In this document: piece after piece, positions 1 to 64,000 of the stretch
Position numbering within the stretch: the stretch's first letter is position 1
Layout of the letters: the number at the start of each line of letters is the position of its first letter
From: Bacterioplanoides sp. SCSIO 12839
Lineage (GTDB): Bacteria; Pseudomonadota; Gammaproteobacteria; Pseudomonadales; Oceanobacteraceae
Assembly (NCBI RefSeq): GCF_024397975.1
Contig: NZ_CP073745.1
Span: forward strand, 3,684,501-3,748,500
Reading direction: 5' to 3'
Length of the DNA: 64,000 nucleotides
The notes under the pieces: generated by a model
The model's database searches: none
Told to the model about the DNA's origin: nothing
The model's input: only the letters and a program-made list of their open reading frames with translations
Program-made: the position numbers and the translations under genes

Positions 1-2181
1 CTCGTTGCGGTCATTCGGGAACGCATCAACGCCGTCGTCGGAACCATCGCCGTCAGTGTCTTCCTTCAGCGGGTCAGTGCCGTTAGTGGCTTCATCCGCA
101 TCCGATACACCGTCGTTATCATCGTCGGTATCGGCATTGTTGCCCGTACCGTCGCCGTCGGTATCGACCTGCTCGTTGCGGTCATTCGGGAATACATCAA
201 CGCCGTCGTCAGAACCATCACCATCGGTATCTTTCTTAAGTGGATCGGTGCCGTTGGTTTTTTCCTGACCGTCTTCGATACCGTCACCATCGGTATCTTT
301 TTTCAGAGGGTCAGTGCCATCTGTTTTTTCCTGGCCATCTTCAACACCATCTTCATCGGAGTCTTTTTTCAGTGGGTCGGTGCCATCCGTTTTTTCCTGG
401 CCATCTTCAACACCATCTTCATCGGAGTCTTTTTTCAGCGGATCAGTGCCATCAGTATTAATTTCCTGCGCATCATTAACACCATCACCATCAGTATCGG
501 CTTTATTCGGGTCGGTACCATGAACTGTATTTTCATCAACGTTGCTCAGGCCGTCGCCATCAATATCGTTATCATTGATATCTGCAGTACCATCGCCATC
601 AGTATCTTTTAAAATAGTGAGAACAAGGTTTTTAGAGTCGGTATTACCACCATCATCCGTCGCAGTAATCGTAACCTGGATAGGGTTATTGGTTAACGTA
701 TCGAAATCAGCCGGAGTTTTCAGTGTTAAACGGCCGGTATTCTCATCGATTGAAAATAAGGCTGCATCGATTCCTGATATGCTCCAACGGACATTACCGT
801 TAGGAGTACCTGAACGCGCTGGAGTGACGGCAAAAGCTTCACCTTCGACCAGGTTTCGATTCAGCGGATTAATATCAATAACAAAAGCACCAATCGCATC
901 AACAATCGCCTGTACCTCTGCCGTTGTATCAACCTCTTCTTTTGTTTTCCCTGCAATTTCAATATTAACTTGATTAATATTGCTATCAGTTACACCTGTC
1001 ACACCAATGGAGTCATACATTTCAGGCGTTGGCACAGGCTTAGAGGTACCATTTGTATCCGCATAATTCTGAATAATGGATTCATCAATAATGCGCTGAA
1101 CATCAGCAACAGTATTAATATCTGAAGAAGATTTAGCCAGGATGGCAGCATTAACGGCAGCCAGATTTTCAGCAGAAACGTTGTCACCACTAACATTAAT
1201 ATAATCTTGTACGGTTAGTGCTGCTGGACTGGTGCCATCGCCATCGGCGTAATCTTTAATTTTTTGAAATAAGTCGACCAGACAAGGTTCGCTGTCCGGA
1301 ATTGGGCCCCAAAAATCATTTTTATACTTTTCAGACAGGAAGAAATTAACTTTGTGCGCTTCACAAGCCGTTAACGCTTTGTCAAAAACAATAATTTCAG
1401 CAATATCAGCTTGAGCATAGTTATTATTACCATCCCAACCAATAGCAAATACAGGCTGCTGACCGAGAGGGTTAGAAGGGTCAGTATCTAAATCATCCGA
1501 AGTAGTATCGGTAAAACGGGTAAAAGCCGTACCACCCGTTACCCCATTAAAGCTCACAAATGACCCATTGCTTTCACCAAACTGATAACTGACGGTTACC
1601 AGACGGTTTTCATCAGCAATACCCGCATTGGTGATCGAGATGTTTTGCGAGACAGGACCAATACCTACAATGCCGTTTTCTCTATTGCTGCTGAAATTAA
1701 AGGAATTGAAGAACATTCGATCCCAGTTATTGTCATCCAGCCCCCATAAAGCACTGCCCTGTGAAGTACTGACACCGGACGTGCGGTAAACGGTAAAAAT
1801 AGTAACGTCAGGCTCCACACCTGAGCGCAGATCTAAGGCTTCGTCGCGGCTGTTTTTGATCTGATAAGCAACAGCATTAGCTTCTCTGAAAGAAAATGCT
1901 GGCTGATCACCAATATCTGACTGATTATTCCATGGGGTCGTGTTGCCAGGGCTGGAACCAACCGGTACCGTCAAATACCCGTTCGATGTTTTATCTTTCC
2001 AGGGATTAGCACTGGAAATCCCGCTAAACGCTCCACCGGATGTAGAGCCATCCGCATTAGGATCAGAGGCATCCAACCACAAAACTGCGCCATCAACGCC
2101 ACCCGGAGCGTTATCAGCGGCTTGTACAGGCGCAACAAGGGACAACCCCAAAGCGACCTGTAAAACAATATTTCGACCCAT
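1..2181 (-). CDS. Large secreted thrombospondin type 3 repeat protein (partial, 3' end outside window)
   Basis: The reading frame is open from an ATG at 2181 to the window edge, 727 codons with no stop. A signal peptide occupies roughly residues 1-22, ending VAPVQA. Residues ~30-290 look like a LamG/concanavalin-like jelly-roll (start GAVLWLDASD) with a conserved Cys pair near 280-300. Residues ~460-520 resemble a cadherin-like beta domain (INPLNRNLVEGEAFAV). From ~525 to the edge come aspartate-rich DTDGDG repeats typical of thrombospondin type 3 calcium-binding segments. The product should be exported and probably cell-surface or secreted, with Ca2+-dependent folding; a role in adhesion is inference. 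The start at 2181 follows a purine-poor leader; an ATG at 2189 is in another frame. The C-terminal domains and any sorting signal lie outside the window. Confidence 0.85.
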   Translation of the reverse strand, partial: MGRNIVLQVALGLSLVAPVQAADNAPGGVDGAVLWLDASDPNADGSTSGGAFSGISSANPWKDKTSNGYLTVPVGSSPGNTTPWNNQSDIGDQPAFSFREANAVAYQIKNSRDEALDLRSGVEPDVTIFTVYRTSGVSTSQGSALWGLDDNNWDRMFFNSFNFSSNRENGIVGIGPVSQNISITNAGIADENRLVTVSYQFGESNGSFVSFNGVTGGTAFTRFTDTTSDDLDTDPSNPLGQQPVFAIGWDGNNNYAQADIAEIIVFDKALTACEAHKVNFFLSEKYKNDFWGPIPDSEPCLVDLFQKIKDYADGDGTSPAALTVQDYINVSGDNVSAENLAAVNAAILAKSSSDINTVADVQRIIDESIIQNYADTNGTSKPVPTPEMYDSIGVTGVTDSNINQVNIEIAGKTKEEVDTTAEVQAIVDAIGAFVIDINPLNRNLVEGEAFAVTPARSGTPNGNVRWSISGIDAALFSIDENTGRLTLKTPADFDTLTNNPIQVTITATDDGGNTDSKNLVLTILKDTDGDGTADINDNDIDGDGLSNVDENTVHGTDPNKADTDGDGVNDAQEINTDGTDPLKKDSDEDGVEDGQEKTDGTDPLKKDSDEDGVEDGQEKTDGTDPLKKDTDGDGIEDGQEKTNGTDPLKKDTDGDGSDDGVDVFPNDRNEQVDTDGDGTGNNADTDDDNDGVSDADEATNGTDPLKEDTDGDGSDDGVDAFPNDRNE
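245..508 (-). repeat. 66-bp in-frame tandem repeats in the TSP3 region
   Basis: Four units begin at about 245, 311, 377 and 443 on the + strand, exactly 66 bp apart. Each encodes 22 residues of the form KKDSDEDGVEDGQEKTDGTD-PL. The two central copies are almost identical at the DNA level and the outer ones have diverged. A second, larger periodicity of 171 bp (57 codons) links 1-86 with 172-257. Both are coding repeats of the calcium-binding domain and would allow length change by slippage or recombination. Confidence 0.85.
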
Positions 2182-2348
2182 AAACCCATCCCTAAAGTTA
2201 TATTTTTGACGGCTAAGCCGTTCTTATTAACTATTCAGATACAAAGTTTCGGGATATTACCACTCGAGTATGATTTTCGTACGAATCTTTTACATTTCGA
2301 AGTCACTTTTTACATTCTGGCGGACTTTGGCCAGAGCCTGTTAACACA

Positions 2349-2385
2349 AAAAAGCCCCCAACCGCTGCCGGTTGAGGGCTTGTAT
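2349..2385 (-). terminator. Rho-independent terminator of metY
   Basis: A 13-bp stem (2352-2364 with 2369-2381, one mismatch) with a CTGC loop is followed, reading the minus strand, by a run of six T. It sits about 40 bp after the metY stop. Confidence 0.85.
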
Positions 2386-2422
2386 TTTCAGTGAAGTCGA
2401 GAACGGTTATAAAACTAAGGGG

Positions 2423-3694
2423 TTATTTAGCTGCAGCTAGCGCCTGTTCTACGTCAGCAATGATGTCGTCAGCGTGTTCGATGCCAATCGACAAGCGAAC
2501 CAGATCGGTACTCACACCAGCAGACTTCATTTCTTCTTCATTCAGCTGACGGTGGGTAGTGGTCGCCGGGTGACAAGCCAGAGACTTGGCATCACCAATA
2601 TTCACCAAACGCTTGATCATCTGCAGCGCATCGATGAACTTAGCACCCGCTTCTGCGCCACCTTTAATGCCGAAGCTCAGAATCGCTGATGGCTTACCAC
2701 CCACCATGCGCTGTGCAACTTCGTAGTTTTTGTCGCTTTCAAGGCCAGCGTAATTTACCCAGGAAACCTGTTCGTTCGCGCTCAGGTATTCGGCAACTTT
2801 CTGTGCGTTTTCAACATGGCGATCCATACGCAGCGCCAGCGTCTCCAGGCCCTGAATAATCATGAAAGCATTCATTGGTGACAATGCTGCCCCCATGTTA
2901 CGCAGTGGTACCACACGAGCACGACCAATAAAGGCCGCCTCACCCAGGGCTTCTGCGTAAACCACACCATGGTAAGACGGATCGGGTTCGTTAAAACGCG
3001 GGAAACGTGGGTTGTCTTTCCAAGGGAATTTACCGGAATCAACGATGATGCCACCAACGGTAGTGCCGTGGCCACCGATGTATTTGGTCAGCGAGTGCAC
3101 CACGATATCAGCACCATGTTCAAATGGGCGACACAGATATGGCGTCGCCACTGTGTTATCCACAATCACAGGCACACCATGTTTGTGCGCCATGTCAGAC
3201 AGTGCTTTCAGGTCAACCACGTTACCGGCTGGGTTGCCAATCGACTCACAAAACAGTGCTTTGGTGTTGTCGTCGATCAGAGCTTCCAACGCAGCAATAT
3301 CATCACCCGACGCCATACGGACTTCGATGCCCTGCTGCGGGAAGGTGTGTGCGAACAGGTTGTAAGTACCACCATACAGCTGGCTAACAGAAACGATGTT
3401 GTCGCCAGCTGCAGCCAGAGTCTGAATGGATGCTGTAATTGCCGCCATACCCGACGCCATACACAGTGCAGCAATGCCACCTTCCATTGCGGCAATGCGC
3501 TGTTCCAGCACATCATTGGTTGGGTTCATGATACGGGTGTAAATATTGCCCGGCTCTTTCAGGTCAAACAGGTCTGCACCGTGTTGTGTGTCACGAAAAC
3601 TGTAAGAGGTAGTTTGGTAAATCGGCACAGCCACAGCGCGCGTGGTTGGATCTTCACTAAAACCGGCATGAAGCGCCTGAGTTTCAATTTTCAT
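2423..3694 (-). CDS. metY: O-acetylhomoserine sulfhydrylase (PLP-dependent, MetY type)
   Basis: This 423-residue protein belongs to the Cys/Met-metabolism PLP enzyme family. It converts O-acetylhomoserine plus sulfide to homocysteine in methionine synthesis. Visible marks are the N-terminal ETQALHAG and YTRIMNPTNDVLEQRIA blocks, and the SLTKYIGGHGTTVGG stretch with the pyridoxal-binding lysine near residue 207. Its length of ~425 and the GNIYTRIMNPT block fit MetY better than MetB or MetZ. An AGGGA ribosome site lies 9 nt before the ATG. It is transcribed alone, divergent from the hybrid kinase at 3841, and ends at a strong terminator. No MetJ-type operator or SAM riboswitch was seen in the 146-bp upstream gap. 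Substrate preference (acetyl versus succinyl) cannot be decided from sequence. Confidence 0.92.
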   Translation of the reverse strand: MKIETQALHAGFSEDPTTRAVAVPIYQTTSYSFRDTQHGADLFDLKEPGNIYTRIMNPTNDVLEQRIAAMEGGIAALCMASGMAAITASIQTLAAAGDNIVSVSQLYGGTYNLFAHTFPQQGIEVRMASGDDIAALEALIDDNTKALFCESIGNPAGNVVDLKALSDMAHKHGVPVIVDNTVATPYLCRPFEHGADIVVHSLTKYIGGHGTTVGGIIVDSGKFPWKDNPRFPRFNEPDPSYHGVVYAEALGEAAFIGRARVVPLRNMGAALSPMNAFMIIQGLETLALRMDRHVENAQKVAEYLSANEQVSWVNYAGLESDKNYEVAQRMVGGKPSAILSFGIKGGAEAGAKFIDALQMIKRLVNIGDAKSLACHPATTTHRQLNEEEMKSAGVSTDLVRLSIGIEHADDIIADVEQALAAAK

Positions 3695-3840
3695 TCGATG
3701 GTCCCTTATTATGTGTGTACATATTATTGTTTGAATACCCTGAGTGTATCAGAGCCAGCCTTATATAAAAGACCAATCGAAGGCTATTGCTTATAAAAAA
3801 CACACTGATATAGTCGCACAAAAATAACAACGATATTTAT

Positions 3841-5586
3841 ATGTTAAGGTCTTTTAAGCAACACCCTTTATCACTACAAATTGATAGAGAACGCCATCGT
3901 AATTTTATGGTCGAGGCGTTACCTCATTTGATTGGTGGAATCATTACCGGGGCCCTGGTGCATTATGTCTTCAGGAGTTTTCTCGAAGATGAAACCACAA
4001 CTTATTGGTTCGCACTACAATCACTGCTATTAATATCCACTATTATTTTTTATTCTATCGATTATAAACTCCCCAATTTATTATCTTTCCGTCAATGGGA
4101 AGGCGTTATTATTCTGGTGTCAGCACTCTGGGGGATTACCTGGTGCATGGCTCCGTTTATTTTTCTGCCTGAGGCCAGCTTTTACGATCAGGAAAATCTG
4201 GTGTATGTTGCGGCATTATTAATTATTGTCATTGCCCTTGTTATTACACCGGCTCCAGCAATGGTGTATTACCCAACCGGTTATTTTTTATTTGCCAGTT
4301 TGCCATTGGCTGGGATGTTTATCCGGCTATACCAGCTTAATTACGATATATTATTAATTTCTTTTCTGGGGTTTTTCTGGTTGTCGGCCATAACCTATGG
4401 TTGGAGACTCCACATCACGTTGATTGACCTGATTAAGTTACGCCTTGAGGTGGACCAGGCACGTCAGCAAGCAGAGTCAGCGGTGCTCGCAAAGTCCAAA
4501 TTCATCGCTGCTTCCAGCCATGATCTACGCCAGCCATTACAAGCCATCAGTTTATTTTTCAGTAATATAAAGCGATCGTTATTTAAAGATGGAATGGCGC
4601 AAACAGCCGAAAAAATGGAAGCCAGTATTCACAACATGTCTGAATTACTGGACAGTTTATTGGATGTTTCACGCCTTGATGCCAACAGCGTCTCACCCAA
4701 ACCTCAGCATATTAAGCTTGCACCACAACTGGAGAAACTGCTCGCCGCACAAAAGAACGCTTGCAAAGAAAAAGCTCTGAAACTAACAAGTCATCTGGAG
4801 AACCTGACGGTTTATGCTGATCCGATACTGCTAAACCGGGTACTCAGCAACCTGTTGAACAATGCGGTTAAATATACACCCAAAGGTGAGATTCAACTGA
4901 CGGTTGAACGACAAGACAATCTGGCTATTGTGTCTGTTATCGATACAGGGATTGGTATTCCAGAGGAAGAGCAGCAAGCAATTTTCAGTGAGTTCCACCA
5001 GCTGCATAACCCTGAGCGGGATCAACAAAAAGGTCTGGGGCTCGGTTTGTCGATCGTCCAGCGTCTATGCACACTGCAAGATTGGAATATCCGGCTGAGT
5101 TCTGAAGTGAATATTGGCAGCACCTTCACGATTGAAGTTCCACTGGGCGACGACAGCCAAATCATCCAGGAACAAGCCCAGCAGCCACACTATAACAATT
5201 TTAATAACCGATTTATTATTGTGATTGATGATGACAATTATGTGCGCTCATCGATATCGGAGTTGCTTCGTAGCTGGGGAGCAAAGGTCACTGCCTGTGA
5301 AAGCCTGCAGCAGGCAATATCTTACTGTTCCGCGCATTCAGATATTCCTGATTTGATCATCTCAGACCTTCGCCTTCGCCATGAAGAAAATGGCATCCAA
5401 ACCATCAATCAACTCCGGCATCACTTCCAACACCCGATCACGGCTTTATTGCTCACGGGCGACACCGACCCGGAAAGGATTCGCCAAGCGAAACAAAGCT
5501 CACTGGTGGTATTACATAAACCGGTTCAGGCCGCCCGCTTACGACTGGCCATACAACGCCTGTTAAACGATCACCCTCTGGGGTGA
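3841..5586 (+). CDS. Hybrid sensor histidine kinase / response regulator (paralogue 1)
   Basis: 581 residues. The N-terminal ~190 residues hold about six hydrophobic membrane segments with no periplasmic domain. A short coiled linker follows, then a HisKA domain with the phospho-accepting His near residue 227 (SSHDLRQPLQAI). The ATPase domain has an N box (RVLSNLLNNAVKYTPKG), DTGIGIP and a GLGLGLSIVQRL box. The C-terminal receiver (about 455-575) has acidic residues in VIDDDN, the phospho-Asp near 509 (ISDLRL) and the HKP lysine. It therefore probably autophosphorylates and passes phosphate to its own receiver. The ligand is unknown. It is 35% or more alike by eye to the kinase at 7496, including the N-terminal FMxExxPHxIGGxIT segment, so the two are paralogues. 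No strong ribosome site precedes the ATG. Confidence 0.88.
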   Translation: MLRSFKQHPLSLQIDRERHRNFMVEALPHLIGGIITGALVHYVFRSFLEDETTTYWFALQSLLLISTIIFYSIDYKLPNLLSFRQWEGVIILVSALWGITWCMAPFIFLPEASFYDQENLVYVAALLIIVIALVITPAPAMVYYPTGYFLFASLPLAGMFIRLYQLNYDILLISFLGFFWLSAITYGWRLHITLIDLIKLRLEVDQARQQAESAVLAKSKFIAASSHDLRQPLQAISLFFSNIKRSLFKDGMAQTAEKMEASIHNMSELLDSLLDVSRLDANSVSPKPQHIKLAPQLEKLLAAQKNACKEKALKLTSHLENLTVYADPILLNRVLSNLLNNAVKYTPKGEIQLTVERQDNLAIVSVIDTGIGIPEEEQQAIFSEFHQLHNPERDQQKGLGLGLSIVQRLCTLQDWNIRLSSEVNIGSTFTIEVPLGDDSQIIQEQAQQPHYNNFNNRFIIVIDDDNYVRSSISELLRSWGAKVTACESLQQAISYCSAHSDIPDLIISDLRLRHEENGIQTINQLRHHFQHPITALLLTGDTDPERIRQAKQSSLVVLHKPVQAARLRLAIQRLLNDHPLG

Positions 5587-5671
5587 TCTCAGATCCCGCT
5601 ACTTACATACACTGCGATTGAACTCTTATTCAATGATTCCTGAAGAAATCAGGTTAACGCAGGTAGATGTT

Positions 5672-7315
5672 ATGACTGGCAAGATAAAGTTAGCTTCTGT
5701 GATATTCGCATCCATGATCACCATTGCATGTGGTGGAGGCGGTGGTGGTTCAACACCGCCTGCTGATGGGGGCTCCACTCCTCCAACGGACGGTGGTTCT
5801 ACTCCTCCAACGGACGGTGGTTCTACTCCTCCAACGGACGGTGGTTCTACTCCTCCAACAGACGGCGGCTCGACTCCTCCAACAGACGGCGGCTCGACTC
5901 CTCCAACAGACGGTGGTTCTACTCCTCCAACAGACGGCGGTTCTACTCCTCCAACAGACGGCGGCTCTAACCCTCCAGCTCCTGTCACTGAAAAGCTGTT
6001 CTTCAGTGCAACCGGTGATGTCAACCAGGGCGCCGAACTCTGGGCAACCGATGGCACCGAAAACGGCACAGCATTGGTGAAAGATATTAACCCGGCCGGT
6101 GACAGCTCGCCGCATCACGTTACCCGTGTTGGCAACGAGTGGTTCTTTGTCGCAACCACCGCCGATAACGGTAAAGAGCTGTGGAAAACCAACGGTACTG
6201 AAGACGGCACCGTTTTGGTGAAAGATATTCACCCAAGTGGCGACGCCAACCCAACCTTATTAACAGCTCTGGACGATAAACTGGTGTTTGTTGCCAGCGA
6301 TGATACCGATCGTGCAATCTGGGTATCGGATGGTACCGCCGACGGTACTGTACGTGTAACCAATGGTTCAACGGGTGTTAATCCAGGTACCCCAACTGAA
6401 ATGGTGGTGTTTAATAACAAAGTGTATTTTGCTGCGAGCGCGGAGAACACAGCGACACTTGAGCTGTGGTCAACCGATGGCACAACCGCAGGCACGGCGT
6501 TACACCGTGTTAACCAAAACCGTTTACCAAGTGCTGGCCTCCCTGCTGGCACAATCACGCCATATGTAGGTGCCAGCATTCAACAAATGGTCGCCAACGA
6601 TACCAGCCTGTTCTTCATAGGAAATAATGATGTCATTGGTAGCAATTTCGCTGCGCTGCGTATCGATACGTCGAATACTGTTCAACGTTTAGGCACAGAC
6701 CCTGGTATTGGTGAACTCACCTTAGTTTCTTTTGCCGGCAACAACACAGGGGTTGCATACAGCTACATCTTCGGTGGCGGTGATATCGCGGGCTTCTATG
6801 ATAAAAATGACTTTGCCAGACGCGCTATCACGGTATTTGGCCAAAATACAGCCAAGCCAGCTGAGCTGACTGCATTTGGCGATAAACTGTTATTTACTCT
6901 GGCCAATAATGATGTATGGATCACCACCAGCTTCTTTAACGGCACCACCCGAGTGAAAGATAATCTTTCCGATATTCGTGATATGAATACACTCGGTAAT
7001 AAAGCCGTATTGATTGCCAAAGAGAATGTGACGATTCCTGGTCTTGGTATCGTCCAGAGCGATGAACAGCTGTGGGTGACTGACGGCACCACTAACAACA
7101 CCATAAAAATCAATGACCAGGTGACCAATGGCAGTATGGGCCAGTTCACCGAGTTTGATGGCAAGTTGTACTTTACTGCAGCCACGGCCGCCAATGGACA
7201 GGAGCTTTGGGTAACTGATGGCACGTTTGCGGGCACCAGGATGTTAAAAGACATCAACGATGGTGCTACCGCCAGTAACCCCCTGTTAGTTGGCGTACCA
7301 GCAGCACCACAGTAA
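5672..7315 (+). CDS. Surface lipoprotein with Gly-Ser-Thr-Pro tether and ELWxTDGT beta-propeller repeats
   Basis: The chosen ATG at 5672 has an AGGT ribosome site and starts a compact lipoprotein signal (SMITIAC, Cys ~18), giving 547 residues. An in-frame ATG at 5618 would place 18 extra residues before the signal. After the Cys comes a GGGGGG stretch and about ten GGSTPPTD units, a flexible tether. The rest consists of repeats such as ELWATDGTENGTALVKDI, spaced ~45-50 residues apart, a family seen in large secreted proteins of marine bacteria and usually read as propeller blades. The protein is predicted to be anchored to the outer membrane. It lies between two paralogous hybrid kinases, so a sensory link is possible but unproven. 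No enzymatic motif was seen. Confidence 0.8.
   Translation: MTGKIKLASVIFASMITIACGGGGGGSTPPADGGSTPPTDGGSTPPTDGGSTPPTDGGSTPPTDGGSTPPTDGGSTPPTDGGSTPPTDGGSTPPTDGGSNPPAPVTEKLFFSATGDVNQGAELWATDGTENGTALVKDINPAGDSSPHHVTRVGNEWFFVATTADNGKELWKTNGTEDGTVLVKDIHPSGDANPTLLTALDDKLVFVASDDTDRAIWVSDGTADGTVRVTNGSTGVNPGTPTEMVVFNNKVYFAASAENTATLELWSTDGTTAGTALHRVNQNRLPSAGLPAGTITPYVGASIQQMVANDTSLFFIGNNDVIGSNFAALRIDTSNTVQRLGTDPGIGELTLVSFAGNNTGVAYSYIFGGGDIAGFYDKNDFARRAITVFGQNTAKPAELTAFGDKLLFTLANNDVWITTSFFNGTTRVKDNLSDIRDMNTLGNKAVLIAKENVTIPGLGIVQSDEQLWVTDGTTNNTIKINDQVTNGSMGQFTEFDGKLYFTAATAANGQELWVTDGTFAGTRMLKDINDGATASNPLLVGVPAAPQ
5749..5976 (+). repeat. 24-bp coding minisatellite (GGSTPPTD tether)
   Basis: Eight nearly exact 24-bp units plus a divergent first (PPAD) and last (SNPP) unit lie in frame. 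The copies differ only at third codon positions (cggac/cagac, ggtgg/ggcgg), indicating recent expansion. The 24-bp unit keeps frame, so copy-number change would alter only tether length. Confidence 0.92.
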
Positions 7316-7331
7316 GCATTCGCTTACGGCC

Positions 7332-7370
7332 CCTTTCTGCTTTCGGGCAGAAAGGAGGTTGTCTTTACTT
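7332..7370 (+). terminator. Weak hairpin terminator after the tethered lipoprotein
   Basis: A 9-bp perfect stem (7332-7340 with 7347-7355) with a TTTCGG loop lies 17 bp after the lipoprotein stop. It is followed by a T-rich but interrupted tract, so efficiency is uncertain. Confidence 0.5.
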
Positions 7371-7495
7371 TGTCCGTACTACGCCAAACTTGCCAACATT
7401 CCATTTGGCATGACACCCAGCTATCAGAGTTTTTCAAGACAGAGCTTCTCAAGATAGTTGTCCGTCATTATTCCCGCTAACTGATTTCATTTGCC

Positions 7496-9205
7496 GTGTT
7501 TATTCAACGAGTTGTTAAATCTGAGCTGCTGACAGCAGTTGAGTCTGAACGCCTGAAAACCTTTATGCTGGAAATTATTCCGCATTTTATTGGCGGATTT
7601 ATTACCTGCTTTGTGTTGTGTTATACCTTTGATGCCAATGGCCAAGGTTCATCAATTTGGTTTACCGCAATGGCACTGAATGCCGTACTCATTACTCTGC
7701 TTTACGCTGCTTATTTTTTGTTAAGAGATAAAACCTCTGCCACTTTCTGGAAATGGCCTCTGCTATTCTCCATCAGCTGCTTTGCGGCATTTCTTGCCTT
7801 GTCTCCCCATGTGTTATTACCGCAAACCGATGGCGCTTATTTAAATGCGCTGATTATCATCATGATTGCAATGTGTTTGGCCCCGGTTTCGGTGATGGCG
7901 CTCTACATTGAGTCTTTTTATGCTTATATCAGCATCCCGATTTTTTCTGTCATTGTTCGTATGGCATCAGACCAAGTAAGTCCTTACCTGATTTTTTTAG
8001 TTTTTTTCTTCTGGAGCACCTGCATTATTGCTGGCTGGCGTATTTTTAAGCTGAATATTCTTGGTATTCAGTACAAGTTGCAGGTTGAAAAAGCTCAACA
8101 AAGTGCTGAAAAAGCCAATCAGGCAAAATCACATTTTCTTGCGGTTGCCAGCCACGATATACGCCAGCCGCTGCAAGCCATTGAATTATTTTCTAACGCG
8201 TTATCTGAACGCCACCAGCTTCAGGCAGACCCTACCATGGGGAAATTACAATCCAGCATTAATAATATTTCTGATTTTTTAGATAGCCTGTTGGATATCT
8301 CTCGTCTGGAAGCCAAAAATATTCAACCGAAACCGGAACATCTTTTTTCTGATCAGCAGCTACAACAGTTAGCCGATCAATATAAAGCCCTGTGCCATCA
8401 TAAAGGCATCGACCTGTACACCCGCTGTGCACACGATGCGATGTACGTTGATCCGGTTTTATTTAATCGGGTCATCAGTAACTTATTAAACAACGCCGTG
8501 AACTACACTGATCATGGCGCTATTACGCTATCAACCCGCCAACATGGAGATTGGTTAACGGTGTCTATACAGGATACGGGTATTGGTATTCCCCAAGATC
8601 AACTACAAGATATTTTTACCGAGTTTCATCAACTTCAGGAACACGACACCACGCATAAACATGGCTTAGGTTTGGGCTTATCCATTGTTCAACGCTTATG
8701 TTTACTTCAGGACTGGAAAGTAGAAGTATCATCCGTACCGGGAGAAGGCAGTTGCTTCAGCATTACCGTGCCACTGGGTAATCAACAGCTGATCTCGACA
8801 GCAGAGAAAAAAGCTCTGGGCTATAACGCCTTTCAGGGAAAACAGATTGTCATTCTTGATAACGAGCAATCCATTCGTCAGGCATTAACCGAATTGCTCA
8901 CACAATGGGGGGCGAATGCCCATAGCTTTGAAACTCCCGAAGCGGCTATCGCATTTACACGCGAGCAGTCGGTGGATTTGATTATTTCAGATTTACATTT
9001 GAATGATGGGAAAAAAGGAACAGATGCCATCTCGGCCATTCATCAACAGTCGCGCTCTCCGATACCTTCATTATTAGTAACCGGTGATACCAACCCGGTG
9101 ACGCTTCAAACGGCGCAACAGCAAGGGCCATTAATATTGCATAAGCCCGTGCGCGCCGCTCAGCTACGTATTGCCTGCCACCGGCTACTTCAAAACACCA
9201 TTTAA
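7496..9205 (+). CDS. Hybrid sensor histidine kinase / response regulator (paralogue 2)
   Basis: 569 residues from a GTG start. The GTG is preferred because the following residues (through FMLEIIPHFIGGFIT) align with the N-terminus of the kinase at 3841; the first in-frame ATG is 24 codons later. About six membrane segments are followed by HisKA with His near 220 (ASHDIRQPLQAI). Next come HATPase boxes (RVISNLLNNAVNY, DTGIGIP, GLGLGLSIV) and a receiver with phospho-Asp near 498 (ISDLHL) and HKP. One residue of the usual receiver acidic pair is Asn (ILDNE instead of DD), which may weaken Mg2+ binding. Its last 21 bp overlap the convergent response regulator gene. Membrane-only input domain; signal unknown. 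Confidence 0.87.
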   Translation: MFIQRVVKSELLTAVESERLKTFMLEIIPHFIGGFITCFVLCYTFDANGQGSSIWFTAMALNAVLITLLYAAYFLLRDKTSATFWKWPLLFSISCFAAFLALSPHVLLPQTDGAYLNALIIIMIAMCLAPVSVMALYIESFYAYISIPIFSVIVRMASDQVSPYLIFLVFFFWSTCIIAGWRIFKLNILGIQYKLQVEKAQQSAEKANQAKSHFLAVASHDIRQPLQAIELFSNALSERHQLQADPTMGKLQSSINNISDFLDSLLDISRLEAKNIQPKPEHLFSDQQLQQLADQYKALCHHKGIDLYTRCAHDAMYVDPVLFNRVISNLLNNAVNYTDHGAITLSTRQHGDWLTVSIQDTGIGIPQDQLQDIFTEFHQLQEHDTTHKHGLGLGLSIVQRLCLLQDWKVEVSSVPGEGSCFSITVPLGNQQLISTAEKKALGYNAFQGKQIVILDNEQSIRQALTELLTQWGANAHSFETPEAAIAFTREQSVDLIISDLHLNDGKKGTDAISAIHQQSRSPIPSLLVTGDTNPVTLQTAQQQGPLILHKPVRAAQLRIACHRLLQNTI

Positions 9206-9841
9206 TAAACCGGTACGCTCGGCATAACGCACACACTCAAGCCGGTTATTCACATTAAATGAGGTAAATAATGTTTTTGTATGGGTTTTAATGGTATTAC
9301 GGCTCAGGTTAAGTACCTGAGCAATATCATCTGTGGAATAACCTTGCTGCATCAGCTTCAGCACATCCATTTGACGTTTACCCAAACGATAACTCGCCAT
9401 CAGTTTGTGCACGTCACAACCCGGTTCATTTTCCGGCAGCGAAGCCAGCCCTTCTTCAATCGTTTTGGGCAAATACATATTACCCGCCATCACATCCTGA
9501 AGAATGCTAACAATTTCCTGGCTGCTGTGCGCTTTCGGAATAAAAGCCGCAGCTCCTTTCTCCATCGCTTTACGGATAGCCCATAAATCTTCAGAGGCGG
9601 ATAACACCACAAAAGGAATAAACACATTGCGTTCCAGCAGGCTTTCGATAAAGGCCATACCATCCAGACCTGGCATGGTCAGGTCCACCAGAATCAATTC
9701 GAAATCTGTTTCATCCGTAAGAGCGCCCAACGCTTGTTCCATATTGTTGGCGCAATGCACATCGTAACCGTACTGATGACTGAGTACGGCTTTCAGCCCT
9801 TCGGTGAATAATACATGATCATCCAGATGAAGGACTTTCAT
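9185..9841 (-). CDS. LuxR/NarL-type response regulator
   Basis: 218 residues. The N-terminal receiver has the DD pair (LHLDDH), phospho-Asp at 53 (LVDLTMPGLDG), Ser in VLSAS and Lys in FIPKAH. The C-terminal LuxR helix-turn-helix spans ~150-212 (RQMDVLKLMQQGYSTDDIAQVLNL). It should be a DNA-binding transcription factor activated by phosphorylation. It converges on the hybrid kinase at 7496 with a 21-bp overlap, and is the likeliest output partner for one or both kinases in this cluster. That pairing is inference from position. Its own promoter must lie in the 161-bp gap shared with radA. Confidence 0.88.
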   Translation of the reverse strand: MKVLHLDDHVLFTEGLKAVLSHQYGYDVHCANNMEQALGALTDETDFELILVDLTMPGLDGMAFIESLLERNVFIPFVVLSASEDLWAIRKAMEKGAAAFIPKAHSSQEIVSILQDVMAGNMYLPKTIEEGLASLPENEPGCDVHKLMASYRLGKRQMDVLKLMQQGYSTDDIAQVLNLSRNTIKTHTKTLFTSFNVNNRLECVRYAERTGLLNGVLK

Positions 9842-10002
9842 AAGGCGATGCCATTAAATAACTGCATAAGCATTTACTGTTTTGCTTGTCACTAATTAAT
9901 TCATGCTGATTCTAACCTGATATCAGCCCACATTTGTTTTCAATTCTGTAAAATCTGTTAGTTATCGAGGGCCACCCGCCGTAAAAGTTTCAGGAAATTC
10001 CC

Positions 10003-11373
10003 ATGGCAAAGAAAAAAACAGCGTATGTGTGTAATGACTGTGGTGCAGATCACACCAAATGGCAAGGTCAGTGCACCGGTTGTGGCGCCTGGAATACGTT
10101 GCAGGAATTTGTGGTTTCAGCCGCCAAAACCACCAGCCGCGAGGCCAACTTTAGTGGTTACGCCGGAGCCGCTGCCGAGCAGGGGGTACAACGCCTTAAT
10201 GAAGTAAACCTCAATGAAGTGCCGCGTTTTTCCAGCGGTATGCAGGAATTCGACCGGGTATTAGGCGGAGGGTTAGTGCCCGGCTCGGCCATTCTGATTG
10301 GCGGTCATCCGGGGGCGGGTAAGTCCACACTACTGCTGCAAACATTGTGTCATCTGGCATCTCAAATGCCAGCCTTATACGTCACCGGCGAAGAGAGCCT
10401 GCAGCAGGTGGCACGACGCGCTCAACGTTTAGGCCTGCCGATGGATCAGCTGAATATGCTGAGCGAAACCAATGTCGAGCGCTTAACCAAAACCTTACAG
10501 CAGCATCAGCCCAAAATTGTGGTGATCGATTCTATTCAGGTGATGCATGTGGATGGCATTGAATCGGCTCCGGGCAGTGTGTCTCAGGTACGCGAAAGTG
10601 CCGCCTATTTAACCCGTTTTGCCAAACAAACCAACACGGTATTATTTCTGGTGGGCCATGTAACCAAAGACGGCACCATTGCTGGCCCGAAGGTGCTGGA
10701 ACATATGATCGACTGCTCCATCATGCTGGAAGGCTCCGGCGACAGCCGTTTCCGTACGTTGCGTGGCATTAAAAACCGCTTTGGTGCTATTAACGAGCTG
10801 GGTGTATTTGCCATGCTCGAACAAGGCTTAAAAGAAGTCAAAAACCCCAGCTCCATCTTTTTATCACGTTCCGAAGAACCGGCGGCTGGCAGTGTTGTCA
10901 TGGTGATCTGGGAAGGCACCCGACCGTTATTGGTAGAAATTCAGGCGCTGGTCGACGACAGTCATTTTGGTCATCCAAAACGTGTGGCAGTTGGCCTGGA
11001 TCAGAATCGGTTAAATTTATTACTTGCCGCCATGCACCGCCACGGCGGTATTCACCTCGGTGATCAGGATGTCTATATTAACGTCGTTGGTGGTGTCAAA
11101 GTCACCGAAACCGCTGCGGACCTGGCGTTGCTGTTAGCGGCCTTGTCATCCTTCCGTAACCAACCTTTGCCACAAGACTTAATTGTGTTTGGTGAGGTGG
11201 GCTTATCAGGAGAAATTCGGCCGGTGCCTTCCGGACAAGAACGCATTAAAGAAGCAGCCAAACACGGCTTTAAACGCGCCATTGTTCCGAAAGGCAATAT
11301 GCCGCGTCAGCCTATTGCAGGCATGGAAGTCATCGGCGTGGAAAAACTGCAACAAGCCATCGAACGAATCTGA
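10003..11373 (+). CDS. radA: DNA repair protein RadA (branch-migration ATPase)
   Basis: 456 residues, the usual RadA length. The order is a C4 zinc finger (CNDCGADHTKWQGQCTGCG), a RecA-like ATPase with Walker A GGHPGAGKST at ~100-109, the RadA-specific KNRFG motif near 257 and a Lon-protease-like C-terminal domain with non-proteolytic sequence (LGLSGEIRPV-type block). It acts in cytoplasmic recombinational repair with RecA, promoting heteroduplex extension. An AGGAA ribosome site precedes the ATG by about 7 nt. The efflux adaptor follows after 36 bp on the same strand, so read-through is possible. Confidence 0.96.
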   Translation: MAKKKTAYVCNDCGADHTKWQGQCTGCGAWNTLQEFVVSAAKTTSREANFSGYAGAAAEQGVQRLNEVNLNEVPRFSSGMQEFDRVLGGGLVPGSAILIGGHPGAGKSTLLLQTLCHLASQMPALYVTGEESLQQVARRAQRLGLPMDQLNMLSETNVERLTKTLQQHQPKIVVIDSIQVMHVDGIESAPGSVSQVRESAAYLTRFAKQTNTVLFLVGHVTKDGTIAGPKVLEHMIDCSIMLEGSGDSRFRTLRGIKNRFGAINELGVFAMLEQGLKEVKNPSSIFLSRSEEPAAGSVVMVIWEGTRPLLVEIQALVDDSHFGHPKRVAVGLDQNRLNLLLAAMHRHGGIHLGDQDVYINVVGGVKVTETAADLALLLAALSSFRNQPLPQDLIVFGEVGLSGEIRPVPSGQERIKEAAKHGFKRAIVPKGNMPRQPIAGMEVIGVEKLQQAIERI

Positions 11374-11409
11374 TACTCTACGTGTGGATTTAACAAGGAA
11401 TGCACCCAT

Positions 11410-12546
11410 ATGAAACCCCGTATGAAATACCTACTCCCCGGTCTGGCAATCACTGCTCTTCTCGGCGCTACTTCTCTGCCAGCTCTGGCCGAAGATAAAC
11501 AAACCAATACGGAACAACATACTGCAGTCATTGTTGAAACCATTCAAAGCCAACCTCTGTCACGTCAATACGACACACCCGGGCGCGTTGTTGCTGCCAG
11601 CCGTATTGATATTGTGCCGCGGGTAACGGGCATCCTTGAGCAGCAGGCCTTTATCGAAGGTTCTACCGTGAACGAAGGCGAGCTGTTATTTCAGATTGAA
11701 AAAGACTCCTACGAAGTTCAGTTACAGCAACGCCAGGCCGATCTTGCCAGCGCCAGAGCCAACCTGAAACAAGCCGAAACCGATTTAAAACGTTATAAAA
11801 CACTGATCGTCACCAATGCCATTTCAGAATCCGAATTAGGTACAGCTGAAGCCACGCGAGATCAGGCGGCGGCGGCTGTGATGGCAGCCAAAGCCGGAGT
11901 AAGACAGGCCGAACTGGACTTAGGTTATACCGATATTTACAGCCCGATTACCGGCCGTATTGGTAAAGCCACCATTAACGAAGGCAACGTGGTGAATCCG
12001 AATTCAGGCACGTTGGTCACTGTCGCTCAGCAAGATCCGATTTATGTCGAAATTGCCCTGAGCGACAAACTGCTGGTTGATATCCGTCGTCGCGCCATGC
12101 AGCTGGAAGAAAATGAAAAAGTGATTGCCCGCCTGACGTTATCCGATGGCAAAACCTACCCCTACGACGGTGAGTTCGATTTTATTGACCCAATGGTATC
12201 GACGGAAACCGATACCGTTACCGTTCGATCGGTGTTCAAAAACCCAGAGGGTTTATTGCTGCCGGGCCAATATGTGCGCGTACAAATTGAGCCAAAAAAT
12301 ATTCCGAAAGTATTGGCGATTCCACAATCGGCCGTGCAACGCGATAAAGACGGCTTTTTTGTCATGATCGTTAATGATCAGCAGCAAGTAGAACAACGCC
12401 GTGTCGACCTGAGCCAACAGATTCGTGGATTGTGGGTGGTTAAAAGTGGTGTAAACGAAGGTGAGCAAGTGATCACGGAAGGCCTGCAGAAAGTGCAGGT
12501 CGGCGAAACGGTCAACGCCACGATCGTGATTCCTGACGCGGAGTAA
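11410..12546 (+). CDS. RND efflux periplasmic adaptor (AcrA/MexA family)
   Basis: 378 residues. A signal peptide ends near LPALA/ED and has no lipobox, so this adaptor is probably soluble or loosely attached, unlike lipidated AcrA. The lipoyl/barrel-sandwich halves (VPRVTGILEQQAFIEGSTV and YTDIYSPITGRIGK) bracket an alpha-helical hairpin (~95-150). A beta-barrel and membrane-proximal domain follow (PGQYVRVQI). It connects the inner-membrane pump encoded 6 bp downstream to an outer-membrane channel that is not encoded here. Substrates cannot be inferred. Confidence 0.92.
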   Translation: MKPRMKYLLPGLAITALLGATSLPALAEDKQTNTEQHTAVIVETIQSQPLSRQYDTPGRVVAASRIDIVPRVTGILEQQAFIEGSTVNEGELLFQIEKDSYEVQLQQRQADLASARANLKQAETDLKRYKTLIVTNAISESELGTAEATRDQAAAAVMAAKAGVRQAELDLGYTDIYSPITGRIGKATINEGNVVNPNSGTLVTVAQQDPIYVEIALSDKLLVDIRRRAMQLEENEKVIARLTLSDGKTYPYDGEFDFIDPMVSTETDTVTVRSVFKNPEGLLLPGQYVRVQIEPKNIPKVLAIPQSAVQRDKDGFFVMIVNDQQQVEQRRVDLSQQIRGLWVVKSGVNEGEQVITEGLQKVQVGETVNATIVIPDAE

Positions 12547-12552
12547 TAATTT

Positions 12553-15500
12553 ATGTTCTCCCTGTTTTTTATTCGTCGCCCCAAATTTGCGCTGGTTATT
12601 TCCATCGTCATTATGATTGCCGGTTTATTGGCCTTAACCGCGTTACCGGTAACCCAATACCCGGAGATTACGCCACCGCAGGTTAAAGTCACCGCTACCT
12701 ATACCGGTGCCAACGCATTAGCCGTTGAGCAGTCGGTCGCCGCCCCGATTGAAGCTATGGTCAACGGTGTGGATGACATGCTGTATATGAACTCCGTCAG
12801 TGGTAATGACGGCAGCTACAGCCTGACCATTACGTTTGAAGTGGGTACTGACCCGGATATGGCCGCAGTTAACGTGCAAAACCGCGTGGCTCTGGCACAA
12901 CCCAGCCTGCCACAGGAAGTGGTGCGTATGGGGGTCACCACCGAGAAACAAGCCAGTAATATGTTAATGGTGGTTGCCCTGACGTCACCTGGCGGTACTC
13001 ACGATAACCTGTACATGAGTAACTACTCATCGGTGTATATCGAAGATGCCATTTCCCGGATTAACGGCGTGGGTGGTGCTAACCAGTTTGGCAGCATGGA
13101 ATACGGCATGCGTGTCTGGCTCGACCCGGATCAACTGCGCGGCCTGGGGCTGACTCCGCAAGATGTGAACAACGCCATTCAAAGCCAAAGTGTGCAGGCG
13201 GCATTAGGTCAGATTGGTGCACCACCATTAAAAGACGAACAGCAATTTCAATACACCATTACCGCACAGGGCCGGTTAACGACCCCAGAGGAATTCGGCA
13301 ATATTATTGTTCGCTCCGGCGATGACGGTGGATTGTTGTACCTGAAAGACGTGGCCCGTATCGAACTGGGCTCACAAAGCTACGCGGTGAATATGCACAT
13401 TAACGGCGGCAGTGGTGTGCCCTTTGCGGTGTACCAAAGCCCGGGCGCTAACGCACTGGATGTCGCCGATCAGGTGTATGCCGAACTGGAGCGTCTGAAT
13501 CAGTTCTTCCCGGAAGATATGGAATATCAGGTGTTTTATGACTCCACCGATTTTGTTCGTGCTTCCATTTCTGAAGTGATCAGCACCCTGGCCATGACCT
13601 TTGTGTTGGTTGTAGCTGTCACCTACTTATTCCTTGGCGATTTACGCGCGACGTTAATTCCTTCTGCCACCATTCCGGTGTCGTTAATTGGTACCTTTAT
13701 CGCGCTATCAGTAGCGGGCTTTTCGATTAACACCATTTCGTTATTCGCCCTGATTCTTGCCATTGGTATCGTGGTTGACGATGCCATTGTGGTGGTGGAA
13801 AACGTCAAACGTCATATGGCCGAAGATAATCTCGATTCGGTGACCGCCACCGAAAAAGCCATGGTCGAAGTGTTTGGCCCGGTGGTCGCCACCACCCTGG
13901 TTTTGCTGGCGGTATTTGTGCCAGTCGCCTTTATGCCGGGTTTAACCGGTGAACTGTACACTCAGTTTGCGGTGACCATTTCTGTCGCCGTGGTGTTCTC
14001 CTCGATTAACGCTCTGACGTTATCTCCTGCTTTATGTGCACTGTTATTAAAACCAGAAGGTGAGAGCAAAGGCTTCTTTGCCTGGTTTGATCGTCAGATT
14101 GATAAAATTCGCGGCAAATATATGAAAGGCGCGGTATTCCTGAATACCCGTAAAAGTGTGGCGCTGGGCAGCCTGGGCGTAATCGCATTAATGACCGCAT
14201 TTTTATTCAGCAACACACCAACCGGCTTTATTCCCTACGAAGATCAGGGCGCGTTTTTTGTCGATGTATCTCTGCCTCAGGGTGCCTCATTAAACCGTAC
14301 TGATGAACTGGCATTGGGATTAGATGAAAGCGTGCGTCAGCTGGAAGGGGTCGACCGTACCATGCTGATTTCTGGCTTCAGCCTGTTGGCCGGTGCCGCT
14401 TCTTCTTCCAGTGCCTTTATGTTGCCGGTACTGGATGACTGGTCGGAACGTGAAGATCTGCCCTGGTACAAAGTCTTCGGTGAAATGAACACAGTGCTGA
14501 AACAAGAACCCGGTGCTAACGCCTTTGGTTTCCCACCGCCACCCATTCCTGGTTTGGGTAATGCCGGTGGCCTGGAAGCCAACCTGCTGGATTTAGGCAG
14601 TGGTACTCCACAGGAACTGGCTCAGGTTTCCAGCGCGTTTATTCTTGCACTGAATAATTCCGAAATAGTAAAACAGGCTTATACCCGTTATAACGCCAGC
14701 AACCCGCAACTACACATGACCATTGATCGCCAGAAAGTACAGGCGCTAAAAGTGTCACTGTCGGATTTATTTGCCACCTTACAAAGCCAGTTAGGCTCGG
14801 TTTACGTTAACGACTTTAATATGTTGGGTCGTAATTTCCGGGTGATGATTCAGGCCGAGAGTGAGTTCCGAAATACTATTTCGGACATCAACGCTATTTA
14901 TGTGCGCTCCACTACCGGACACATGGTACCGGTCGGTTCACTGGTGAATATCGAACAGATTCTTGGCCCGCAACAGCTGGACCGCTTTAACCTGTACCGT
15001 ACTGCTAAGCTGGTGATCACCCCGGAAATCGGTTTCAGCTCGGGTGATGCCATTGCCGAAGTGGAACGTCTGGCGGCAGAAACGCTACCGGACGGTTATG
15101 GCCTGGAATGGATGGGCACCGCACAACAAGAACAAGAAGCCTCGGGTTTAGTGGTGGTGATTTTCTCGCTGTCGTTATTATTTGCTTACCTGTTCTTAGT
15201 GGCGCAATACGAAAGCTGGACCATTCCGATGGCGGTAATGTTATCGGTGGTGGTTGCTATTATGGGTGCGATGTTACCGCTGTATTTAATTCCCGGCATT
15301 GATAACAATCTGTATGCTCAGGTGGGCTTAGTGATGTTAATTGGCTTGGCGAGTAAATCGGCTATTCTGATTGTCGAGTTTGCCAAGCAACGGCATGAAG
15401 AAGGCCTGTCGATTCTCGACGCTGCGGCAGAAGCGGCTAACCTGCGCTTCCGTGCGGTATTAATGACGGCTTTCTCCTTTATTCTGGGTGTTGCGCCATT

Positions 15501-15684
15501 AGTGGTCGCCAGCGGCGCCGGTGCCATGAGCCGAATTTCGATTGGTGTCGTGGTGTTGTCCGGTATGTTATTCGCCACCGTGATTGGCATTATGCTGATT
15601 CCCGCATTGTATGTGATTATGCAAAGTCTGCGGGAAAAACTGAAAGGTGGCGCGAAAGTCAGCGACGTTCAGACCAGCGAATAA
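12553..15684 (+). CDS. RND multidrug efflux transporter (AcrB/MexB, HAE1 type)
   Basis: 1043 residues, close to AcrB (1049). Residues 10-28 form the first membrane helix; two large periplasmic loops lie at ~30-335 and ~560-870. The proton-relay residues are present: the Asp pair in [15 protein letters not shown] (about 405-406) and the Lys in [16 protein letters not shown]. It exports compounds from the periplasm/inner membrane using proton motive force as a trimer. It is translationally close to its adaptor (6 bp) and ends at a strong terminator. No local TetR or MarR regulator is adjacent, so control is probably elsewhere. Confidence 0.95.
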
Positions 15685-15709
15685 TCTCTCGCTTTAATCG
15701 AAAAATAAG

Positions 15710-15745
15710 AACGCCATCAAACAACGGTTTGATGGCGTTTTTTTA
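15710..15745 (+). terminator. Rho-independent terminator of the RND operon
   Basis: Perfect 13-bp stem (15710-15722 with 15727-15739), AACG loop and seven T after the stem. Confidence 0.93.
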
Positions 15746-15924
15746 TGGCTTTTATTAACAAACATTCAAGAACACAAAAATAAAACTTTGTTAATTCTGG
15801 CATTCGCCGTCTTGTTTTGCGGATTCTGCATACTCCCCGAAATGCGCCTCTCTATACTCTTCATCAGCTTAAAACCCCTTTCCCATCTACGGGAAACCCT
15901 CAAAGGAAAATGGAGAGTTTACCT

Positions 15925-17805
15925 ATGCTTAAACGCTACCTATCGATATTAACGATCTTCAGCATGATATTGATGCTGACCGCTTGCTCGGATAGTGATG
16001 ATGATTCACCGAAACCGACAGTCTTACAAATCACTTCTGAGGTGAACACCTTACCCGTTGGTTTAACAACGCCATTAAATGCCGATTTATTCTATGATGA
16101 TGGTTCAACGATTAACCATGTTACTGCGGTTTGGGAAAGTATGAACCCTGAAATTGCAACAGTTGATCCAATCACTGGAGTAGTAACAGGTATTAGTAAA
16201 GGACAAGCGATCATTCAAGCAACCTATATCGGCCTTGTTGAAGAAGTGACGGCAACGATTACAGATGCGACATTAACGTCTCTTACGCTAAGACCCGGAA
16301 GCTTTAATATTCCTTTAGGACAGAGCGGTCAGTTTGAGGTTGAAGGTGGCTATTCAGATGGATCAATTCACGACCTGACGGGTAATTCCGATATTAACTG
16401 GAATAGTTCTGTAGAGGGTATCATCTCGTTTGATGACAAAGGAGTCATAACAGCATTGAGCGAAGGTGTTACAGCGGTTACTGCGAGCTTGGGCAACGTA
16501 AAATCATCGGGTAGTAATACTATTAATGCTACCAGAGCCGTTCTTATTAATTTCTCTATTAGTCCGGATATCATCAGCAAACCTAAAGGCCTCACTCAAC
16601 AATTTACCGCTACCGGCTATTATTCTGACAACACAGAGAAAGATATTACCAACCAGATCAGCTGGAAAAGTGAAACCCCCAATATTGTTACCTCACTAGG
16701 TAATGGCGTGTTTAAAGGTATTGTGATTGATGAAGGACAAATCAGCGCAACATTCAACGATATGATCAGTAGTGATAACAAACCTGTATTTACGGTAACA
16801 CGTGCATTATTAACGTCATTTGAAATTGAAGCCCCTAATAGTCAACCATTAGGAAAATCGATTCAGTTTAAAGCCATTGCCGGTTTTAGCTCTGATGAAA
16901 AATACGATGTTTCGGCCAATGATCAGGTATTTTGGCAAAGCAGTGACCCAGCGATTGCAACTGTTACATCGTCTGGTGTTGTACGAGGTATATCGGAAGG
17001 TCAGGTTACTATTTCGGCATTAACAACGTTTGCTGGAGCACGTAATAGCAAAACCATCACCATAAAACCAAAAGAAATTGAAAGCATCGTCATTAAGGCT
17101 GGAAGCAAAAGCCAGATCATTACTCCAGGCTATTCAAAAGATATGAAAGTAGTCGGGGTTTATACCGATGGTTCGATTGAACAAGATATAGAAAAAAATG
17201 AAGAACTGACATGGGACATACAATTCAGGTTAGGAGGAAGCTTTTTTGATTCAATTCTGATAACGGATTCAGAAGACATGCCCAATCTAACTATTAATGC
17301 AGACGATCAACTAAATTTTTATAATTTTGGTGATAAGTCCCGAAGCGTATCAGCAATCATTGAAGCTTCTTATAACGGATTGACAGACCCATTCGTTATG
17401 CAACTTTCCAATAGAGAAATCTTAAATATACCCTTCAATAGTCAAGAACTTGAGTTCTCTGGCCCTATCAGTATCTACCAAGCAGAATGGTTAGGTTTTG
17501 ACCAGCTAACCGATTCAAGTTCAGATACACGACATGTGTCACAAATGAATTATTATCAAGCCAGTGACTACTGTAATCTCGTTAATTATAACGGTCATCA
17601 GGACTGGAGATTACCGAGCCTTGAACAGCTGAAACAGCTATACAAAATTGATCCGGACAATTGGAATATATCCGGAGAACCTTACTGGACATCAACCTTA
17701 GAGGGTGAGCAGCCCTATGTACTATCATTGTCTTCGGACAGTAACGGCAATCTTCGTGACCCAGATAGTAACAATACACTAACCGCTTGTGTTCGTGAAA
17801 GATAA
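15925..17805 (+). CDS. Lipoprotein with bacterial Ig-like domains and a C-terminal Lcl/DUF1566-like domain
   Basis: The ATG at 15925 (GGAGAG ribosome site 7 nt upstream) begins a lipoprotein signal MLKRYLSILTIFSMILMLTAC, giving 626 residues; an upstream ATG at 15817 would add 36 unlikely residues. After the lipidated Cys come about five BIG2-like Ig domains, each with ATVDPxTGVVTGISKGQAxI or similar. The C-terminal ~100 residues (YYQASDYCNLVNYNGHQDWR, then LPSLEQLKQLY and YWTST) match the DUF1566/Lcl C-terminal pattern found in secreted bacterial proteins. The role is unknown; a cell-surface adhesive or scaffold function is plausible. AT-richer sequence than its neighbours suggests faster evolution or acquisition. 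It is monocistronic with its own terminator. Confidence 0.8.
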   Translation: MLKRYLSILTIFSMILMLTACSDSDDDSPKPTVLQITSEVNTLPVGLTTPLNADLFYDDGSTINHVTAVWESMNPEIATVDPITGVVTGISKGQAIIQATYIGLVEEVTATITDATLTSLTLRPGSFNIPLGQSGQFEVEGGYSDGSIHDLTGNSDINWNSSVEGIISFDDKGVITALSEGVTAVTASLGNVKSSGSNTINATRAVLINFSISPDIISKPKGLTQQFTATGYYSDNTEKDITNQISWKSETPNIVTSLGNGVFKGIVIDEGQISATFNDMISSDNKPVFTVTRALLTSFEIEAPNSQPLGKSIQFKAIAGFSSDEKYDVSANDQVFWQSSDPAIATVTSSGVVRGISEGQVTISALTTFAGARNSKTITIKPKEIESIVIKAGSKSQIITPGYSKDMKVVGVYTDGSIEQDIEKNEELTWDIQFRLGGSFFDSILITDSEDMPNLTINADDQLNFYNFGDKSRSVSAIIEASYNGLTDPFVMQLSNREILNIPFNSQELEFSGPISIYQAEWLGFDQLTDSSSDTRHVSQMNYYQASDYCNLVNYNGHQDWRLPSLEQLKQLYKIDPDNWNISGEPYWTSTLEGEQPYVLSLSSDSNGNLRDPDSNNTLTACVRER

Positions 17806-17817
17806 ACCACTCTAATT

Positions 17818-17850
17818 AAAGCTGCCCAAGCTGGGCTGCTTTAACATTTT
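17818..17850 (+). terminator. Hairpin after the Ig-like lipoprotein
   Basis: Imperfect 11-bp stem (17818-17828 with 17832-17842, one T-T mismatch) and a short T-rich tail, 13 bp after the stop codon. Confidence 0.55.
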
Positions 17851-17861
17851 CGAACGACAAT

Positions 17862-17898
17862 AAAAATGGCAGGCGATATAAAATCGCCTGCCATTTTT
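17862..17898. terminator. Strong bidirectional terminator between convergent genes
   Basis: Perfect 16-bp stem (17862-17877 with 17883-17898) with a 5-nt loop, flanked by A on one side and T on the other. It can serve both the Ig lipoprotein (+) and the pilin (-), whose stop is 31 bp away. Confidence 0.92.
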
Positions 17899-17928
17899 TT
17901 GTTGGAAACCCTGTCTATCAGCAACTAT

Positions 17929-18435
17929 TCACAACGTTACATCAATCGTCACTTCACCCGTTCTGGAATCATAAAAAATCGAATACGCAGGTTCTTCAAC
18001 CAGAGCATAGGTGCAGGTATTCGAACTATAAGACGCCTGAAAATCCTCTGAGGTGTTACTGGCCACCGTTGGTGAACCATCTTGCAGAATCGCCCGCCAA
18101 ACCGACTGGCAATCAGCGACATTGTTGAGCTGAGGATTGGACTCGAACGGAAAGTAACTTTGTGCAGGCCAGCCAGCACTGTTCATATCCATCAGGTTGG
18201 TGCCAGTACCGTACAGGTCCAGGTTATCCACAGGTCCACTATGACCACCCGCGACCCATTTACTATGAGCCAGAGCAATGGCACTTCTGAACGAGCCGCC
18301 TGTTGCCGATACCAAAGCCGCATTGGCATCATCCTCAACACTGGCAAATCGCGGCAATACAAACACTGCCAGCGTCCCGATAAGAACGATAACAACCACC
18401 AGCTCGATTAATGTAAAACCCTTAGGTTTACTCAT
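17929..18435 (-). CDS. Type IV pilin-like protein (MSHA-like prepilin)
   Basis: 168 residues with a textbook class III signal: six-residue leader MSKPKG, then FTLIELVVVIVLIGTLAVF with Glu at mature position 5, the prepilin-peptidase site. The C-terminal half has two Cys (109 and 141) that could form the pilin D-loop disulfide. The sequence after the helix (SATGGSFRSAIALAHSKW) resembles MSHA-type and related minor pilins. It should be processed by PilD and assembled by a type IV pilus or type II secretion machine. No pilus genes are adjacent, so it is an orphan here and its machine is unknown. Confidence 0.85.
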   Translation of the reverse strand: MSKPKGFTLIELVVVIVLIGTLAVFVLPRFASVEDDANAALVSATGGSFRSAIALAHSKWVAGGHSGPVDNLDLYGTGTNLMDMNSAGWPAQSYFPFESNPQLNNVADCQSVWRAILQDGSPTVASNTSEDFQASYSSNTCTYALVEEPAYSIFYDSRTGEVTIDVTL

Positions 18436-18849
18436 GACTTTATTCCATGCGACACATTCACTATCGATAAATATAGCAGCACCGCCAGAAGTGGAGCACT
18501 AAATCGAATCTTTCACTAAAGAAGTGCGAGCCATACGATCGAAAATAAGGGATAATCCTGCACCAAATTCAGACAACCAGCGTTTTCTCTGTAACAGAGC
18601 GCCGGTGGCTTTGTTGCTATCACTCAGGCGAGCCGTTCACAAGATGGCAAACCTCACCAGAATACCCTCTGGCCCCTCGTGTCGAACTCAGCGGCACATA
18701 GCAAAGCAGAAGTTGTAATCACCAGGAAGGCAGCTTCTCGTGCACCCTTGATAGCCTTGCCATCGTCAGAGCATCATCAGCAACGCTGAGCAATAAGATT
18801 GAGTCAGGAAGCCTCCACCGGGCTTTCACACCTGAGGTTAAGAAGAGAT
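18436..18849. other. Divergent intergenic region, pilin/ilvE (414 bp)
   Basis: It must hold promoters for both divergent genes. I see no confident -35/-10 pair, operator, leader peptide or riboswitch. The open frames across it (for example 18524-18718) have no ribosome site and no recognisable protein features. A TTG at 18799 opens the ilvE frame 17 codons early but is not the likely start. Confidence 0.5.
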
Positions 18850-19845
18850 ATGGCCGCATTTGGAACAGTTTTCATGCCGAAAATGGCACTGGCAACTTTC
18901 GAAAACAACTCCTGGACTGCTTCAAGCATTGTTCCATCTGACAAATTAGAATTTCATCCAGGTGCTCATGTCTTACATTATTCAAGCACCTGCTTTGAAG
19001 GCCTGAAGGCGTTTAAACACGCAGACGGCAGCGTTAATGTGTTTCGTATGGATGCCAACATCAAACGTATGGCACAAAGCAGTGAGCTGTTGTTCTTGCC
19101 TGAAATTGATCAGGCACAGCTGGGGCAGATGATTAAAGATATCGTTGCCTTGTACGCCGACGAAGTACCGGCACCGCCGGGTTCGATGTACATTCGTCCA
19201 ACCCATATCGGTACTGAAGCAGCCATTGGTAAAGCGGCTGCTCCGTCGGAGTCTTCCGTGATGTACGTGCTGATCTCACCGGTGGGCGATTACTTCAAAA
19301 GTGGTGCCAAGCCATTACGCTTGCTGTTAGAAGAAGACGGTATGCGTTGCGCGCCACACATGGGCATGATCAAAAGCGGCGGTAACTACGCCAGCGCCTT
19401 AGGCCCGATTCTGCAAGCACGTAAGGAACACAATGCCGACCAGATTCTGTTCTGCCCGAACGGTGACGTACAGGAAACCGGTGCAGCTAACTTTATCCTG
19501 ATCGACGGTAACGAGATCATCACCAAAGCGTTAGACAGCAGCTTCTTACACGGCATTACCCGTGATTCGATTCTGACGCTGGCGCGCGATATGGGCATGA
19601 CTGTCACCGAGCGCAACTTCACTGTTGATGAACTGATTGAGCGTGCCAAGAAGCCGGGCACTGAAGCTGCCCTGTCCGGCACAGCGGCGGTATTAACGTC
19701 CGTCGGCACTCTGATTCATAACGGTGAAGAAATCACCGTTGGGTCGGGTGAGCCGGGGGAAACCACTCAGAAGCTGCGTCAGGCACTGAATGATATTCAG
19801 TGGGGCAAAGCTGAAGATAAGTTTGGTTGGCTGCAGAAGGTTTAA
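18850..19845 (+). CDS. ilvE: Branched-chain amino acid aminotransferase (IlvE-like, class IV)
   Basis: 331 residues from the ATG at 18850; related proteins also begin MAAFGTVFMPKMA. A purine-rich AAGAAGAG precedes it closely. This is a fold-type IV PLP aminotransferase that interconverts branched-chain amino acids and their 2-oxo acids. The PLP lysine lies in MIKSGGNYASALGP, and the conserved QETGAANFIL and GITRDSILTLARD blocks follow. The long form with HPGAHVLHYSSTCFEGLKAF resembles the eukaryote-like BCAT subgroup rather than E. coli IlvE. It is monocistronic with a strong terminator 22 bp downstream. Confidence 0.92.
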   Translation: MAAFGTVFMPKMALATFENNSWTASSIVPSDKLEFHPGAHVLHYSSTCFEGLKAFKHADGSVNVFRMDANIKRMAQSSELLFLPEIDQAQLGQMIKDIVALYADEVPAPPGSMYIRPTHIGTEAAIGKAAAPSESSVMYVLISPVGDYFKSGAKPLRLLLEEDGMRCAPHMGMIKSGGNYASALGPILQARKEHNADQILFCPNGDVQETGAANFILIDGNEIITKALDSSFLHGITRDSILTLARDMGMTVTERNFTVDELIERAKKPGTEAALSGTAAVLTSVGTLIHNGEEITVGSGEPGETTQKLRQALNDIQWGKAEDKFGWLQKV

Positions 19846-19867
19846 GGCCTTTTAAAAAACACCGAAT

Positions 19868-19919
19868 AAAAAAGCCGCTTTGATATTCCTCTGGCCGGGG
19901 AATATGAAGCGGCTTTTTT
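19868..19919. terminator. Bidirectional terminator between ilvE and the GGDEF gene
   Basis: A long stem (AAAAAAGCCGCTT with AAGCGGCTTTTTT, plus an inner GATATTCC/GGAATAT stem) ends in a T run on the + strand and mirrors on the minus strand. Confidence 0.9.
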
Positions 19920-19930
19920 GTGGCTGTTAA

Positions 19931-20908
19931 TCAGACCAAATGCCCGGCAATACAATTACGTCCGGCAGATTTAGCGCTGTATAACATCTGGTCGGCGTAG
20001 GCCAGCAAACGGTCAGTTTCAACGGCATCTTGTGGTAACACCGTGGCCAGGCCAACCGAAACGGTGACATATTCGGATACTCCAGAGGCCGGGTGAGGAA
20101 TCTGCAGTGCTGTGATGGCCTCCAAAGCCCGCTCTGCCATTTCATGGGCCTGTTCGTAATTGGTATTGCCGAGCACCAACGCAAATTCTTCACCGCCAAA
20201 ACGCGCACATAAGTCGCTGGGGCGACGGCTGAGGGTATTTAATGTACGCGCTACTTGCTTCAGGCATTGGTCACCGGCGAGATGTCCTTCGTGATCGTTG
20301 TATTGCTTAAAAAAGTCGATGTCGAAAAGCAACACCGACAGTGGCGACTTCAACCGTGAACAGCGCCGCCACTCCATCAATAAAAACTGATCCAGATGGC
20401 GACGATTAGCAATGTTGGTTAAACCGTCCACCCGAGCCTGGGCAATCAGCATTTCTTCGACTGAGCGACGCTCGGTAATATTGGTATGAGAAATCAAATA
20501 ATAGGTTTGATCACTTGCCTGAAAGCCACAGACGAACATGCGAAACCAGCGCTTTTCTTCATCGCTATGACATGGATATTCAAAAGCAAATTCTGATTTA
20601 TTCGCAGAAATCACATCAGTGATGCCGGTGTAAGCGACATGGGCAAAATCATCTCCCTGGGCAGCCGCTTTTTTACAATACCCAAGATAATCGGTTCCTA
20701 ACCACGGGTTTGATTTGGTCACACCATTTTTCAGCGCAAACTCTGACCAACGACGGTTGGTGTAAATAATCACACCCGCCTGGTCGATCACACATACCGT
20801 ATCCGGTACGCAATCCAGCAACGCTGCTAAACACTCCACCTGCGAGTGGAACTCTGAACCCATATCACCATCCGTGCATGATTTGATTAAATTATAAGCA
20901 ACTAACAT
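19931..20908 (-). CDS. PAS-GGDEF diguanylate cyclase
   Basis: 325 residues. An N-terminal PAS domain (~25-145, ITERRSVEE at its end) is followed by a GGDEF domain (~155-320). The active-site motif is GGEEF near 245, with the RxxD inhibitory I-site five residues before it (RPSD). It is therefore predicted to be an active, feedback-inhibited cyclic-di-GMP synthase; there is no EAL domain. No membrane segment, so it is cytoplasmic and senses an internal cue through PAS. An internal ATG at codon 16 is an alternative start. Convergent with ilvE; targets unknown. Confidence 0.9.
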   Translation of the reverse strand: MLVAYNLIKSCTDGDMGSEFHSQVECLAALLDCVPDTVCVIDQAGVIIYTNRRWSEFALKNGVTKSNPWLGTDYLGYCKKAAAQGDDFAHVAYTGITDVISANKSEFAFEYPCHSDEEKRWFRMFVCGFQASDQTYYLISHTNITERRSVEEMLIAQARVDGLTNIANRRHLDQFLLMEWRRCSRLKSPLSVLLFDIDFFKQYNDHEGHLAGDQCLKQVARTLNTLSRRPSDLCARFGGEEFALVLGNTNYEQAHEMAERALEAITALQIPHPASGVSEYVTVSVGLATVLPQDAVETDRLLAYADQMLYSAKSAGRNCIAGHLV

Positions 20909-21067
20909 CCGTTCAGACAGCGTTAATTACTGCCGCATTTAAAATGTATGGCGACATCAAGCCAATCATGCACCGAGTCCATTAGTACAATGGCCAACAA
21001 CACACTGATCCACCAGCACATTAATAGATAAGGATATAATGATGTTTTTCAAACGCAGGGCGTGATC

Positions 21068-21718
21068 ATGCTTAATCTCGATTTCAGCCAACGGGTTGTT
21101 ATCAACAGCAACCAGATGGAATGGACCCAAAGCCCCATGCCCGGAGTGCTGCGTAAACGATTCGCGCGAGAAGAAGCCGAGCGCGGTCATGCCACCAGCA
21201 TTGTGAAATATCTTCCCGGGGCCAGTTTCAGTGAGCACCCACATCCACAGGGCGAAGAAATTTTTGTCTTAGAAGGTGTATTTTCAGATGAAACCGGTGA
21301 CTACCCGGCGGGCAGTTATCTCCGCAACCCGGAAGGTTTCAGCCATGCGCCGTTCAGCAAAGACGGCTGCACTATTTTTGTAAAACTGCATCAGTTTCAG
21401 ACAGACGATCATCAGCAGGTTCGGGTTGATACCCAACAAGCCGAATTCCTGCCGGGTATGGGTGGTTTAAAAGTATTGCCGCTACACGAACATAAGGGTG
21501 AATCCACCGCGCTGGTTTTCTGGCCAGCCGGGGAACGCTTTCAGCCACACACCCATTTTGGCGGTGAAGAAATCCTGGTGATCTCAGGCGAGTTTATTGA
21601 TGAACATGGCCGCTACCCGGCTGGAAGCTGGATTCGCAGCCCACATCTCAGCAAACATTTTCCGTATGTGGAACAAGATACATTGATTCTGGTAAAGGTT
21701 GGGCATTTGCCGGATTAA
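21068..21718 (+). CDS. ChrR-like tandem cupin protein
   Basis: 216 residues from the ATG at 21068 (CAGGG ribosome site 7 nt upstream; a GTG at 21062 is also in frame). Two cupin repeats are visible: SEHPHPQGEEIFVLEGVFSD and QPHTHFGGEEILVISGEFID, each with the H-x-H...E metal-ligand pattern and a PAGSYLRNP/PAGSWIRSP turn. This is the ChrR_Cupin fold, the zinc-binding C-terminal domain of anti-sigma factor ChrR, duplicated and without the N-terminal sigma-binding domain. A metal-dependent sensor or small-molecule enzyme is possible; the substrate is unknown. Confidence 0.82.
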   Translation: MLNLDFSQRVVINSNQMEWTQSPMPGVLRKRFAREEAERGHATSIVKYLPGASFSEHPHPQGEEIFVLEGVFSDETGDYPAGSYLRNPEGFSHAPFSKDGCTIFVKLHQFQTDDHQQVRVDTQQAEFLPGMGGLKVLPLHEHKGESTALVFWPAGERFQPHTHFGGEEILVISGEFIDEHGRYPAGSWIRSPHLSKHFPYVEQDTLILVKVGHLPD

Positions 21719-21759
21719 TCACCCGGTGACACTCACCTGTTATCCACATAAACAGGTGC

Positions 21760-22263
21760 CTAACCACAGAGATAGGTACCAGTACCCACAGCAATCAGCT
21801 CGCCCTCTTCGTTATGGAATTCCATACGGGTTACCGCCACTTTGTTGCCAATCCTCAGCAGAGTGGCGCTGGAAGTAAACTCCTTACCTTTGCCCGGTTG
21901 CAGATAATCCACACGCATATCAATGGTGCCCAGCTTCGACAGCTGTTTTGGCCGGTCTTCTTTAGGAGCGCCCTGGCGATGTAAACGCTGCCAGGCGGCA
22001 ATCATGGCCATGGCACCACCCGTAACATCCAGTGCGGTGGCAATCGCACCACCGTGTAAAATCCCTTGTAACCAGTTACCCACCAGATCGTCGCGCATTT
22101 TCAGAGTAAATTCACACCGATCCGCTTCCAGTCGCTTAGGTTGCAGACCGAGCATCTGATTAAACGGTATCTGATCGAGAAAATTCTTCGCCAGATTCAA
22201 CTCCGTTTTAGTAAAGCCTTCGGCGGCCTGACTAAAACCTTCGGCGATTGCGTCATCAGTCAT
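21760..22263 (-). CDS. Hotdog-fold thioesterase (PaaI/YigI-like)
   Basis: 167 residues. The core motif LQGILHGGAIATALDVTGG contains the HGG and downstream acidic residue typical of PaaI-type hotdog acyl-CoA thioesterases. A helical extension of ~35 residues precedes the hotdog, as in YigI-like proteins. Predicted to hydrolyse acyl-CoA thioesters in the cytoplasm; chain length is not inferable. Convergent with the cupin gene (41 bp apart). Confidence 0.82.
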   Translation of the reverse strand: MTDDAIAEGFSQAAEGFTKTELNLAKNFLDQIPFNQMLGLQPKRLEADRCEFTLKMRDDLVGNWLQGILHGGAIATALDVTGGAMAMIAAWQRLHRQGAPKEDRPKQLSKLGTIDMRVDYLQPGKGKEFTSSATLLRIGNKVAVTRMEFHNEEGELIAVGTGTYLCG

Positions 22264-22485
22264 CTTGTTATACCTGCGCTCTTTTATTTTTTTGTTATGG
22301 CCTGCTTACAGGCCACTGTCATTGTTAAGCACAGCGGTTGGTGCCGTAAATTGCCAAACCGATAAAGACGAGTGACGTTTATGCTCACAGTTAAAAGGTT
22401 AGTTGTGCATAAAAGCGTAACATTGACGCCATAAAGTGCGCTCAACTGACGAAAGTTTGCGATATGTCAGACTCAGCTTTTTTAA

Positions 22486-23556
<1,071 letters not shown>

Positions 23557-23602
23557 TTGCGAAAATCTTTCCAATAATAGTATTGGTTAAAAATTATGTG
23601 AG

Positions 23603-23704
23603 AAATATTGATGGTATTGGATGAAGGGGCCCATCACAGGGATGTGATGGATTAGCCTTCAGGGATGAACTTGTAGCGCCCCGCAAGCCAATATCTCAAT
23701 GTTT
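23603..23704 (+). repeat. GGA-hairpin intergenic element A
   Basis: The ends (23603-23620 and 23688-23704) form an imperfect inverted repeat. Inside, 23631-23650 is a perfect 8-bp hairpin, CCATCACA-GGGA-TGTGATGG, and 23658-23669 is TTCA-GGGA-TGAA. GGGGC and GCCCC stretches around them can pair as an inner stem. It matches element B at 58310 over its whole length. It may act as RNA after hemB or as a dispersed palindromic repeat. Confidence 0.8.
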
Positions 23705-23726
23705 CTACAGTGCAGTAATAAAAAAC

Positions 23727-23818
23727 CAGACAGGCTTTAAGCCGCCGCCCCGAACCGGCCATCCATGGCCTATCCGGGCTACCGCAACATCCTGTTGCTG
23801 CTTTTTAAAGCCTGTCTG
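23727..23818 (-). repeat. GGA-hairpin intergenic element C
   Basis: A perfect 14-bp inverted repeat (23727-23740 with 23805-23818) encloses two hairpins. Read on the minus strand these are GCAACA-GGA-TGTTGC (23784-23798) and GGCC-ATGGAT-GGCC (23757-23770). It lies 22 bp from element A, in the opposite orientation, and 24 bp before the ppk1 start. Confidence 0.8.
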
Positions 23819-23842
23819 ATTTCTTATTAATAAGGAAGAAAA

Positions 23843-25951
23843 ATGAGCGAAGAACAAGTAACGGAAACACCCATCGATTTAACCAGCAGCGAATATTATA
23901 TTAATCGCGAGCTGAGTCATCTGCAGTTTAATTTACGGGTGTTAGAACAGGCACTGGATGAAAGCCACCCGTTATTGGATCGTTTATTTTTTCTCTGTAT
24001 TTTCAGCAAAAACCTGGATGAATTTTACGAAGTTCGGGTTGCGAACCTGACTCAGCAGCTGGCTTACCGCCGCGAGCAAGCCGGTGCCGATGGCATGCAT
24101 CCGCAACAGGTTCTGGATGAAATCCATGAGCTGTGCAGCCAAACCGTTGCCCGCCAATACGCCATTCTGAACGACACACTCCTGCCTGAGTTAGAACAAG
24201 AAAATATCCGTTTTTTACGCCGTGCGGACTGGAACGAAAAACAGCGTGAATGGATTCGTGCGTATTTTGAAAAATCGGTGCAGCCACTGGTCAGCCCAAT
24301 TGGGCTTGACCCATCACATCCATTCCCGCGCCTGGTAAATAAGAGCTTAAACTTTATTGTTGCCTTAGATGGAAAAGACGCGTTTGGCCGTGAAACTGGT
24401 CTGGCAATTATTCCGGCACCACGTTCGCTGCCGCGTATTATTCGCTTACCGGATGAACTCTGCCCGAATGGTTCAGGTAAAGGTGATAACTTTATTTTCT
24501 TATCATCGGTGATTCACGAATACGCCGATGAATTATTCCCGGGTATGACCATCAAAGGCTGTTATCAGTTCCGCGTAACGCGTAATGCCGACTTAGAAAT
24601 TGATCACGACGATACCGCCGACTTAGCCTCCGCCTTAGAAGACGAGCTGCATTCCCGGAATTTCGGTGAAGAGATGCGCCTGGAAGTGGCAGACAACTGC
24701 CCGGATGAACTGGTCGATTTCTTATTAAGCCAGTTTAATCTGGACGAAAACGATTTATTTAAAGTGAATGGCCCGGTGAATTTATCCCGAATGATGGAGG
24801 CCATTTTTCAGATTAACCGCCCTGATTTGCAATACGCACCATTCACTCCGGGTTTGCCTAAAAATATTAACTTTAAGAAAAGTATTTTTGAAAGCATCCG
24901 CGAAAAAGATGCGTTAATGCTGCATCCGTTTGAATCTTTTACTCCGGTTGTGGATATGTTGCGCGAAGCAGCAAAAGATCCGGCAGTACGTGCAATCAAA
25001 CAAACTCTGTACCGTACCGGTGCTAAGTCCGAAATTGTCAATGCTCTGGTAGATGCCGCCCGTAACGGCAAAGAGGTCACAGTTGTGATTGAGCTGCGTG
25101 CTCGCTTTGATGAAGAAGATAACCTATATCTGGCTAACCGCTTACAGGAAGCCGGAGCCGTGGTGGTATATGGCGTGGTGGGCTATAAAACCCACGCTAA
25201 AGTTATGCTGATTGTGCGCAAAGAAGGCGATAAATTTAAACGTTATGTGCACATGGGCACGGGTAACTATCACGCTGGAAATGCTCGGGTGTATACCGAC
25301 TACAGCTTTATGACCTGCGATGACTCCATTGGTGAAGATGTGCATAAAGTGTTTATGCAACTGACCGGGATGGGCGAAGCATTACGCATTAAAAAGCTGT
25401 TCCATGCACCCTTCACTCTGCACAAAAAAATGCTGGAACTGATTGACCGTGAACGCGCTCATGCGGAAGCAGGCAAACCCGCATTAATTCGTATGAAAGC
25501 CAATGGCTTAACCGAGCCGAAATTAATTCGTGCCTTGTATAAGGCCTCTCAGGCCGGGGTGAAAATTGAGCTGATTATTCGTGGTATGTGCTGTCTGCGT
25601 CCAGGTATTCCCGGAGTCTCTGAGAATATTTCCGTGCGCTCGATTATCGGTCGCTTTTTGGAGCACACCCGGGTGTATTACTTCCAGAATAATGGCAAAG
25701 ATGAAATCTACGCTGGCAGTGCCGACCTGATGGAACGTAACTTATTAAACCGCGTAGAAACCTGCTTCCCGGTAGAGGCCAACAAACTGAAGGAACGAAT
25801 GAAACGCGAGCTGGAAGCCTATACATTGGATAACTGCCAAGCCTGGGATCTGCAGCCCGATGGCAGTTATGTCCGCCAGCAACCGGCAGAAGGTGAAGAA
25901 CAGATTAAAGCACAAGCCATGATGCTGGAAAGCCTGGCCACCAGCGCCTGA
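23843..25951 (+). CDS. ppk1: Polyphosphate kinase 1
   Basis: 702 residues, the usual length. It reversibly polymerises the gamma phosphate of ATP into inorganic polyphosphate. Visible marks are the N-terminal YYINRELSHLQFNLRVLEQA block, the PFESFTPVVDMLREAA stretch, and the two PLD-like catalytic histidines in GYKTHAKVMLIVRK (phospho-His) and FLEHTRVYYF. An AAGGAAG ribosome site precedes the ATG. No ppx gene is adjacent. Its leader holds element C, which could form a hairpin in the 5' UTR. Confidence 0.96.
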   Translation: MSEEQVTETPIDLTSSEYYINRELSHLQFNLRVLEQALDESHPLLDRLFFLCIFSKNLDEFYEVRVANLTQQLAYRREQAGADGMHPQQVLDEIHELCSQTVARQYAILNDTLLPELEQENIRFLRRADWNEKQREWIRAYFEKSVQPLVSPIGLDPSHPFPRLVNKSLNFIVALDGKDAFGRETGLAIIPAPRSLPRIIRLPDELCPNGSGKGDNFIFLSSVIHEYADELFPGMTIKGCYQFRVTRNADLEIDHDDTADLASALEDELHSRNFGEEMRLEVADNCPDELVDFLLSQFNLDENDLFKVNGPVNLSRMMEAIFQINRPDLQYAPFTPGLPKNINFKKSIFESIREKDALMLHPFESFTPVVDMLREAAKDPAVRAIKQTLYRTGAKSEIVNALVDAARNGKEVTVVIELRARFDEEDNLYLANRLQEAGAVVVYGVVGYKTHAKVMLIVRKEGDKFKRYVHMGTGNYHAGNARVYTDYSFMTCDDSIGEDVHKVFMQLTGMGEALRIKKLFHAPFTLHKKMLELIDRERAHAEAGKPALIRMKANGLTEPKLIRALYKASQAGVKIELIIRGMCCLRPGIPGVSENISVRSIIGRFLEHTRVYYFQNNGKDEIYAGSADLMERNLLNRVETCFPVEANKLKERMKRELEAYTLDNCQAWDLQPDGSYVRQQPAEGEEQIKAQAMMLESLATSA

Positions 25952-25967
25952 CACTTTCTCCATCAAA

Positions 25968-25995
25968 CCACCACGGGAACTTCGGTTGCCGTGGC
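25968..25995 (+). other. UUCG-loop hairpin after ppk1
   Basis: CCACCACGG-type arm pairs with CCGTGGCGG (a few mismatches) around GAAC-TTCG-GTTG. No T run follows, so it may stabilise the 3' end rather than terminate on its own. Confidence 0.45.
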
Positions 25996-26035
25996 GGCTC
26001 CAATAAGGCATTCCATCGTTTTTACGAGCCTTATC

Positions 26036-26599
26036 ATGAAAAAATTCTCCTGGTTTTCTGCCTCACTGGTGTTCACCCTGGCTATTACTTACTGGCTGGT
26101 TGGTGGACGTATGAATCATGCCCAGGCAGAGCCGCTACATGGGCCACTTCCTGAATTTACCCAGTCGGATTCTCAGGCTTGGCTTAACTCTAGCCCTCTG
26201 AAAACCGCTGACTTAAAAGGCAAGGTCCTGTTGATTGATATCTGGACTTTAGCTTGTTGGAATTGCTACCGCAGTTTTCCATGGTTACATTCGGTCGAGG
26301 AAAAGTTTGCTGACGATAATTTCCAGGTCATTGGCATCCATTCTCCAGAGTTTGACTATGAACACAATCGCGGTGCAGTTGAGAAAGCGATTAAAAAATA
26401 CAAGCTCCAGCACCCGGTGATGATGGATAACGATTTTGCTTACTGGCAAGCACTGAATAACCGTTACTGGCCCGCGTTTTACCTTGTGGATAAGCAGGGC
26501 AACCTCCGTTACCGCTTTATCGGCGAAACGCATCAGGGTGATGCCCAGGCTGATAAGATAGAACGCGCCATCGAATATTTATTACAGGAATCTCTCTAA
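26036..26599 (+). CDS. Thioredoxin-like periplasmic protein with CWNC active site
   Basis: 187 residues from the ATG at 26036; an upstream in-frame start at 25991 would put 15 residues before the membrane segment. Residues ~3-22 form a signal anchor or signal peptide. The redoxin core (DLKGKVLLIDIWTLACWNC) carries a CxxC pair at the usual place, and YWPAFYLVDKQG supplies the cis-Pro. It should act in the periplasm as a thiol-disulfide oxidoreductase of the TlpA/DipZ-C type. The partner is unknown; the 85-bp gap from ppk1 would allow cotranscription. Confidence 0.82.
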   Translation: MKKFSWFSASLVFTLAITYWLVGGRMNHAQAEPLHGPLPEFTQSDSQAWLNSSPLKTADLKGKVLLIDIWTLACWNCYRSFPWLHSVEEKFADDNFQVIGIHSPEFDYEHNRGAVEKAIKKYKLQHPVMMDNDFAYWQALNNRYWPAFYLVDKQGNLRYRFIGETHQGDAQADKIERAIEYLLQESL

Positions 26600-26638
26600 A
26601 ACTTGCGGCCTTTAAACACCCCTCTCATAAACACACCA

Positions 26639-26669
26639 ACTCAGGCCAACCGCTGCCAATGGCCTGAGT
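26639..26669. other. 10-bp stem hairpin after the redoxin gene
   Basis: ACTCAGGCCA pairs perfectly with TGGCCTGAGT around an 11-nt loop. No T run on the + strand, so a rho-independent terminator call is weak. Confidence 0.45.
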
Positions 26670-26701
26670 CGTCATAAGTAAACAGCCGTTTCCATTCTAT
26701 A

Positions 26702-26723
26702 TTTTTGTACTTTCGTACAAAAA
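26702..26723. promoter_or_regulatory. Perfect 9-bp inverted repeat upstream of the GH5 gene
   Basis: TTTTTGTAC-TTTC-GTACAAAAA lies 20 bp before the glycosidase start codon. Its symmetry and position fit a dimeric repressor operator, but it could also form an RNA hairpin in the leader. No known regulator box matches with confidence. Confidence 0.45.
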
Positions 26724-26742
26724 TAATAATAACGGTGATCTT

Positions 26743-29256
26743 ATGATCCTATTCACACAGACGTTATCCACAAAAACGTTACTGGCACTCTCGCTGCCGC
26801 TGTTAGTCACGCCAACACTTTGGGCAATGAGCAACACACCACCACCGGATGTAGAGCCTTCTGTACCTACCTCCACATCCGCACCACAAAATACCCAAGC
26901 GGCAAACCACCAACTGCCTACGACATCTGCGGATGTTAAACAGCTTTCCGTTCGGAAAAAGAATTTCCAGGATCAGAATGACAAAGTATTTGTCGACGGT
27001 TTGGGCCGTGAAGTCAGCCTGCGTGGATTTAATGTTTCCGGTAAAGTGAAACTGGCGCAATACGGTTTCCAGCCGTTTCAGAATGTTGAAGACGCTAAAA
27101 CCAGCTTCAATCTGCTCGGCAAACAGGTCGGCAGCAATATGGTGCGTTACACCGTTGCCTGGGAAGGTATTCATACCGGCCCAACCACCATTGATTACGC
27201 CTATTTAGACAACGCCATTGCCTATATGAAACAGGCGATTAACAACGGCATGTACGTTCTGGTCGATTACCACTCGGATTTATACAGCCGCCATACCTTT
27301 ACACAAAACTCCGCTAATACCGGTAATGGTGCGCCTCAGTGGGCCGTACATCCGGTGAACGGCACCGACGATTGTGGTTTACCATGCCAGCTGAGCTGGG
27401 CCGCACACAAACAAAGCAACAGCTCTGTGCGTAATGGCATGAAGTCTTTCTGGTACGACCACTGGATCATGGACAAAGACTTGCCAACGGCCGAGCTGTA
27501 TTTGCCTGACAGTAACCAGTGTGCCGACATCCGTGGCGGCGATGCTTCTAATTCAACCACCGTATTAGCATGGCAATGCAGCCAGCAAAGTCACCAACAA
27601 TGGAACTACCGCAGCGACGGTACTCTGCATTCCGTTAAAAACCCGAATATCTGTCTCGATGTTGCCGGTGCCCGTACAGATAATGGCACCGATATTCAGA
27701 TCTACCGCTGTAATAACAGTAAAGCGCAGCAATTTATTATCGACCAACAAGGGCGCCTGCACAGCGCACTGGATTTTAATAAATGTGTGTCTAACGACAG
27801 CGGTAATCTAAAACTGCGCGAATGTGAATACGATGATTCTACTGTCGAAAAACGTCAGCACTTCGTGCTGCGCAGCGTCGAAAATGGCAGCAACATCGGC
27901 GCGGGACTGAGTTATTCACAATCGGCGTTTGTTTGGCAAATTGGGCAGGTCGCGAAATATATAAAGCAGAATATGACAGTTGATGAGTTTGCTCATGTAT
28001 TAGGGTTTGAGCCAATTAACGAACCGTTTGACGGTGGCATCGGAGAGATGAGTTATGACGAGTTTGATAACTTAATTTTATGGCCATTCTATCAACGTGT
28101 TCGTGCTGAGTTAGATGCTCAAGGCGTTACCCAAAAACCGGTTTACACCGAGCCGATGGTGTTCTGGAGTTCTATTACGGGTGCCGTAGCGCCTGCAACT
28201 GGCGGTGGTTATCTGGATTACAAACCGGGAGATGGCTTTGTGTTTACCCCTCACTTTTATGATCAGGCGCGTATGGGTGTGAATAACTTAACCGTTGCTC
28301 GTAATGGCGCACATTTTGAGAATCTGGATTTAATTCGTGACGAAGCCCGCTTTCTGGATTTAGCGGTTTTTAAATCGGAGTTTGGCATGTGGCTTAACGG
28401 TTATGGCCATACCGATACTGAGCGTGTGGTTAACGCGTCTTATCAAGCGATGGAATCCTCAGACCGAACTCACACTTCACAATCAGGTGGCAAAGATCGT
28501 TTTGTCGATTTTTACACGCCGTTAGTCAGTGGCGCTCAATGGCAGTGGGACATTTATTATGACAATCATTATGAATTCCAGAACGGCAATCCAAATGAAT
28601 TAAAAACCGAAGACGATGCCTGGAACGGTGAAGACTTTTCGGTGATTAATAACTTTGGTAAAGGCTACAACGTCAACGCCAATTTAATTGAACGCGCTTA
28701 TCCGCGTGCCGTTCAGGGCGAACTGATGCACTTTGCTTACGAAGGCTTAGTACCTGATCGCGCCGATGATGTGATGGCTTATCATTCCATTCGCACCAGC
28801 CTGGAAGGCCAGTTCAGTCAACGTGAATTCTTCCGTGATAATAAATTTGCCTTCCTGGCATGGCGTGGCCGAACCAGTACGGCTCCGACAGAGATTTATG
28901 TGCCACGTCATATCAACTCGGCAAACATGATTGTGATCACAGAAAATGGCGTATACAAAAATTTGACTGTAAACGCACCCTTCACTCAGGAAAATAACGA
29001 AGTTGCTGTTATTTCTGATCCGAAAAAACAACCGGGCAGTGGTAATCTGGTTATGGTTTGGGATGATGTGGATACCAGTGAGACGGCGCAGAGTTATCAC
29101 TTCGCGTTAGTGATTGATGGCAGCGCTGGGCTCTCGGATGCAGAGTTAAATACTCTACAACAATCTTTAGTGGAAACCGTTAATAAAGGGAAAAGTCCGG
29201 TGTATCTTACTAACTCGATGACTGCGCGTGGTTATCCTGATGACATGGGTAATTAA
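26743..29256 (+). CDS. GH5-type glycoside hydrolase with an inserted ricin-type lectin domain
   Basis: 837 residues. Signal peptide ~1-28, then a Thr/Ser/Pro-rich linker to ~70. The catalytic barrel starts near 80 (VDGLGREVSLRGFNVSG). It is interrupted at ~250-375 by a ricin B-like beta-trefoil (NQCADIRG, TVLAWQCSQQSHQQWNY, NICLDVAGA, NGTDIQIYRCNN). It then resumes with the acid/base Glu near 427 (GFEPINEPFDGG) and the nucleophile Glu near 546 (VFKSEFGMW). The FEPINEP context and the opening block resemble endoglycoceramidase-like GH5 enzymes more than cellulases, but substrate is not certain. The C-terminal ~120 residues form a beta-rich domain. The enzyme is predicted to be secreted or periplasmic. 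The lectin sits inside the barrel, not at an end, which is unusual. Confidence 0.82.
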   Translation: MILFTQTLSTKTLLALSLPLLVTPTLWAMSNTPPPDVEPSVPTSTSAPQNTQAANHQLPTTSADVKQLSVRKKNFQDQNDKVFVDGLGREVSLRGFNVSGKVKLAQYGFQPFQNVEDAKTSFNLLGKQVGSNMVRYTVAWEGIHTGPTTIDYAYLDNAIAYMKQAINNGMYVLVDYHSDLYSRHTFTQNSANTGNGAPQWAVHPVNGTDDCGLPCQLSWAAHKQSNSSVRNGMKSFWYDHWIMDKDLPTAELYLPDSNQCADIRGGDASNSTTVLAWQCSQQSHQQWNYRSDGTLHSVKNPNICLDVAGARTDNGTDIQIYRCNNSKAQQFIIDQQGRLHSALDFNKCVSNDSGNLKLRECEYDDSTVEKRQHFVLRSVENGSNIGAGLSYSQSAFVWQIGQVAKYIKQNMTVDEFAHVLGFEPINEPFDGGIGEMSYDEFDNLILWPFYQRVRAELDAQGVTQKPVYTEPMVFWSSITGAVAPATGGGYLDYKPGDGFVFTPHFYDQARMGVNNLTVARNGAHFENLDLIRDEARFLDLAVFKSEFGMWLNGYGHTDTERVVNASYQAMESSDRTHTSQSGGKDRFVDFYTPLVSGAQWQWDIYYDNHYEFQNGNPNELKTEDDAWNGEDFSVINNFGKGYNVNANLIERAYPRAVQGELMHFAYEGLVPDRADDVMAYHSIRTSLEGQFSQREFFRDNKFAFLAWRGRTSTAPTEIYVPRHINSANMIVITENGVYKNLTVNAPFTQENNEVAVISDPKKQPGSGNLVMVWDDVDTSETAQSYHFALVIDGSAGLSDAELNTLQQSLVETVNKGKSPVYLTNSMTARGYPDDMGN

Positions 29257-29274
29257 TACGTAACAGCCTCCAAT

Positions 29275-29312
29275 AAAAAAGCCGGATCAAAACTGATCCG
29301 GCTTTCTCTTTT
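29275..29312. terminator. Bidirectional terminator between the GH5 and TRAP genes
   Basis: Perfect 11-bp stem (29279-29289 with 29294-29304), AAAC loop, A-rich before and T-rich after; it serves the GH5 gene on + and the TRAP-binding gene on minus. Confidence 0.88.
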
Positions 29313-29328
29313 GTTCAGCAGTAAAAAC

Positions 29329-30447
29329 TTAATCACGCGCGTTAATATACGCTTGCTCACTCACAGCATGATACGCCTTCACCTGATCACGGTAGTTCTT
29401 AAACGACTCATATACTTTGTTGGTCAGCTCGTCACTGGTAGCAACTTCGGCCACCACTTCATCTGACAACACTTTCAGTTTATTCAATACATCCTGTGGG
29501 AATGGGCGAACATCAACACCGTGCTTTTCTTTTAATTCCACCAGCGCCGCATGGTTACGAGTGGTGTATTCGTTCAGCATATCCTGGTTAATGGCTTGTG
29601 CCGCAACACGCACGATGGCCTGCAGATCTTTTGGCAGTTCTTCGAACGCCGGCTTATTAATGGTGAATTCCATCATAGAACCTGGCTCATGCCAGCCCGG
29701 GTAGTAGTAGTGTTTCGCCACTTTATACAAGCCAAATGCCAGATCATTGTAAGGGCCAACCCATTCGGTGGCATCGATGGCACCGGTTTGCAGTGATGTG
29801 AAAATCTCACCGCCCGGCAGCGTCACTGGAGTACCACCGGCACGTTTCAGCACCTCACCACCAATACCAGGAATACGCATTTTCAGACCTTTAAGGTCGT
29901 CAACGCTGTTAATTTCTTTGTTAAACCAGCCACCCATTTGTACGCCAGTGTTACCACCCGCCATCGGTAAGATATTAAAAGGCGCGTACACTTCTTCCCA
30001 CAATTGTTGTCCGCCACCGTATTGAATCCAGCCATGCATTTCCTGTGCAGTTAAACCAAACGGAACCGAGGTGAAAAATTGTGAGGCTGGAGTTTTACCT
30101 TTCCAGTAATACGCACCACTATGACCCATCTCTGCAGTGCCTTGGGATACTGCATCAAATACCTGTAACGCAGGAACCAGTTCGCCCGCACCATAAACCT
30201 TAATGGTTAAACGGCCACCGGACATGTCGTTTACCATACTGGCAAAACGCTCTGGAGCTGTGCCTAACCCCGGGAAGTTTTTTGGCCAGGAAGTGACTAA
30301 CTTCCATTTAAACGTTTGTTGCTGTTGGGCAGCTGCTGATGATTGCGCACCTTCGGTTTGAGCTTCTTTATTACAACCGGCGATTAATAATGCTGCCGCT
30401 GCAATTGCCCCAAGGCCAAATGATTTAACAAGGGTTTTAATTTTCAC
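29329..30447 (-). CDS. TRAP transporter substrate-binding lipoprotein (DctP family)
   Basis: A GTG at 30447 with GAGGAA 6 nt upstream gives 372 residues and a clean lipoprotein signal (AAAALLIAGC). The longer frame from 30528 has no ribosome site. The DctP core is clear: TSWPKNFPGLGTAPERFASMV, GELVPALQVFDAVSQGTAEMGH, KMRIPGIGGEVLKRAGGTPV and the GAIDATEWVGPYND block close to that of 2-oxo-acid-binding TakP-type proteins. It binds an organic anion and would feed a DctQM membrane pair. No such pair is adjacent, so it is an orphan here, and lipid anchoring is unusual for the family. Confidence 0.87.
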   Translation of the reverse strand: MKIKTLVKSFGLGAIAAAALLIAGCNKEAQTEGAQSSAAAQQQQTFKWKLVTSWPKNFPGLGTAPERFASMVNDMSGGRLTIKVYGAGELVPALQVFDAVSQGTAEMGHSGAYYWKGKTPASQFFTSVPFGLTAQEMHGWIQYGGGQQLWEEVYAPFNILPMAGGNTGVQMGGWFNKEINSVDDLKGLKMRIPGIGGEVLKRAGGTPVTLPGGEIFTSLQTGAIDATEWVGPYNDLAFGLYKVAKHYYYPGWHEPGSMMEFTINKPAFEELPKDLQAIVRVAAQAINQDMLNEYTTRNHAALVELKEKHGVDVRPFPQDVLNKLKVLSDEVVAEVATSDELTNKVYESFKNYRDQVKAYHAVSEQAYINARD

Positions 30448-30495
30448 ACTTAATTCCTCTGTGTTGTTTTTATAAATATTATTAATTATTAGTAA

Positions 30496-30604
30496 GGTAA
30501 GAGAGTCGTATATTTTTAATAGCAGCAATAGGATGTTGCGACAGCGCAGCGATCACAAGGACGTGGCTTCTGCGCTGCGGCTAAAAATATACTGCTCTCT
30601 TACC
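30496..30604 (+). repeat. GGA-hairpin intergenic element D1
   Basis: A 23-bp terminal inverted repeat (30496-30518 with 30582-30604, two mismatches) encloses two hairpins. These are GCAATA-GGA-TGTTGC (30525-30539) and a GCGCAG...CTGCGC stem (30544-30575) whose tip is CAC-AAGGAC-GTG. It lies upstream of, and opposite to, the TRAP-binding gene. Confidence 0.8.
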
Positions 30605-30617
30605 TAAAATTCTTAGT

Positions 30618-30724
30618 AGTATGCCGGATCATTTTTCTGCCACCGTCCCGAAGGCACATCCATGTGCCTGCCGGACGGATGCAACATCCATGTTGCTGTT
30701 CTCGAAAAACGAATCCAGCATACT
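30618..30724 (-). repeat. GGA-hairpin intergenic element D2
   Basis: Terminal inverted repeat 30618-30637 with 30704-30724 (one bulge, two mismatches). On the minus strand it carries GCAAC-ATGGAT-GTTGC (30681-30696) and GGCAC-ATGGAT-GTGCC (30653-30668), separated by a CCGTCC/GGACGG stem. It starts 15 bp after the uvrD stop in the sense direction, so it would be in the uvrD 3' UTR. D1 and D2 are back to back. Confidence 0.8.
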
Positions 30725-30739
30725 CTCTAGTGAGTTTGA

Positions 30740-32971
30740 TCAAACCTTTTCAAGCTTGGCAAAATTAGCCACTAGCCACTTCTGACCGGCGTCATCAAAA
30801 AACACCTGCACCCGCAGTCCCGGGCCCTGACCTTCAAACTGCAGCACCGTGCCTTCACCAAACATCTCATGGTAAACACGGTTACCCAGATCGTACGGTA
30901 CCGAGGCACTCTGCTCTTGTTTAATAAAATCTGGTTGCGCCGGTGTATTAAACCCACCTTGGCGTTTTGCCGTCAGCGGTCGACTGACACTGTTTTTCAG
31001 ACGAACTTCCTGAATCAGTTCCTGCGGAATTTCCCGAATAAAACGCGACGGCGTACTGAAATTTTCCTGACCATGCAAACGACGGCTTTCGGCATGAGTC
31101 AGAATTAACTGCTCCATTGCCCGGGTGATACCAACGTAAGCCAGACGACGCTCTTCTTCCAGGCCTTCCGCTTCATCCATCGACATTTTATGCGGGAATA
31201 AACCTTCTTCCATGCCCGCCAATACTACTTGCGGGAACTCCAGACCTTTGGCCGAGTGCAGCGTCATTAATTGCACCGCGTCTTCGTATTCATCCGCCTG
31301 ACCTTCACCCGCATCCAACGCAGCGTTATCGAGGAAGACCGCCAGATCTAACTGGCTGGTCGGTTCTTCACCATCAGCATCTGTTTCATCGGATGGCAGA
31401 TAATCGCCGGTTTCAAACTGACGCGCGGCGTTAATTAACTCTTCCAGGTTATCGAGGCGCGCCTGACCTTTTTCACCTTTCTCTTTTTTATGGTGTTCGA
31501 TCAAACCGCTTTGGGTAATAACCTGATCAACAATTTCGTGTAATTTTAATTCTTCGATGCCAACACTCATTTCATCGAGTAAATCGACAAAGTTCTGCAC
31601 GGCAGTTCCGGCACGTTTCGGTAATAAACCTAACGACACCGCTTCATTAGCGGCCTGCCATAACGAACAACCCTGATCTCGGGCATGGCTGCGCAAAATT
31701 TCCACGGTTTTTTCGCCAATCGCCCGCGCCGGAACATTAATGACTCGCTCCATCGCCGCATCGTCCTGTCGATTTAATAACAGGCGCAAATACGACAAGG
31801 CATTTTTAATTTCCAGGCGCTCATAAAAACGCTGGCCACCATAAATGCGGTAAGGAATGCCTGAGCGCAAAAACGCTTCTTCGAGGGTGCGCGACTGAGC
31901 ATTGGAACGATACAACACCGCCATCTCGGTACGCTGGCGGCCATCACGTGACCACTCATCCACCAAATCGGCAATATAACGGGCTTCGTCCTGCTCATTA
32001 AAGGCGCTGTATAAACGAATCGGTTCGCCTTCAGCACCTTCCGTCATCAGGTTTTTACCTAAACGCCCCTGGTTATTGGTAATCACGGCGTTGGCGGCGG
32101 CCAGGATATTAGCCGTAGAACGATAATTCTGCTCCAGCTTAATCAGCTCAGCGCCCGGGAAGTCTTGCTGGAAGTTACGGATATTATCGATATTGGCGCC
32201 GCGCCAGCCGTAAATAGACTGATCGTCATCACCTACCGCCATCACCGAAACCCGATCACCGGCTAACAGCCGAATCCAAGCGTATTGGATATTGTTGGTG
32301 TCCTGAAATTCGTCGACCAAAATGTTGCGGAAGCGTTGCTGATAATGTTCCAGCAGTTCCGGGTTGTGCAACCATAATTCATGAGCACGCAGCAGAATTT
32401 CACCAAAATCCACCAGACCATTTTGCTGGCAGTTTTCTTCGTAGATGGAATACACCGTGCGCAAGGTTTCCTGAAACGGATCAGCCGATGGAATCACATG
32501 CGCCGCACGACGGCCTTCATCTTTCTGGCCGTTAATAAACCACTGAATTTGTTTTGGCGGATAACGGCTGTCGTCGATGTTGTGCGCTTTCATCAGGCGT
32601 TTGATTAACCGCAGCTGATCGTCACTGTCGAGAATCTGAAAATGTTGCGGCAGTTTGGCTTCACGCCAGTGTTGCTTCAACAAGCGATGTGCCAGGCCGT
32701 GGAAAGTACCCACCCATAAACCATTGGAAGGCACATTTAACAGCTCTTCCAGACGGCCGCGCATTTCTTTCGCCGCCTTGTTGGTAAATGTCACCGCCAT
32801 CACCGCAAACGGCGATACGTTCTCCACATTTAACAGCCAGGCAATACGCTGCACCAGCACCCGGGTTTTCCCCGAACCCGCGCCGGCCAATACCAGCTGA
32901 TGTTTGGAAGAGGCAGCCACCGCATTGCGCTGACCATCGTTTAAGTTATCGAGCAAAAGTGAAATATCCAT
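30740..32971 (-). CDS. uvrD: DNA helicase II (UvrD)
   Basis: 743 residues of a superfamily 1A 3'-5' helicase used in nucleotide excision and mismatch repair. Visible are motif I (AGAGSGKTRVL), Ia (VTFTNKAAKEMRGR), II (ILVDEFQDTN), III (VGDDDQSIYGWRGA), IV (LEQNYRS), V (LMTLHSAKGLEFPQV) and VI (EERRLAYVGITRA). The C-terminus carries the Tudor-like fold (LGNRVYHEMFGEGTVLQFEG) that in UvrD/PcrA contacts RNA polymerase. A longer acidic insertion lies near 535-565. Divergent from hexR. Confidence 0.95.
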   Translation of the reverse strand: MDISLLLDNLNDGQRNAVAASSKHQLVLAGAGSGKTRVLVQRIAWLLNVENVSPFAVMAVTFTNKAAKEMRGRLEELLNVPSNGLWVGTFHGLAHRLLKQHWREAKLPQHFQILDSDDQLRLIKRLMKAHNIDDSRYPPKQIQWFINGQKDEGRRAAHVIPSADPFQETLRTVYSIYEENCQQNGLVDFGEILLRAHELWLHNPELLEHYQQRFRNILVDEFQDTNNIQYAWIRLLAGDRVSVMAVGDDDQSIYGWRGANIDNIRNFQQDFPGAELIKLEQNYRSTANILAAANAVITNNQGRLGKNLMTEGAEGEPIRLYSAFNEQDEARYIADLVDEWSRDGRQRTEMAVLYRSNAQSRTLEEAFLRSGIPYRIYGGQRFYERLEIKNALSYLRLLLNRQDDAAMERVINVPARAIGEKTVEILRSHARDQGCSLWQAANEAVSLGLLPKRAGTAVQNFVDLLDEMSVGIEELKLHEIVDQVITQSGLIEHHKKEKGEKGQARLDNLEELINAARQFETGDYLPSDETDADGEEPTSQLDLAVFLDNAALDAGEGQADEYEDAVQLMTLHSAKGLEFPQVVLAGMEEGLFPHKMSMDEAEGLEEERRLAYVGITRAMEQLILTHAESRRLHGQENFSTPSRFIREIPQELIQEVRLKNSVSRPLTAKRQGGFNTPAQPDFIKQEQSASVPYDLGNRVYHEMFGEGTVLQFEGQGPGLRVQVFFDDAGQKWLVANFAKLEKV

Positions 32972-33175
32972 GGACGCGAGTCTATCAGATTCATGCCACA
33001 GATTTGATAGCTTTACTGTATATATTTACACCCATTTATTCACAATAGTGCTGCTCTGCTCGCTGATCATCATCGCTGGCACTCATAGCAGATTCACTTA
33101 TAATCCGCGCAGTTAATAGTGATTTACTACACTCAGTAATATCACCCATCCCCATTCTGGCTGTGCGAGGCTGAT

Positions 33176-34027
33176 TTGAGACAGAGTCCGGTTCTGACAG
33201 AAATTGCAGCAGCAATCCCTAACCTGCGTAAATCTGAGGTTAAGGTTGCCGAGTATGTGCTCAAGGCACCGGAACAGGTGATGCACATGCGGATTGTCGA
33301 TCTGGCACAGGAAGCTCAGGTCAGCGAACCCACCATCGTGCGTTTTTGTCGCGGTATTGGCTGCAACGGCTTTCAGGAATTTAAAGTCCGCATCGCTCAG
33401 GAAATGGCGGTCGCCAATAACATCGGTCAGTTTGCGATCGCCGAAGATGACAGCATTGAAGACATCTGCGACAAAATTGCCGATACCACCATCCAGCGCT
33501 TACATCAGGTTAAGTCGCAGCTGAAAACCAAACAGGTAGCTCAGGCCGCCAACGCCATCAGCGCTGCTCGTCGGGTCGAGTTTTATGGCTTTGGTGCATC
33601 CGGTGCCGTGGCAACCGATGCACAACACAAGTTTTTCCGCTTACAGGTCGCTACGGCTGCTTACAGTGATCCACATATGCAGTCGATGTCGGCGGTGACG
33701 CTGGGCGAAGACGATGTGGTTGTTGCCATTTCCCAAAGCGGGCGCACCAAGGATTTATTACATACCGTTCAACTGGCACAACAACACGGTGCTCAGGTGG
33801 TGAGTTTGGCACCCGCAAACACTCCATTAAGCCTGGCCGCTGATTTACCGATTCATATCAATATCGAAGAAGACACCGAGCAGTTCACGCCGATGACCTC
33901 CCGTATTGCTCATCTGATGATCATCGATATGCTCGCCGTCGCCGTTACCCAGCGTCGCGGCCCCGAGTTTGCTGAACATTTAAATGCCATCAAACGCAGT
34001 ATTAAGTCACTTCGCCTTGAAAATTAA
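33176..34027 (+). CDS. hexR: RpiR-family transcriptional regulator HexR
   Basis: 283 residues from a TTG start with GCGAGG 5 nt upstream; no ATG occurs for about 37 codons and the sequence from the TTG aligns with HexR N-termini. An RpiR helix-turn-helix spans ~1-77 (VSEPTIVRFCRGIGCNGFQEFK) and a SIS sugar-phosphate domain ~125-260 (YGFGASGAVATDAQHKF, ISQSGRTKDLL). HexR represses the Entner-Doudoroff/zwf genes and releases DNA on binding 2-keto-3-deoxy-6-phosphogluconate. The usual zwf-pgl-eda partners are not in this window. It could be a HexR paralogue with a different regulon. Confidence 0.85.
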   Translation: MRQSPVLTEIAAAIPNLRKSEVKVAEYVLKAPEQVMHMRIVDLAQEAQVSEPTIVRFCRGIGCNGFQEFKVRIAQEMAVANNIGQFAIAEDDSIEDICDKIADTTIQRLHQVKSQLKTKQVAQAANAISAARRVEFYGFGASGAVATDAQHKFFRLQVATAAYSDPHMQSMSAVTLGEDDVVVAISQSGRTKDLLHTVQLAQQHGAQVVSLAPANTPLSLAADLPIHINIEEDTEQFTPMTSRIAHLMIIDMLAVAVTQRRGPEFAEHLNAIKRSIKSLRLEN

Positions 34028-34298
34028 GGCTCAAAAATAAGACAAAATACGCCATAAGTTCGTTTTGCCGCTGACTTTTTTGTCAAACTGACGGCAATAA
34101 TCAGGCGTCAATTTCCCTATTTTTTCCTTACACCAGAAGAATCAAGGCCTCGGTTTGGTTACTGATTGTTCATTCAATTTTCGGGTTATTTGGCCACTTC
34201 AATTTTTACTGTCATTCTATTGCAACCAATAAAAAGAAAAATCATGGCTCCGGGTTAGCAAAACCACACTGACTGTGATCTACAGAAGGAATAGAACA

Positions 34299-34484
34299 AT
34301 GGAAGCAGCTATTAAGTTCGAAGGCCACGAAGAAGTTGTATCGTTCGATCAGAACGGCAATGTGGTGGTAAAAAAAGAATCGCAAATGTCTAAAAAGCTG
34401 ATGGCCCGTCGCGCCATTGAAGCACATCGTGAACGCAAATGCCTGGAATCTGAATTAGAGGATTATTATTTCGAAGAGATGTAA
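34299..34484 (+). CDS. Small charged protein resembling the PA3496 family
   Basis: 61 residues from the ATG at 34299, with AGAAGGAA as ribosome site; an upstream in-frame codon at 34275 lacks one. The N-terminal half looks beta-prone (EEVVSFDQNGNVVVKK), then a basic helix ARRAIEAHRERKCLESELEDY ends in an acidic, aromatic tail. Length and the RRAIE-H-E-L-E-L-DY pattern resemble small proteins of the PA3496 type in pseudomonads, for which an envelope role was proposed. No membrane segment. A hairpin at 34501-34526 follows. Confidence 0.65.
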   Translation: MEAAIKFEGHEEVVSFDQNGNVVVKKESQMSKKLMARRAIEAHRERKCLESELEDYYFEEM

Positions 34485-34500
34485 AAACTGGTTCTCTATC

Positions 34501-34526
34501 ACCTCCAGCATGTATATGTTGGAGGT
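34501..34526 (+). other. Hairpin after the small charged protein
   Basis: ACCTCCAGCAT pairs with ATGTTGGAGGT (one G-T wobble) around GTAT, 17 bp after the stop codon. No T run follows, so termination is uncertain. Confidence 0.45.
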
Positions 34527-34753
34527 AGAATCTAGCCAAACCCGCCGTATTTCTGATGGTTACAACATTGTTGTATTAGTGCTGTTACGTGGCTGTTCAG
34601 CACATTACCTTCGCTGAAGCTGTTCTTTCGTTCCAAAAAATCTGTATGCAAGCGATACTCCCACCATGTTAGTCTGGTTTTATGCCAGAGCTTTGTTCCT
34701 GCGCCTGCTTGTATCAGAGCTCCTATTCCAATAATAAGAACAGGAAGCAAGGT

Positions 34754-36013
34754 ATGAAATTCCCTATAAAACCGTTAATAAATAGCAGTGTTATATCGGC
34801 CGCGTTACTGATTTCGGCTTGTGGAGGTGATAGCAGCAGCTCTTCAGGTCCATCAATGCAAGTAACTGCCACCAAGGTGGCAAGTGTTACCCAGCAAGCC
34901 ATCGACAGCGCAATGACAGAACAAGGGTTGATTGCACTGTCAGGTCAGGCAGATTGTGACGTAGAGCTGTATCGGCTTGAATATTCGAGCCTCGGGGTCG
35001 AAGGTGAGAGTGTGACCGTATCAGGAGCATTATCATTCCCTTCAGGCCCTGGCTGTGAGGGGCCATACCCGCTACTGGCCAAGGCTCATGGCACAACGAC
35101 TCAGGAAGACTACATTGAAGCAACGGTCGAAAGTGCAGCTTTTGACCACGGTTTTTTTGCTTCTCAGGGATATGTCGTCGTCAGCCCGGATTACCTCGGA
35201 TTTGGCGCTTCAGAATATGACTATCATCCGTTTTTGCATCGGGACAGTCAGGCACAAGCCATGATTGATGCGCTACGTGCGGCACGTATTGCTGTCGATT
35301 CACTCGAAGAAAATATCGAACTGTCCGGCAAAGTCATGCTTGCCGGCTACTCTCAAGGCGGCCATGTGGTTATGTCGGCTCAGAGAGCGATTGAGGCAAA
35401 TTATTCAGACGAATTCAATCTGGTCGCCAGTGCCCCGATGGCAGGTCCATATCAACTGGAACAAACTTTTCTAAGCGGTATAAACCCGGCAATACCGAAT
35501 GTTGCAGCTGGGGTTTTCCTATCCTATGTGGTTGAGTCTTTTCAGAATATTTATGGGAATATATATACTGATCTGGAAGACGTTTTCTTGCCACAATTTA
35601 CCGACGATATCACCGACAGCTTTCCGGGTGAAAGAAGCTTAACCGAGTTTCTTATTGGCGGTGTTTTCCCGACTGATCCGGATCAGTTTTTGCAAAACGA
35701 TTATCTGAATGATTTTGAAACTAACCGTGACAATGCATTCCGGGTTGCTTTGCGAGACAACGAGGTGCTCGACTTTACTCCTAAGACACCAACGATTTTA
35801 TGCGGTACCAGTGAAGACGGCGCAGTCCCTTATTTTAATACCGAAGCCGCGGCCGCATACTTTAATAACAACGGAGTAACAGTTCCGGTTATTGATGTCG
35901 CAGATCAGATCACCGTGATTCCAGGTCTTAACCCCGGGTTAATCCATCACTCTCTTGGTAATCGCTATTGCTATGCAGCGGTCAAAGAGCGCTTATTAGA
36001 ACCGGCCAAATAA
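34754..36013 (+). CDS. Alpha/beta-hydrolase lipoprotein (secretory lipase-like)
   Basis: 419 residues from the ATG at 34754 (AAGG ribosome site). The lipoprotein signal ends LLISACGG, followed by a Ser-rich stretch. An alpha/beta-hydrolase follows: AKAHGTTTQ oxyanion region, DYLGFGAS, nucleophile elbow GYSQGG (Ser near 199), and a likely Asp in CGTSEDGAVP with His in GLIHHSLG. A secreted or surface lipase/esterase is predicted; chain preference is unknown. Monocistronic, with a strong terminator. Confidence 0.82.
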   Translation: MKFPIKPLINSSVISAALLISACGGDSSSSSGPSMQVTATKVASVTQQAIDSAMTEQGLIALSGQADCDVELYRLEYSSLGVEGESVTVSGALSFPSGPGCEGPYPLLAKAHGTTTQEDYIEATVESAAFDHGFFASQGYVVVSPDYLGFGASEYDYHPFLHRDSQAQAMIDALRAARIAVDSLEENIELSGKVMLAGYSQGGHVVMSAQRAIEANYSDEFNLVASAPMAGPYQLEQTFLSGINPAIPNVAAGVFLSYVVESFQNIYGNIYTDLEDVFLPQFTDDITDSFPGERSLTEFLIGGVFPTDPDQFLQNDYLNDFETNRDNAFRVALRDNEVLDFTPKTPTILCGTSEDGAVPYFNTEAAAAYFNNNGVTVPVIDVADQITVIPGLNPGLIHHSLGNRYCYAAVKERLLEPAK

Positions 36014-36015
36014 TA

Positions 36016-36052
36016 AAAGCCTACCCGGAAAGCATTTCCGGGTAGGCTTTCA
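36016..36052. terminator. Bidirectional terminator between the lipase-like and MATE genes
   Basis: Perfect 16-bp stem (36016-36031 with 36035-36050), GCA loop, A-rich before and T-rich after. Confidence 0.93.
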
Positions 36053-36076
36053 CTCAGTAATACATTACCAGGTTAC

Positions 36077-37450
36077 TTAACGTTTAATATCATCAAACGA
36101 AAAGCGCCACCCTCCAATCGTCAATTTCCTGCTGATCGCAACCAGACAGGTCATCCTCCAAACCAACAATCCAATAATCAGATTGCCCAGTGCGGCTCCA
36201 ATCAATAAACCGCTGTAGTCCCACAGGTAAGAACCAACAAAAGCGCCTGGGACATAAAAGACAAACAAGCGTACTGCGTTTAATACCATCGAGCTGCTGG
36301 TTTTCTGAAGTGAGTTCAGCGCCGAGTTCACACACAACACCACTCCCATGCCGAAGTATCCAATCGGCAACCAGCGCACAAATTCAATGATGGTTTCCTG
36401 CACCGCCAGGTCATCAGAAAATAACGTTGCTAGCCATTCAGCCGTCAGCCAGAACGTGATCACGATAGCGCCTTGCAGCAACAGTAAAAATTTAAAACTA
36501 CTGAGTAAGGCTTCAAAGATGCGTTCATCCTGATGAGCACCATGATTTTGTGCAACAAAGGTTGGCAAGGTAGATGTCAGCGCCAGAATGACAATCAAAG
36601 CGAAAGGCTCCAGGCGCATGCCAACACCAAAGCCAGCAACAGCTTCTTCACCTAGTGGTGCCACCATCACCAATAGTACAGCGCCGGCTACCGGCACCAT
36701 CATATTCGTAACCATGGCGGGTATGCCTAAGGCCATCATACGCCGCCATAACTGCTGGATCTGACTCCAGCTCATGCCATGGCGACTGAGAAAGCCTGAC
36801 TGACGCTGACGCGTCAGAATAACCGCCAGTACAATTACCCAACACAGGGTACTGGCTAATGCCGCACCGCCAACGCCCAGAGCCGGCACAGGCCCCCAAC
36901 CAAAGATTAATAATGGGTCCAGCAACGCATTCAGGACTGCAGCTACCAGCATCATTTGTGACGGCAGCCGGGTATTACCGGTCGCCCTCATCGAGCTGTT
37001 CTGCACCATCATCACCAGCATAACAACGGAACCTGGCCACCAAAACACCATGAAATTCCAGATTTCAGGCAATAAATCCGGACTGGCGCCCAATACCGCA
37101 AAGATATAGTCATTAACCAGCAAACCAAGAATGCTGATTAAAACACCCAGCACCACGCTCAGCATCAGAGCTGCCATCGCAGCCCGCTTCGCTTGCAGGT
37201 CATCGCCGGCACCAAATGATTTTGCAATCAATGCGGATGCCGCGATTCCCAGCCCAATGGATAAGTTCATCACCAGCATAGTCACCGGCATCGCAAAGCC
37301 TACCGCCGCCAGTGATGTCGTGCCTAATAATGAAATAAAATAGGTATCTACCAGCTGAAAAAAGAACACCGCCATGATGCCTATCACCATGGGTTTCGTC
37401 AGCTGGTATAACACCTGATTTACAGGTGCAGTCAGAATGGCTTCACGCAC
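36077..37450 (-). CDS. MATE-family efflux transporter
   Basis: 457 residues, with twelve predicted membrane helices in the two-fold arrangement of MATE antiporters. N-terminal PMVIGIMAVFFFQLVDTYFI and LGTTSLAAVGFAMPV are typical. It should export cationic drugs or metabolites by Na+ or H+ antiport; subfamily and substrate cannot be assigned. It has no adjacent regulator. The 270-bp gap to the divergent DUF481 gene must contain both promoters; no clear operator was seen there. Confidence 0.9.
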   Translation of the reverse strand: MREAILTAPVNQVLYQLTKPMVIGIMAVFFFQLVDTYFISLLGTTSLAAVGFAMPVTMLVMNLSIGLGIAASALIAKSFGAGDDLQAKRAAMAALMLSVVLGVLISILGLLVNDYIFAVLGASPDLLPEIWNFMVFWWPGSVVMLVMMVQNSSMRATGNTRLPSQMMLVAAVLNALLDPLLIFGWGPVPALGVGGAALASTLCWVIVLAVILTRQRQSGFLSRHGMSWSQIQQLWRRMMALGIPAMVTNMMVPVAGAVLLVMVAPLGEEAVAGFGVGMRLEPFALIVILALTSTLPTFVAQNHGAHQDERIFEALLSSFKFLLLLQGAIVITFWLTAEWLATLFSDDLAVQETIIEFVRWLPIGYFGMGVVLCVNSALNSLQKTSSSMVLNAVRLFVFYVPGAFVGSYLWDYSGLLIGAALGNLIIGLLVWRMTCLVAISRKLTIGGWRFSFDDIKR

Positions 37451-37720
37451 GTAACAATCTCAACTCAATCAAAAAACCGGCTCAACTCAAACAAAAAAAC
37501 TGGCTCACATAAAACAGCCAGATCAGGTTGTTACTCTAACGTACTTTGTAGTGCTAAACAGGGCCGTTTTATGCCAGATAACGAACAATTTGTTGCCGAT
37601 ATTTATCATTGTAAAACGTTGTTCAAGTATTTGTTTCAGACTTGCAGATCGTGAGTGCGACCGTTAGGCTGGCTGCGCTTAAAAAACTCTTCTTGAAAAC
37701 AACTTATCAACGGACTGCTT

Positions 37721-38449
37721 ATGCGTACTCTCCCTATCCGAGAAATCTGTCTGATTTCTGGTTTAATCTCTGCTTCATTTGTCTCTGCTCAAGAAGAAGC
37801 ACCGTCATCTCCGTGGTCAGGTTCCGCCGAACTGGGTTTTATCGATACCTCAGGTAATACAGATACTCAGAGCACTAACGGCGCTTTCGACCTAAAACAC
37901 GATGGCCAGGACTGGGACCAATACCTCAAGCTGGAAGCACTGACCAGTAAAGAAGACGACGTTACTTCGAAAGAAAAATATTATGGTGAAGTCGGATTTG
38001 ACCGTAACTTTGGCGAACGCTCTTACCTGGCGATTACCGGTACCCACGAGCGTGATCGCTTCAGTGGCTTTGAATACGAATCAGTTATTGCTGTGGGTTA
38101 TGGCTACCGTGTTATCCAGCAAGATAATATGAACCTGTCGCTTGAAGCCGCACCCGGTTACCGTCGCGATAAGTTAAAAGAAACTCAGAAAATCAATGAA
38201 GACTCTATCGCTCGACTGGACGCCAAGTTTGACTGGTTAATCAGTGAAGGGGTGTCGTTTATCGAAGAGTTTACGGCTGAAATTGGTGATGAGAACTCGA
38301 CTTACCGTTCAGAGACCGGCTTAAAAAGCACTATTATTGGTGCCCTGGCAACCAAAATCACTTACAAAATTAAGTATGTTGAAGAAGTGCCGGACGAAAA
38401 TGAAAACATTGATCGTGAGCTTGGCATCACACTGGTCTATAGCTTCTGA
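37721..38449 (+). CDS. DUF481 (YdiY-like) outer-membrane protein
   Basis: 242 residues. Signal peptide ends near SFVSA/Q. The mature protein is a continuous series of short amphipathic beta strands (ELGFIDTSGNTDTQSTNGAF, NLSLEAAPGYRRDKL) and ends LGITLVYSF, a C-terminal aromatic residue typical of BAM-inserted barrels. The SGNTDTQS and EAAPGYRRD blocks are hallmarks of DUF481/YdiY. The function in the outer membrane is unknown. Confidence 0.82.
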   Translation: MRTLPIREICLISGLISASFVSAQEEAPSSPWSGSAELGFIDTSGNTDTQSTNGAFDLKHDGQDWDQYLKLEALTSKEDDVTSKEKYYGEVGFDRNFGERSYLAITGTHERDRFSGFEYESVIAVGYGYRVIQQDNMNLSLEAAPGYRRDKLKETQKINEDSIARLDAKFDWLISEGVSFIEEFTAEIGDENSTYRSETGLKSTIIGALATKITYKIKYVEEVPDENENIDRELGITLVYSF

Positions 38450-38476
38450 TCAACAAGGTAATACCCTCGGCTTTCT

Positions 38477-38506
38477 CGCCCCTGAGTCACTCACGATTCA
38501 GGGGCG
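38477..38506 (+). other. Hairpin after the DUF481 gene
   Basis: Perfect 9-bp stem CGCCCCTGA with TCAGGGGCG and a 12-nt loop, 28 bp after the stop. No T run follows, so a classic terminator is unlikely. Confidence 0.45.
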
Positions 38507-38690
38507 GTAAAATCATAAGATCACACTTTGGTCGTAAGCCTTTCACCCCTTCCCCCGTATTACTTACGTATAAATACCAGTATCATGCCTGACTTTTCAG
38601 GACAGCAATTATTGTTGTAACACACTCTGTGTTATCCCCACCTATGACATGGGATCCGATGTCCTTAATCAACATGCTTTGGAGTGATGT

Positions 38691-39884
38691 ATGACTGACA
38701 CAATGTCTAACGATGTGGTTATTGTTGCCGCGACCCGCACCGCCATTGGCTCATTTGGTGGATCACTGGCAAGCGTGTCCGGCAGTGATCTGGGCGCAAC
38801 TGTGATTCAATCTCTGCTGGAGAAAACAGCCATTGCTCCGGAGCTGGTTGATGAAGTACTGATGGGCCAGGTATTAACCGCGGCTTGTGGCCAGAATCCG
38901 GCACGTCAGGCTTCGATCAAAGGCGGCCTGCCAGACACTACACCAGCCATGACGATCAACAAAGTCTGCGGTTCTGGTTTAAAAGCCCTGCATCTGGGTG
39001 CTCAGGCAATCAAATGTGGCGATGCAGACATCATTATTGCCGGTGGCCAGGAGTCTATGTCGAACGCAGCTCATGCTTTACCTGGTTCACGTAACGGCCA
39101 ACGTATGGGCAACTGGAACATGGTCGACACCATGATCAGTGATGGCCTCTGGGACGCGTTTAATGATTACCACATGGGGATTACGGCTGAAAACATCGCC
39201 GATTCATACAGCATTGAACGCGCCGAGCAAGATGCTTTCGCCGCTGCGTCTCAACAAAAAGCGTTGGCAGCGATAGAAGCTGGCAAGTTTAAAGACGAGA
39301 TTACCCCGGTTGTGATTCCACAACGCCGTGGTGACGATATCGTATTCGATACGGATGAAAATCCACGTGCCGGTATCTCAGAAGAAAAACTGGCCGGTAT
39401 GCGCGCAGCCTTCAAAAAAGACGGCACCGTGACCGCAGGCAATGCCTCATCATTGAATGATGGCGCTGCAGCTGTGATGTTGGCCAGCAGAGCCAAAGCC
39501 GAAGCGCTGGGACTGCCGATTCTGGCAACCATCAAAGCATACGCAAATGCCGGTGTTAACCCTGAAATTATGGGTACAGGGCCAATTCCGGCAACCAAGA
39601 AATGTCTGGAAAAAGTTGGCTGGCAGGTTTCTGACCTGGATTTAATTGAAGCGAACGAGGCCTTTGCAGTACAAGCCTTATCGGTTAACAAAGGTTTGGA
39701 ATGGGATGCCAGCAAAGTGAACGTGAACGGTGGTGCGATTGCTTTAGGCCATCCGATTGGTGCATCCGGTTGCCGTATTCTGGTGACGCTGCTGCACGAA
39801 ATGATTCGCCAGGATGCTAAAAAAGGTCTCGCGACCTTGTGCATCGGTGGTGGCATGGGTGTCTCACTGGCGATTGAGCGTTGA
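38691..39884 (+). CDS. Acetyl-CoA acetyltransferase (thiolase II)
   Basis: 397 residues, the normal thiolase length. The acyl-accepting Cys is at 93 ([13 protein letters not shown]); the His is in [15 protein letters not shown], and the second Cys in LCIGGGMG near the C-terminus. It condenses or cleaves acetoacetyl-CoA and could serve PHB synthesis, ketone metabolism or beta-oxidation. No phaB or phaC is adjacent, so phaA, atoB and related names are not distinguished. A TTGGAG ribosome site supports the first ATG; a second in-frame ATG is four codons later. Confidence 0.92.
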
Positions 39885-39911
39885 TATTTCTGAACAAAAA
39901 ACAGAATGAAC

Positions 39912-39938
39912 AAAAAACGCGCCATCGGCGCGTTTTTT
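39912..39938. terminator. Bidirectional terminator between the thiolase and large lipoprotein genes
   Basis: AAAAAACGCGCC-ATC-GGCGCGTTTTTT: 12-bp perfect stem with A/T tails on both sides, between two convergent genes. Confidence 0.93.
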
Positions 39939-39963
39939 GTTAGAGGCTAAATCTGGCAAAAAA

Positions 39964-42054
39964 CTACTGGGGCGTTTCAGTATCACCAGAGTCATTACTG
40001 CTATAGGTTGTGATCACAGACTCACTTACGACTTGTTCGTCAATCAAAACACGTGCTGCGAATATCACATAGGCAGAGTTGGTAGCATCAAAAGTAGCAG
40101 AAACGCTAAAGTCACCTGTATTCAAAGTCTGTTCAGAAATAACAGAAGGCTCGCCAATCTCGTTGTATGCCAACAGTTGCAACACAACAGCTTCACCAGA
40201 GACGACTTCCCCGGAGTAATTCAGTGTCGAAGTCTCGACGTTAAAATTGCCCAAACCACCAGCAATATAATCACCAAACTCAACACCTTGCTGGGAACCT
40301 GGGAAGCTTCCTTCACCTTGATAAATAGCAATATCATCGACTAGCCAACCGCGAAACCCATTGTAAAGCGAGTCTTGAGTTGTAAAAGCAAAGCGTAGCT
40401 TGATTTGTTGTCCGGCAAAGTCAGACAAACTAACCGGTTCCTGAGACAACCATAACGGTGCTTTGTTAAAGCCACGATTTGAGTAAGGTAACGGAGCTCG
40501 CTCTCCTCCAATTGGATCAGACAGTGGATTCAGACGAGCGATGTCACTCCAGCTACTACCATTGTCGGTCGATACGGAAATGATCATCAAATCAAATCCA
40601 TTTTCGTTCGGGTTAACCGATTCAATTTCCCACCAGGTATTAAAATCCAAAGCCAATGGTGCACTGGCATTGGTCAAATCAATTAATGGAGAAACAATAG
40701 CGCCAGCATTATAGCGATCTGACTCACCACCATCAGACTCAACACCGCCATTGGTATCATCAATATCACCCAGGAAATTACCCTGGCCAACATTGCCTGC
40801 CGCGGATTGACCATACCAGCAGGCATAATTCCCCTGAGGATCAGGGATCTTCCCACCCGATTGATCATCTGGAGCTAAGGAAACCAGATTCTCAACAACG
40901 GCCTGATTAATAATGGATAAACCGCTTGAATGGCTGTGCCATAGGTTCAACGCTTCCGCCTCCTCAACAGCATCCAGATTCGCAGCAACCAAAATAGATA
41001 GGGATGTTGGAATGACTTCAACAGGCTCCTCTCCTGGTACATCATCGGGTATTCCTTCAGGAGGTGTTATAGCCTCGAAGCTGGCTGCGCTCCACATTCC
41101 ACAAACAGCCCCATCGGTTAGCTGTTCAAAGTCTTCCTGATAAAAAGTTTCAACCAACTCAGTTTGCGGCTGCAAGGAATAATTCAGACCTGCAATTGCC
41201 GTAACTGTTTGAACATTGGCAATCTCTGCCACATTAAAAGGAATGTATTGAGTCTGGAAACCTTCCCGAACAATTCGGATGGTCGCTTCACGCATCGCCA
41301 ACAACTTATCCAGGGACACATTAATAATAAGTGAGAACTCACCATCAGAATTGGTGACTGCCGATGCAACAGCACCATTAGTTCCAACACCACCAGACAA
41401 CTCAATTTGAACATTTTCCAGAACACCTGAGTCGCCGTAAATAACACCTGTTAAAGAGGCAAAAATGCCTTTCCCTTCCAGGCTTTCCGCCAGCAGATCA
41501 CCTTCCGGATCTTCGGACACAACAATTGGCGCGGCAACCGTTGTCGACTCAGCTGCATTGTTCGGCAATATCTCTAAAACCGTTGAAACAGTGACATCTC
41601 CAATAGTAATGGATAAAACGTATCGGCCGGGAGACAGATCAGGTAACACCAAGTCACCATTTTCATCTGCGGTCAGCAATTGAGAATTCTGAGCGGATAA
41701 CGCAGCAATGTTACCGGTCGACTGCGGTGAAACGGTTACGCTGGCATTAGCCAACGGAGAACCACTTGCGTCAACTAACGATAATGAGGAAATCGAGCTA
41801 TTCTCAGGTACAAAAGGTTCTGGTTCTGGCTGAGGCTCTGGTTGAGGCTGAGGCTCTGGTTGAGGCTGAGGCTCTGGTTGAGGCTGAGGTGCTGGTTGAG
41901 GCTGAGGTGCTGGTTCTGGCTGAGTGCCAGGTTCATCTGACTGACCCGGATCAACCTGATTCCGAGGTTCGTTTTCAGGCGCTCCGCCTGAGCCACCGCT
42001 GCCACCACAGGCAACAAGTAAACTAATTAATGAAAATAAAAACAGGTTCTTCAT
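39964..42054 (-). CDS. Large lipoprotein with Pro/Gln/Glu tether and a MAM/immune-inhibitor-like domain
   Basis: The ATG at 42054 has an AAGGAAGGAG ribosome site 8 nt upstream and starts the lipoprotein signal MKNLFLFSLISLLVAC; the longer frame to 42132 is not needed. It has 696 residues. After the Cys comes a Gly-Ser-rich segment and a PQPEPQPQPEP tether (~30-90). Two carboxypeptidase-regulatory-like beta domains (~95-300) follow. The C-terminal half (YQEDFEQL, YACWYGQSA, SPLIDLTNASAPLALDF, GFRGWLVDDIAIYQG) resembles the lamin-like domain of immune inhibitor A/MAM proteins. No zinc protease HExxH was seen, so it is probably a binding or structural surface protein. Confidence 0.8.
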   Translation of the reverse strand: MKNLFLFSLISLLVACGGSGGSGGAPENEPRNQVDPGQSDEPGTQPEPAPQPQPAPQPQPEPQPQPEPQPQPEPQPEPEPFVPENSSISSLSLVDASGSPLANASVTVSPQSTGNIAALSAQNSQLLTADENGDLVLPDLSPGRYVLSITIGDVTVSTVLEILPNNAAESTTVAAPIVVSEDPEGDLLAESLEGKGIFASLTGVIYGDSGVLENVQIELSGGVGTNGAVASAVTNSDGEFSLIINVSLDKLLAMREATIRIVREGFQTQYIPFNVAEIANVQTVTAIAGLNYSLQPQTELVETFYQEDFEQLTDGAVCGMWSAASFEAITPPEGIPDDVPGEEPVEVIPTSLSILVAANLDAVEEAEALNLWHSHSSGLSIINQAVVENLVSLAPDDQSGGKIPDPQGNYACWYGQSAAGNVGQGNFLGDIDDTNGGVESDGGESDRYNAGAIVSPLIDLTNASAPLALDFNTWWEIESVNPNENGFDLMIISVSTDNGSSWSDIARLNPLSDPIGGERAPLPYSNRGFNKAPLWLSQEPVSLSDFAGQQIKLRFAFTTQDSLYNGFRGWLVDDIAIYQGEGSFPGSQQGVEFGDYIAGGLGNFNVETSTLNYSGEVVSGEAVVLQLLAYNEIGEPSVISEQTLNTGDFSVSATFDATNSAYVIFAARVLIDEQVVSESVITTYSSNDSGDTETPQ
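41806..41932 (-). repeat. PQPEP coding repeats of the lipoprotein tether
   Basis: GGTTGAGGCTGAGG-like units of 12-24 bp repeat in frame and encode alternating Pro with Gln/Glu/Ala. Strong internal identity suggests slippage-prone length variation, as in the 24-bp repeat at 5749. Confidence 0.8.
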
Positions 42055-42309
42055 TAAGAGAACTCCTTCCTTGAGTTTGAATTTCAGAGGCAGAGATACT
42101 ATTCCCATTACTTTCTTTTTTCCAGTAACCACCCAAACAAATAGTCATTTGTGAAAAACAAATTGTTGTCCACTGGCATTAACCGTCCGATTGGGAGATT
42201 TGTCTGAGCTTTCTGTTTACCTCTGAAATAGGACACTCTATTCTCTTGAACATATACCTATAACGACACCCTTCTTCACCGGCAAAAGCCGCAACACAGG
42301 ATCGTGTTT

Positions 42310-43992
42310 ATGCCTGAGCTTCATTCCCCATCAAACGGCAATATGATGACCCAACCACTGGTGATTCCGGATTTACTGGAATACGCAGCGGCTCATCATG
42401 GCAATCGTGAAATCATCAGCCGTCGCTTAGAAGGTGATATTCATCGCTATACCTATCGCGATGCTTTATTACGCTCCAAGCAGTTGGCAGTCGCGCTGCA
42501 GCAACTGGGCGTTCAACCCGGCGACCGGATTGCCACATTGGCCTGGAATACCTATCGCCATTTTGAGTGTTATTACGGTATCTCAGGCATCGGAGCGATC
42601 TGCCATACCGTCAATCCACGCCTGTACCGTGAACAAATCGAATACATTATTAATCATGCTGAAGATTGTTACGTTTTTCTTGATGCTTGTTTTGCCCAAT
42701 TACTGGAACCCATAGCCGATCAGCTCACCACAGTAAAAAGCTTTATTCTGCTGATCGATGAAGATCAGATGCCCGACACTTCACTGCCTAACGTCAGCTG
42801 TTACGAAACTCTGATTAATACGTCTGAAGTCACAGAGGCATTACCAAACTTCAATTGGCCAGCCTTATCACAAGATAGCGCCGCTTGCCTGTGTTACACC
42901 TCGGGTACAACCGGCAACCCCAAAGGCGTTTTGTATTCCCATGGCTCAACCGTGTTGCATGCTTTTGCCAGTCGTAATCCGGATGCATTGAATATCAGCA
43001 CCGATACCGTGGTGATGCCGGTGGTGCCCATGTATCACGTCTGCGCCTGGGGTATGCCGTACATCGCGCCGATGTCAGGAGCCACTTTGGTACTGCCCGG
43101 CGAAGGCATGGATGGTAAAAGCCTGCACGAACTGATTGAACTGGCTGACATCGATTTAATGTTAGGCGTACCTACGGTTTGGCTGGGATTAATCGACTAC
43201 CTGAAACGTAATAACTTACGCATGGATTCAGTTAAAACTGTTGGTGTTGGAGGTTCAGCTTCGCCACGCTCTCTGGTCGAAACACTGGATAAAGAATATG
43301 GCGTGTATTTATTACCGATCTGGGGCATGACCGAGACATCACCATTAGCAACGCTGGGTGCGCCAACCAAAGCCATGCAATCGATGAGTGATGACGAACG
43401 CTACCGTCTGCAAACCACTGCTGGTAAACCCATGTTTGGCATCCATCTGGAAATCTTTGATGAAGATGACCAACCCGTTGCTCACGATGGCAGCAGTCGC
43501 GGGTTATTGCGTGTCCGCGGCCCTTGGGTATTAACGGCCTATTTTAAAAATGAAAAGCCAGATTCTTTCTTTATCGATAAAAATGGCAACCAGTGGTTTG
43601 ATACTGGCGATATTGCCGTCATCGATGACAACAGCTATCTGCAAATTGTCGATCGAGCCAAAGACGTTGTGAAATCCGGTGGCGAATGGATTTCTTCCAT
43701 TGATCTGGAAAATGCGGCTGTTGGCCATGAAGCCATTAATGAAGCCTGTGTGATTGGTGTCAAACACCCCAAGTGGGATGAACGTCCGCTGTTGTTTCTG
43801 GTAAAAAATGAAGACGCGTCTGTCAGTAAAGAAGACGTCTACCAATATCTGGAAAGCAAGGTTGCTAAATGGTGGTTACCGGACGACATCATTTTTGTCG
43901 AAGAACTGCCACACACCGCAACCGGAAAACTGCAGAAACGAACACTGCGAGATGAGTATCAGAACTATCTGATCGAGCTGAGCGGAGCATAA
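42310..43992 (+). CDS. Medium/long-chain acyl-CoA synthetase (AMP-binding)
   Basis: 560 residues from the ATG at 42310, placed 8 nt after CAGGA; a GTG at 42304 is too close to that site. This is an adenylate-forming ligase: the P-loop [11 protein letters not shown] (near 200), MWGMTETSP-type block ([13 protein letters not shown]), [10 protein letters not shown] and the C-terminal Lys in [10 protein letters not shown]. It activates fatty acids to acyl-CoA through acyl-AMP. Related proteins are called fatty-acyl-CoA synthases of the AlkK type. It has no signal peptide. It could work with the thiolase at 38691 in beta-oxidation, but the two genes are not linked in an operon. Confidence 0.88.
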
Positions 43993-44031
43993 ACCGCTCA
44001 CTCCTAGCCCACTTCACTCCAAACCTACTGC

Positions 44032-44053
44032 GCCCCGGACATATTCCGGGGCA
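44032..44053 (+). terminator. Short hairpin terminator-like element after acyl-CoA synthetase
   Basis: GCCCCGGA pairs with TCCGGGGC around a small loop; only ATTT follows. It lies between convergent genes. Confidence 0.5.
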
Positions 44054-44058
44054 TTTGA

Positions 44059-44757
44059 TCAACGCCATACTGGCGAATAGGTCTGCATGCAGTGGGTTTT
44101 ATTACTCGCTTTCACCATATCCTGTTCAAATAATAAAGCGGATGCCAACAACCAGGCATAGGCATTCAGCTCCGCCACTTCTTCATAAAAACGGAAAAAT
44201 TCCGGTTTAAACACTTCTTTATCAAACACGGCGCCCACCAGTAGCAGAGCCAAAGAAACCATCGCATATAAGAAAAAATGGCTATTAAAGGCATTTTTCA
44301 TCAGGCTCCAGTAGCAGGAAAAACTGCGTGCTAAGGAATACAGCAAGGGGAGCCAGATCAGCGCCATCAGGATTTTAAAACCCGTGCCATCCACCCAATA
44401 TACCAACCACTCAGGGCCAATATGTTTCACACTCATTTCACGCATAAAAAAGCTGAACATCAGAGCGGTTGCGGTCAGCGCCAACCAGCGCAACTGTCGT
44501 CGTGTTTGTGGGCTGACTTCATCCATCTCGCACCAATCACTACGCCAAAAAGTCCAGCCTGCCGCCAAAATTAATGCCAGTTGCAGATGCTCCATCATTT
44601 GATTTTCATCGTACAAAATCACCAACCCTTGCTGGATAACCGACCAGGCAAGAATCAGCGATAACACAGCAACCGAAGCGATGACTCCGGTGACAATACC
44701 AGCACCATCACCAGATCTCTGGCCGACACGTTCTGAGGAATCAGTTAGTCTCATCAA
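44059..44757 (-). CDS. Hypothetical multi-pass membrane protein
   Basis: 232 residues with about six hydrophobic segments (for example VIASVAVLSLILAWSVI, LALTATALMFSFFM, ILMALIWLPLLYSLA, FFLYAMVSLALLLVGAVF). The loop between helices 2 and 3 is acidic and Trp-rich (FWRSDWCEMDE), and EVAELNAYAWLLASALLFEQDM closes the helical part. Not recognised. Inner-membrane location is predicted. No operon partner. Confidence 0.72.
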   Translation of the reverse strand: MMRLTDSSERVGQRSGDGAGIVTGVIASVAVLSLILAWSVIQQGLVILYDENQMMEHLQLALILAAGWTFWRSDWCEMDEVSPQTRRQLRWLALTATALMFSFFMREMSVKHIGPEWLVYWVDGTGFKILMALIWLPLLYSLARSFSCYWSLMKNAFNSHFFLYAMVSLALLLVGAVFDKEVFKPEFFRFYEEVAELNAYAWLLASALLFEQDMVKASNKTHCMQTYSPVWR

Positions 44758-45023
44758 ACAACACTCACGTTAATATTCATTATTGAGTGCATCTTATGAA
44801 ATAAATCTGTCATCAATTATATTCAGAACTGCAACAAATTAGACCGGCGAATAACACAATGCCCGCAGCGCCCTTATTTCAACAACTGTCAGGTTTGTAA
44901 GTCACAAATAGCGGAGCCGAACGGATTGTTTCAATTTCAAGAACAATCATGCGTTTTGCCAGTTGAATGGATCTCAGGCAGAATCACCAGCCGCTTATTG
45001 ATGATTCATTCTCAGGTTGATTT

Positions 45024-45347
45024 ATGAACAGCACCCAGTCTGCGATGCAAATGCTCACCCGTGTTGGTTTTTTAGAAGGCTGCTCGTTTCTGTTACTACT
45101 TGGCGTTGCTATGCCACTCAAATACGTTTATGGCATCCATGAAGCAGTACGGATTGTCGGCTCAGCTCATGGGTTGCTCTTTATGGCCTACCTGGTGGTG
45201 TTATTAATCACCGCAAACCGCATCAAATTACCGCTTTGGGCCATGCCTGCTGGCGTGATTGCAGCCGTACTGCCATTTGGCCCGTTTGTATTTGATTACG
45301 CGTTAAAACGCTCCGTAGAAAATACATCTGTGACGGACACTAACTGA
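45024..45347 (+). CDS. DUF3817 family membrane protein
   Basis: 107 residues with three membrane segments. LEGCSFLLLLGVAMPLKYVYGIHEAVRIVGSAHGLLF is the DUF3817/YdzA-like core, with the conserved Glu in LEG and His in AHGLLF. Small inner-membrane protein of unknown function. Its TGA stop overlaps the next start by one base (TGATG), so the two genes are translationally coupled. Confidence 0.85.
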   Translation: MNSTQSAMQMLTRVGFLEGCSFLLLLGVAMPLKYVYGIHEAVRIVGSAHGLLFMAYLVVLLITANRIKLPLWAMPAGVIAAVLPFGPFVFDYALKRSVENTSVTDTN

Positions 45348-46111
45348 TGTGCCTGATGGCGTTTAATTGGCAAGCCGAAGACAATCGGCTGATTTTGACA
45401 GCCAATCGCGATGAGTTTTATCAACGCCCGACAAAAGCGCTCCACTCCTGGTCTGAACATCCGGGCTTATACGCCGGAAAAGACTTACAACAGGGCGGCA
45501 CCTGGCTGGGCATCACACAAAACCAGCGCTTTGCTACACTCACCAATATTCGCGCTCCGGGTCACGAACCAGAAAATGCACTGAGTCGTGGTAATCTGGT
45601 GCTGGACTTTCTGACGTCTGAACTCAGCGGCGAAGCCTGGTTGCAACAACTGGCGAACACAGCAATGCGTTACGGTCTGTTCAACCTGATTTGTTACGAT
45701 GGCGAATTTTTGTGGTATAGCCATAACCATCCCACATTTCATTACCAGCAGCTGTCTTCCGGCTTATATGGCTTAAGCAACGCACACCTGAATACGCCCT
45801 GGCCCAAAACCGAACTGGCCAAGAAACAGTTGGCCGAATGGCTGCAACACTCTCATAACAGCATACCGGCTGATTTACTCGACCGACGTCTGCCCTTCCC
45901 AGATGAACAGTTACCGGATACAGGCGTGCCATTGGAATGGGAGCAGCGGTTATCCAGCCAGTTTATTCTTTCGCCTCATTATGGAACCCGCTGTTCAACG
46001 GCATTGGTGATCAATGACCAGCAATGGCAAATCAAGGAGACCGTTTGGCAAAACAACGGTGAAAAAGCCAGCGAGACGGAATTTTCACTGCCATCGGCTG
46101 CTCGCTGCTAA
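45347..46111 (+). CDS. NRDE family (TANGO2-like) protein
   Basis: 254 residues. Starts MCLMAFNWQ with an invariant-type Cys2, then the family signature NRDE (TANRDEFYQRPT) and GGTWLGITQNQRFATLTNIR. NRDE/TANGO2 proteins form an Ntn-hydrolase-like fold; human TANGO2 is tied to heme or lipid trafficking, but bacterial function is not settled. It starts on the last base of the upstream stop codon. Three 21-bp direct repeats begin at its own stop. Confidence 0.88.
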   Translation: MCLMAFNWQAEDNRLILTANRDEFYQRPTKALHSWSEHPGLYAGKDLQQGGTWLGITQNQRFATLTNIRAPGHEPENALSRGNLVLDFLTSELSGEAWLQQLANTAMRYGLFNLICYDGEFLWYSHNHPTFHYQQLSSGLYGLSNAHLNTPWPKTELAKKQLAEWLQHSHNSIPADLLDRRLPFPDEQLPDTGVPLEWEQRLSSQFILSPHYGTRCSTALVINDQQWQIKETVWQNNGEKASETEFSLPSAARC

Positions 46112-46165
46112 AAATCGACTGTCTTCTGTTAAAAATCGATTGGCCTCTGCTAAAAAACACTGCCT
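46105..46165 (+). repeat. Three imperfect 21-bp direct repeats at the NRDE stop codon
   Basis: CTGCTAAAAATCGACTGTCT-type units repeat three times with decreasing similarity, starting over the TAA stop at 46109-46111. Probably a small slippage or duplication scar. Confidence 0.55.
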
Positions 46166-46335
46166 GACAAAAACTTGTCGTAATTCAATAAGTTACAAAA
46201 TATTAAGCTAAGTCACTGAAGCTGCTTCAATTTTTCTTAACGTCCCAAAAACCGGTTGCACAGCTTTACAAAATTCTAATTACCGTAGCGCGATTCGCAT
46301 CACATTTATTCAAATCGCCGTCCATACTTTGTGGC

Positions 46336-48135
46336 ATGAACAGATTATCTCCAGCGCCACAACAGCATAAATTCCTCGGAGCCACAGGTTGGATTGCCAT
46401 CACCTGTCTGGTTCTGCTGTTTGTTGTGCTGGCTGCCAGCATCAATACCAAACCTTATATGCCACCCAAAGTGGCACAAAAATATATGGAACACTGGTTG
46501 ATTGAGTCCGCACGGCGTGTTGCCGGAGAAGTTCGCCTGAAACACGTACGTTCGATTGAACCCTTCTATTTGCGTCGCGAATATCAGCCTGTGTGGATGG
46601 ACAGTTACGAGCTGACGAAAGCAGGCCAGGAATTGATGCAGGTGCTGCGAGAAACCGCCGCCGACGACTGGCGTCATTACGGCTACGAGCTGGCGACATT
46701 AGAGCGGGAAACCATTCGCCTGTCGAATATTCCCAAGCAGGCTACCGCGGTTGAAGTGCTGCTGACCGACGCCTTCGTCACCTATGCTAAACAAGCACTG
46801 AATGCCGAGCTGCTGCCCGATACCGGAGAAGGCGACCATCCGGTTCGTAAAGTTTCCCTGTCTTCGGCTTTACCCAATCCAGGTGCACAAATCAGCGAAG
46901 ATCAAATCCTTGATTTATTAAATCAGGCCATTCAGGAAGACCGCCTGGATCAATTAGTCGATCAACTCACTCCCTCACACCCGGGTTATCTGAAACTTCG
47001 TGGCGAACTCAACCGCTACCTTGATATCGCCAACTCGGGTCGCTGGTACCCACTGCCTGATGATCTGGCACTGCAAACCAATGATCGTCACCGTTTGGTG
47101 CCTCATCTGCGCTGGATGCTGAGCGAATACGGAGACCTCAGTAAAAGTGCGTTATCCTGGTTTTTCAAAGCCGATGAAAAACGCACGCAAGCACCGGCAG
47201 AGCATGACAACTATGACCTGAACCAGGCTGAGTTTTTATTTGACGCACCCTTGGCCGAAGCTCTGAAAAAATTCCAACAACGCCACAATATCGATGCCAG
47301 TGGTACGTTAGATGATCAAACCCGTCAGCACCTGAATACGCCGCCTTACCAGGTTGCCCAGCGTATCGCCCTGAACATGAAGCGCTGGCGCCACCTGCCA
47401 CAGGAGTTGGGTCAACGACATGTGATGGTGAACATGGCGGATTATCGCTTACGCCTGATGAATGGTGGTTCTTCTGAACTGGATATGAAAGTGATTATCG
47501 GCAATCTGAAACGCCGCACTCCTGTGATGTCTCATCAGATCAGCTTATTGGAGCTGGCGCCAACCTGGTCTGTGCCACGCCGTATTGCTGTTACCAGCCT
47601 GTTGCCTAAATTAAAACGGAACCCCAATTACCTCAATGAAAAGGGGTATCAGGTGATCCAGCATGTAAACGGTGTGGATAAGTTTGTTGATCCAAAAACC
47701 ATCAACTGGAAAAAACTCAGCGCGCGTTATTTTCCATACCGTTTGATTCAAAAGGCCGGAAAAGACAATGCGCTGGGTACCATCAAGTTCCTGTTCCCGA
47801 ATGATCAGGATATCTACCTACATGACACCTCGCAGCGACAGCTGTTTAGCCTCGACAAACGAGCATTAAGCTCCGGTTGTGTACGCGTCGAAAAACCTCG
47901 ATTGCTGGCTGAAAAATTACTGCGCGGTCAGCAGGGATGGCACCGTTCCAACATCGACAGCGCCATCGATCAGAACCGCACGACACGCATCCGTTTGCAG
48001 GATAAAGTGCCGGTTTACCTGATGTACTGGACTACCTGGGTTGATGATGACGGTAACTTACAGGTACGGGATGATGTGTACAAACGCGACCTGATTGCTG
48101 GCTTGGCGCCAACCAATCCGGCGGTATCACTCTGA
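46336..48135 (+). CDS. L,D-transpeptidase of the LdtD/YcbB type
   Basis: 599 residues. Membrane anchor at ~17-38. A scaffold region (~60-290) is followed by a peptidoglycan-binding helix segment (FDAPLAEALKKFQQRHNIDASGTL). The YkuD catalytic domain has the signature HDTSQRQLFSLDKRALSSGC, whose Cys is the nucleophile. It makes 3-3 cross-links in periplasmic peptidoglycan. Length matches LdtD (615). The next gene encodes a MepK-like peptidase, which cleaves 3-3 cross-links, so the pair fits a cross-link maker and remover. Confidence 0.9.
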   Translation: MNRLSPAPQQHKFLGATGWIAITCLVLLFVVLAASINTKPYMPPKVAQKYMEHWLIESARRVAGEVRLKHVRSIEPFYLRREYQPVWMDSYELTKAGQELMQVLRETAADDWRHYGYELATLERETIRLSNIPKQATAVEVLLTDAFVTYAKQALNAELLPDTGEGDHPVRKVSLSSALPNPGAQISEDQILDLLNQAIQEDRLDQLVDQLTPSHPGYLKLRGELNRYLDIANSGRWYPLPDDLALQTNDRHRLVPHLRWMLSEYGDLSKSALSWFFKADEKRTQAPAEHDNYDLNQAEFLFDAPLAEALKKFQQRHNIDASGTLDDQTRQHLNTPPYQVAQRIALNMKRWRHLPQELGQRHVMVNMADYRLRLMNGGSSELDMKVIIGNLKRRTPVMSHQISLLELAPTWSVPRRIAVTSLLPKLKRNPNYLNEKGYQVIQHVNGVDKFVDPKTINWKKLSARYFPYRLIQKAGKDNALGTIKFLFPNDQDIYLHDTSQRQLFSLDKRALSSGCVRVEKPRLLAEKLLRGQQGWHRSNIDSAIDQNRTTRIRLQDKVPVYLMYWTTWVDDDGNLQVRDDVYKRDLIAGLAPTNPAVSL

Positions 48136-48341
48136 GTTACATTCTTCCAGAGCGCCCACACTTAATCAGAACACTGGCCGTCAGTTACATTTAGCAGGCT
48201 GTCATTTATGACTTTTAAAACTTTTCTTCATCGCAAAATTTCATAACCCCAACTACTGCACAGCAAGATTGTGCATACTGGGCTCATAATAAAGTGTTAT
48301 TAAATGTAACCAGGTTATGGGTTCTTTCGGGGAATTTGCAG

Positions 48342-48902
48342 ATGCAACAGCGTCGTCAGTTTTTAAAAAATACCGCCTTATTGGGCGCAGCCAGCTTAAC
48401 CAGCCAGCTGAGTTTTGCCGAGCAGTTACAACAAGATCAGAAAATTGCCGAAGAACGCACATTACATCTCTATAACATTCATACCGGTGAATCACTGAAA
48501 ACCACCTTCTGGGCTGATGGCCAGTATCTGGACAATGAAATCCAGGATATTGATTTATTGATGCGCGACCATCGTGCAAATCAGGCAATTGCCATGCAGC
48601 GCCGTTTGTACGATAAGCTGTTTCACCTGCAAAACCTGTTCAGCAGCAAAGAGCCTTTGTACGTGGTTTCTGCTTACCGGGCGCCAAAAACCAATGCCGA
48701 CTTACGCCGCCAGAGCAATGGCGTAGCCGAAGGCAGTATGCACATGCAGGGTAAAGCGATTGATATCCGTATCCCGGGCGTGTCTCACCGTCATTTACAC
48801 AAAGCGGCGGTTGCCATGCGTTCCGGTGGTGTTGGTTATTATCCGAAAAGTGGGTTTATTCATATCGATACCGGGCGTCGTCGCCAGTGGCAAGGTGCCT
48901 GA
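48342..48902 (+). CDS. mepK: MepK-like (YcbK/DUF882) murein endopeptidase
   Basis: 186 residues from the ATG at 48342 with GGGGAA upstream; the frame extends back to 48294 without support. A twin-arginine-like signal (RRQFLKN) and an Ala-rich stretch give export. The peptidase M15-type zinc ligands are visible in SMHMQGKAIDIRI (HxxxxxxD) and FIHIDTG. MepK in E. coli cleaves mDap-mDap (3-3) and mDap-D-Ala bonds; here it directly follows the L,D-transpeptidase. The same ycbB-ycbK order occurs in E. coli. Converges on ptsP. Confidence 0.9.
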   Translation: MQQRRQFLKNTALLGAASLTSQLSFAEQLQQDQKIAEERTLHLYNIHTGESLKTTFWADGQYLDNEIQDIDLLMRDHRANQAIAMQRRLYDKLFHLQNLFSSKEPLYVVSAYRAPKTNADLRRQSNGVAEGSMHMQGKAIDIRIPGVSHRHLHKAAVAMRSGGVGYYPKSGFIHIDTGRRRQWQGA

Positions 48903-48919
48903 ACTGAAAGGTATCTGGC

Positions 48920-51208
48920 TTAGTGAGAAGAGCCCTGAGGGCCGATAATCCGTGAGAAGCCGGCTTTTTCTAGCGACAACTGGATAGTGGCCACAATAAT
49001 TGGGGCACTGTCCATCTGCATTACCTCTGCCAGCAATTCCTGCGCCCACTGCTGGCTGATACCGCGAATCACCGACTTCACCTTAGGCAGGTTGGTTGCG
49101 TTCATGGATAACAGATCGTAGCCCATCGCCATCAGCAATACCGCACCCAATGGGTTACCCGCCAGCTCACCACAGACGCTGACCGGTGTACCCTGTTCAC
49201 GGGCGCCGTCAGCAATCTGCTTCAGTGCTGTCAGAACAGCCGGGTGGAATGCTTGATACAAACCTGCGACGCGTGGGTTATTACGATCCACTGCCAACAG
49301 ATACTGGGTCAGGTCGTTACTGCCGACGGATAAAAAATCCACCCGCTGCGCCAGCTCTTTAATCTGATACACCGCTGCTGGCACTTCGATCATCACGCCA
49401 ACATCGGGCATTTCAACTTCAAAACCTTCTTCACGCACTTCAGCATGCGCCCGGTAAATCAGGTGTAACGCTTCATCCACTTCATTGGTGTGGCTGATCA
49501 TTGGTAACATGATGCGCAGATTGTTCAGGCCTTCGCTGGCCTTTAACATCGCCCGTACCTGCACCAGAAAAATTTCCGGATGATCCAGTGTCACACGAAT
49601 ACCGCGCCAGCCTAAGAAGGGGTTGGCTTCGTTAATCGGGAAGTAGGTCAGCGCTTTATCACCACCGACGTCCAGTGTGCGCATCGTGACCGGAGCCGGA
49701 GCAAAAGTTTCCAGCTGCAAGCGATAAGTTTTCTGCTGTTCACTTTCACTGGGAAAGCGATCTTTCATCATAAACGGCACTTCGGTGCGATACAGGCCAA
49801 CACCTTCGGCGCCGCGATCCAGGCTGCGTAACGCATCGGTGACCAGGCCGGTATTCACCCACAACGGAATACGATGTCCATCCAGGGTTTCCGCCGGCAA
49901 GTCTTTTAATTCCAGCAAGTCTTGCTGCAATAATTGTTCTTCGTGATAAATGGCCTGATATTCTTCCCGCAGCTCGTCATTCGGGGAGGAGTACAACAAC
50001 CCGCGGTAGCCATCAACAATCAGTTCCAGCCCCTGCAACTGAGCGTAAGGAACATCCACAACCCCCATAATGGTGGGAATGCCCATCGCCCGGGCCAGAA
50101 TGGCAACGTGCGAGTTGGAAGAACCCTTTACCGACACCAGGCCGCGTAATTTCTCTGCCGGTACTTCCCCCAGCATCGACGGCGTTAACTCTTCGCTGAC
50201 CAGAATGGCATCGTCGGGGATATCTTCCGCCGAGGTTTCATCTTCATTGCCCTGCAGGTGCGCCAGAATCCGAGTACCCAGATCACGAATATCGGTAGCA
50301 CGTTCGCGCAGGTACACGTCTTCCATCTTCTGGAAATGGCCGACATATTCCATCACCACCTGACGTAGTGCGCCTTGCGCCCAGTTGCCATCACGGATGT
50401 GGTTTTTTACTTCCGCACCGAGGGCATTGTCATCCAGCATATTGAGATACACATCAAACAGCGCCATCTCTTCCGGGCGTAGTTCCCCTTCCAGCTGACC
50501 ACCCAGCTTTTTAATTTCTTCCCGGGCACCGGCCAGCGCATCGTCAAAACGCTGAAGTTCGTCATCAATCGAATCAGGAGCTTTATCCACAACCGCCGAT
50601 AAATCCGCTGCCGGAGTAATCACATAGGCGTGGCCAAGGCCTACACCCGGAGCACCCGGTGCGCCATTAAAGCGGGCGTTCTTTTTACGGGAAGCCTTAT
50701 TGCTGGACGGTAAATCAAGAATATCACCAGTGGCTTCAGCGTGAGCGATCACCCCGGCCAACTGTGCTGACATGGTCACCAGGAACGCTTCTTCACTTTC
50801 ATCAAACTGGCGGCTTTCACGTTGCTGCACCACCATCACACCCATCAGGCGCTTATGGTGAATAATAGGAACCCCGAGGAAAGACAAAAACGGATCTTCC
50901 CCGGTTTCTGATAAGAAATGGAATTTGGGATGCGCCGGAGCGTTATCGATGTTCAATGGCTCTTCACGAGCCCCAACCAGACCCACCAGACCTTGCGAGG
51001 AACTCAGCTTTACCCGGCCAACTGCGGTTTGTTTTAAACCTTCAGTCGCCATCAGTACATATTGCTTCACTTCCGGGTCGAATAAATACACAGAACACAC
51101 TTCAGTCTGCATGGCTTCGCGTATACGCGCGACCACGACCTGCAAGGCTGCATTCAGATCGGATGCAGCGCTGACTTCCTGAACAATGCGTCTGAGTATA
51201 TCCAGCAT
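48920..51208 (-). CDS. ptsP: Phosphoenolpyruvate-protein phosphotransferase EI-Ntr (PtsP)
   Basis: 762 residues from the ATG at 51208 (MLDILRRIVQEV, the usual start); the frame extends into rppH but that part is not used. An N-terminal GAF domain (~15-150) is followed by the EI domains. The phospho-His is in GSSNSHVAILARAMG, and the PEP-binding barrel has DVGGDKALTYFP, GSNDLTQYLLAVDR and the catalytic Cys in VCGELAG. It starts the nitrogen phosphotransfer chain to NPr and EIIA-Ntr. It lies 43 bp after rppH on the same strand, the order known in Pseudomonas and E. coli. Confidence 0.95.
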   Translation of the reverse strand: MLDILRRIVQEVSAASDLNAALQVVVARIREAMQTEVCSVYLFDPEVKQYVLMATEGLKQTAVGRVKLSSSQGLVGLVGAREEPLNIDNAPAHPKFHFLSETGEDPFLSFLGVPIIHHKRLMGVMVVQQRESRQFDESEEAFLVTMSAQLAGVIAHAEATGDILDLPSSNKASRKKNARFNGAPGAPGVGLGHAYVITPAADLSAVVDKAPDSIDDELQRFDDALAGAREEIKKLGGQLEGELRPEEMALFDVYLNMLDDNALGAEVKNHIRDGNWAQGALRQVVMEYVGHFQKMEDVYLRERATDIRDLGTRILAHLQGNEDETSAEDIPDDAILVSEELTPSMLGEVPAEKLRGLVSVKGSSNSHVAILARAMGIPTIMGVVDVPYAQLQGLELIVDGYRGLLYSSPNDELREEYQAIYHEEQLLQQDLLELKDLPAETLDGHRIPLWVNTGLVTDALRSLDRGAEGVGLYRTEVPFMMKDRFPSESEQQKTYRLQLETFAPAPVTMRTLDVGGDKALTYFPINEANPFLGWRGIRVTLDHPEIFLVQVRAMLKASEGLNNLRIMLPMISHTNEVDEALHLIYRAHAEVREEGFEVEMPDVGVMIEVPAAVYQIKELAQRVDFLSVGSNDLTQYLLAVDRNNPRVAGLYQAFHPAVLTALKQIADGAREQGTPVSVCGELAGNPLGAVLLMAMGYDLLSMNATNLPKVKSVIRGISQQWAQELLAEVMQMDSAPIIVATIQLSLEKAGFSRIIGPQGSSH

Positions 51209-51251
51209 GATGCTTTTACCCTGAGCTCCGTGAATGTTGATTCGATTTAGG

Positions 51252-51746
51252 TTATAGCTGAGCGTTACGTTGTAGCTTGGCAATCCGCGGTGACAGCTCA
51301 CTCATTGCCCGACGATAGACATCGCGCTTAAAGGCCACCACCTTCCCCAGAGGGAACCAATAGCTGACCCAGCGCCAGCCATCAAACTCAGGTTTATCGC
51401 CCAAGCGTACATTGATCTTTGAGTCATCGGCGGTCAGTTTTAGCAGATACCATTTCTGCTTCTGGCCAACGCACACCGGGTGACTGTCATGGCGGATCAT
51501 ACGACGCGGCAGCCGGTACCTTAACCAACCACGAGTACAACCCATAATTTGCACATCTTCTTTTGTCAGGCCAACCTCTTCGGTCAGCTCTCGATACAAT
51601 GCCTTTTCCGGGGATTCCCCCTTCTTTATCCCGCCTTGGGGAAACTGCCAGGCATCTTGACCAATTCTCCGCGCCCATAACACCTGACCTTTGTCGTTAC
51701 AAAGGATGATGCCGACGTTGGGCCGGTAACCCTGCTCGTCAATCAC
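51252..51746 (-). CDS. rppH: RNA pyrophosphohydrolase RppH
   Basis: 164 residues. The Nudix box is complete ([20 protein letters not shown] then VGL), after the family start [18 protein letters not shown]. RppH removes pyrophosphate from mRNA 5' ends and so triggers RNase E decay. The segment [12 protein letters not shown] and the later RYRLPRRM are characteristic. First gene of a two-gene unit with ptsP. Confidence 0.95.
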
Positions 51747-51983
51747 AATGCCATCCGCTTAATCTTTAAATTGCTTCCAAATTTGCTGATTTCGCCACAA
51801 AGGTCAAGTAAATCACGGTGTTAGCGGCCAAAAAGAGCGACTAAGTGGCGTAATCACACACATTTTAAGATCGTTTTATTAGAACTTTATCTTACAAATA
51901 TTTTTACATTTGGAACTCATAATTATAAGGAAAGTATGCGCTCTTGCCCTTAGAATAGCGACTTCTTTATGTAACGCGACCGG

Positions 51984-52655
51984 ATGAGGCGGACTCCCTT
52001 GGCATTAGCAATCTTTGATCTCGACCATACCCTGCTATCGGGTGACAGCGACCACGCCTGGGGACAATATCTGGTCGACCGGAACCTGGTCGACCCGGCA
52101 GATCATCAGCGCCGCAATGACTATTTTTACGAGCAGTACAAAGCCGGTACCCTGGATATCCATGAATATCTGAATTTTGCTCTGAAGCCACTGACCGAAC
52201 ATCCGCTGGCGCTGATGTTGGAAGAAAGAACCTCTTTCCTCAAAGATCGCATTGCACCTCTGATCAGTCAGAAAAGTCGTGACCTGATCGCCAAACATAA
52301 AGCTGCCGGAGATACCTTACTGATTATCACGGCTACTAATGGTTTTGTGACTTATCCGATTGCGGAATTGTTGGGTATTGAACATATTATTGCACCGGAG
52401 CCTGAGCTGATCGACGGCACGTATACCGGCAAGATTGTTGGTATTCCCAGCTTTCAGCAAGGCAAAGTTACCCGTCTGAACGGCTGGTTAGAGCAACAAC
52501 AGCTGGATTTACAAGGCAGCTATTTTTACAGCGATTCGCACAATGACTTGCCATTACTCGAAGTGGTTGATCACCCGGTTGCAGTCGACCCGGATGACAC
52601 ACTGAAAGCACGTGCCGAACAACAAGGCTGGCCCATCATCAGTCTGTGCTTGTAA
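51984..52655 (+). CDS. HAD-IB family phosphatase
   Basis: 223 residues. Motif I DLDHTLLSGDSDHAWG, motif II in IITATNGF and motif III/IV SDSHNDLPLLE mark a class IB HAD phosphatase of the SerB/histidinol-phosphate-phosphatase-like group. The gene next to rppH and ptsP in pseudomonads encodes the same kind of protein, supporting orthology. The ATG at 51984 has a weak ribosome site; a TTG at 51999 just after GAGGCGG gives a start closer to related proteins and is a real alternative. Substrate unknown. Confidence 0.87.
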   Translation: MRRTPLALAIFDLDHTLLSGDSDHAWGQYLVDRNLVDPADHQRRNDYFYEQYKAGTLDIHEYLNFALKPLTEHPLALMLEERTSFLKDRIAPLISQKSRDLIAKHKAAGDTLLIITATNGFVTYPIAELLGIEHIIAPEPELIDGTYTGKIVGIPSFQQGKVTRLNGWLEQQQLDLQGSYFYSDSHNDLPLLEVVDHPVAVDPDDTLKARAEQQGWPIISLCL

Positions 52656-52675
52656 TGGTTTGAGCAAGGACGACC

Positions 52676-54064
52676 GTGCGGAACAATTTTATGAATACGG
52701 CAGCGTTAAGGAAGCGAGGAGCAAGAAAGCAAGTGGCAAAAAAATCAGGGCTGGTTTTCGCCTTATCAATGTCATCTTTACTGGCACTCACGGCTTGCGA
52801 TTCAATACAAGATAACGATGCGCTGGAACTGAAAACCGAACAGCAGACAGATGTCAGCAGCAACCGCTCACTCTCTGGTAACGCCGACCTCAGTGCATTT
52901 CGCGCTTATATCGGGCTCAGTGCCTATACCAGCCTGGCGAACGCCTCTGAGAAGGCTCTGCAACTGGATCAACGCTTGTCGGCTTTTTTGCAGCAACCCG
53001 ACTCTGCCCACCTGGTGCAAGTTCAAAGCGCCTGGCGTGATGCTTACGATGCCTATTTAGCCACCTTAATCTATGCCTATATTCCGGTGAACGACCCGGC
53101 AGAATGGCGTCAGAAAGGCATTGATTACCGCAGCACCCGGGCACTGCTCGACAGCTGGCCCATTGAAGGCGGTTACATCGACCATGTGCCGGGCTATCCC
53201 TTTAGCGGCATCGTGAATGATCTGACGCTGGAACTGAATGAAACCACACTGCAAGATCAACATGGTTTCTCAGATCCCAGTTACGCCAGCCTCGGTTACC
53301 ACCCCATCGAATTCATGCTCTGGGGTGCTAACGGTGACCGGCAACCTTCAGACTTTGCCGCACGAGAGAACAACGCGCCGGTGGTGATGCCATCAGAAGG
53401 GCAAGCAACCGCGATCCAGGGTTCATCATCGAATCCGGCCTCCGACAATCCGCATGCCTCGCAAACTCAAATACCAACCCCCACACCAATGCCAGTGCAA
53501 AACCATAATCGTCGACGTCAGTATGTTCAGCTACTGTCTGGTCAGCTGATGGAGCACCTGCAACGCCTGGTACGGCGCTGGGAGCCCAGCAATGGCTATT
53601 ATTCTGGCTTACTGGAACAAACCTCTGACCATCAGGCGACTCTGGCTGCGCTGGTTGCCGGGCAAACGCTATTGTCTTTCGAGCTGCTTGATCGCCGCCT
53701 GGGCACCAATTCCAGCGAATTCAGTAATACCGGCATTGATGATGTGATCGCTACCAGCAATGGTCTGAAGTGGTTATTAATCGGACAAAGCAGCGATCAA
53801 AAGCCGGGGGGGAATCAACAGAGACTCAACCAACAGGGCTTAATCCACCAGCTACCCGATCCGGCGCTCGCACGGGAGTGGCAACAACAGTTCCTGAATC
53901 TGGACCAAAAACTGCTGCAATGGCAGGAGCAAGGACTGGCCAGCCCGGAGCTGAGTGAGCAGATTCGCTCACAGTTTATTGCCCTGCTTTCCTTATTGGA
54001 GCAAACCGCAGACGCACTATCGATGCGCCTGCCGCGCTTGGAAGAACTGTCGCGTTATAATTAA
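52676..54064 (+). CDS. Imelysin-family lipoprotein
   Basis: 462 residues. GTG at 52676 has AAGGA 5 nt upstream; an ATG at 52691 is also possible. The lipobox is LALTAC (Cys ~41), after a long basic N-region. The imelysin core is helical and carries GYHPIEFMLWG, the GxHxxE signature of imelysin/ICMP-like proteins that are tied to iron acquisition. A low-complexity segment of ~50 residues (PVVMPSEGQATAIQ to PTPTPMPVQN) interrupts the core, and the sequence ends LSRYN. No Fur box was confidently seen. Probably periplasmic or outer-membrane anchored. Confidence 0.82.
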   Translation: MRNNFMNTAALRKRGARKQVAKKSGLVFALSMSSLLALTACDSIQDNDALELKTEQQTDVSSNRSLSGNADLSAFRAYIGLSAYTSLANASEKALQLDQRLSAFLQQPDSAHLVQVQSAWRDAYDAYLATLIYAYIPVNDPAEWRQKGIDYRSTRALLDSWPIEGGYIDHVPGYPFSGIVNDLTLELNETTLQDQHGFSDPSYASLGYHPIEFMLWGANGDRQPSDFAARENNAPVVMPSEGQATAIQGSSSNPASDNPHASQTQIPTPTPMPVQNHNRRRQYVQLLSGQLMEHLQRLVRRWEPSNGYYSGLLEQTSDHQATLAALVAGQTLLSFELLDRRLGTNSSEFSNTGIDDVIATSNGLKWLLIGQSSDQKPGGNQQRLNQQGLIHQLPDPALAREWQQQFLNLDQKLLQWQEQGLASPELSEQIRSQFIALLSLLEQTADALSMRLPRLEELSRYN

Positions 54065-54098
54065 TCTCTTGCTGAGATGACACCAAAAGGACTTCATA

Positions 54099-54443
54099 AT
54101 GAGACCATCGACACGGATCATGTATATCGAATACAAAGGTGCCGATAATTTAATTGGTGATGCGCGCATTGGCCGTGTGAAGTTTTCGCGATCAGGTAAG
54201 TCTATACATTACAAAAACAGAACATTCGAATCATTAAAAGGATCTGGCTTCAAATCTAATTTCTTTGACGTTGAAACCGGCGAGCATTATTGGATATCAG
54301 GCTGCCGAAAAGATGGGCGGGATGCACTCTACAGCACAACTGCAGAGATTGATGATGATGTTCGAGAAGAATATTGGATAAAAATTCGTGGAATGCCTGA
54401 AAATATTGGAATTTCATCGATAAAAGTAAGTAGTAAATACTGA
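54099..54443 (+). CDS. Conserved small hypothetical protein (114 aa)
   Basis: Starts MRPSTRIMYIEYKG with AAAGGA upstream. The sequence (RIGRVKFSRSGKSIHYKN, FDVETGEHYWISGCRKDGRD, DDDVREEYWIKIRG) matches a widely distributed group of uncharacterised small bacterial proteins that I recall only as hypotheticals. Mostly beta, no signal or membrane segment; one Cys. Lies 34 bp after the imelysin gene on the same strand. Function unknown. Confidence 0.72.
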   Translation: MRPSTRIMYIEYKGADNLIGDARIGRVKFSRSGKSIHYKNRTFESLKGSGFKSNFFDVETGEHYWISGCRKDGRDALYSTTAEIDDDVREEYWIKIRGMPENIGISSIKVSSKY

Positions 54444-54487
54444 CGCCGATTAAAGTGAAAACACCTTCCACGCAGTTCTTGAGTATT

Positions 54488-54520
54488 ATTAAGTAGTCGC
54501 CTAAGTAGCGACTACTTAAT
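54488..54520. other. Perfect 13-bp palindrome between convergent genes
   Basis: ATTAAGTAGTCGC pairs with GCGACTACTTAAT around a 7-nt loop, between the small hypothetical gene and rlmI. No T run on either strand, so it is an atypical terminator or 3'-end stabiliser. Confidence 0.5.
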
Positions 54521-54526
54521 AGGAAG

Positions 54527-55723
54527 CTACCGAGTAGGAAGAACGCGCGCAAATACCGCTTTGAGATAACGCGTTTCAGCAATCGCCGGTAGCACCGGGT
54601 GATCGGCACCTTGGCTGCCAATATGCTGAATCATCACTTCGCGATCCAGCTCACGGCCTAATATCCGCAGCATATCCGGAAGACGATCATCACCCAGGTG
54701 CATAGAGCAAGAGCCAGCCACCAGCAGGCCGTCTTTATTCAGTAAGCGCATCGCCAGCTGATTCAGGCGGCGATAAGCCTGTTCACCAGCTTTGATGTCT
54801 TTACGGCGCGGGATAAAGGCCGGTGGGTCAACCACCACAATATCGAACTTCTCGCCGGAATCTTTCAGTTGTTTCATTGCCTGAAAGGCATCACCTTCCC
54901 AGCAATGTAACTTGTCTTCAACACCGTTGAGAACGGCATTCTGCTCCACCCAGTCGAGTGCCTGAGCCGAGGCATCTACACAATGCACTTCGCTGGCGCC
55001 ATGATTGGCGGCTTGTACGCCCCAGCCTCCAACATAGGAGAACACGTCCAATACACGCTTGCCTTTCACCAATCGGTTCAGCACAGCACGGTTTTCACGG
55101 TGGTCGTAGAACCAGCCGGTTTTCTGACCATGAATCACTGGGGCCATAAAGTTGGTGTCGTTTTCGATCAGCGGCGCACAGTTGTCTTCCAGCTCACCAT
55201 GAACGATCTCGACGTATTCTTCTAAGCCTTCTACCGCGCGCAACTTGCCGTCGTTTTTCAGCACAATGGTGTCAGGCTTAGCAACTTTCATCACCGCATC
55301 AATAATTTCCTGACGACGCAGCTCCATCGCCATATTGGAAATCTGAATCACCACAACCGCACCAAAGCGATCAATGACTAATCCGGGCAGGCCATCACTA
55401 TCGCCATACACCCAACGATAACACTGATGTGGATACCACAGATCACGCGTACTCAGGGCCACTTTTAAGCGGTGAACAATCAGCGAACCATCCAGTGTTT
55501 GTTTGCTGTCACGACTGATCAAGCGCGCACAAATCAGTTGCTCCGGGCTGACAATGGCACGCCCCAGGGCTTTGCCGTTGGCCGCTTCAATAATCACCTC
55601 CTGACCGGCCTGCAAGCCTTTCAGCGGTGTTTGCTGCGTATCAACCTCATTGGAGTAGACCCACAGATGACCACCTTTCAGGCGACGTTCGGCTTTATTT
55701 TTTAAACGCAGGGAAACAAGCAT
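54527..55723 (-). CDS. rlmI: 23S rRNA (cytosine) methyltransferase RlmI-like
   Basis: 398 residues from the ATG at 55723 (GAGG 6 nt upstream); an in-frame GTG at 55741 is not preferred. N-terminal PUA domain (MLVSLRLKNKAERRLKGGHLWVYSNEVD), then a class I SAM-binding fold (VLDVFSYVGGWGVQAANHGA) and catalytic VVDPPAF. RlmI makes m5C1962 in 23S rRNA in E. coli. Monocistronic; the convergent neighbour ends 83 bp away. Confidence 0.9.
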   Translation of the reverse strand: MLVSLRLKNKAERRLKGGHLWVYSNEVDTQQTPLKGLQAGQEVIIEAANGKALGRAIVSPEQLICARLISRDSKQTLDGSLIVHRLKVALSTRDLWYPHQCYRWVYGDSDGLPGLVIDRFGAVVVIQISNMAMELRRQEIIDAVMKVAKPDTIVLKNDGKLRAVEGLEEYVEIVHGELEDNCAPLIENDTNFMAPVIHGQKTGWFYDHRENRAVLNRLVKGKRVLDVFSYVGGWGVQAANHGASEVHCVDASAQALDWVEQNAVLNGVEDKLHCWEGDAFQAMKQLKDSGEKFDIVVVDPPAFIPRRKDIKAGEQAYRRLNQLAMRLLNKDGLLVAGSCSMHLGDDRLPDMLRILGRELDREVMIQHIGSQGADHPVLPAIAETRYLKAVFARVLPTR

Positions 55724-55942
55724 AGAGACCTCAGAGTGCACTCTCGGGCAAGACTGGTAACAGCCAAAGACAAAAACAGCGGCGCATTATACGCGGCCTG
55801 AGCAAATTTACATAAATGTCATATGTCATAACAAACAACCACAGGCAGCGTAATGATTTTGACCTAAACTGAATGCACCAGAACCTAAAATGACCGTTAT
55901 TCCATGATGGCTGAGCTGATATCTGAATGTCTGAACTGAAAA

Positions 55943-56818
55943 ATGTCTGAACTGAGCGAAGAACAAATTCAACAAATCCTGCAGGGGATACGCATCCCAC
56001 CTCAACCTCAGATTCTGGTGGACCTGCAGATGGAACAGCTGATGCCCGACCCGGATATGCGCGCCATCTCCCGTCTTGTCAGCCAGGACGTTGGCCTTGC
56101 CGGTACGATTCTGAAAGTGGTGAACTCACCTTTTTATGGCTTAAGAAATCGCATCACATCGGTCGATCAGGCAGTTAACCTGATTGGCCTGAACAGCGTG
56201 GTGAATATCGTGAATGGTGTTTCCATCAAAAGCCAGATGAGTGATGAAACCATCGTTAATATGAATCGCTTCTGGGATACCGCAACCGACATCTCACAAG
56301 TTGCGACCCAAATTGCTAAACAGGTGGGTTACCCGAACCCCGACCTCGCTTATCTGCTCGGCCTGTTCCATAACTGTGGCATTCCACTACTGATGGGCCG
56401 CTTTGATAACTATCTGGAAGTGATGGAAGAATCTTACGCCCATGACCCCAGCCAGCGAGTCATCGACATCGAAAACCAGCGTCTGAACACTAACCATGCT
56501 GTGATTGGTTATTACACCGCGAAGTCGTGGAAGCTGCCAAAAATGTTGTGCGAAGTCATCGCGGAACACCATAACGCCGGGCGCTACTTCAACAGCCGTA
56601 ATGACAAAGACTCAGAGCAGAAAACTCTGCTGGGCATTCTGAAAATGTCAGAACATATCTGTGGCAACTACCGCATTCTGGGTAAACAACAGGAAGATTA
56701 CGAGTGGCAGGCGATTGGCAGCGAAGTGCTGGCTTACCTTGGTTTGGGTGAATACGATCTGGAGCAGATGGAAGCGAATTTCGCGGAAATGGGGATTGGG
56801 GTGCAGAACTACCGATAG
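55943..56818 (+). CDS. HDOD domain protein
   Basis: 291 residues, nearly all one HDOD domain (RIPPQPQILVDLQMEQL, ISRLVSQDVGLAGTILKVVNS, VDQAVNLIGLNSVVNIV, LFHNCGIPLL, EVIAEHHNAGRY). HDOD is an HD-like fold usually without full catalytic metal ligands, used in signalling and stress regulation. The start at 55943 follows a duplicated 14-nt string (AATGTCTGAACTGA at 55926 and 55942); the upstream copy is followed by an early stop. Element E follows 26 bp after the stop. Confidence 0.87.
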   Translation: MSELSEEQIQQILQGIRIPPQPQILVDLQMEQLMPDPDMRAISRLVSQDVGLAGTILKVVNSPFYGLRNRITSVDQAVNLIGLNSVVNIVNGVSIKSQMSDETIVNMNRFWDTATDISQVATQIAKQVGYPNPDLAYLLGLFHNCGIPLLMGRFDNYLEVMEESYAHDPSQRVIDIENQRLNTNHAVIGYYTAKSWKLPKMLCEVIAEHHNAGRYFNSRNDKDSEQKTLLGILKMSEHICGNYRILGKQQEDYEWQAIGSEVLAYLGLGEYDLEQMEANFAEMGIGVQNYR

Positions 56819-56844
56819 CTATCCGCAAGCCTCAAGTCATTGAT

Positions 56845-57025
56845 GATTTTGTGTTGGCTGCTTTTGAGTCGACCGTCTGCCGCAGGGATGCGGCAGTCGA
56901 GCTTACAGGGACAAAACGGCAGGACTGCCGGTTTTGCACAGCGAAGCTGCCCGAAGGGCGAAGTACATGGATGTACTGAGTGATGTATTTACAGCGTGTC
57001 GACTAAAAGCAGCCAAGGCAAAATC
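56845..57025 (+). repeat. GGA-hairpin intergenic element E (largest copy)
   Basis: Long terminal inverted repeat (56845-56873 with 56998-57025, few mismatches) around at least three GGA hairpins. They are CTGCCGCA-GGGA-TGCGGCAG (56877-56896), a CAAAAC...GTTTTG stem with GGCAGGACTGCC at its tip (56912-56936), and AGTACA-TGGA-TGTACT (56962-56977). A 38-bp run at 56874-56911 is identical to the reverse complement of element F. It lies between the HDOD stop and the ubiI stop. Confidence 0.85.
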
Positions 57026-57041
57026 CAAAGCAATGTTCTGA

Positions 57042-58280
57042 TTACTTCAACCCCATCGCCTGCTGCATTACATGTTGTTTTACTGGGAGTAACTTGTCGA
57101 ACCAACGCATCCCTTCGTTGCGCAGCAAGCGCAGCATCGGCGCTTCTGCACCAAACAACTCTTTAAAGCCCTGCATAGTCGCCATCGTGATTAGGTTATC
57201 GGCCTGACGGCGACGCTGATAACGCCCAAGCACTGCAGCACCTCCAAGATCCAGACCTTTATTAAAACCACGCACTAATTCTTCTGCCAGAACAGCCGCA
57301 TCTTTAAAGCCGAGATTCACACCCTGACCGGCAAGCGGGTGAATGGTGTGCGCTGCGTCTCCGGCCAGTACTACTCCCTCACACCAGTAATCTTTGGCAT
57401 GGCGCTGACGCAGTGGGAAAGCAACACGCTTGGAAGTGGCAATGATTTTTCCCAAACGGCCTTCAAATGCTTGCTCCAATGCGATGTTGAAAGCTTCGTC
57501 ATCCAGTACCAGTAATTCATTGGCTTCCGCTTCGGTGGTGGACCAAACAATCGAGGCAAAATGCTCGTTATTCGCCAACGGTAAAAATGCCAATGGCCCT
57601 TGCTGGCGAAAGCGTTGCCAGGCAGTTGCCTGAACCGAGTGCTCACATTCGACTGATGCCACAATGGCGTGATGTTCGTAGTCCCATTCACGCGTTGGCA
57701 AACCCGCCCACTGACGTACCCGGGACAGTGCGCCGTCAGCCCCAATCACCAACTGTGCCTGCAGGGTGTCGCCATTTTCCAGCACAATCGGGGTATTGCC
57801 CTGCGCATCACGGTTATCCAGATAACGCACTGGCTGGTGAATAAAATCCACCTCAGCATCGTTTAAGACTTGCTGTAGCGCCCATAAGGTCTGGCGGTTT
57901 TCAACGATATGGCCGAGGTTATCCACATGCAGATCGGCCGCAGCAAAGTTCACTGAGCCGGTACCTTCGGCATCCCATACTGTCATCTCGGTATACGGAC
58001 TGAGTGCCGCAGTGGGGATATGCTGCCAAGCACCAACATCGCTCAGCAGCTGTTGAGTCTGAGCCGTTAAGGCGCTGACTCTCAGATCATAATCATTAAG
58101 CTGGCTGGATAATGGCGGTTGAGAAACCTGCGCCGGATCAACCAATGCCAGCGACAGCGACTGGCGCGACGATTGTTTGTTCTGCTGCATCAGAATCGCA
58201 GCAACAATCGCCTGCCCCACCAGGCCAGCACCCACAATCACAATATCGTAGTGTTTATCTTGAGAGTTAGTGTCGCTCAT
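57042..58280 (-). CDS. ubiI: UbiI-type FAD-dependent ubiquinone hydroxylase
   Basis: 412 residues. N-terminal FAD fold IVIVGAGLVGQAIVAA, then GADGALSRVRQWAG and the second FAD block LAGDAAHTIHPLAGQGVNLG. Belongs to the UbiH/F/I family of aromatic-ring hydroxylases acting late in ubiquinone synthesis. Assigned as UbiI (VisC) because ubiH is directly upstream and the order ygfB-pepP-ubiH-ubiI is conserved with E. coli. Membrane-associated Ubi complex in E. coli. A 132-bp gap with element B separates it from ubiH. Confidence 0.88.
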   Translation of the reverse strand: MSDTNSQDKHYDIVIVGAGLVGQAIVAAILMQQNKQSSRQSLSLALVDPAQVSQPPLSSQLNDYDLRVSALTAQTQQLLSDVGAWQHIPTAALSPYTEMTVWDAEGTGSVNFAAADLHVDNLGHIVENRQTLWALQQVLNDAEVDFIHQPVRYLDNRDAQGNTPIVLENGDTLQAQLVIGADGALSRVRQWAGLPTREWDYEHHAIVASVECEHSVQATAWQRFRQQGPLAFLPLANNEHFASIVWSTTEAEANELLVLDDEAFNIALEQAFEGRLGKIIATSKRVAFPLRQRHAKDYWCEGVVLAGDAAHTIHPLAGQGVNLGFKDAAVLAEELVRGFNKGLDLGGAAVLGRYQRRRQADNLITMATMQGFKELFGAEAPMLRLLRNEGMRWFDKLLPVKQHVMQQAMGLK

Positions 58281-58309
58281 CGGTATCTCTTATCACTCAG
58301 CGATTTGAA

Positions 58310-58411
58310 AAATATTGATGGTATTGGCTGTAAGGGTCAATCACAGGGATGTGATTGATTAGCCTTCAGGGATGAACTGGTAGCGCCCTGAAAGACAATA
58401 TCTCAATATTT
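58310..58411 (+). repeat. GGA-hairpin intergenic element B
   Basis: Close copy of element A with ends 58310-58327 and 58396-58411. Its main hairpin, TCAATCACA-GGGA-TGTGATTGA (58337-58358), keeps nine pairs while two of them differ from element A on both arms. TTCA-GGGA-TGAA is at 58365-58376. The GGA strand is antisense to ubiH-ubiI transcription. Confidence 0.85.
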
Positions 58412-58412
58412 A

Positions 58413-59639
58413 TTATCTTACGGAAGCAGCTCGCTGCCCCAGCCCCATGGCATGCCGCCCAAATAATCTGCGTGCAGTGGGTGCTGCCGCTAAGCCCAAT
58501 AATCCGGCATCACGCACAAAGGTTAACGCCGATTGCTTACTGCCAAATAACTTAGGCAACACATCACTGGCGACAATGGTATTCCGCTGATCGGTTTGTT
58601 GTTGCGCTTCGTATGCTTGCAGCAGTGCCAGATCTCCCAAACCCTGGCACTTGTTATGGGCACGATTGAGATGTTCAGCCAGCACCGCCGCATCCCGCAA
58701 TGCCAGATTAAAGCCCTGCCCGGCAACCGGATGTAAGCTGTGTGCCGCATTGCCCAGCAACACCAGAGAACGACGCACTTGTTCTTTGCTTTGTACCAGT
58801 GCCAATGGATAACGGGAACGCTCACCCACACGGATAAACTGGCCTAAACGCATTCCGATCTGTTGCTGTAAACGAGCTAAAAATTCACCATCGGGCAGCG
58901 CCATCACGGCGTCAATTTCATCATCGTTCAGCGTCCAGACCACCGCATAACTACGTTGCTGCAGCGGTAAAAAAGCAATCGGGCCATCACCACTAAAACG
59001 TTCATAAGCCCAGTGGTTATGATCCTGATCACATTCGATTTGGGTCACTAACGCGTGTGTACCATAAGGCTGGCGAGAATGCTGGATTCCCAGTTGCGAA
59101 GCCAGTGGCGAACGACCACCATCAGCCATCACCAATAATTGGGTTTGCAGAATACGACCATCATCAAGCGTCAGTTGAGCACCGTCGGCGTTCATCTGAA
59201 TTTGCTCAGCATTAGCCGGAGCAAATAGCTCAACATTGTCGAGAGTATCGATACCGCGTAATAAGCCTTTACCCAGCGCGGCATTTTCGATCACATAACC
59301 AAGCGCTTCGGTATTCTGTTCGTGAGCGTGTAAATGCGCCTGCCCGAAATGTCCTTGATCGGAAACCTGAATATGCTCAATGGCACAAGCCGACGACTGA
59401 ATGTGTTGCCATAATCCCAGCTTGGCAAATAACTGCTGAGTCCCATACGACAGTGCGGTAGCGCGGCCATCGAAGCTGGGTGGCCGCTCACTGGTATCGG
59501 CTTCCGGCTTGAGCGGCTGACGATCGATTAACGCGATCCGTAACCCTTGCTGGCGCGCCGGTGCCAATAAGTGAACCAGACTGGCTCCCACCATTCCGGC
59601 GCCTAAAATTGCTACATCAACCTGTAATTCAGCAGTCAT
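58413..59639 (-). CDS. ubiH: UbiH-type FAD-dependent ubiquinone hydroxylase
   Basis: 408 residues. FAD-binding VAILGAGMVGASLVHLLA, the RATALSYGTQQLFAKLGLW block, MADGGRSPLASQLG and LLGNAAHSLHPVAGQGFNL. The catalytic role is an aromatic hydroxylation in ubiquinone biosynthesis (2-octaprenyl-6-methoxyphenol hydroxylase in E. coli). The substitution of LLGNAAH for the common GDAAH is a minor departure also seen in UbiH. Element B follows in the gap to ubiI, and element F lies upstream. Confidence 0.9.
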   Translation of the reverse strand: MTAELQVDVAILGAGMVGASLVHLLAPARQQGLRIALIDRQPLKPEADTSERPPSFDGRATALSYGTQQLFAKLGLWQHIQSSACAIEHIQVSDQGHFGQAHLHAHEQNTEALGYVIENAALGKGLLRGIDTLDNVELFAPANAEQIQMNADGAQLTLDDGRILQTQLLVMADGGRSPLASQLGIQHSRQPYGTHALVTQIECDQDHNHWAYERFSGDGPIAFLPLQQRSYAVVWTLNDDEIDAVMALPDGEFLARLQQQIGMRLGQFIRVGERSRYPLALVQSKEQVRRSLVLLGNAAHSLHPVAGQGFNLALRDAAVLAEHLNRAHNKCQGLGDLALLQAYEAQQQTDQRNTIVASDVLPKLFGSKQSALTFVRDAGLLGLAAAPTARRLFGRHAMGLGQRAASVR

Positions 59640-59669
59640 GAATATGCTCTATCTCGCTTCTGCAACAGC

Positions 59670-59783
59670 CTGAAGGTTGTATCGGATATTTTCTCTCGAC
59701 ACGCTGTGAATACTTCCCTGTAAGCTCGACTGCCGCATCCCTGCGGCAGACGATCGAGCGAATACACCCGACACAACCTTCTG
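59670..59783 (-). repeat. GGA-hairpin intergenic element F
   Basis: Terminal inverted repeat 59670-59685 with 59768-59783 (two mismatches). The main hairpin at 59730-59749 reads CTGCCGCA-GGGA-TGCGGCAG on the minus strand, identical to element E. It lies in the pepP-ubiH gap, sense to their transcription, and shares a TTCACAGCGTGTCGA-like end with E. It lacks E's extra hairpins. Confidence 0.85.
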
Positions 59784-59806
59784 AATTTCCAGAGACAGGG
59801 TAGTGA

Positions 59807-61120
59807 TTACCCCATCAAATTTTCAATGGCATCAATGGTCTTGGGGACATTGGCCGTCAGTACAGTGCAGCCATCTTTGGTGACCACCACATCGTCTTCA
59901 ATACGAATGCCAATGCCGCGCCATTGTTCTTCCACCGTGTCATCATCCGGGCTGACGTACAGGCCAGGTTCAATAGTGAGCACCATGCCCGGCTCCAGCT
60001 CTCGCCATTCGCCATCAATGCGGTATTCACCAACATCATGTACATCCATACCCAGCCAATGACCGGTTTTGTGCATATAAAACTGGCGGTACTTTTCTTC
60101 TTTGATGATGTCATCGGCATCACCTTCAAGCAGGCCCAGTTCCAGCAAGCCATCCACCAACACTTTTACTGCCGCCTCGTGAGGCTGATTCCAGTGATTA
60201 CCCGGTTTTACCTGTTCGATGGCAGCCATCTGCGCATCCAGCACCAGCTGGTATAACTCTTTTTGCGGATCGCTGAATTTGCCATTGGCCGGGAAGGTAC
60301 GGGTGATATCGGCAGCGTAATAATCCAGCTCACAACCCGCATCGATCAGAATCAGGTCGCCGTCTTTAATCTCTTCGGTATTCTGGGTGTAATGCAGAAT
60401 ACAGGCATTGTCGCCCGCACCAACAATCGACGGGTACGCCGGCCAGCGGCTGCCCGCCGCCATAAAGGTGCGCATGATTTCAGCTTCCAGCTGATATTCC
60501 ATCATGCCCGGCTTGACCATTTCCATCGCGCGCACATGAGCATCGGCACTGATATCAGCGGCCTGCCGCATCACGGCAATTTCAGCGTCGGATTTAATTA
60601 AGCGCATTTCGTGTAATAAATGATCCAACGCACCAAACTCGCGTGGCGGCGTAGCGCCATTACGCACCTGAGTTTTGATGTGGTTGACCCATTGCATCAG
60701 CTGATGATCAAAGTCCTGACGCACACCTAAGCTGGCATAGATGCGGTCTTTACCTTCTAACAGCCCCGGCAGAATATCGTCGATATCGGTAATCGGAAAA
60801 GCATCGTCAGCACCCAGTGTTTCAGGCGCGGCTTCCGGACCAACCCGGCGGCCAGTCCAGATTTCCTGTTCTTTGATTTTCTCCTGGCAGAACAACACGT
60901 ATTCGCCATGCTCACGACCCGGAATCAACACCAGCACCGCGTGCTCTTCACTGAAGCCGCTGAGGTAATAAAAGTCGCTGTCCTGGCGAAACGGGTGCTC
61001 AACGTCACGGTTGCGGGTTGTTAGCGGCGCAGACGGAATAATAGCGATGGAGTTATCACTCATACGTGCCATCAATTCCTGACGACGGCGGGCATATTCT
61101 TGGGAATCCAGTTTGATCAT
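59807..61120 (-). CDS. pepP: Xaa-Pro aminopeptidase P
   Basis: 437 residues. Pita-bread metallopeptidase that removes an N-terminal residue before Pro. Metal ligands appear in DAGCELDYYAADITRTF (two Asp), GHWLGMDVHDVG (His), LTIEPGLY and IRIEDDVVVT (Glu). The N-terminal aminopeptidase-P domain starts SQEYARRRQELMARM. 167 bp before ubiH, as in E. coli. Confidence 0.96.
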   Translation of the reverse strand: MIKLDSQEYARRRQELMARMSDNSIAIIPSAPLTTRNRDVEHPFRQDSDFYYLSGFSEEHAVLVLIPGREHGEYVLFCQEKIKEQEIWTGRRVGPEAAPETLGADDAFPITDIDDILPGLLEGKDRIYASLGVRQDFDHQLMQWVNHIKTQVRNGATPPREFGALDHLLHEMRLIKSDAEIAVMRQAADISADAHVRAMEMVKPGMMEYQLEAEIMRTFMAAGSRWPAYPSIVGAGDNACILHYTQNTEEIKDGDLILIDAGCELDYYAADITRTFPANGKFSDPQKELYQLVLDAQMAAIEQVKPGNHWNQPHEAAVKVLVDGLLELGLLEGDADDIIKEEKYRQFYMHKTGHWLGMDVHDVGEYRIDGEWRELEPGMVLTIEPGLYVSPDDDTVEEQWRGIGIRIEDDVVVTKDGCTVLTANVPKTIDAIENLMG

Positions 61121-61178
61121 CTTTTCAGAAACTCGGTTATGAGACTCAAGGTTGTATTTCGCTACGGTAGGCCAGATA

Positions 61179-61751
61179 TCAGTGCAACGTGCCGGGCTGC
61201 ATTTCCACCGCGGGTGCTGACGGCTTCTGGTTCATGCCATAAAACACCGTTAACGCCGCAATACGGGCATGTTCGGCCAACTCCAGATAAAGCGCTTCGT
61301 TCTCTGGGTCTTTTGGATCATCCACACTGGCATTCGAAAACGCATCCAGGTCACGCAGCACCTCGGTCACATCCTCTGGCAGCTTGTTGCCCTGTAATTT
61401 ACCGGAAGCACCAATACCATCGAGGAAGCCTTTGCTCCACTCTGCCAGACAATCCACCTGCTCAACCACATCGGCTTCATCATCAGGTGGCAGCAAAGGC
61501 TGGTAGCTCATGTCTTCACCGCTCAGGCTGCTCAGCACTTCATCATAGAAGTTGATCAGGGTAGCCTTGAGTTTATCGCCCGGCGCTTCTTCTAATTCCA
61601 GATAGGCTTCCGCTTCGGTCAACCAGGCCGCCGAGGTTAAACGCGCACCAGCACTGAGAAAGCCGGTCAGCCAACCATGTAAGGCAGACGGTGTTTGGTA
61701 ACACTTAGACTCCAACCAAACATCCGCGGTATCAGAAAAATCAATATTCAT
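61179..61751 (-). CDS. ygfB: YgfB/YecA (UPF0149) family protein
   Basis: 190 residues, all alpha. SALHGWLTGFLSAG and WSKGFLDGIGASGK are the two repeated half-motifs of the family; the middle is acidic. In Pseudomonas YgfB has been linked to beta-lactam resistance through ampDh3; that role is knowledge from elsewhere. First gene of the pepP-ubiH-ubiI unit, divergent from TIGR02449/zapA. Confidence 0.9.
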   Translation of the reverse strand: MNIDFSDTADVWLESKCYQTPSALHGWLTGFLSAGARLTSAAWLTEAEAYLELEEAPGDKLKATLINFYDEVLSSLSGEDMSYQPLLPPDDEADVVEQVDCLAEWSKGFLDGIGASGKLQGNKLPEDVTEVLRDLDAFSNASVDDPKDPENEALYLELAEHARIAALTVFYGMNQKPSAPAVEMQPGTLH

Positions 61752-61923
61752 AGCGACAAAACAAAACCATTAATGAAAAACCCCCATATTCTACCATTGC
61801 AAACTGCCCGGAAGCTGCTAAATATTATCGTCTGATGCGTCTGTCGTCACAGATTACCCTGCTGCAATTGACCCATCAGGCAACAGCCTCTTATAGTAAG
61901 CTTTCAATCACACCATCTGAGTC

Positions 61924-62139
61924 ATGATGCAAGATTTACAACTGCAACATTTACAACAAAAAATCGAGAAGCTGCTGCGCGTTCAGGATGAATTGCGCGA
62001 GCAGAACCGTACCATGCGGGCTGCAGAAGCGGCCTGGCAAGCTGAACGCTCAAAACTGACGCAGCAAAATGAAATCGCTCGCCGTAAAGTGAATGAAATG
62101 ATCAACCGCCTGCAAACTCTGGAGCGCAACAGTGGCTAA
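61924..62139 (+). CDS. TIGR02449 family small coiled-coil protein
   Basis: 71 residues, MMQDLQLQHLQQKIEKLLRVQDEL then a coiled coil to the end (MINRLQTLERNSG). The family is found just upstream of zapA in pseudomonads and relatives. Function unknown; a link to ZapA or Z-ring assembly is only positional. It overlaps zapA by 8 bp. Confidence 0.85.
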   Translation: MMQDLQLQHLQQKIEKLLRVQDELREQNRTMRAAEAAWQAERSKLTQQNEIARRKVNEMINRLQTLERNSG

Positions 62140-62443
62140 CGCAAAAACACTGGAACTGAATATTCTCGATCGTGATTACCGGGTCAACTGCCCAGACGGT
62201 GCCGAAGCCGAGCTGCGTGATGCTGCACGATTTCTGAATGAAAAGATGGCCGAAATTAAAACCGCCAGCTCCAACGCCGGTAAAGTATTAGGTACTGACC
62301 GCATCGCGGTGATTGCCGCCCTCAACATCACCCATGATTTATTACAGCTGCAACAGCAACAGGGCGATAGCGGTGAACGCCTGAATAAGATCCATCAGAT
62401 GATCGATGAGGCGCTGGATAAAGATTCTCAGCTGGAGCTATAA
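62132..62443 (+). CDS. zapA: Cell division protein ZapA
   Basis: 103 residues from a GTG start, overlapping the upstream gene. ZapA cross-links FtsZ filaments. Typical features are the start LELNILDRDYRVNCPDGAEAELRDAARFLNEKM and the C-terminal helix for tetramer formation. Order zapA-6S RNA-fthC is conserved in gammaproteobacteria. Confidence 0.92.
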   Translation: MANAKTLELNILDRDYRVNCPDGAEAELRDAARFLNEKMAEIKTASSNAGKVLGTDRIAVIAALNITHDLLQLQQQQGDSGERLNKIHQMIDEALDKDSQLEL

Positions 62444-62480
62444 CGCTTCGTTGGCGCTATAGATATACCCGCGACTTTGT

Positions 62481-62486
62481 TATACT
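62481..62486 (+). promoter_or_regulatory. Likely -10 box of the 6S RNA promoter
   Basis: TATACT sits about 7 nt before the predicted 5' end of the 6S RNA. A -35 element about 17 nt upstream is weak. Confidence 0.5.
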
Positions 62487-62489
62487 TCT

Positions 62490-62674
62490 TCACGCTCCCT
62501 GGGGTGTTAGCCAGTCAATAAAGACCTGAGCCGATGCTTTTTATTATGGAAGGTTCATTCGTTAATGTGTGCATGTCCGCCCGACGGAAAGCCTGATTTA
62601 ATGTCTGGCCTGCCACCTTGGACCACAGGGTTCAAGGCCTTTATTTATGACAGCGGCACAGTGGGGAGCACCCA
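62490..62674 (+). ncRNA. ssrS: 6S RNA (ssrS)
   Basis: The zapA-fthC gap holds a ~180-nt element with the expected closing stem (GCTCCC at 62494-62499 with GGGAGC at 62664-62669). Conserved E. coli-like blocks are ACCTGAGCCGATG, CCCGACGGAAAGCCT and CCACAGGGTTCAAGGCC. 6S RNA mimics an open promoter and sequesters sigma-70 RNA polymerase in stationary phase. Position and core motifs both support the call. Confidence 0.93.
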
Positions 62675-62765
62675 TTTTTCAGGCGTATTTTCAGGCACTC
62701 CTTCAGCGGTGACCTGCCTCTCTGTTACCGCTTGAGTCATCACTCCACCAGCTGTAATTACCCTT

Positions 62766-63371
62766 ATGAATAAGTCTGAACTGCGCAAGCTGATTCGCCG
62801 CAAACGCCGCTCGTTAACTCCACAACAACGCCGTCAGGCAAGCCATGGTCTACTCACCAGTTTGCGTCAGAACGCACGATTCTGTGCGGCACAACGGGTG
62901 GCGCTGTATTTAAGCAACGATGGTGAAATTGATACCCAAGGCGTGATTGAAGATCTCTGGCGGCGCGGTAAGCAGGTGTTTTTACCGGTGTTGCATCCGG
63001 TACGCAAAGGTCACTTGAGCTTCATTCGTTATGACAGCAACACCGTGATGCGGAACAATCGCTATGGCATTGCCGAACCGGATTTTCGCCGTGGTAAACG
63101 TGTGAGTGCAAGATACCTGAGCATAGTGTGTTTGCCATTGGTGGCGTTTGACCAGCGCGGCAACCGCCTGGGTATGGGTGGCGGCTACTACGACCGTACA
63201 CTGGCTTTTATGACACAAACGGAGGTAGCAGGTTCGAATGGGCAACAACCTGAGTTAGTTGGCTGTGCTTATGCCTTTCAACAAGTACCACAGTTACCTG
63301 CAGAATCATGGGATATTGGTATCAGTGCCATCGCCACAGACCAAGAATTCCACCCATTTCAGCAAACCTAA
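62766..63371 (+). CDS. fthC: 5-formyltetrahydrofolate cyclo-ligase
   Basis: 201 residues. N-terminal LRKLIRRKRRSLTPQQRRQAS and the C-terminal ATP/folate signature LVAFDQRGNRLGMGGGYYDR. It converts 5-formyl-THF to 5,10-methenyl-THF with ATP. Placed after 6S RNA as in E. coli ygfA, often cotranscribed from the 6S promoter. Its last four bases overlap the convergent 41-residue peptide gene. Confidence 0.93.
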   Translation: MNKSELRKLIRRKRRSLTPQQRRQASHGLLTSLRQNARFCAAQRVALYLSNDGEIDTQGVIEDLWRRGKQVFLPVLHPVRKGHLSFIRYDSNTVMRNNRYGIAEPDFRRGKRVSARYLSIVCLPLVAFDQRGNRLGMGGGYYDRTLAFMTQTEVAGSNGQQPELVGCAYAFQQVPQLPAESWDIGISAIATDQEFHPFQQT

Positions 63372-63493
63372 CGAATACTGCTTTCTGAAGCGATCACCGA
63401 TGACGGCTTTTGTTGTTCTGCGCTCATGCTGGTAATGGTTGCGCCTAATGCTGCAACCAGCGCCAGGATAACCAGTAAGTCTGGCTTTTTCAT
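63368..63493 (-). CDS. Small single-span membrane peptide (41 aa)
   Basis: ATG at 63493 with GGGGAAG about 6 nt upstream, 41 residues ending TAG. Sequence begins MKKPDLLVILALVAALGA, a single hydrophobic helix with a positive N-terminus, then a polar tail (MSAEQQKPSSVIASES). The ribosome site and helix make translation likely. It may be a membrane peptide or a short exported peptide. Ends within the last codon of fthC on the other strand. No family recognised. Confidence 0.6.
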   Translation of the reverse strand: MKKPDLLVILALVAALGATITSMSAEQQKPSSVIASESSIR

Positions 63494-63891
63494 AATGTAC
63501 TTCCCCAATGTGATGTTCTGAATTCAGAACATAAGGCCACGGTTTTTTGATTATTATTCTGCTTCAGCATTCTTGTACGAGTGCATGACGATAAGATGAT
63601 GTTCTTATTTCACCCCGCCGTTTTAGATAAACAGGCTGAGCAAATGCCACACCAACCTCTTTTTAAATGCCCAATAAACCCATGCAATAAGGGTTGCTGA
63701 AGTCCGAGCCCGACGCTTATCGTTATTCTTGTCTGAAAAATGCGCCGAATAGGCGCACATTATGGGAAGGGATGCGTAATTATCAAGCAGGAAACCTACT
63801 TAGGAATGAATTCAGGCCAGGAAACCTGGCCTATTTCTAACACTGAGGTTGTATAGAGCGTGTATTTGTCGGAATTTGTCGTATCCCCCGA
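63494..63891. other. Intergenic region (398 bp) between the peptide and the right-edge gene
   Basis: Holds the peptide promoter (not located precisely). It contains a minus-strand terminator hairpin (63741-63757) and an 8-bp perfect hairpin at 63814-63832 (AGGCCAGG-AAA-CCTGGCCT). I see no further gene. Confidence 0.6.
63730..63760 (-). terminator. Rho-independent terminator downstream of the right-edge gene
   Basis: TGCGCC-GAATA-GGCGCA stem; on the minus strand five T follow directly. About 130 nt after the stop of the partial minus-strand gene. Confidence 0.7.
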
Positions 63892-64000
63892 TCAATTGAC
63901 GCCCACTTCAAAGTGCTGCCGCTCTCCACGAATCGTTTGTGTCTGATGCCGGAGATCAGCGGTATCCAGCAACGAATGTCCCGACTGAATGGTGCCCTGA
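63892..64000 (-). CDS. C-terminal fragment of an unidentified protein (5' end outside window)
   Basis: The minus frame is open from the right edge for 35 codons to TGA at 63892-63894. It ends LLDTADLRHQTQTIRGERQH then FEVGVN. The spacing of Leu, Gln, Ile and a final Phe resembles the tail of chemoreceptors, but 35 residues are not enough to assign it. A terminator hairpin downstream supports a real gene end. Confidence 0.4.
   Translation of the reverse strand, partial: QGTIQSGHSLLDTADLRHQTQTIRGERQHFEVGVN

Follow-up and report, generated by a model that had tools for sequence, protein, structure and literature searches.

REP, BIME and REPIN sequences are short intergenic palindromic repeats, present in tens to hundreds of copies, of which one strand is recognised as a folded single strand, whilst CsrB, RsmY and RsmZ are small RNAs encoded by one to few genes with their own promoter and terminator. 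The third described system that matters here is TwoAYGGAY (Rfam family RF01731), an RNA motif suggested to bind CsrA by, as we presume, Gardner and Eldai. PMC4333381 draws this suggestion from the loop motif and calls the external stem poorly conserved; the earlier note on this DNA gave the function of the motif as unknown. A table of the paper in which the motif was described (PMC2864571) rates it as probably RNA and probably not cis-regulatory, unlike Rfam, which types RF01731 as Cis-reg. PMC9788540 deals with Csr sRNAs of another genus only, and none of the open-access titles and abstract openings listed presents TwoAYGGAY as a repeat scattered over a genome, each copy with a stem of its own.

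The window, i.e., the whole stretch of 64,000 nucleotides analysed, lies within a single-contig genome of 3.9 Mb (G000). The earlier note had singled out in it an element, D2, with two ATGGAT-loop hairpins inside an outer stem, and a second one, C, with one ATGGAT and one AGGAT loop; both were said to fit the description of TwoAYGGAY, and five further elements, with AGGGAT or AAGGAC loops, might widen the motif if D2 belonged to it. As now delimited, the elements are the following.

30618-30729, minus strand: element D2, two GGA hairpins and a three-way junction on a long outer stem (sequence and fold).
30696-30681, minus strand: hairpin 1 of D2, GCAAC-ATGGAT-GTTGC, loop ATGGAT (sequence).
30669-30652, minus strand: hairpin 2 of D2, AGGCAC-ATGGAT-GTGCCT, loop ATGGAT (sequence).
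30704-30724, minus strand: 5′ outer arm of D2, private sequence (extraction and fold).
30618-30637, minus strand: 3′ outer arm of D2, partner of 30704-30724 (extraction and fold).
23707-23838, minus strand: element C, of the same family as D2 (RF01731, above cut-off).
30496-30604, plus strand: element D1, of the D2 family, opposite in orientation to D2 (R1 model).
56845-57025, plus strand: class 2 element, of what looks like a second family, with several CANGGANG hairpins and a long outer stem (ends from the fold).
59668-59785, minus strand: class 2 element (genome matches).
23603-23704, plus strand: class 3 element, of what looks like a third family, with a CACAGGGATGTG hairpin and arms common to its copies (genome matches).
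58308-58411, plus strand: class 3 element (genome matches).

The structure ascribed to D2 is borne out by both sequence and folding. Its two hairpins are perfect, its outer stem is of about 20 bp, and the minus strand of 30610-30732 has a folding energy of -57.6 kcal/mol, where shuffles average -31.3 (z -7.06, with none of 200 as good); two AYGGAY-loop hairpins inside an outer stem are also what the description of TwoAYGGAY calls for. Membership is another matter. The gathering cut-off of RF01731 is 43 bits, which C passes with 50.0 bits (E 3.7e-5 in the 64-kb window) in an alignment that confirms its ATGGAT and AGGAT loops, whereas D2 stays at 34.5 bits (E 0.12 in the 64-kb window and 0.0017 in the whole genome), and D1 and the other four elements are not among the matches listed for the window at E<=10. 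By the cut-off, the assignment thus stands for C and not for D2, which is a below-threshold relative of TwoAYGGAY, grouped with C by a model of our own (R1) trained on both. As for widening the motif, this holds for D1 only, which reaches 71.1 bits with R1 although absent from its training set. The remaining four elements, as we identify them, all carry CANGGANG hairpins and look like two separate families, other than TwoAYGGAY by Rfam. In class 2, the element at 56845-57025 has its core match at 56849-56911, and that at 59668-59785 has 14 matches in the genome, namely itself and 13 partial ones, as is to be expected if arms are private. Class 3 has eight genome matches, the query included, seven of which cover at least 94 of the 104 query positions and one 79.

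C is located between hemB and ppk, 4 nt from the start of the ppk ORF. D1 and D2, the model matches of which are separated by 32 nt, are located between uvrD and the TRAP substrate-binding gene dctP, where D1 covers the initial 33 nt of the called dctP ORF; the conserved part of this ORF begins further in, most relatives aligning across only 327 of its 399 residues. UvrD is 78-83% identical to those of the first 18 named relatives listed, including Thalassolituus, Bacterioplanes and Oceanobacter. Elsewhere in the window there is a 6S RNA at 62493-62671 (plus strand, 93.8 bits), and a below-threshold match to a microRNA family at 17844-17914, a plain terminator-like hairpin, is probably due to chance.

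Treating these elements as a single candidate RNA motif, right for C by the cut-off, misses the main fact, which is that D2, C and D1 are three among 86 or more members of one family, intergenic as judged by crude ORF calls. RF01731 by itself has 38 matches in this genome at E<=10, of which 16 pass the cut-off (C and 15 others), and at the same E it also matches one of 14 control genomes. R1, built from 33 cores with D2 and C among them, finds 89 matches at E<=0.01, of which 86 were extracted for analysis (those dropped are 3831877+, 1154315- and the antisense echo 2518272-). The model scored 150 of 1300 candidates, so that the number of copies is a minimum, in which well-kept ones are favoured.

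Each copy consists of a core of about 60 nt, with two hairpins whose loops are CANGGANG, and of a surrounding stem of about 20-26 bp that differs from copy to copy. The core consensus reads AGC, a hairpin with the loop CAGGATG, GGTA, a hairpin with the loop CANGGATG, then GCGGCGGC, with a T-run to its left and an A-run to its right. As to the GTAG or CGTC tag that REP/REPIN repeats have at the foot of the palindrome, GGTAG is the majority sequence between the two hairpins and lies away from the foot of the whole palindrome. The stems of the core covary: in 12 of their 18 pairs both partners have changed, the cells with such double changes number 76, where shuffles average 16 (none of 500 as high), and the covariation score is 0.387 against 0.114 shuffled. 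About 10 nt beyond the T-run, however, column information drops to about 0.1 bit. The arms match within a copy (median 26 aligned nt at 85% identity; score 9.8 against a null of 5.8), but not between copies: where two copies have cores that agree at 95% or more, which is true of 22 pairs, their arms score 6.1 on average, close to the null of 5.8, and the arms are unrelated in 21 of these pairs, the exception being the pair 2420037/2424367, 4.3 kb apart, with similar arms. In one pair of copies the 59-nt cores are identical and the arms unrelated. Two cores, L219 (G000:3174259-3174402) and L230 (G000:3489052-3489154), are split by a further short stretch whose hairpins are ATGCAGGA-like and ACATGGA-like, which looks like the insertion of a different repeat.

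If such palindromes were kept at the level of the duplex only, mismatches between their arms should look alike on either strand, which is not what the copies show. Read on the GGA strand, the arm mismatches of the 86 copies comprise 262 G.U, 119 A.C and 239 others, an excess of G.U with p 2e-13, and G.U exceeds A.C in 61 copies, the reverse being true in 10, with 15 ties. The ratio G.U:A.C is 99:35 with co-directed neighbouring genes, 88:46 with opposed ones and 58:29 with convergent ones, whilst the four copies between divergent genes, at 8:9, have no excess. In G001, a sister species of the same genus (82-84% DNA identity over ppk and hemB), it is 93:31. Folding gives the same picture, the GGA strand being the more stable in 79 of 86 copies, with an advantage of 8-9 kcal/mol in each of the three gene settings tested and a preference alike for co-directed and opposed genes. 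It also folds better in 23 of 29 copies of the genus g188, and in only three of five single copies from other genera. The prevalence of G.U over A.C on the GGA strand, also where the genes run against it, implies that this strand folds while single-stranded. Neither a process acting on the duplex nor mutation that comes with transcription of the flanking genes would give this asymmetry, which is explained by a single-stranded molecule, RNA or DNA, of the core's own sense strand.

Gene direction itself seems of no consequence to the cores. Amongst the 83 of the 86 copies with two called neighbours (crude ORF calls of at least 100 aa), 31 point with both genes and 30 against both, 18 lie between convergent genes and four between divergent ones, so the transcribed strand is not preferred. 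Close neighbours are another matter, as all eight close pairs in this genome are opposed (one partner being a weaker copy outside the 86). Read off the tables, so are five of five in G001 and nine of nine within 500 bp in the g188 genomes G322 and G212.

The sister species allows the fate of individual sites to be followed. It has 40 counted matches, 31 of them in the regions compared, and 27 of these 31 are at a site shared with G000, which here means that a G000 copy lies no more than 260 nt from where it is projected to be. At a distance of up to 65 nt there are 25 one-to-one pairs, in 17 of which the core has the same direction and in eight of which it is inverted, C being one of the latter. 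Had the two species each lost a different member of an opposed pair, the outcome could look like inversion, but the arms still match in five of the eight inverted pairs (p<=0.02), which makes such loss less likely at these sites; the match of L056/L233 is offset and weak by eye, and the firmer four are C, L012, L033 and L062. In the pair L163/L033 the arms match better if turned along with the core. Nor does simple inversion of one core seem to suffice, since the G001 core has its G000 partner as its best match in six of the 17 same-direction pairs and in none of the eight inverted ones, which means that replacement or conversion is involved, or that the relation is blurred by decay. Cores at old sites thus seem to be replaced or converted as well as turned. 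The identity of a G000 core to another G000 core is only slightly higher at the inverted sites (0.88-1.00) than at the others (0.70-1.00). D1 and D2 are not found at the matching place in G001, nor in the uvrD-dctP gap of 12 other relatives. An extra ORF, which we take from its motif to be RluA-like, occupies this gap on C5 of G001 where G000 has D1 and D2, and in one of the 12 relatives, an Oleispira-like genome, the same gap has, by eye, a different GGA-hairpin element with a long outer stem (L087, 12247-12605).

The two species differ in how well the GGA motifs of their copies are kept. Amongst the gap-free copies of G000, 78 of 81 retain both GGA motifs, as against 14 of 28 copies in G001 (p 1e-7; the 86 copies of G000 comprise these 81, four with gaps and one unaligned, and another set of rows gives 79 of 82), and at the same 25 sites they are intact in 22 copies of G000 and nine of G001. 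Pairing in the three stems of the core remains rather high in G001, at 97, 83 and 93%, the values in G000 being 99.5, 93 and 98%. Each species has one CsrA match, of 90.6 bits. This loss of GGA in the presence of CsrA is better explained by a family that still lives in the lineage of G000 and decays in that of G001 than by a regulator that both species need.

Further afield, R1 matches are patchy, occurring in 24 of 55 genomes, this one included, with mostly few in each. RF01731 was found in 18 of 274 genomes sampled at the level of the class (14 above the cut-off), and 11 of these 18 have at least three matches in a survey that scored at most nine candidates per genome. Private arms are not universal, as copies in g188 (G322, G212) and g6 have arms in common. 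Many second hairpins in g188 have CACGACG in place of GGA, yet these copies share arms and have a copied appearance, so the GGA of the second hairpin is not needed for spread there. G003, a genome of a different genus, has at least 81 R1 matches, all 20 regions examined (L177-L196) belonging to a near-identical repeat of about 200 nt with two GGA hairpins; given its length and shared arms, we regard this as another repeat and not as the D2 family. An exact 23-base core pattern has no match in viral contigs, and in the plasmid collection one 4.9-Mb Aeromonas record matches 57% of the 86-nt query.

Taken together, the copy number, the opposed pairs, the indifference to gene direction, the strand-specific folding and the decay in one lineage suggest a mobile repeat of the REP kind, which is handled in single-stranded, folded form. 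It is somewhat probable, in our estimation, that D2 is a copy of a dispersed, non-coding, mobile-like palindromic repeat with CsrA-type hairpins, and not a lone cis-regulatory RNA. The family would spread and renew its cores via a folded single-stranded stage, be it ssDNA or RNA, and a trans-acting protein would recognise this stage through the GGA hairpins. This way, the hairpins would be the repeat's handle and the palindromic arms its frame, inside which the core could be exchanged or turned round. CsrA/RsmA binding, chemically likely for any transcribed copy, may then be a by-product or an occasional co-option, and not the family's reason to exist.

Movement to new sites must be infrequent, since most of the compared copies of the sister species are at shared sites. 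The Y1/RAYT transposase family PF01797 has no match in G000, five of 14 control genomes being positive, and no clean insertion with target duplication was seen, the spacers of the empty sites examined being too diverged for breakpoints. Insertion by copying of the flank into the opposite arm was sought at gene ends and empty sites and found unsupported: one arm of L221 does overlap the end of a coding sequence, but G001 carries the same element there, so that the overlap gives no direction of copying, and the coding-looking left arm of L017 has a frame of only 45 codons, probably a chance one. It is tempting to speculate, though we hold it doubtful, that the GGA-hairpin cassette is exchanged in either orientation among some 90 privately framed docking sites, through a single-stranded intermediate and without RAYT. 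If true, a core turned in a 5′ leader, such as that before ppk, would switch CsrA-type hairpins on or off an mRNA.

The same copies could be CsrA-binding RNA elements, either cis-acting parts of mRNAs or, taken jointly, a distributed sponge by which CsrA is titrated, a possible reading that we nevertheless rate as unlikely. The maintained folding of the GGA strand, the CANGGANG loops kept in the hairpins of that one strand in nearly all gap-free copies and the single CsrA gene of G000 are all in keeping with it. So are the published suggestion for TwoAYGGAY and the somewhat larger G.U excess next to co-directed than next to opposed genes. The loops of the D2 family presumably fit the CsrA/RsmE consensus, and CL00106, the clan to which Rfam assigns RF01731, is what we take to be that of the Csr/Rsm RNAs. 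Csr/Rsm regulation, however, sits badly with cores that show no preference for the transcribed strand and keep their strand signal with opposed genes. It sits badly, too, with a sister species that has CsrA and has lost a GGA in half of its copies, and with core directions that differ between the two species at the same site. Hairpins at 3′ ends that serve as transcript stabilisers or terminators, a role also suggested for REP sequences, would account for the intergenic location, for the raw count of only four of 83 copies between divergent genes and for the several copies that begin just past a stop codon; but the GGA-strand signal is there with genes on the opposite strand as well, and a plain stabiliser has no need of conserved CANGGANG loops, so this role is very improbable.

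That no selection is involved at all, the palindromes being kept up by template switching between the arms during replication and the likeness of the cores being due to ectopic gene conversion, is a further account. It would explain why arms at the same locus change together, the 15 pairs of G000 and G001 compared for this having 37 double-matched columns, 71 single and 91 other, and why identical cores sit in unrelated arms; inverted repeats are also known to give rise to inversion as a side reaction. A process at the level of DNA is strand-symmetric, though, and the 262:119 of G.U to A.C on the GGA strand speaks against pure neutral upkeep, which could be rescued by a mutational asymmetry that follows the direction of the core. 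We consider this account improbable.

The observations matter in several ways. A motif typed as cis-regulatory in Rfam is a multi-copy repeat in G000, as it is in 11 of the 18 genomes with matches in the sample, and its private arms and turned cores are direct handles on how a repeat spreads. The strand-specific G.U count is a simple test, applicable to other repeats, by which palindromes that work as duplex DNA can be told from those that work as a folded single strand. If CsrA does bind the copies, a mobile repeat would be seeding the binding sites of a global regulator all over the genome.

With TwoAYGGAY, then, the D2 family shares the adjacent pair of A-Y-GGA-Y hairpins in an outer stem, but differs from a motif of Rfam type Cis-reg in being repeated at least 86 times, with private stems and no fixed gene direction. 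It resembles CsrB, RsmY and RsmZ in having several GGA hairpins on one strand; unlike them, it consists of many copies between genes, and the GGA motif is not kept in the CsrA-bearing relative G001, where 14 of 28 copies have both. From REP, BIME and REPIN sequences it differs in the lack of a RAYT/Y1 transposase in G000, in a core made of two GGA hairpins and in a private outer stem. It is with these, nonetheless, that it shares short intergenic palindromes in tens to hundreds of copies, inverted neighbours and one strand that would be recognised when folded, there being at least 86 intergenic palindromes in this genome and eight of eight close pairs inverted.
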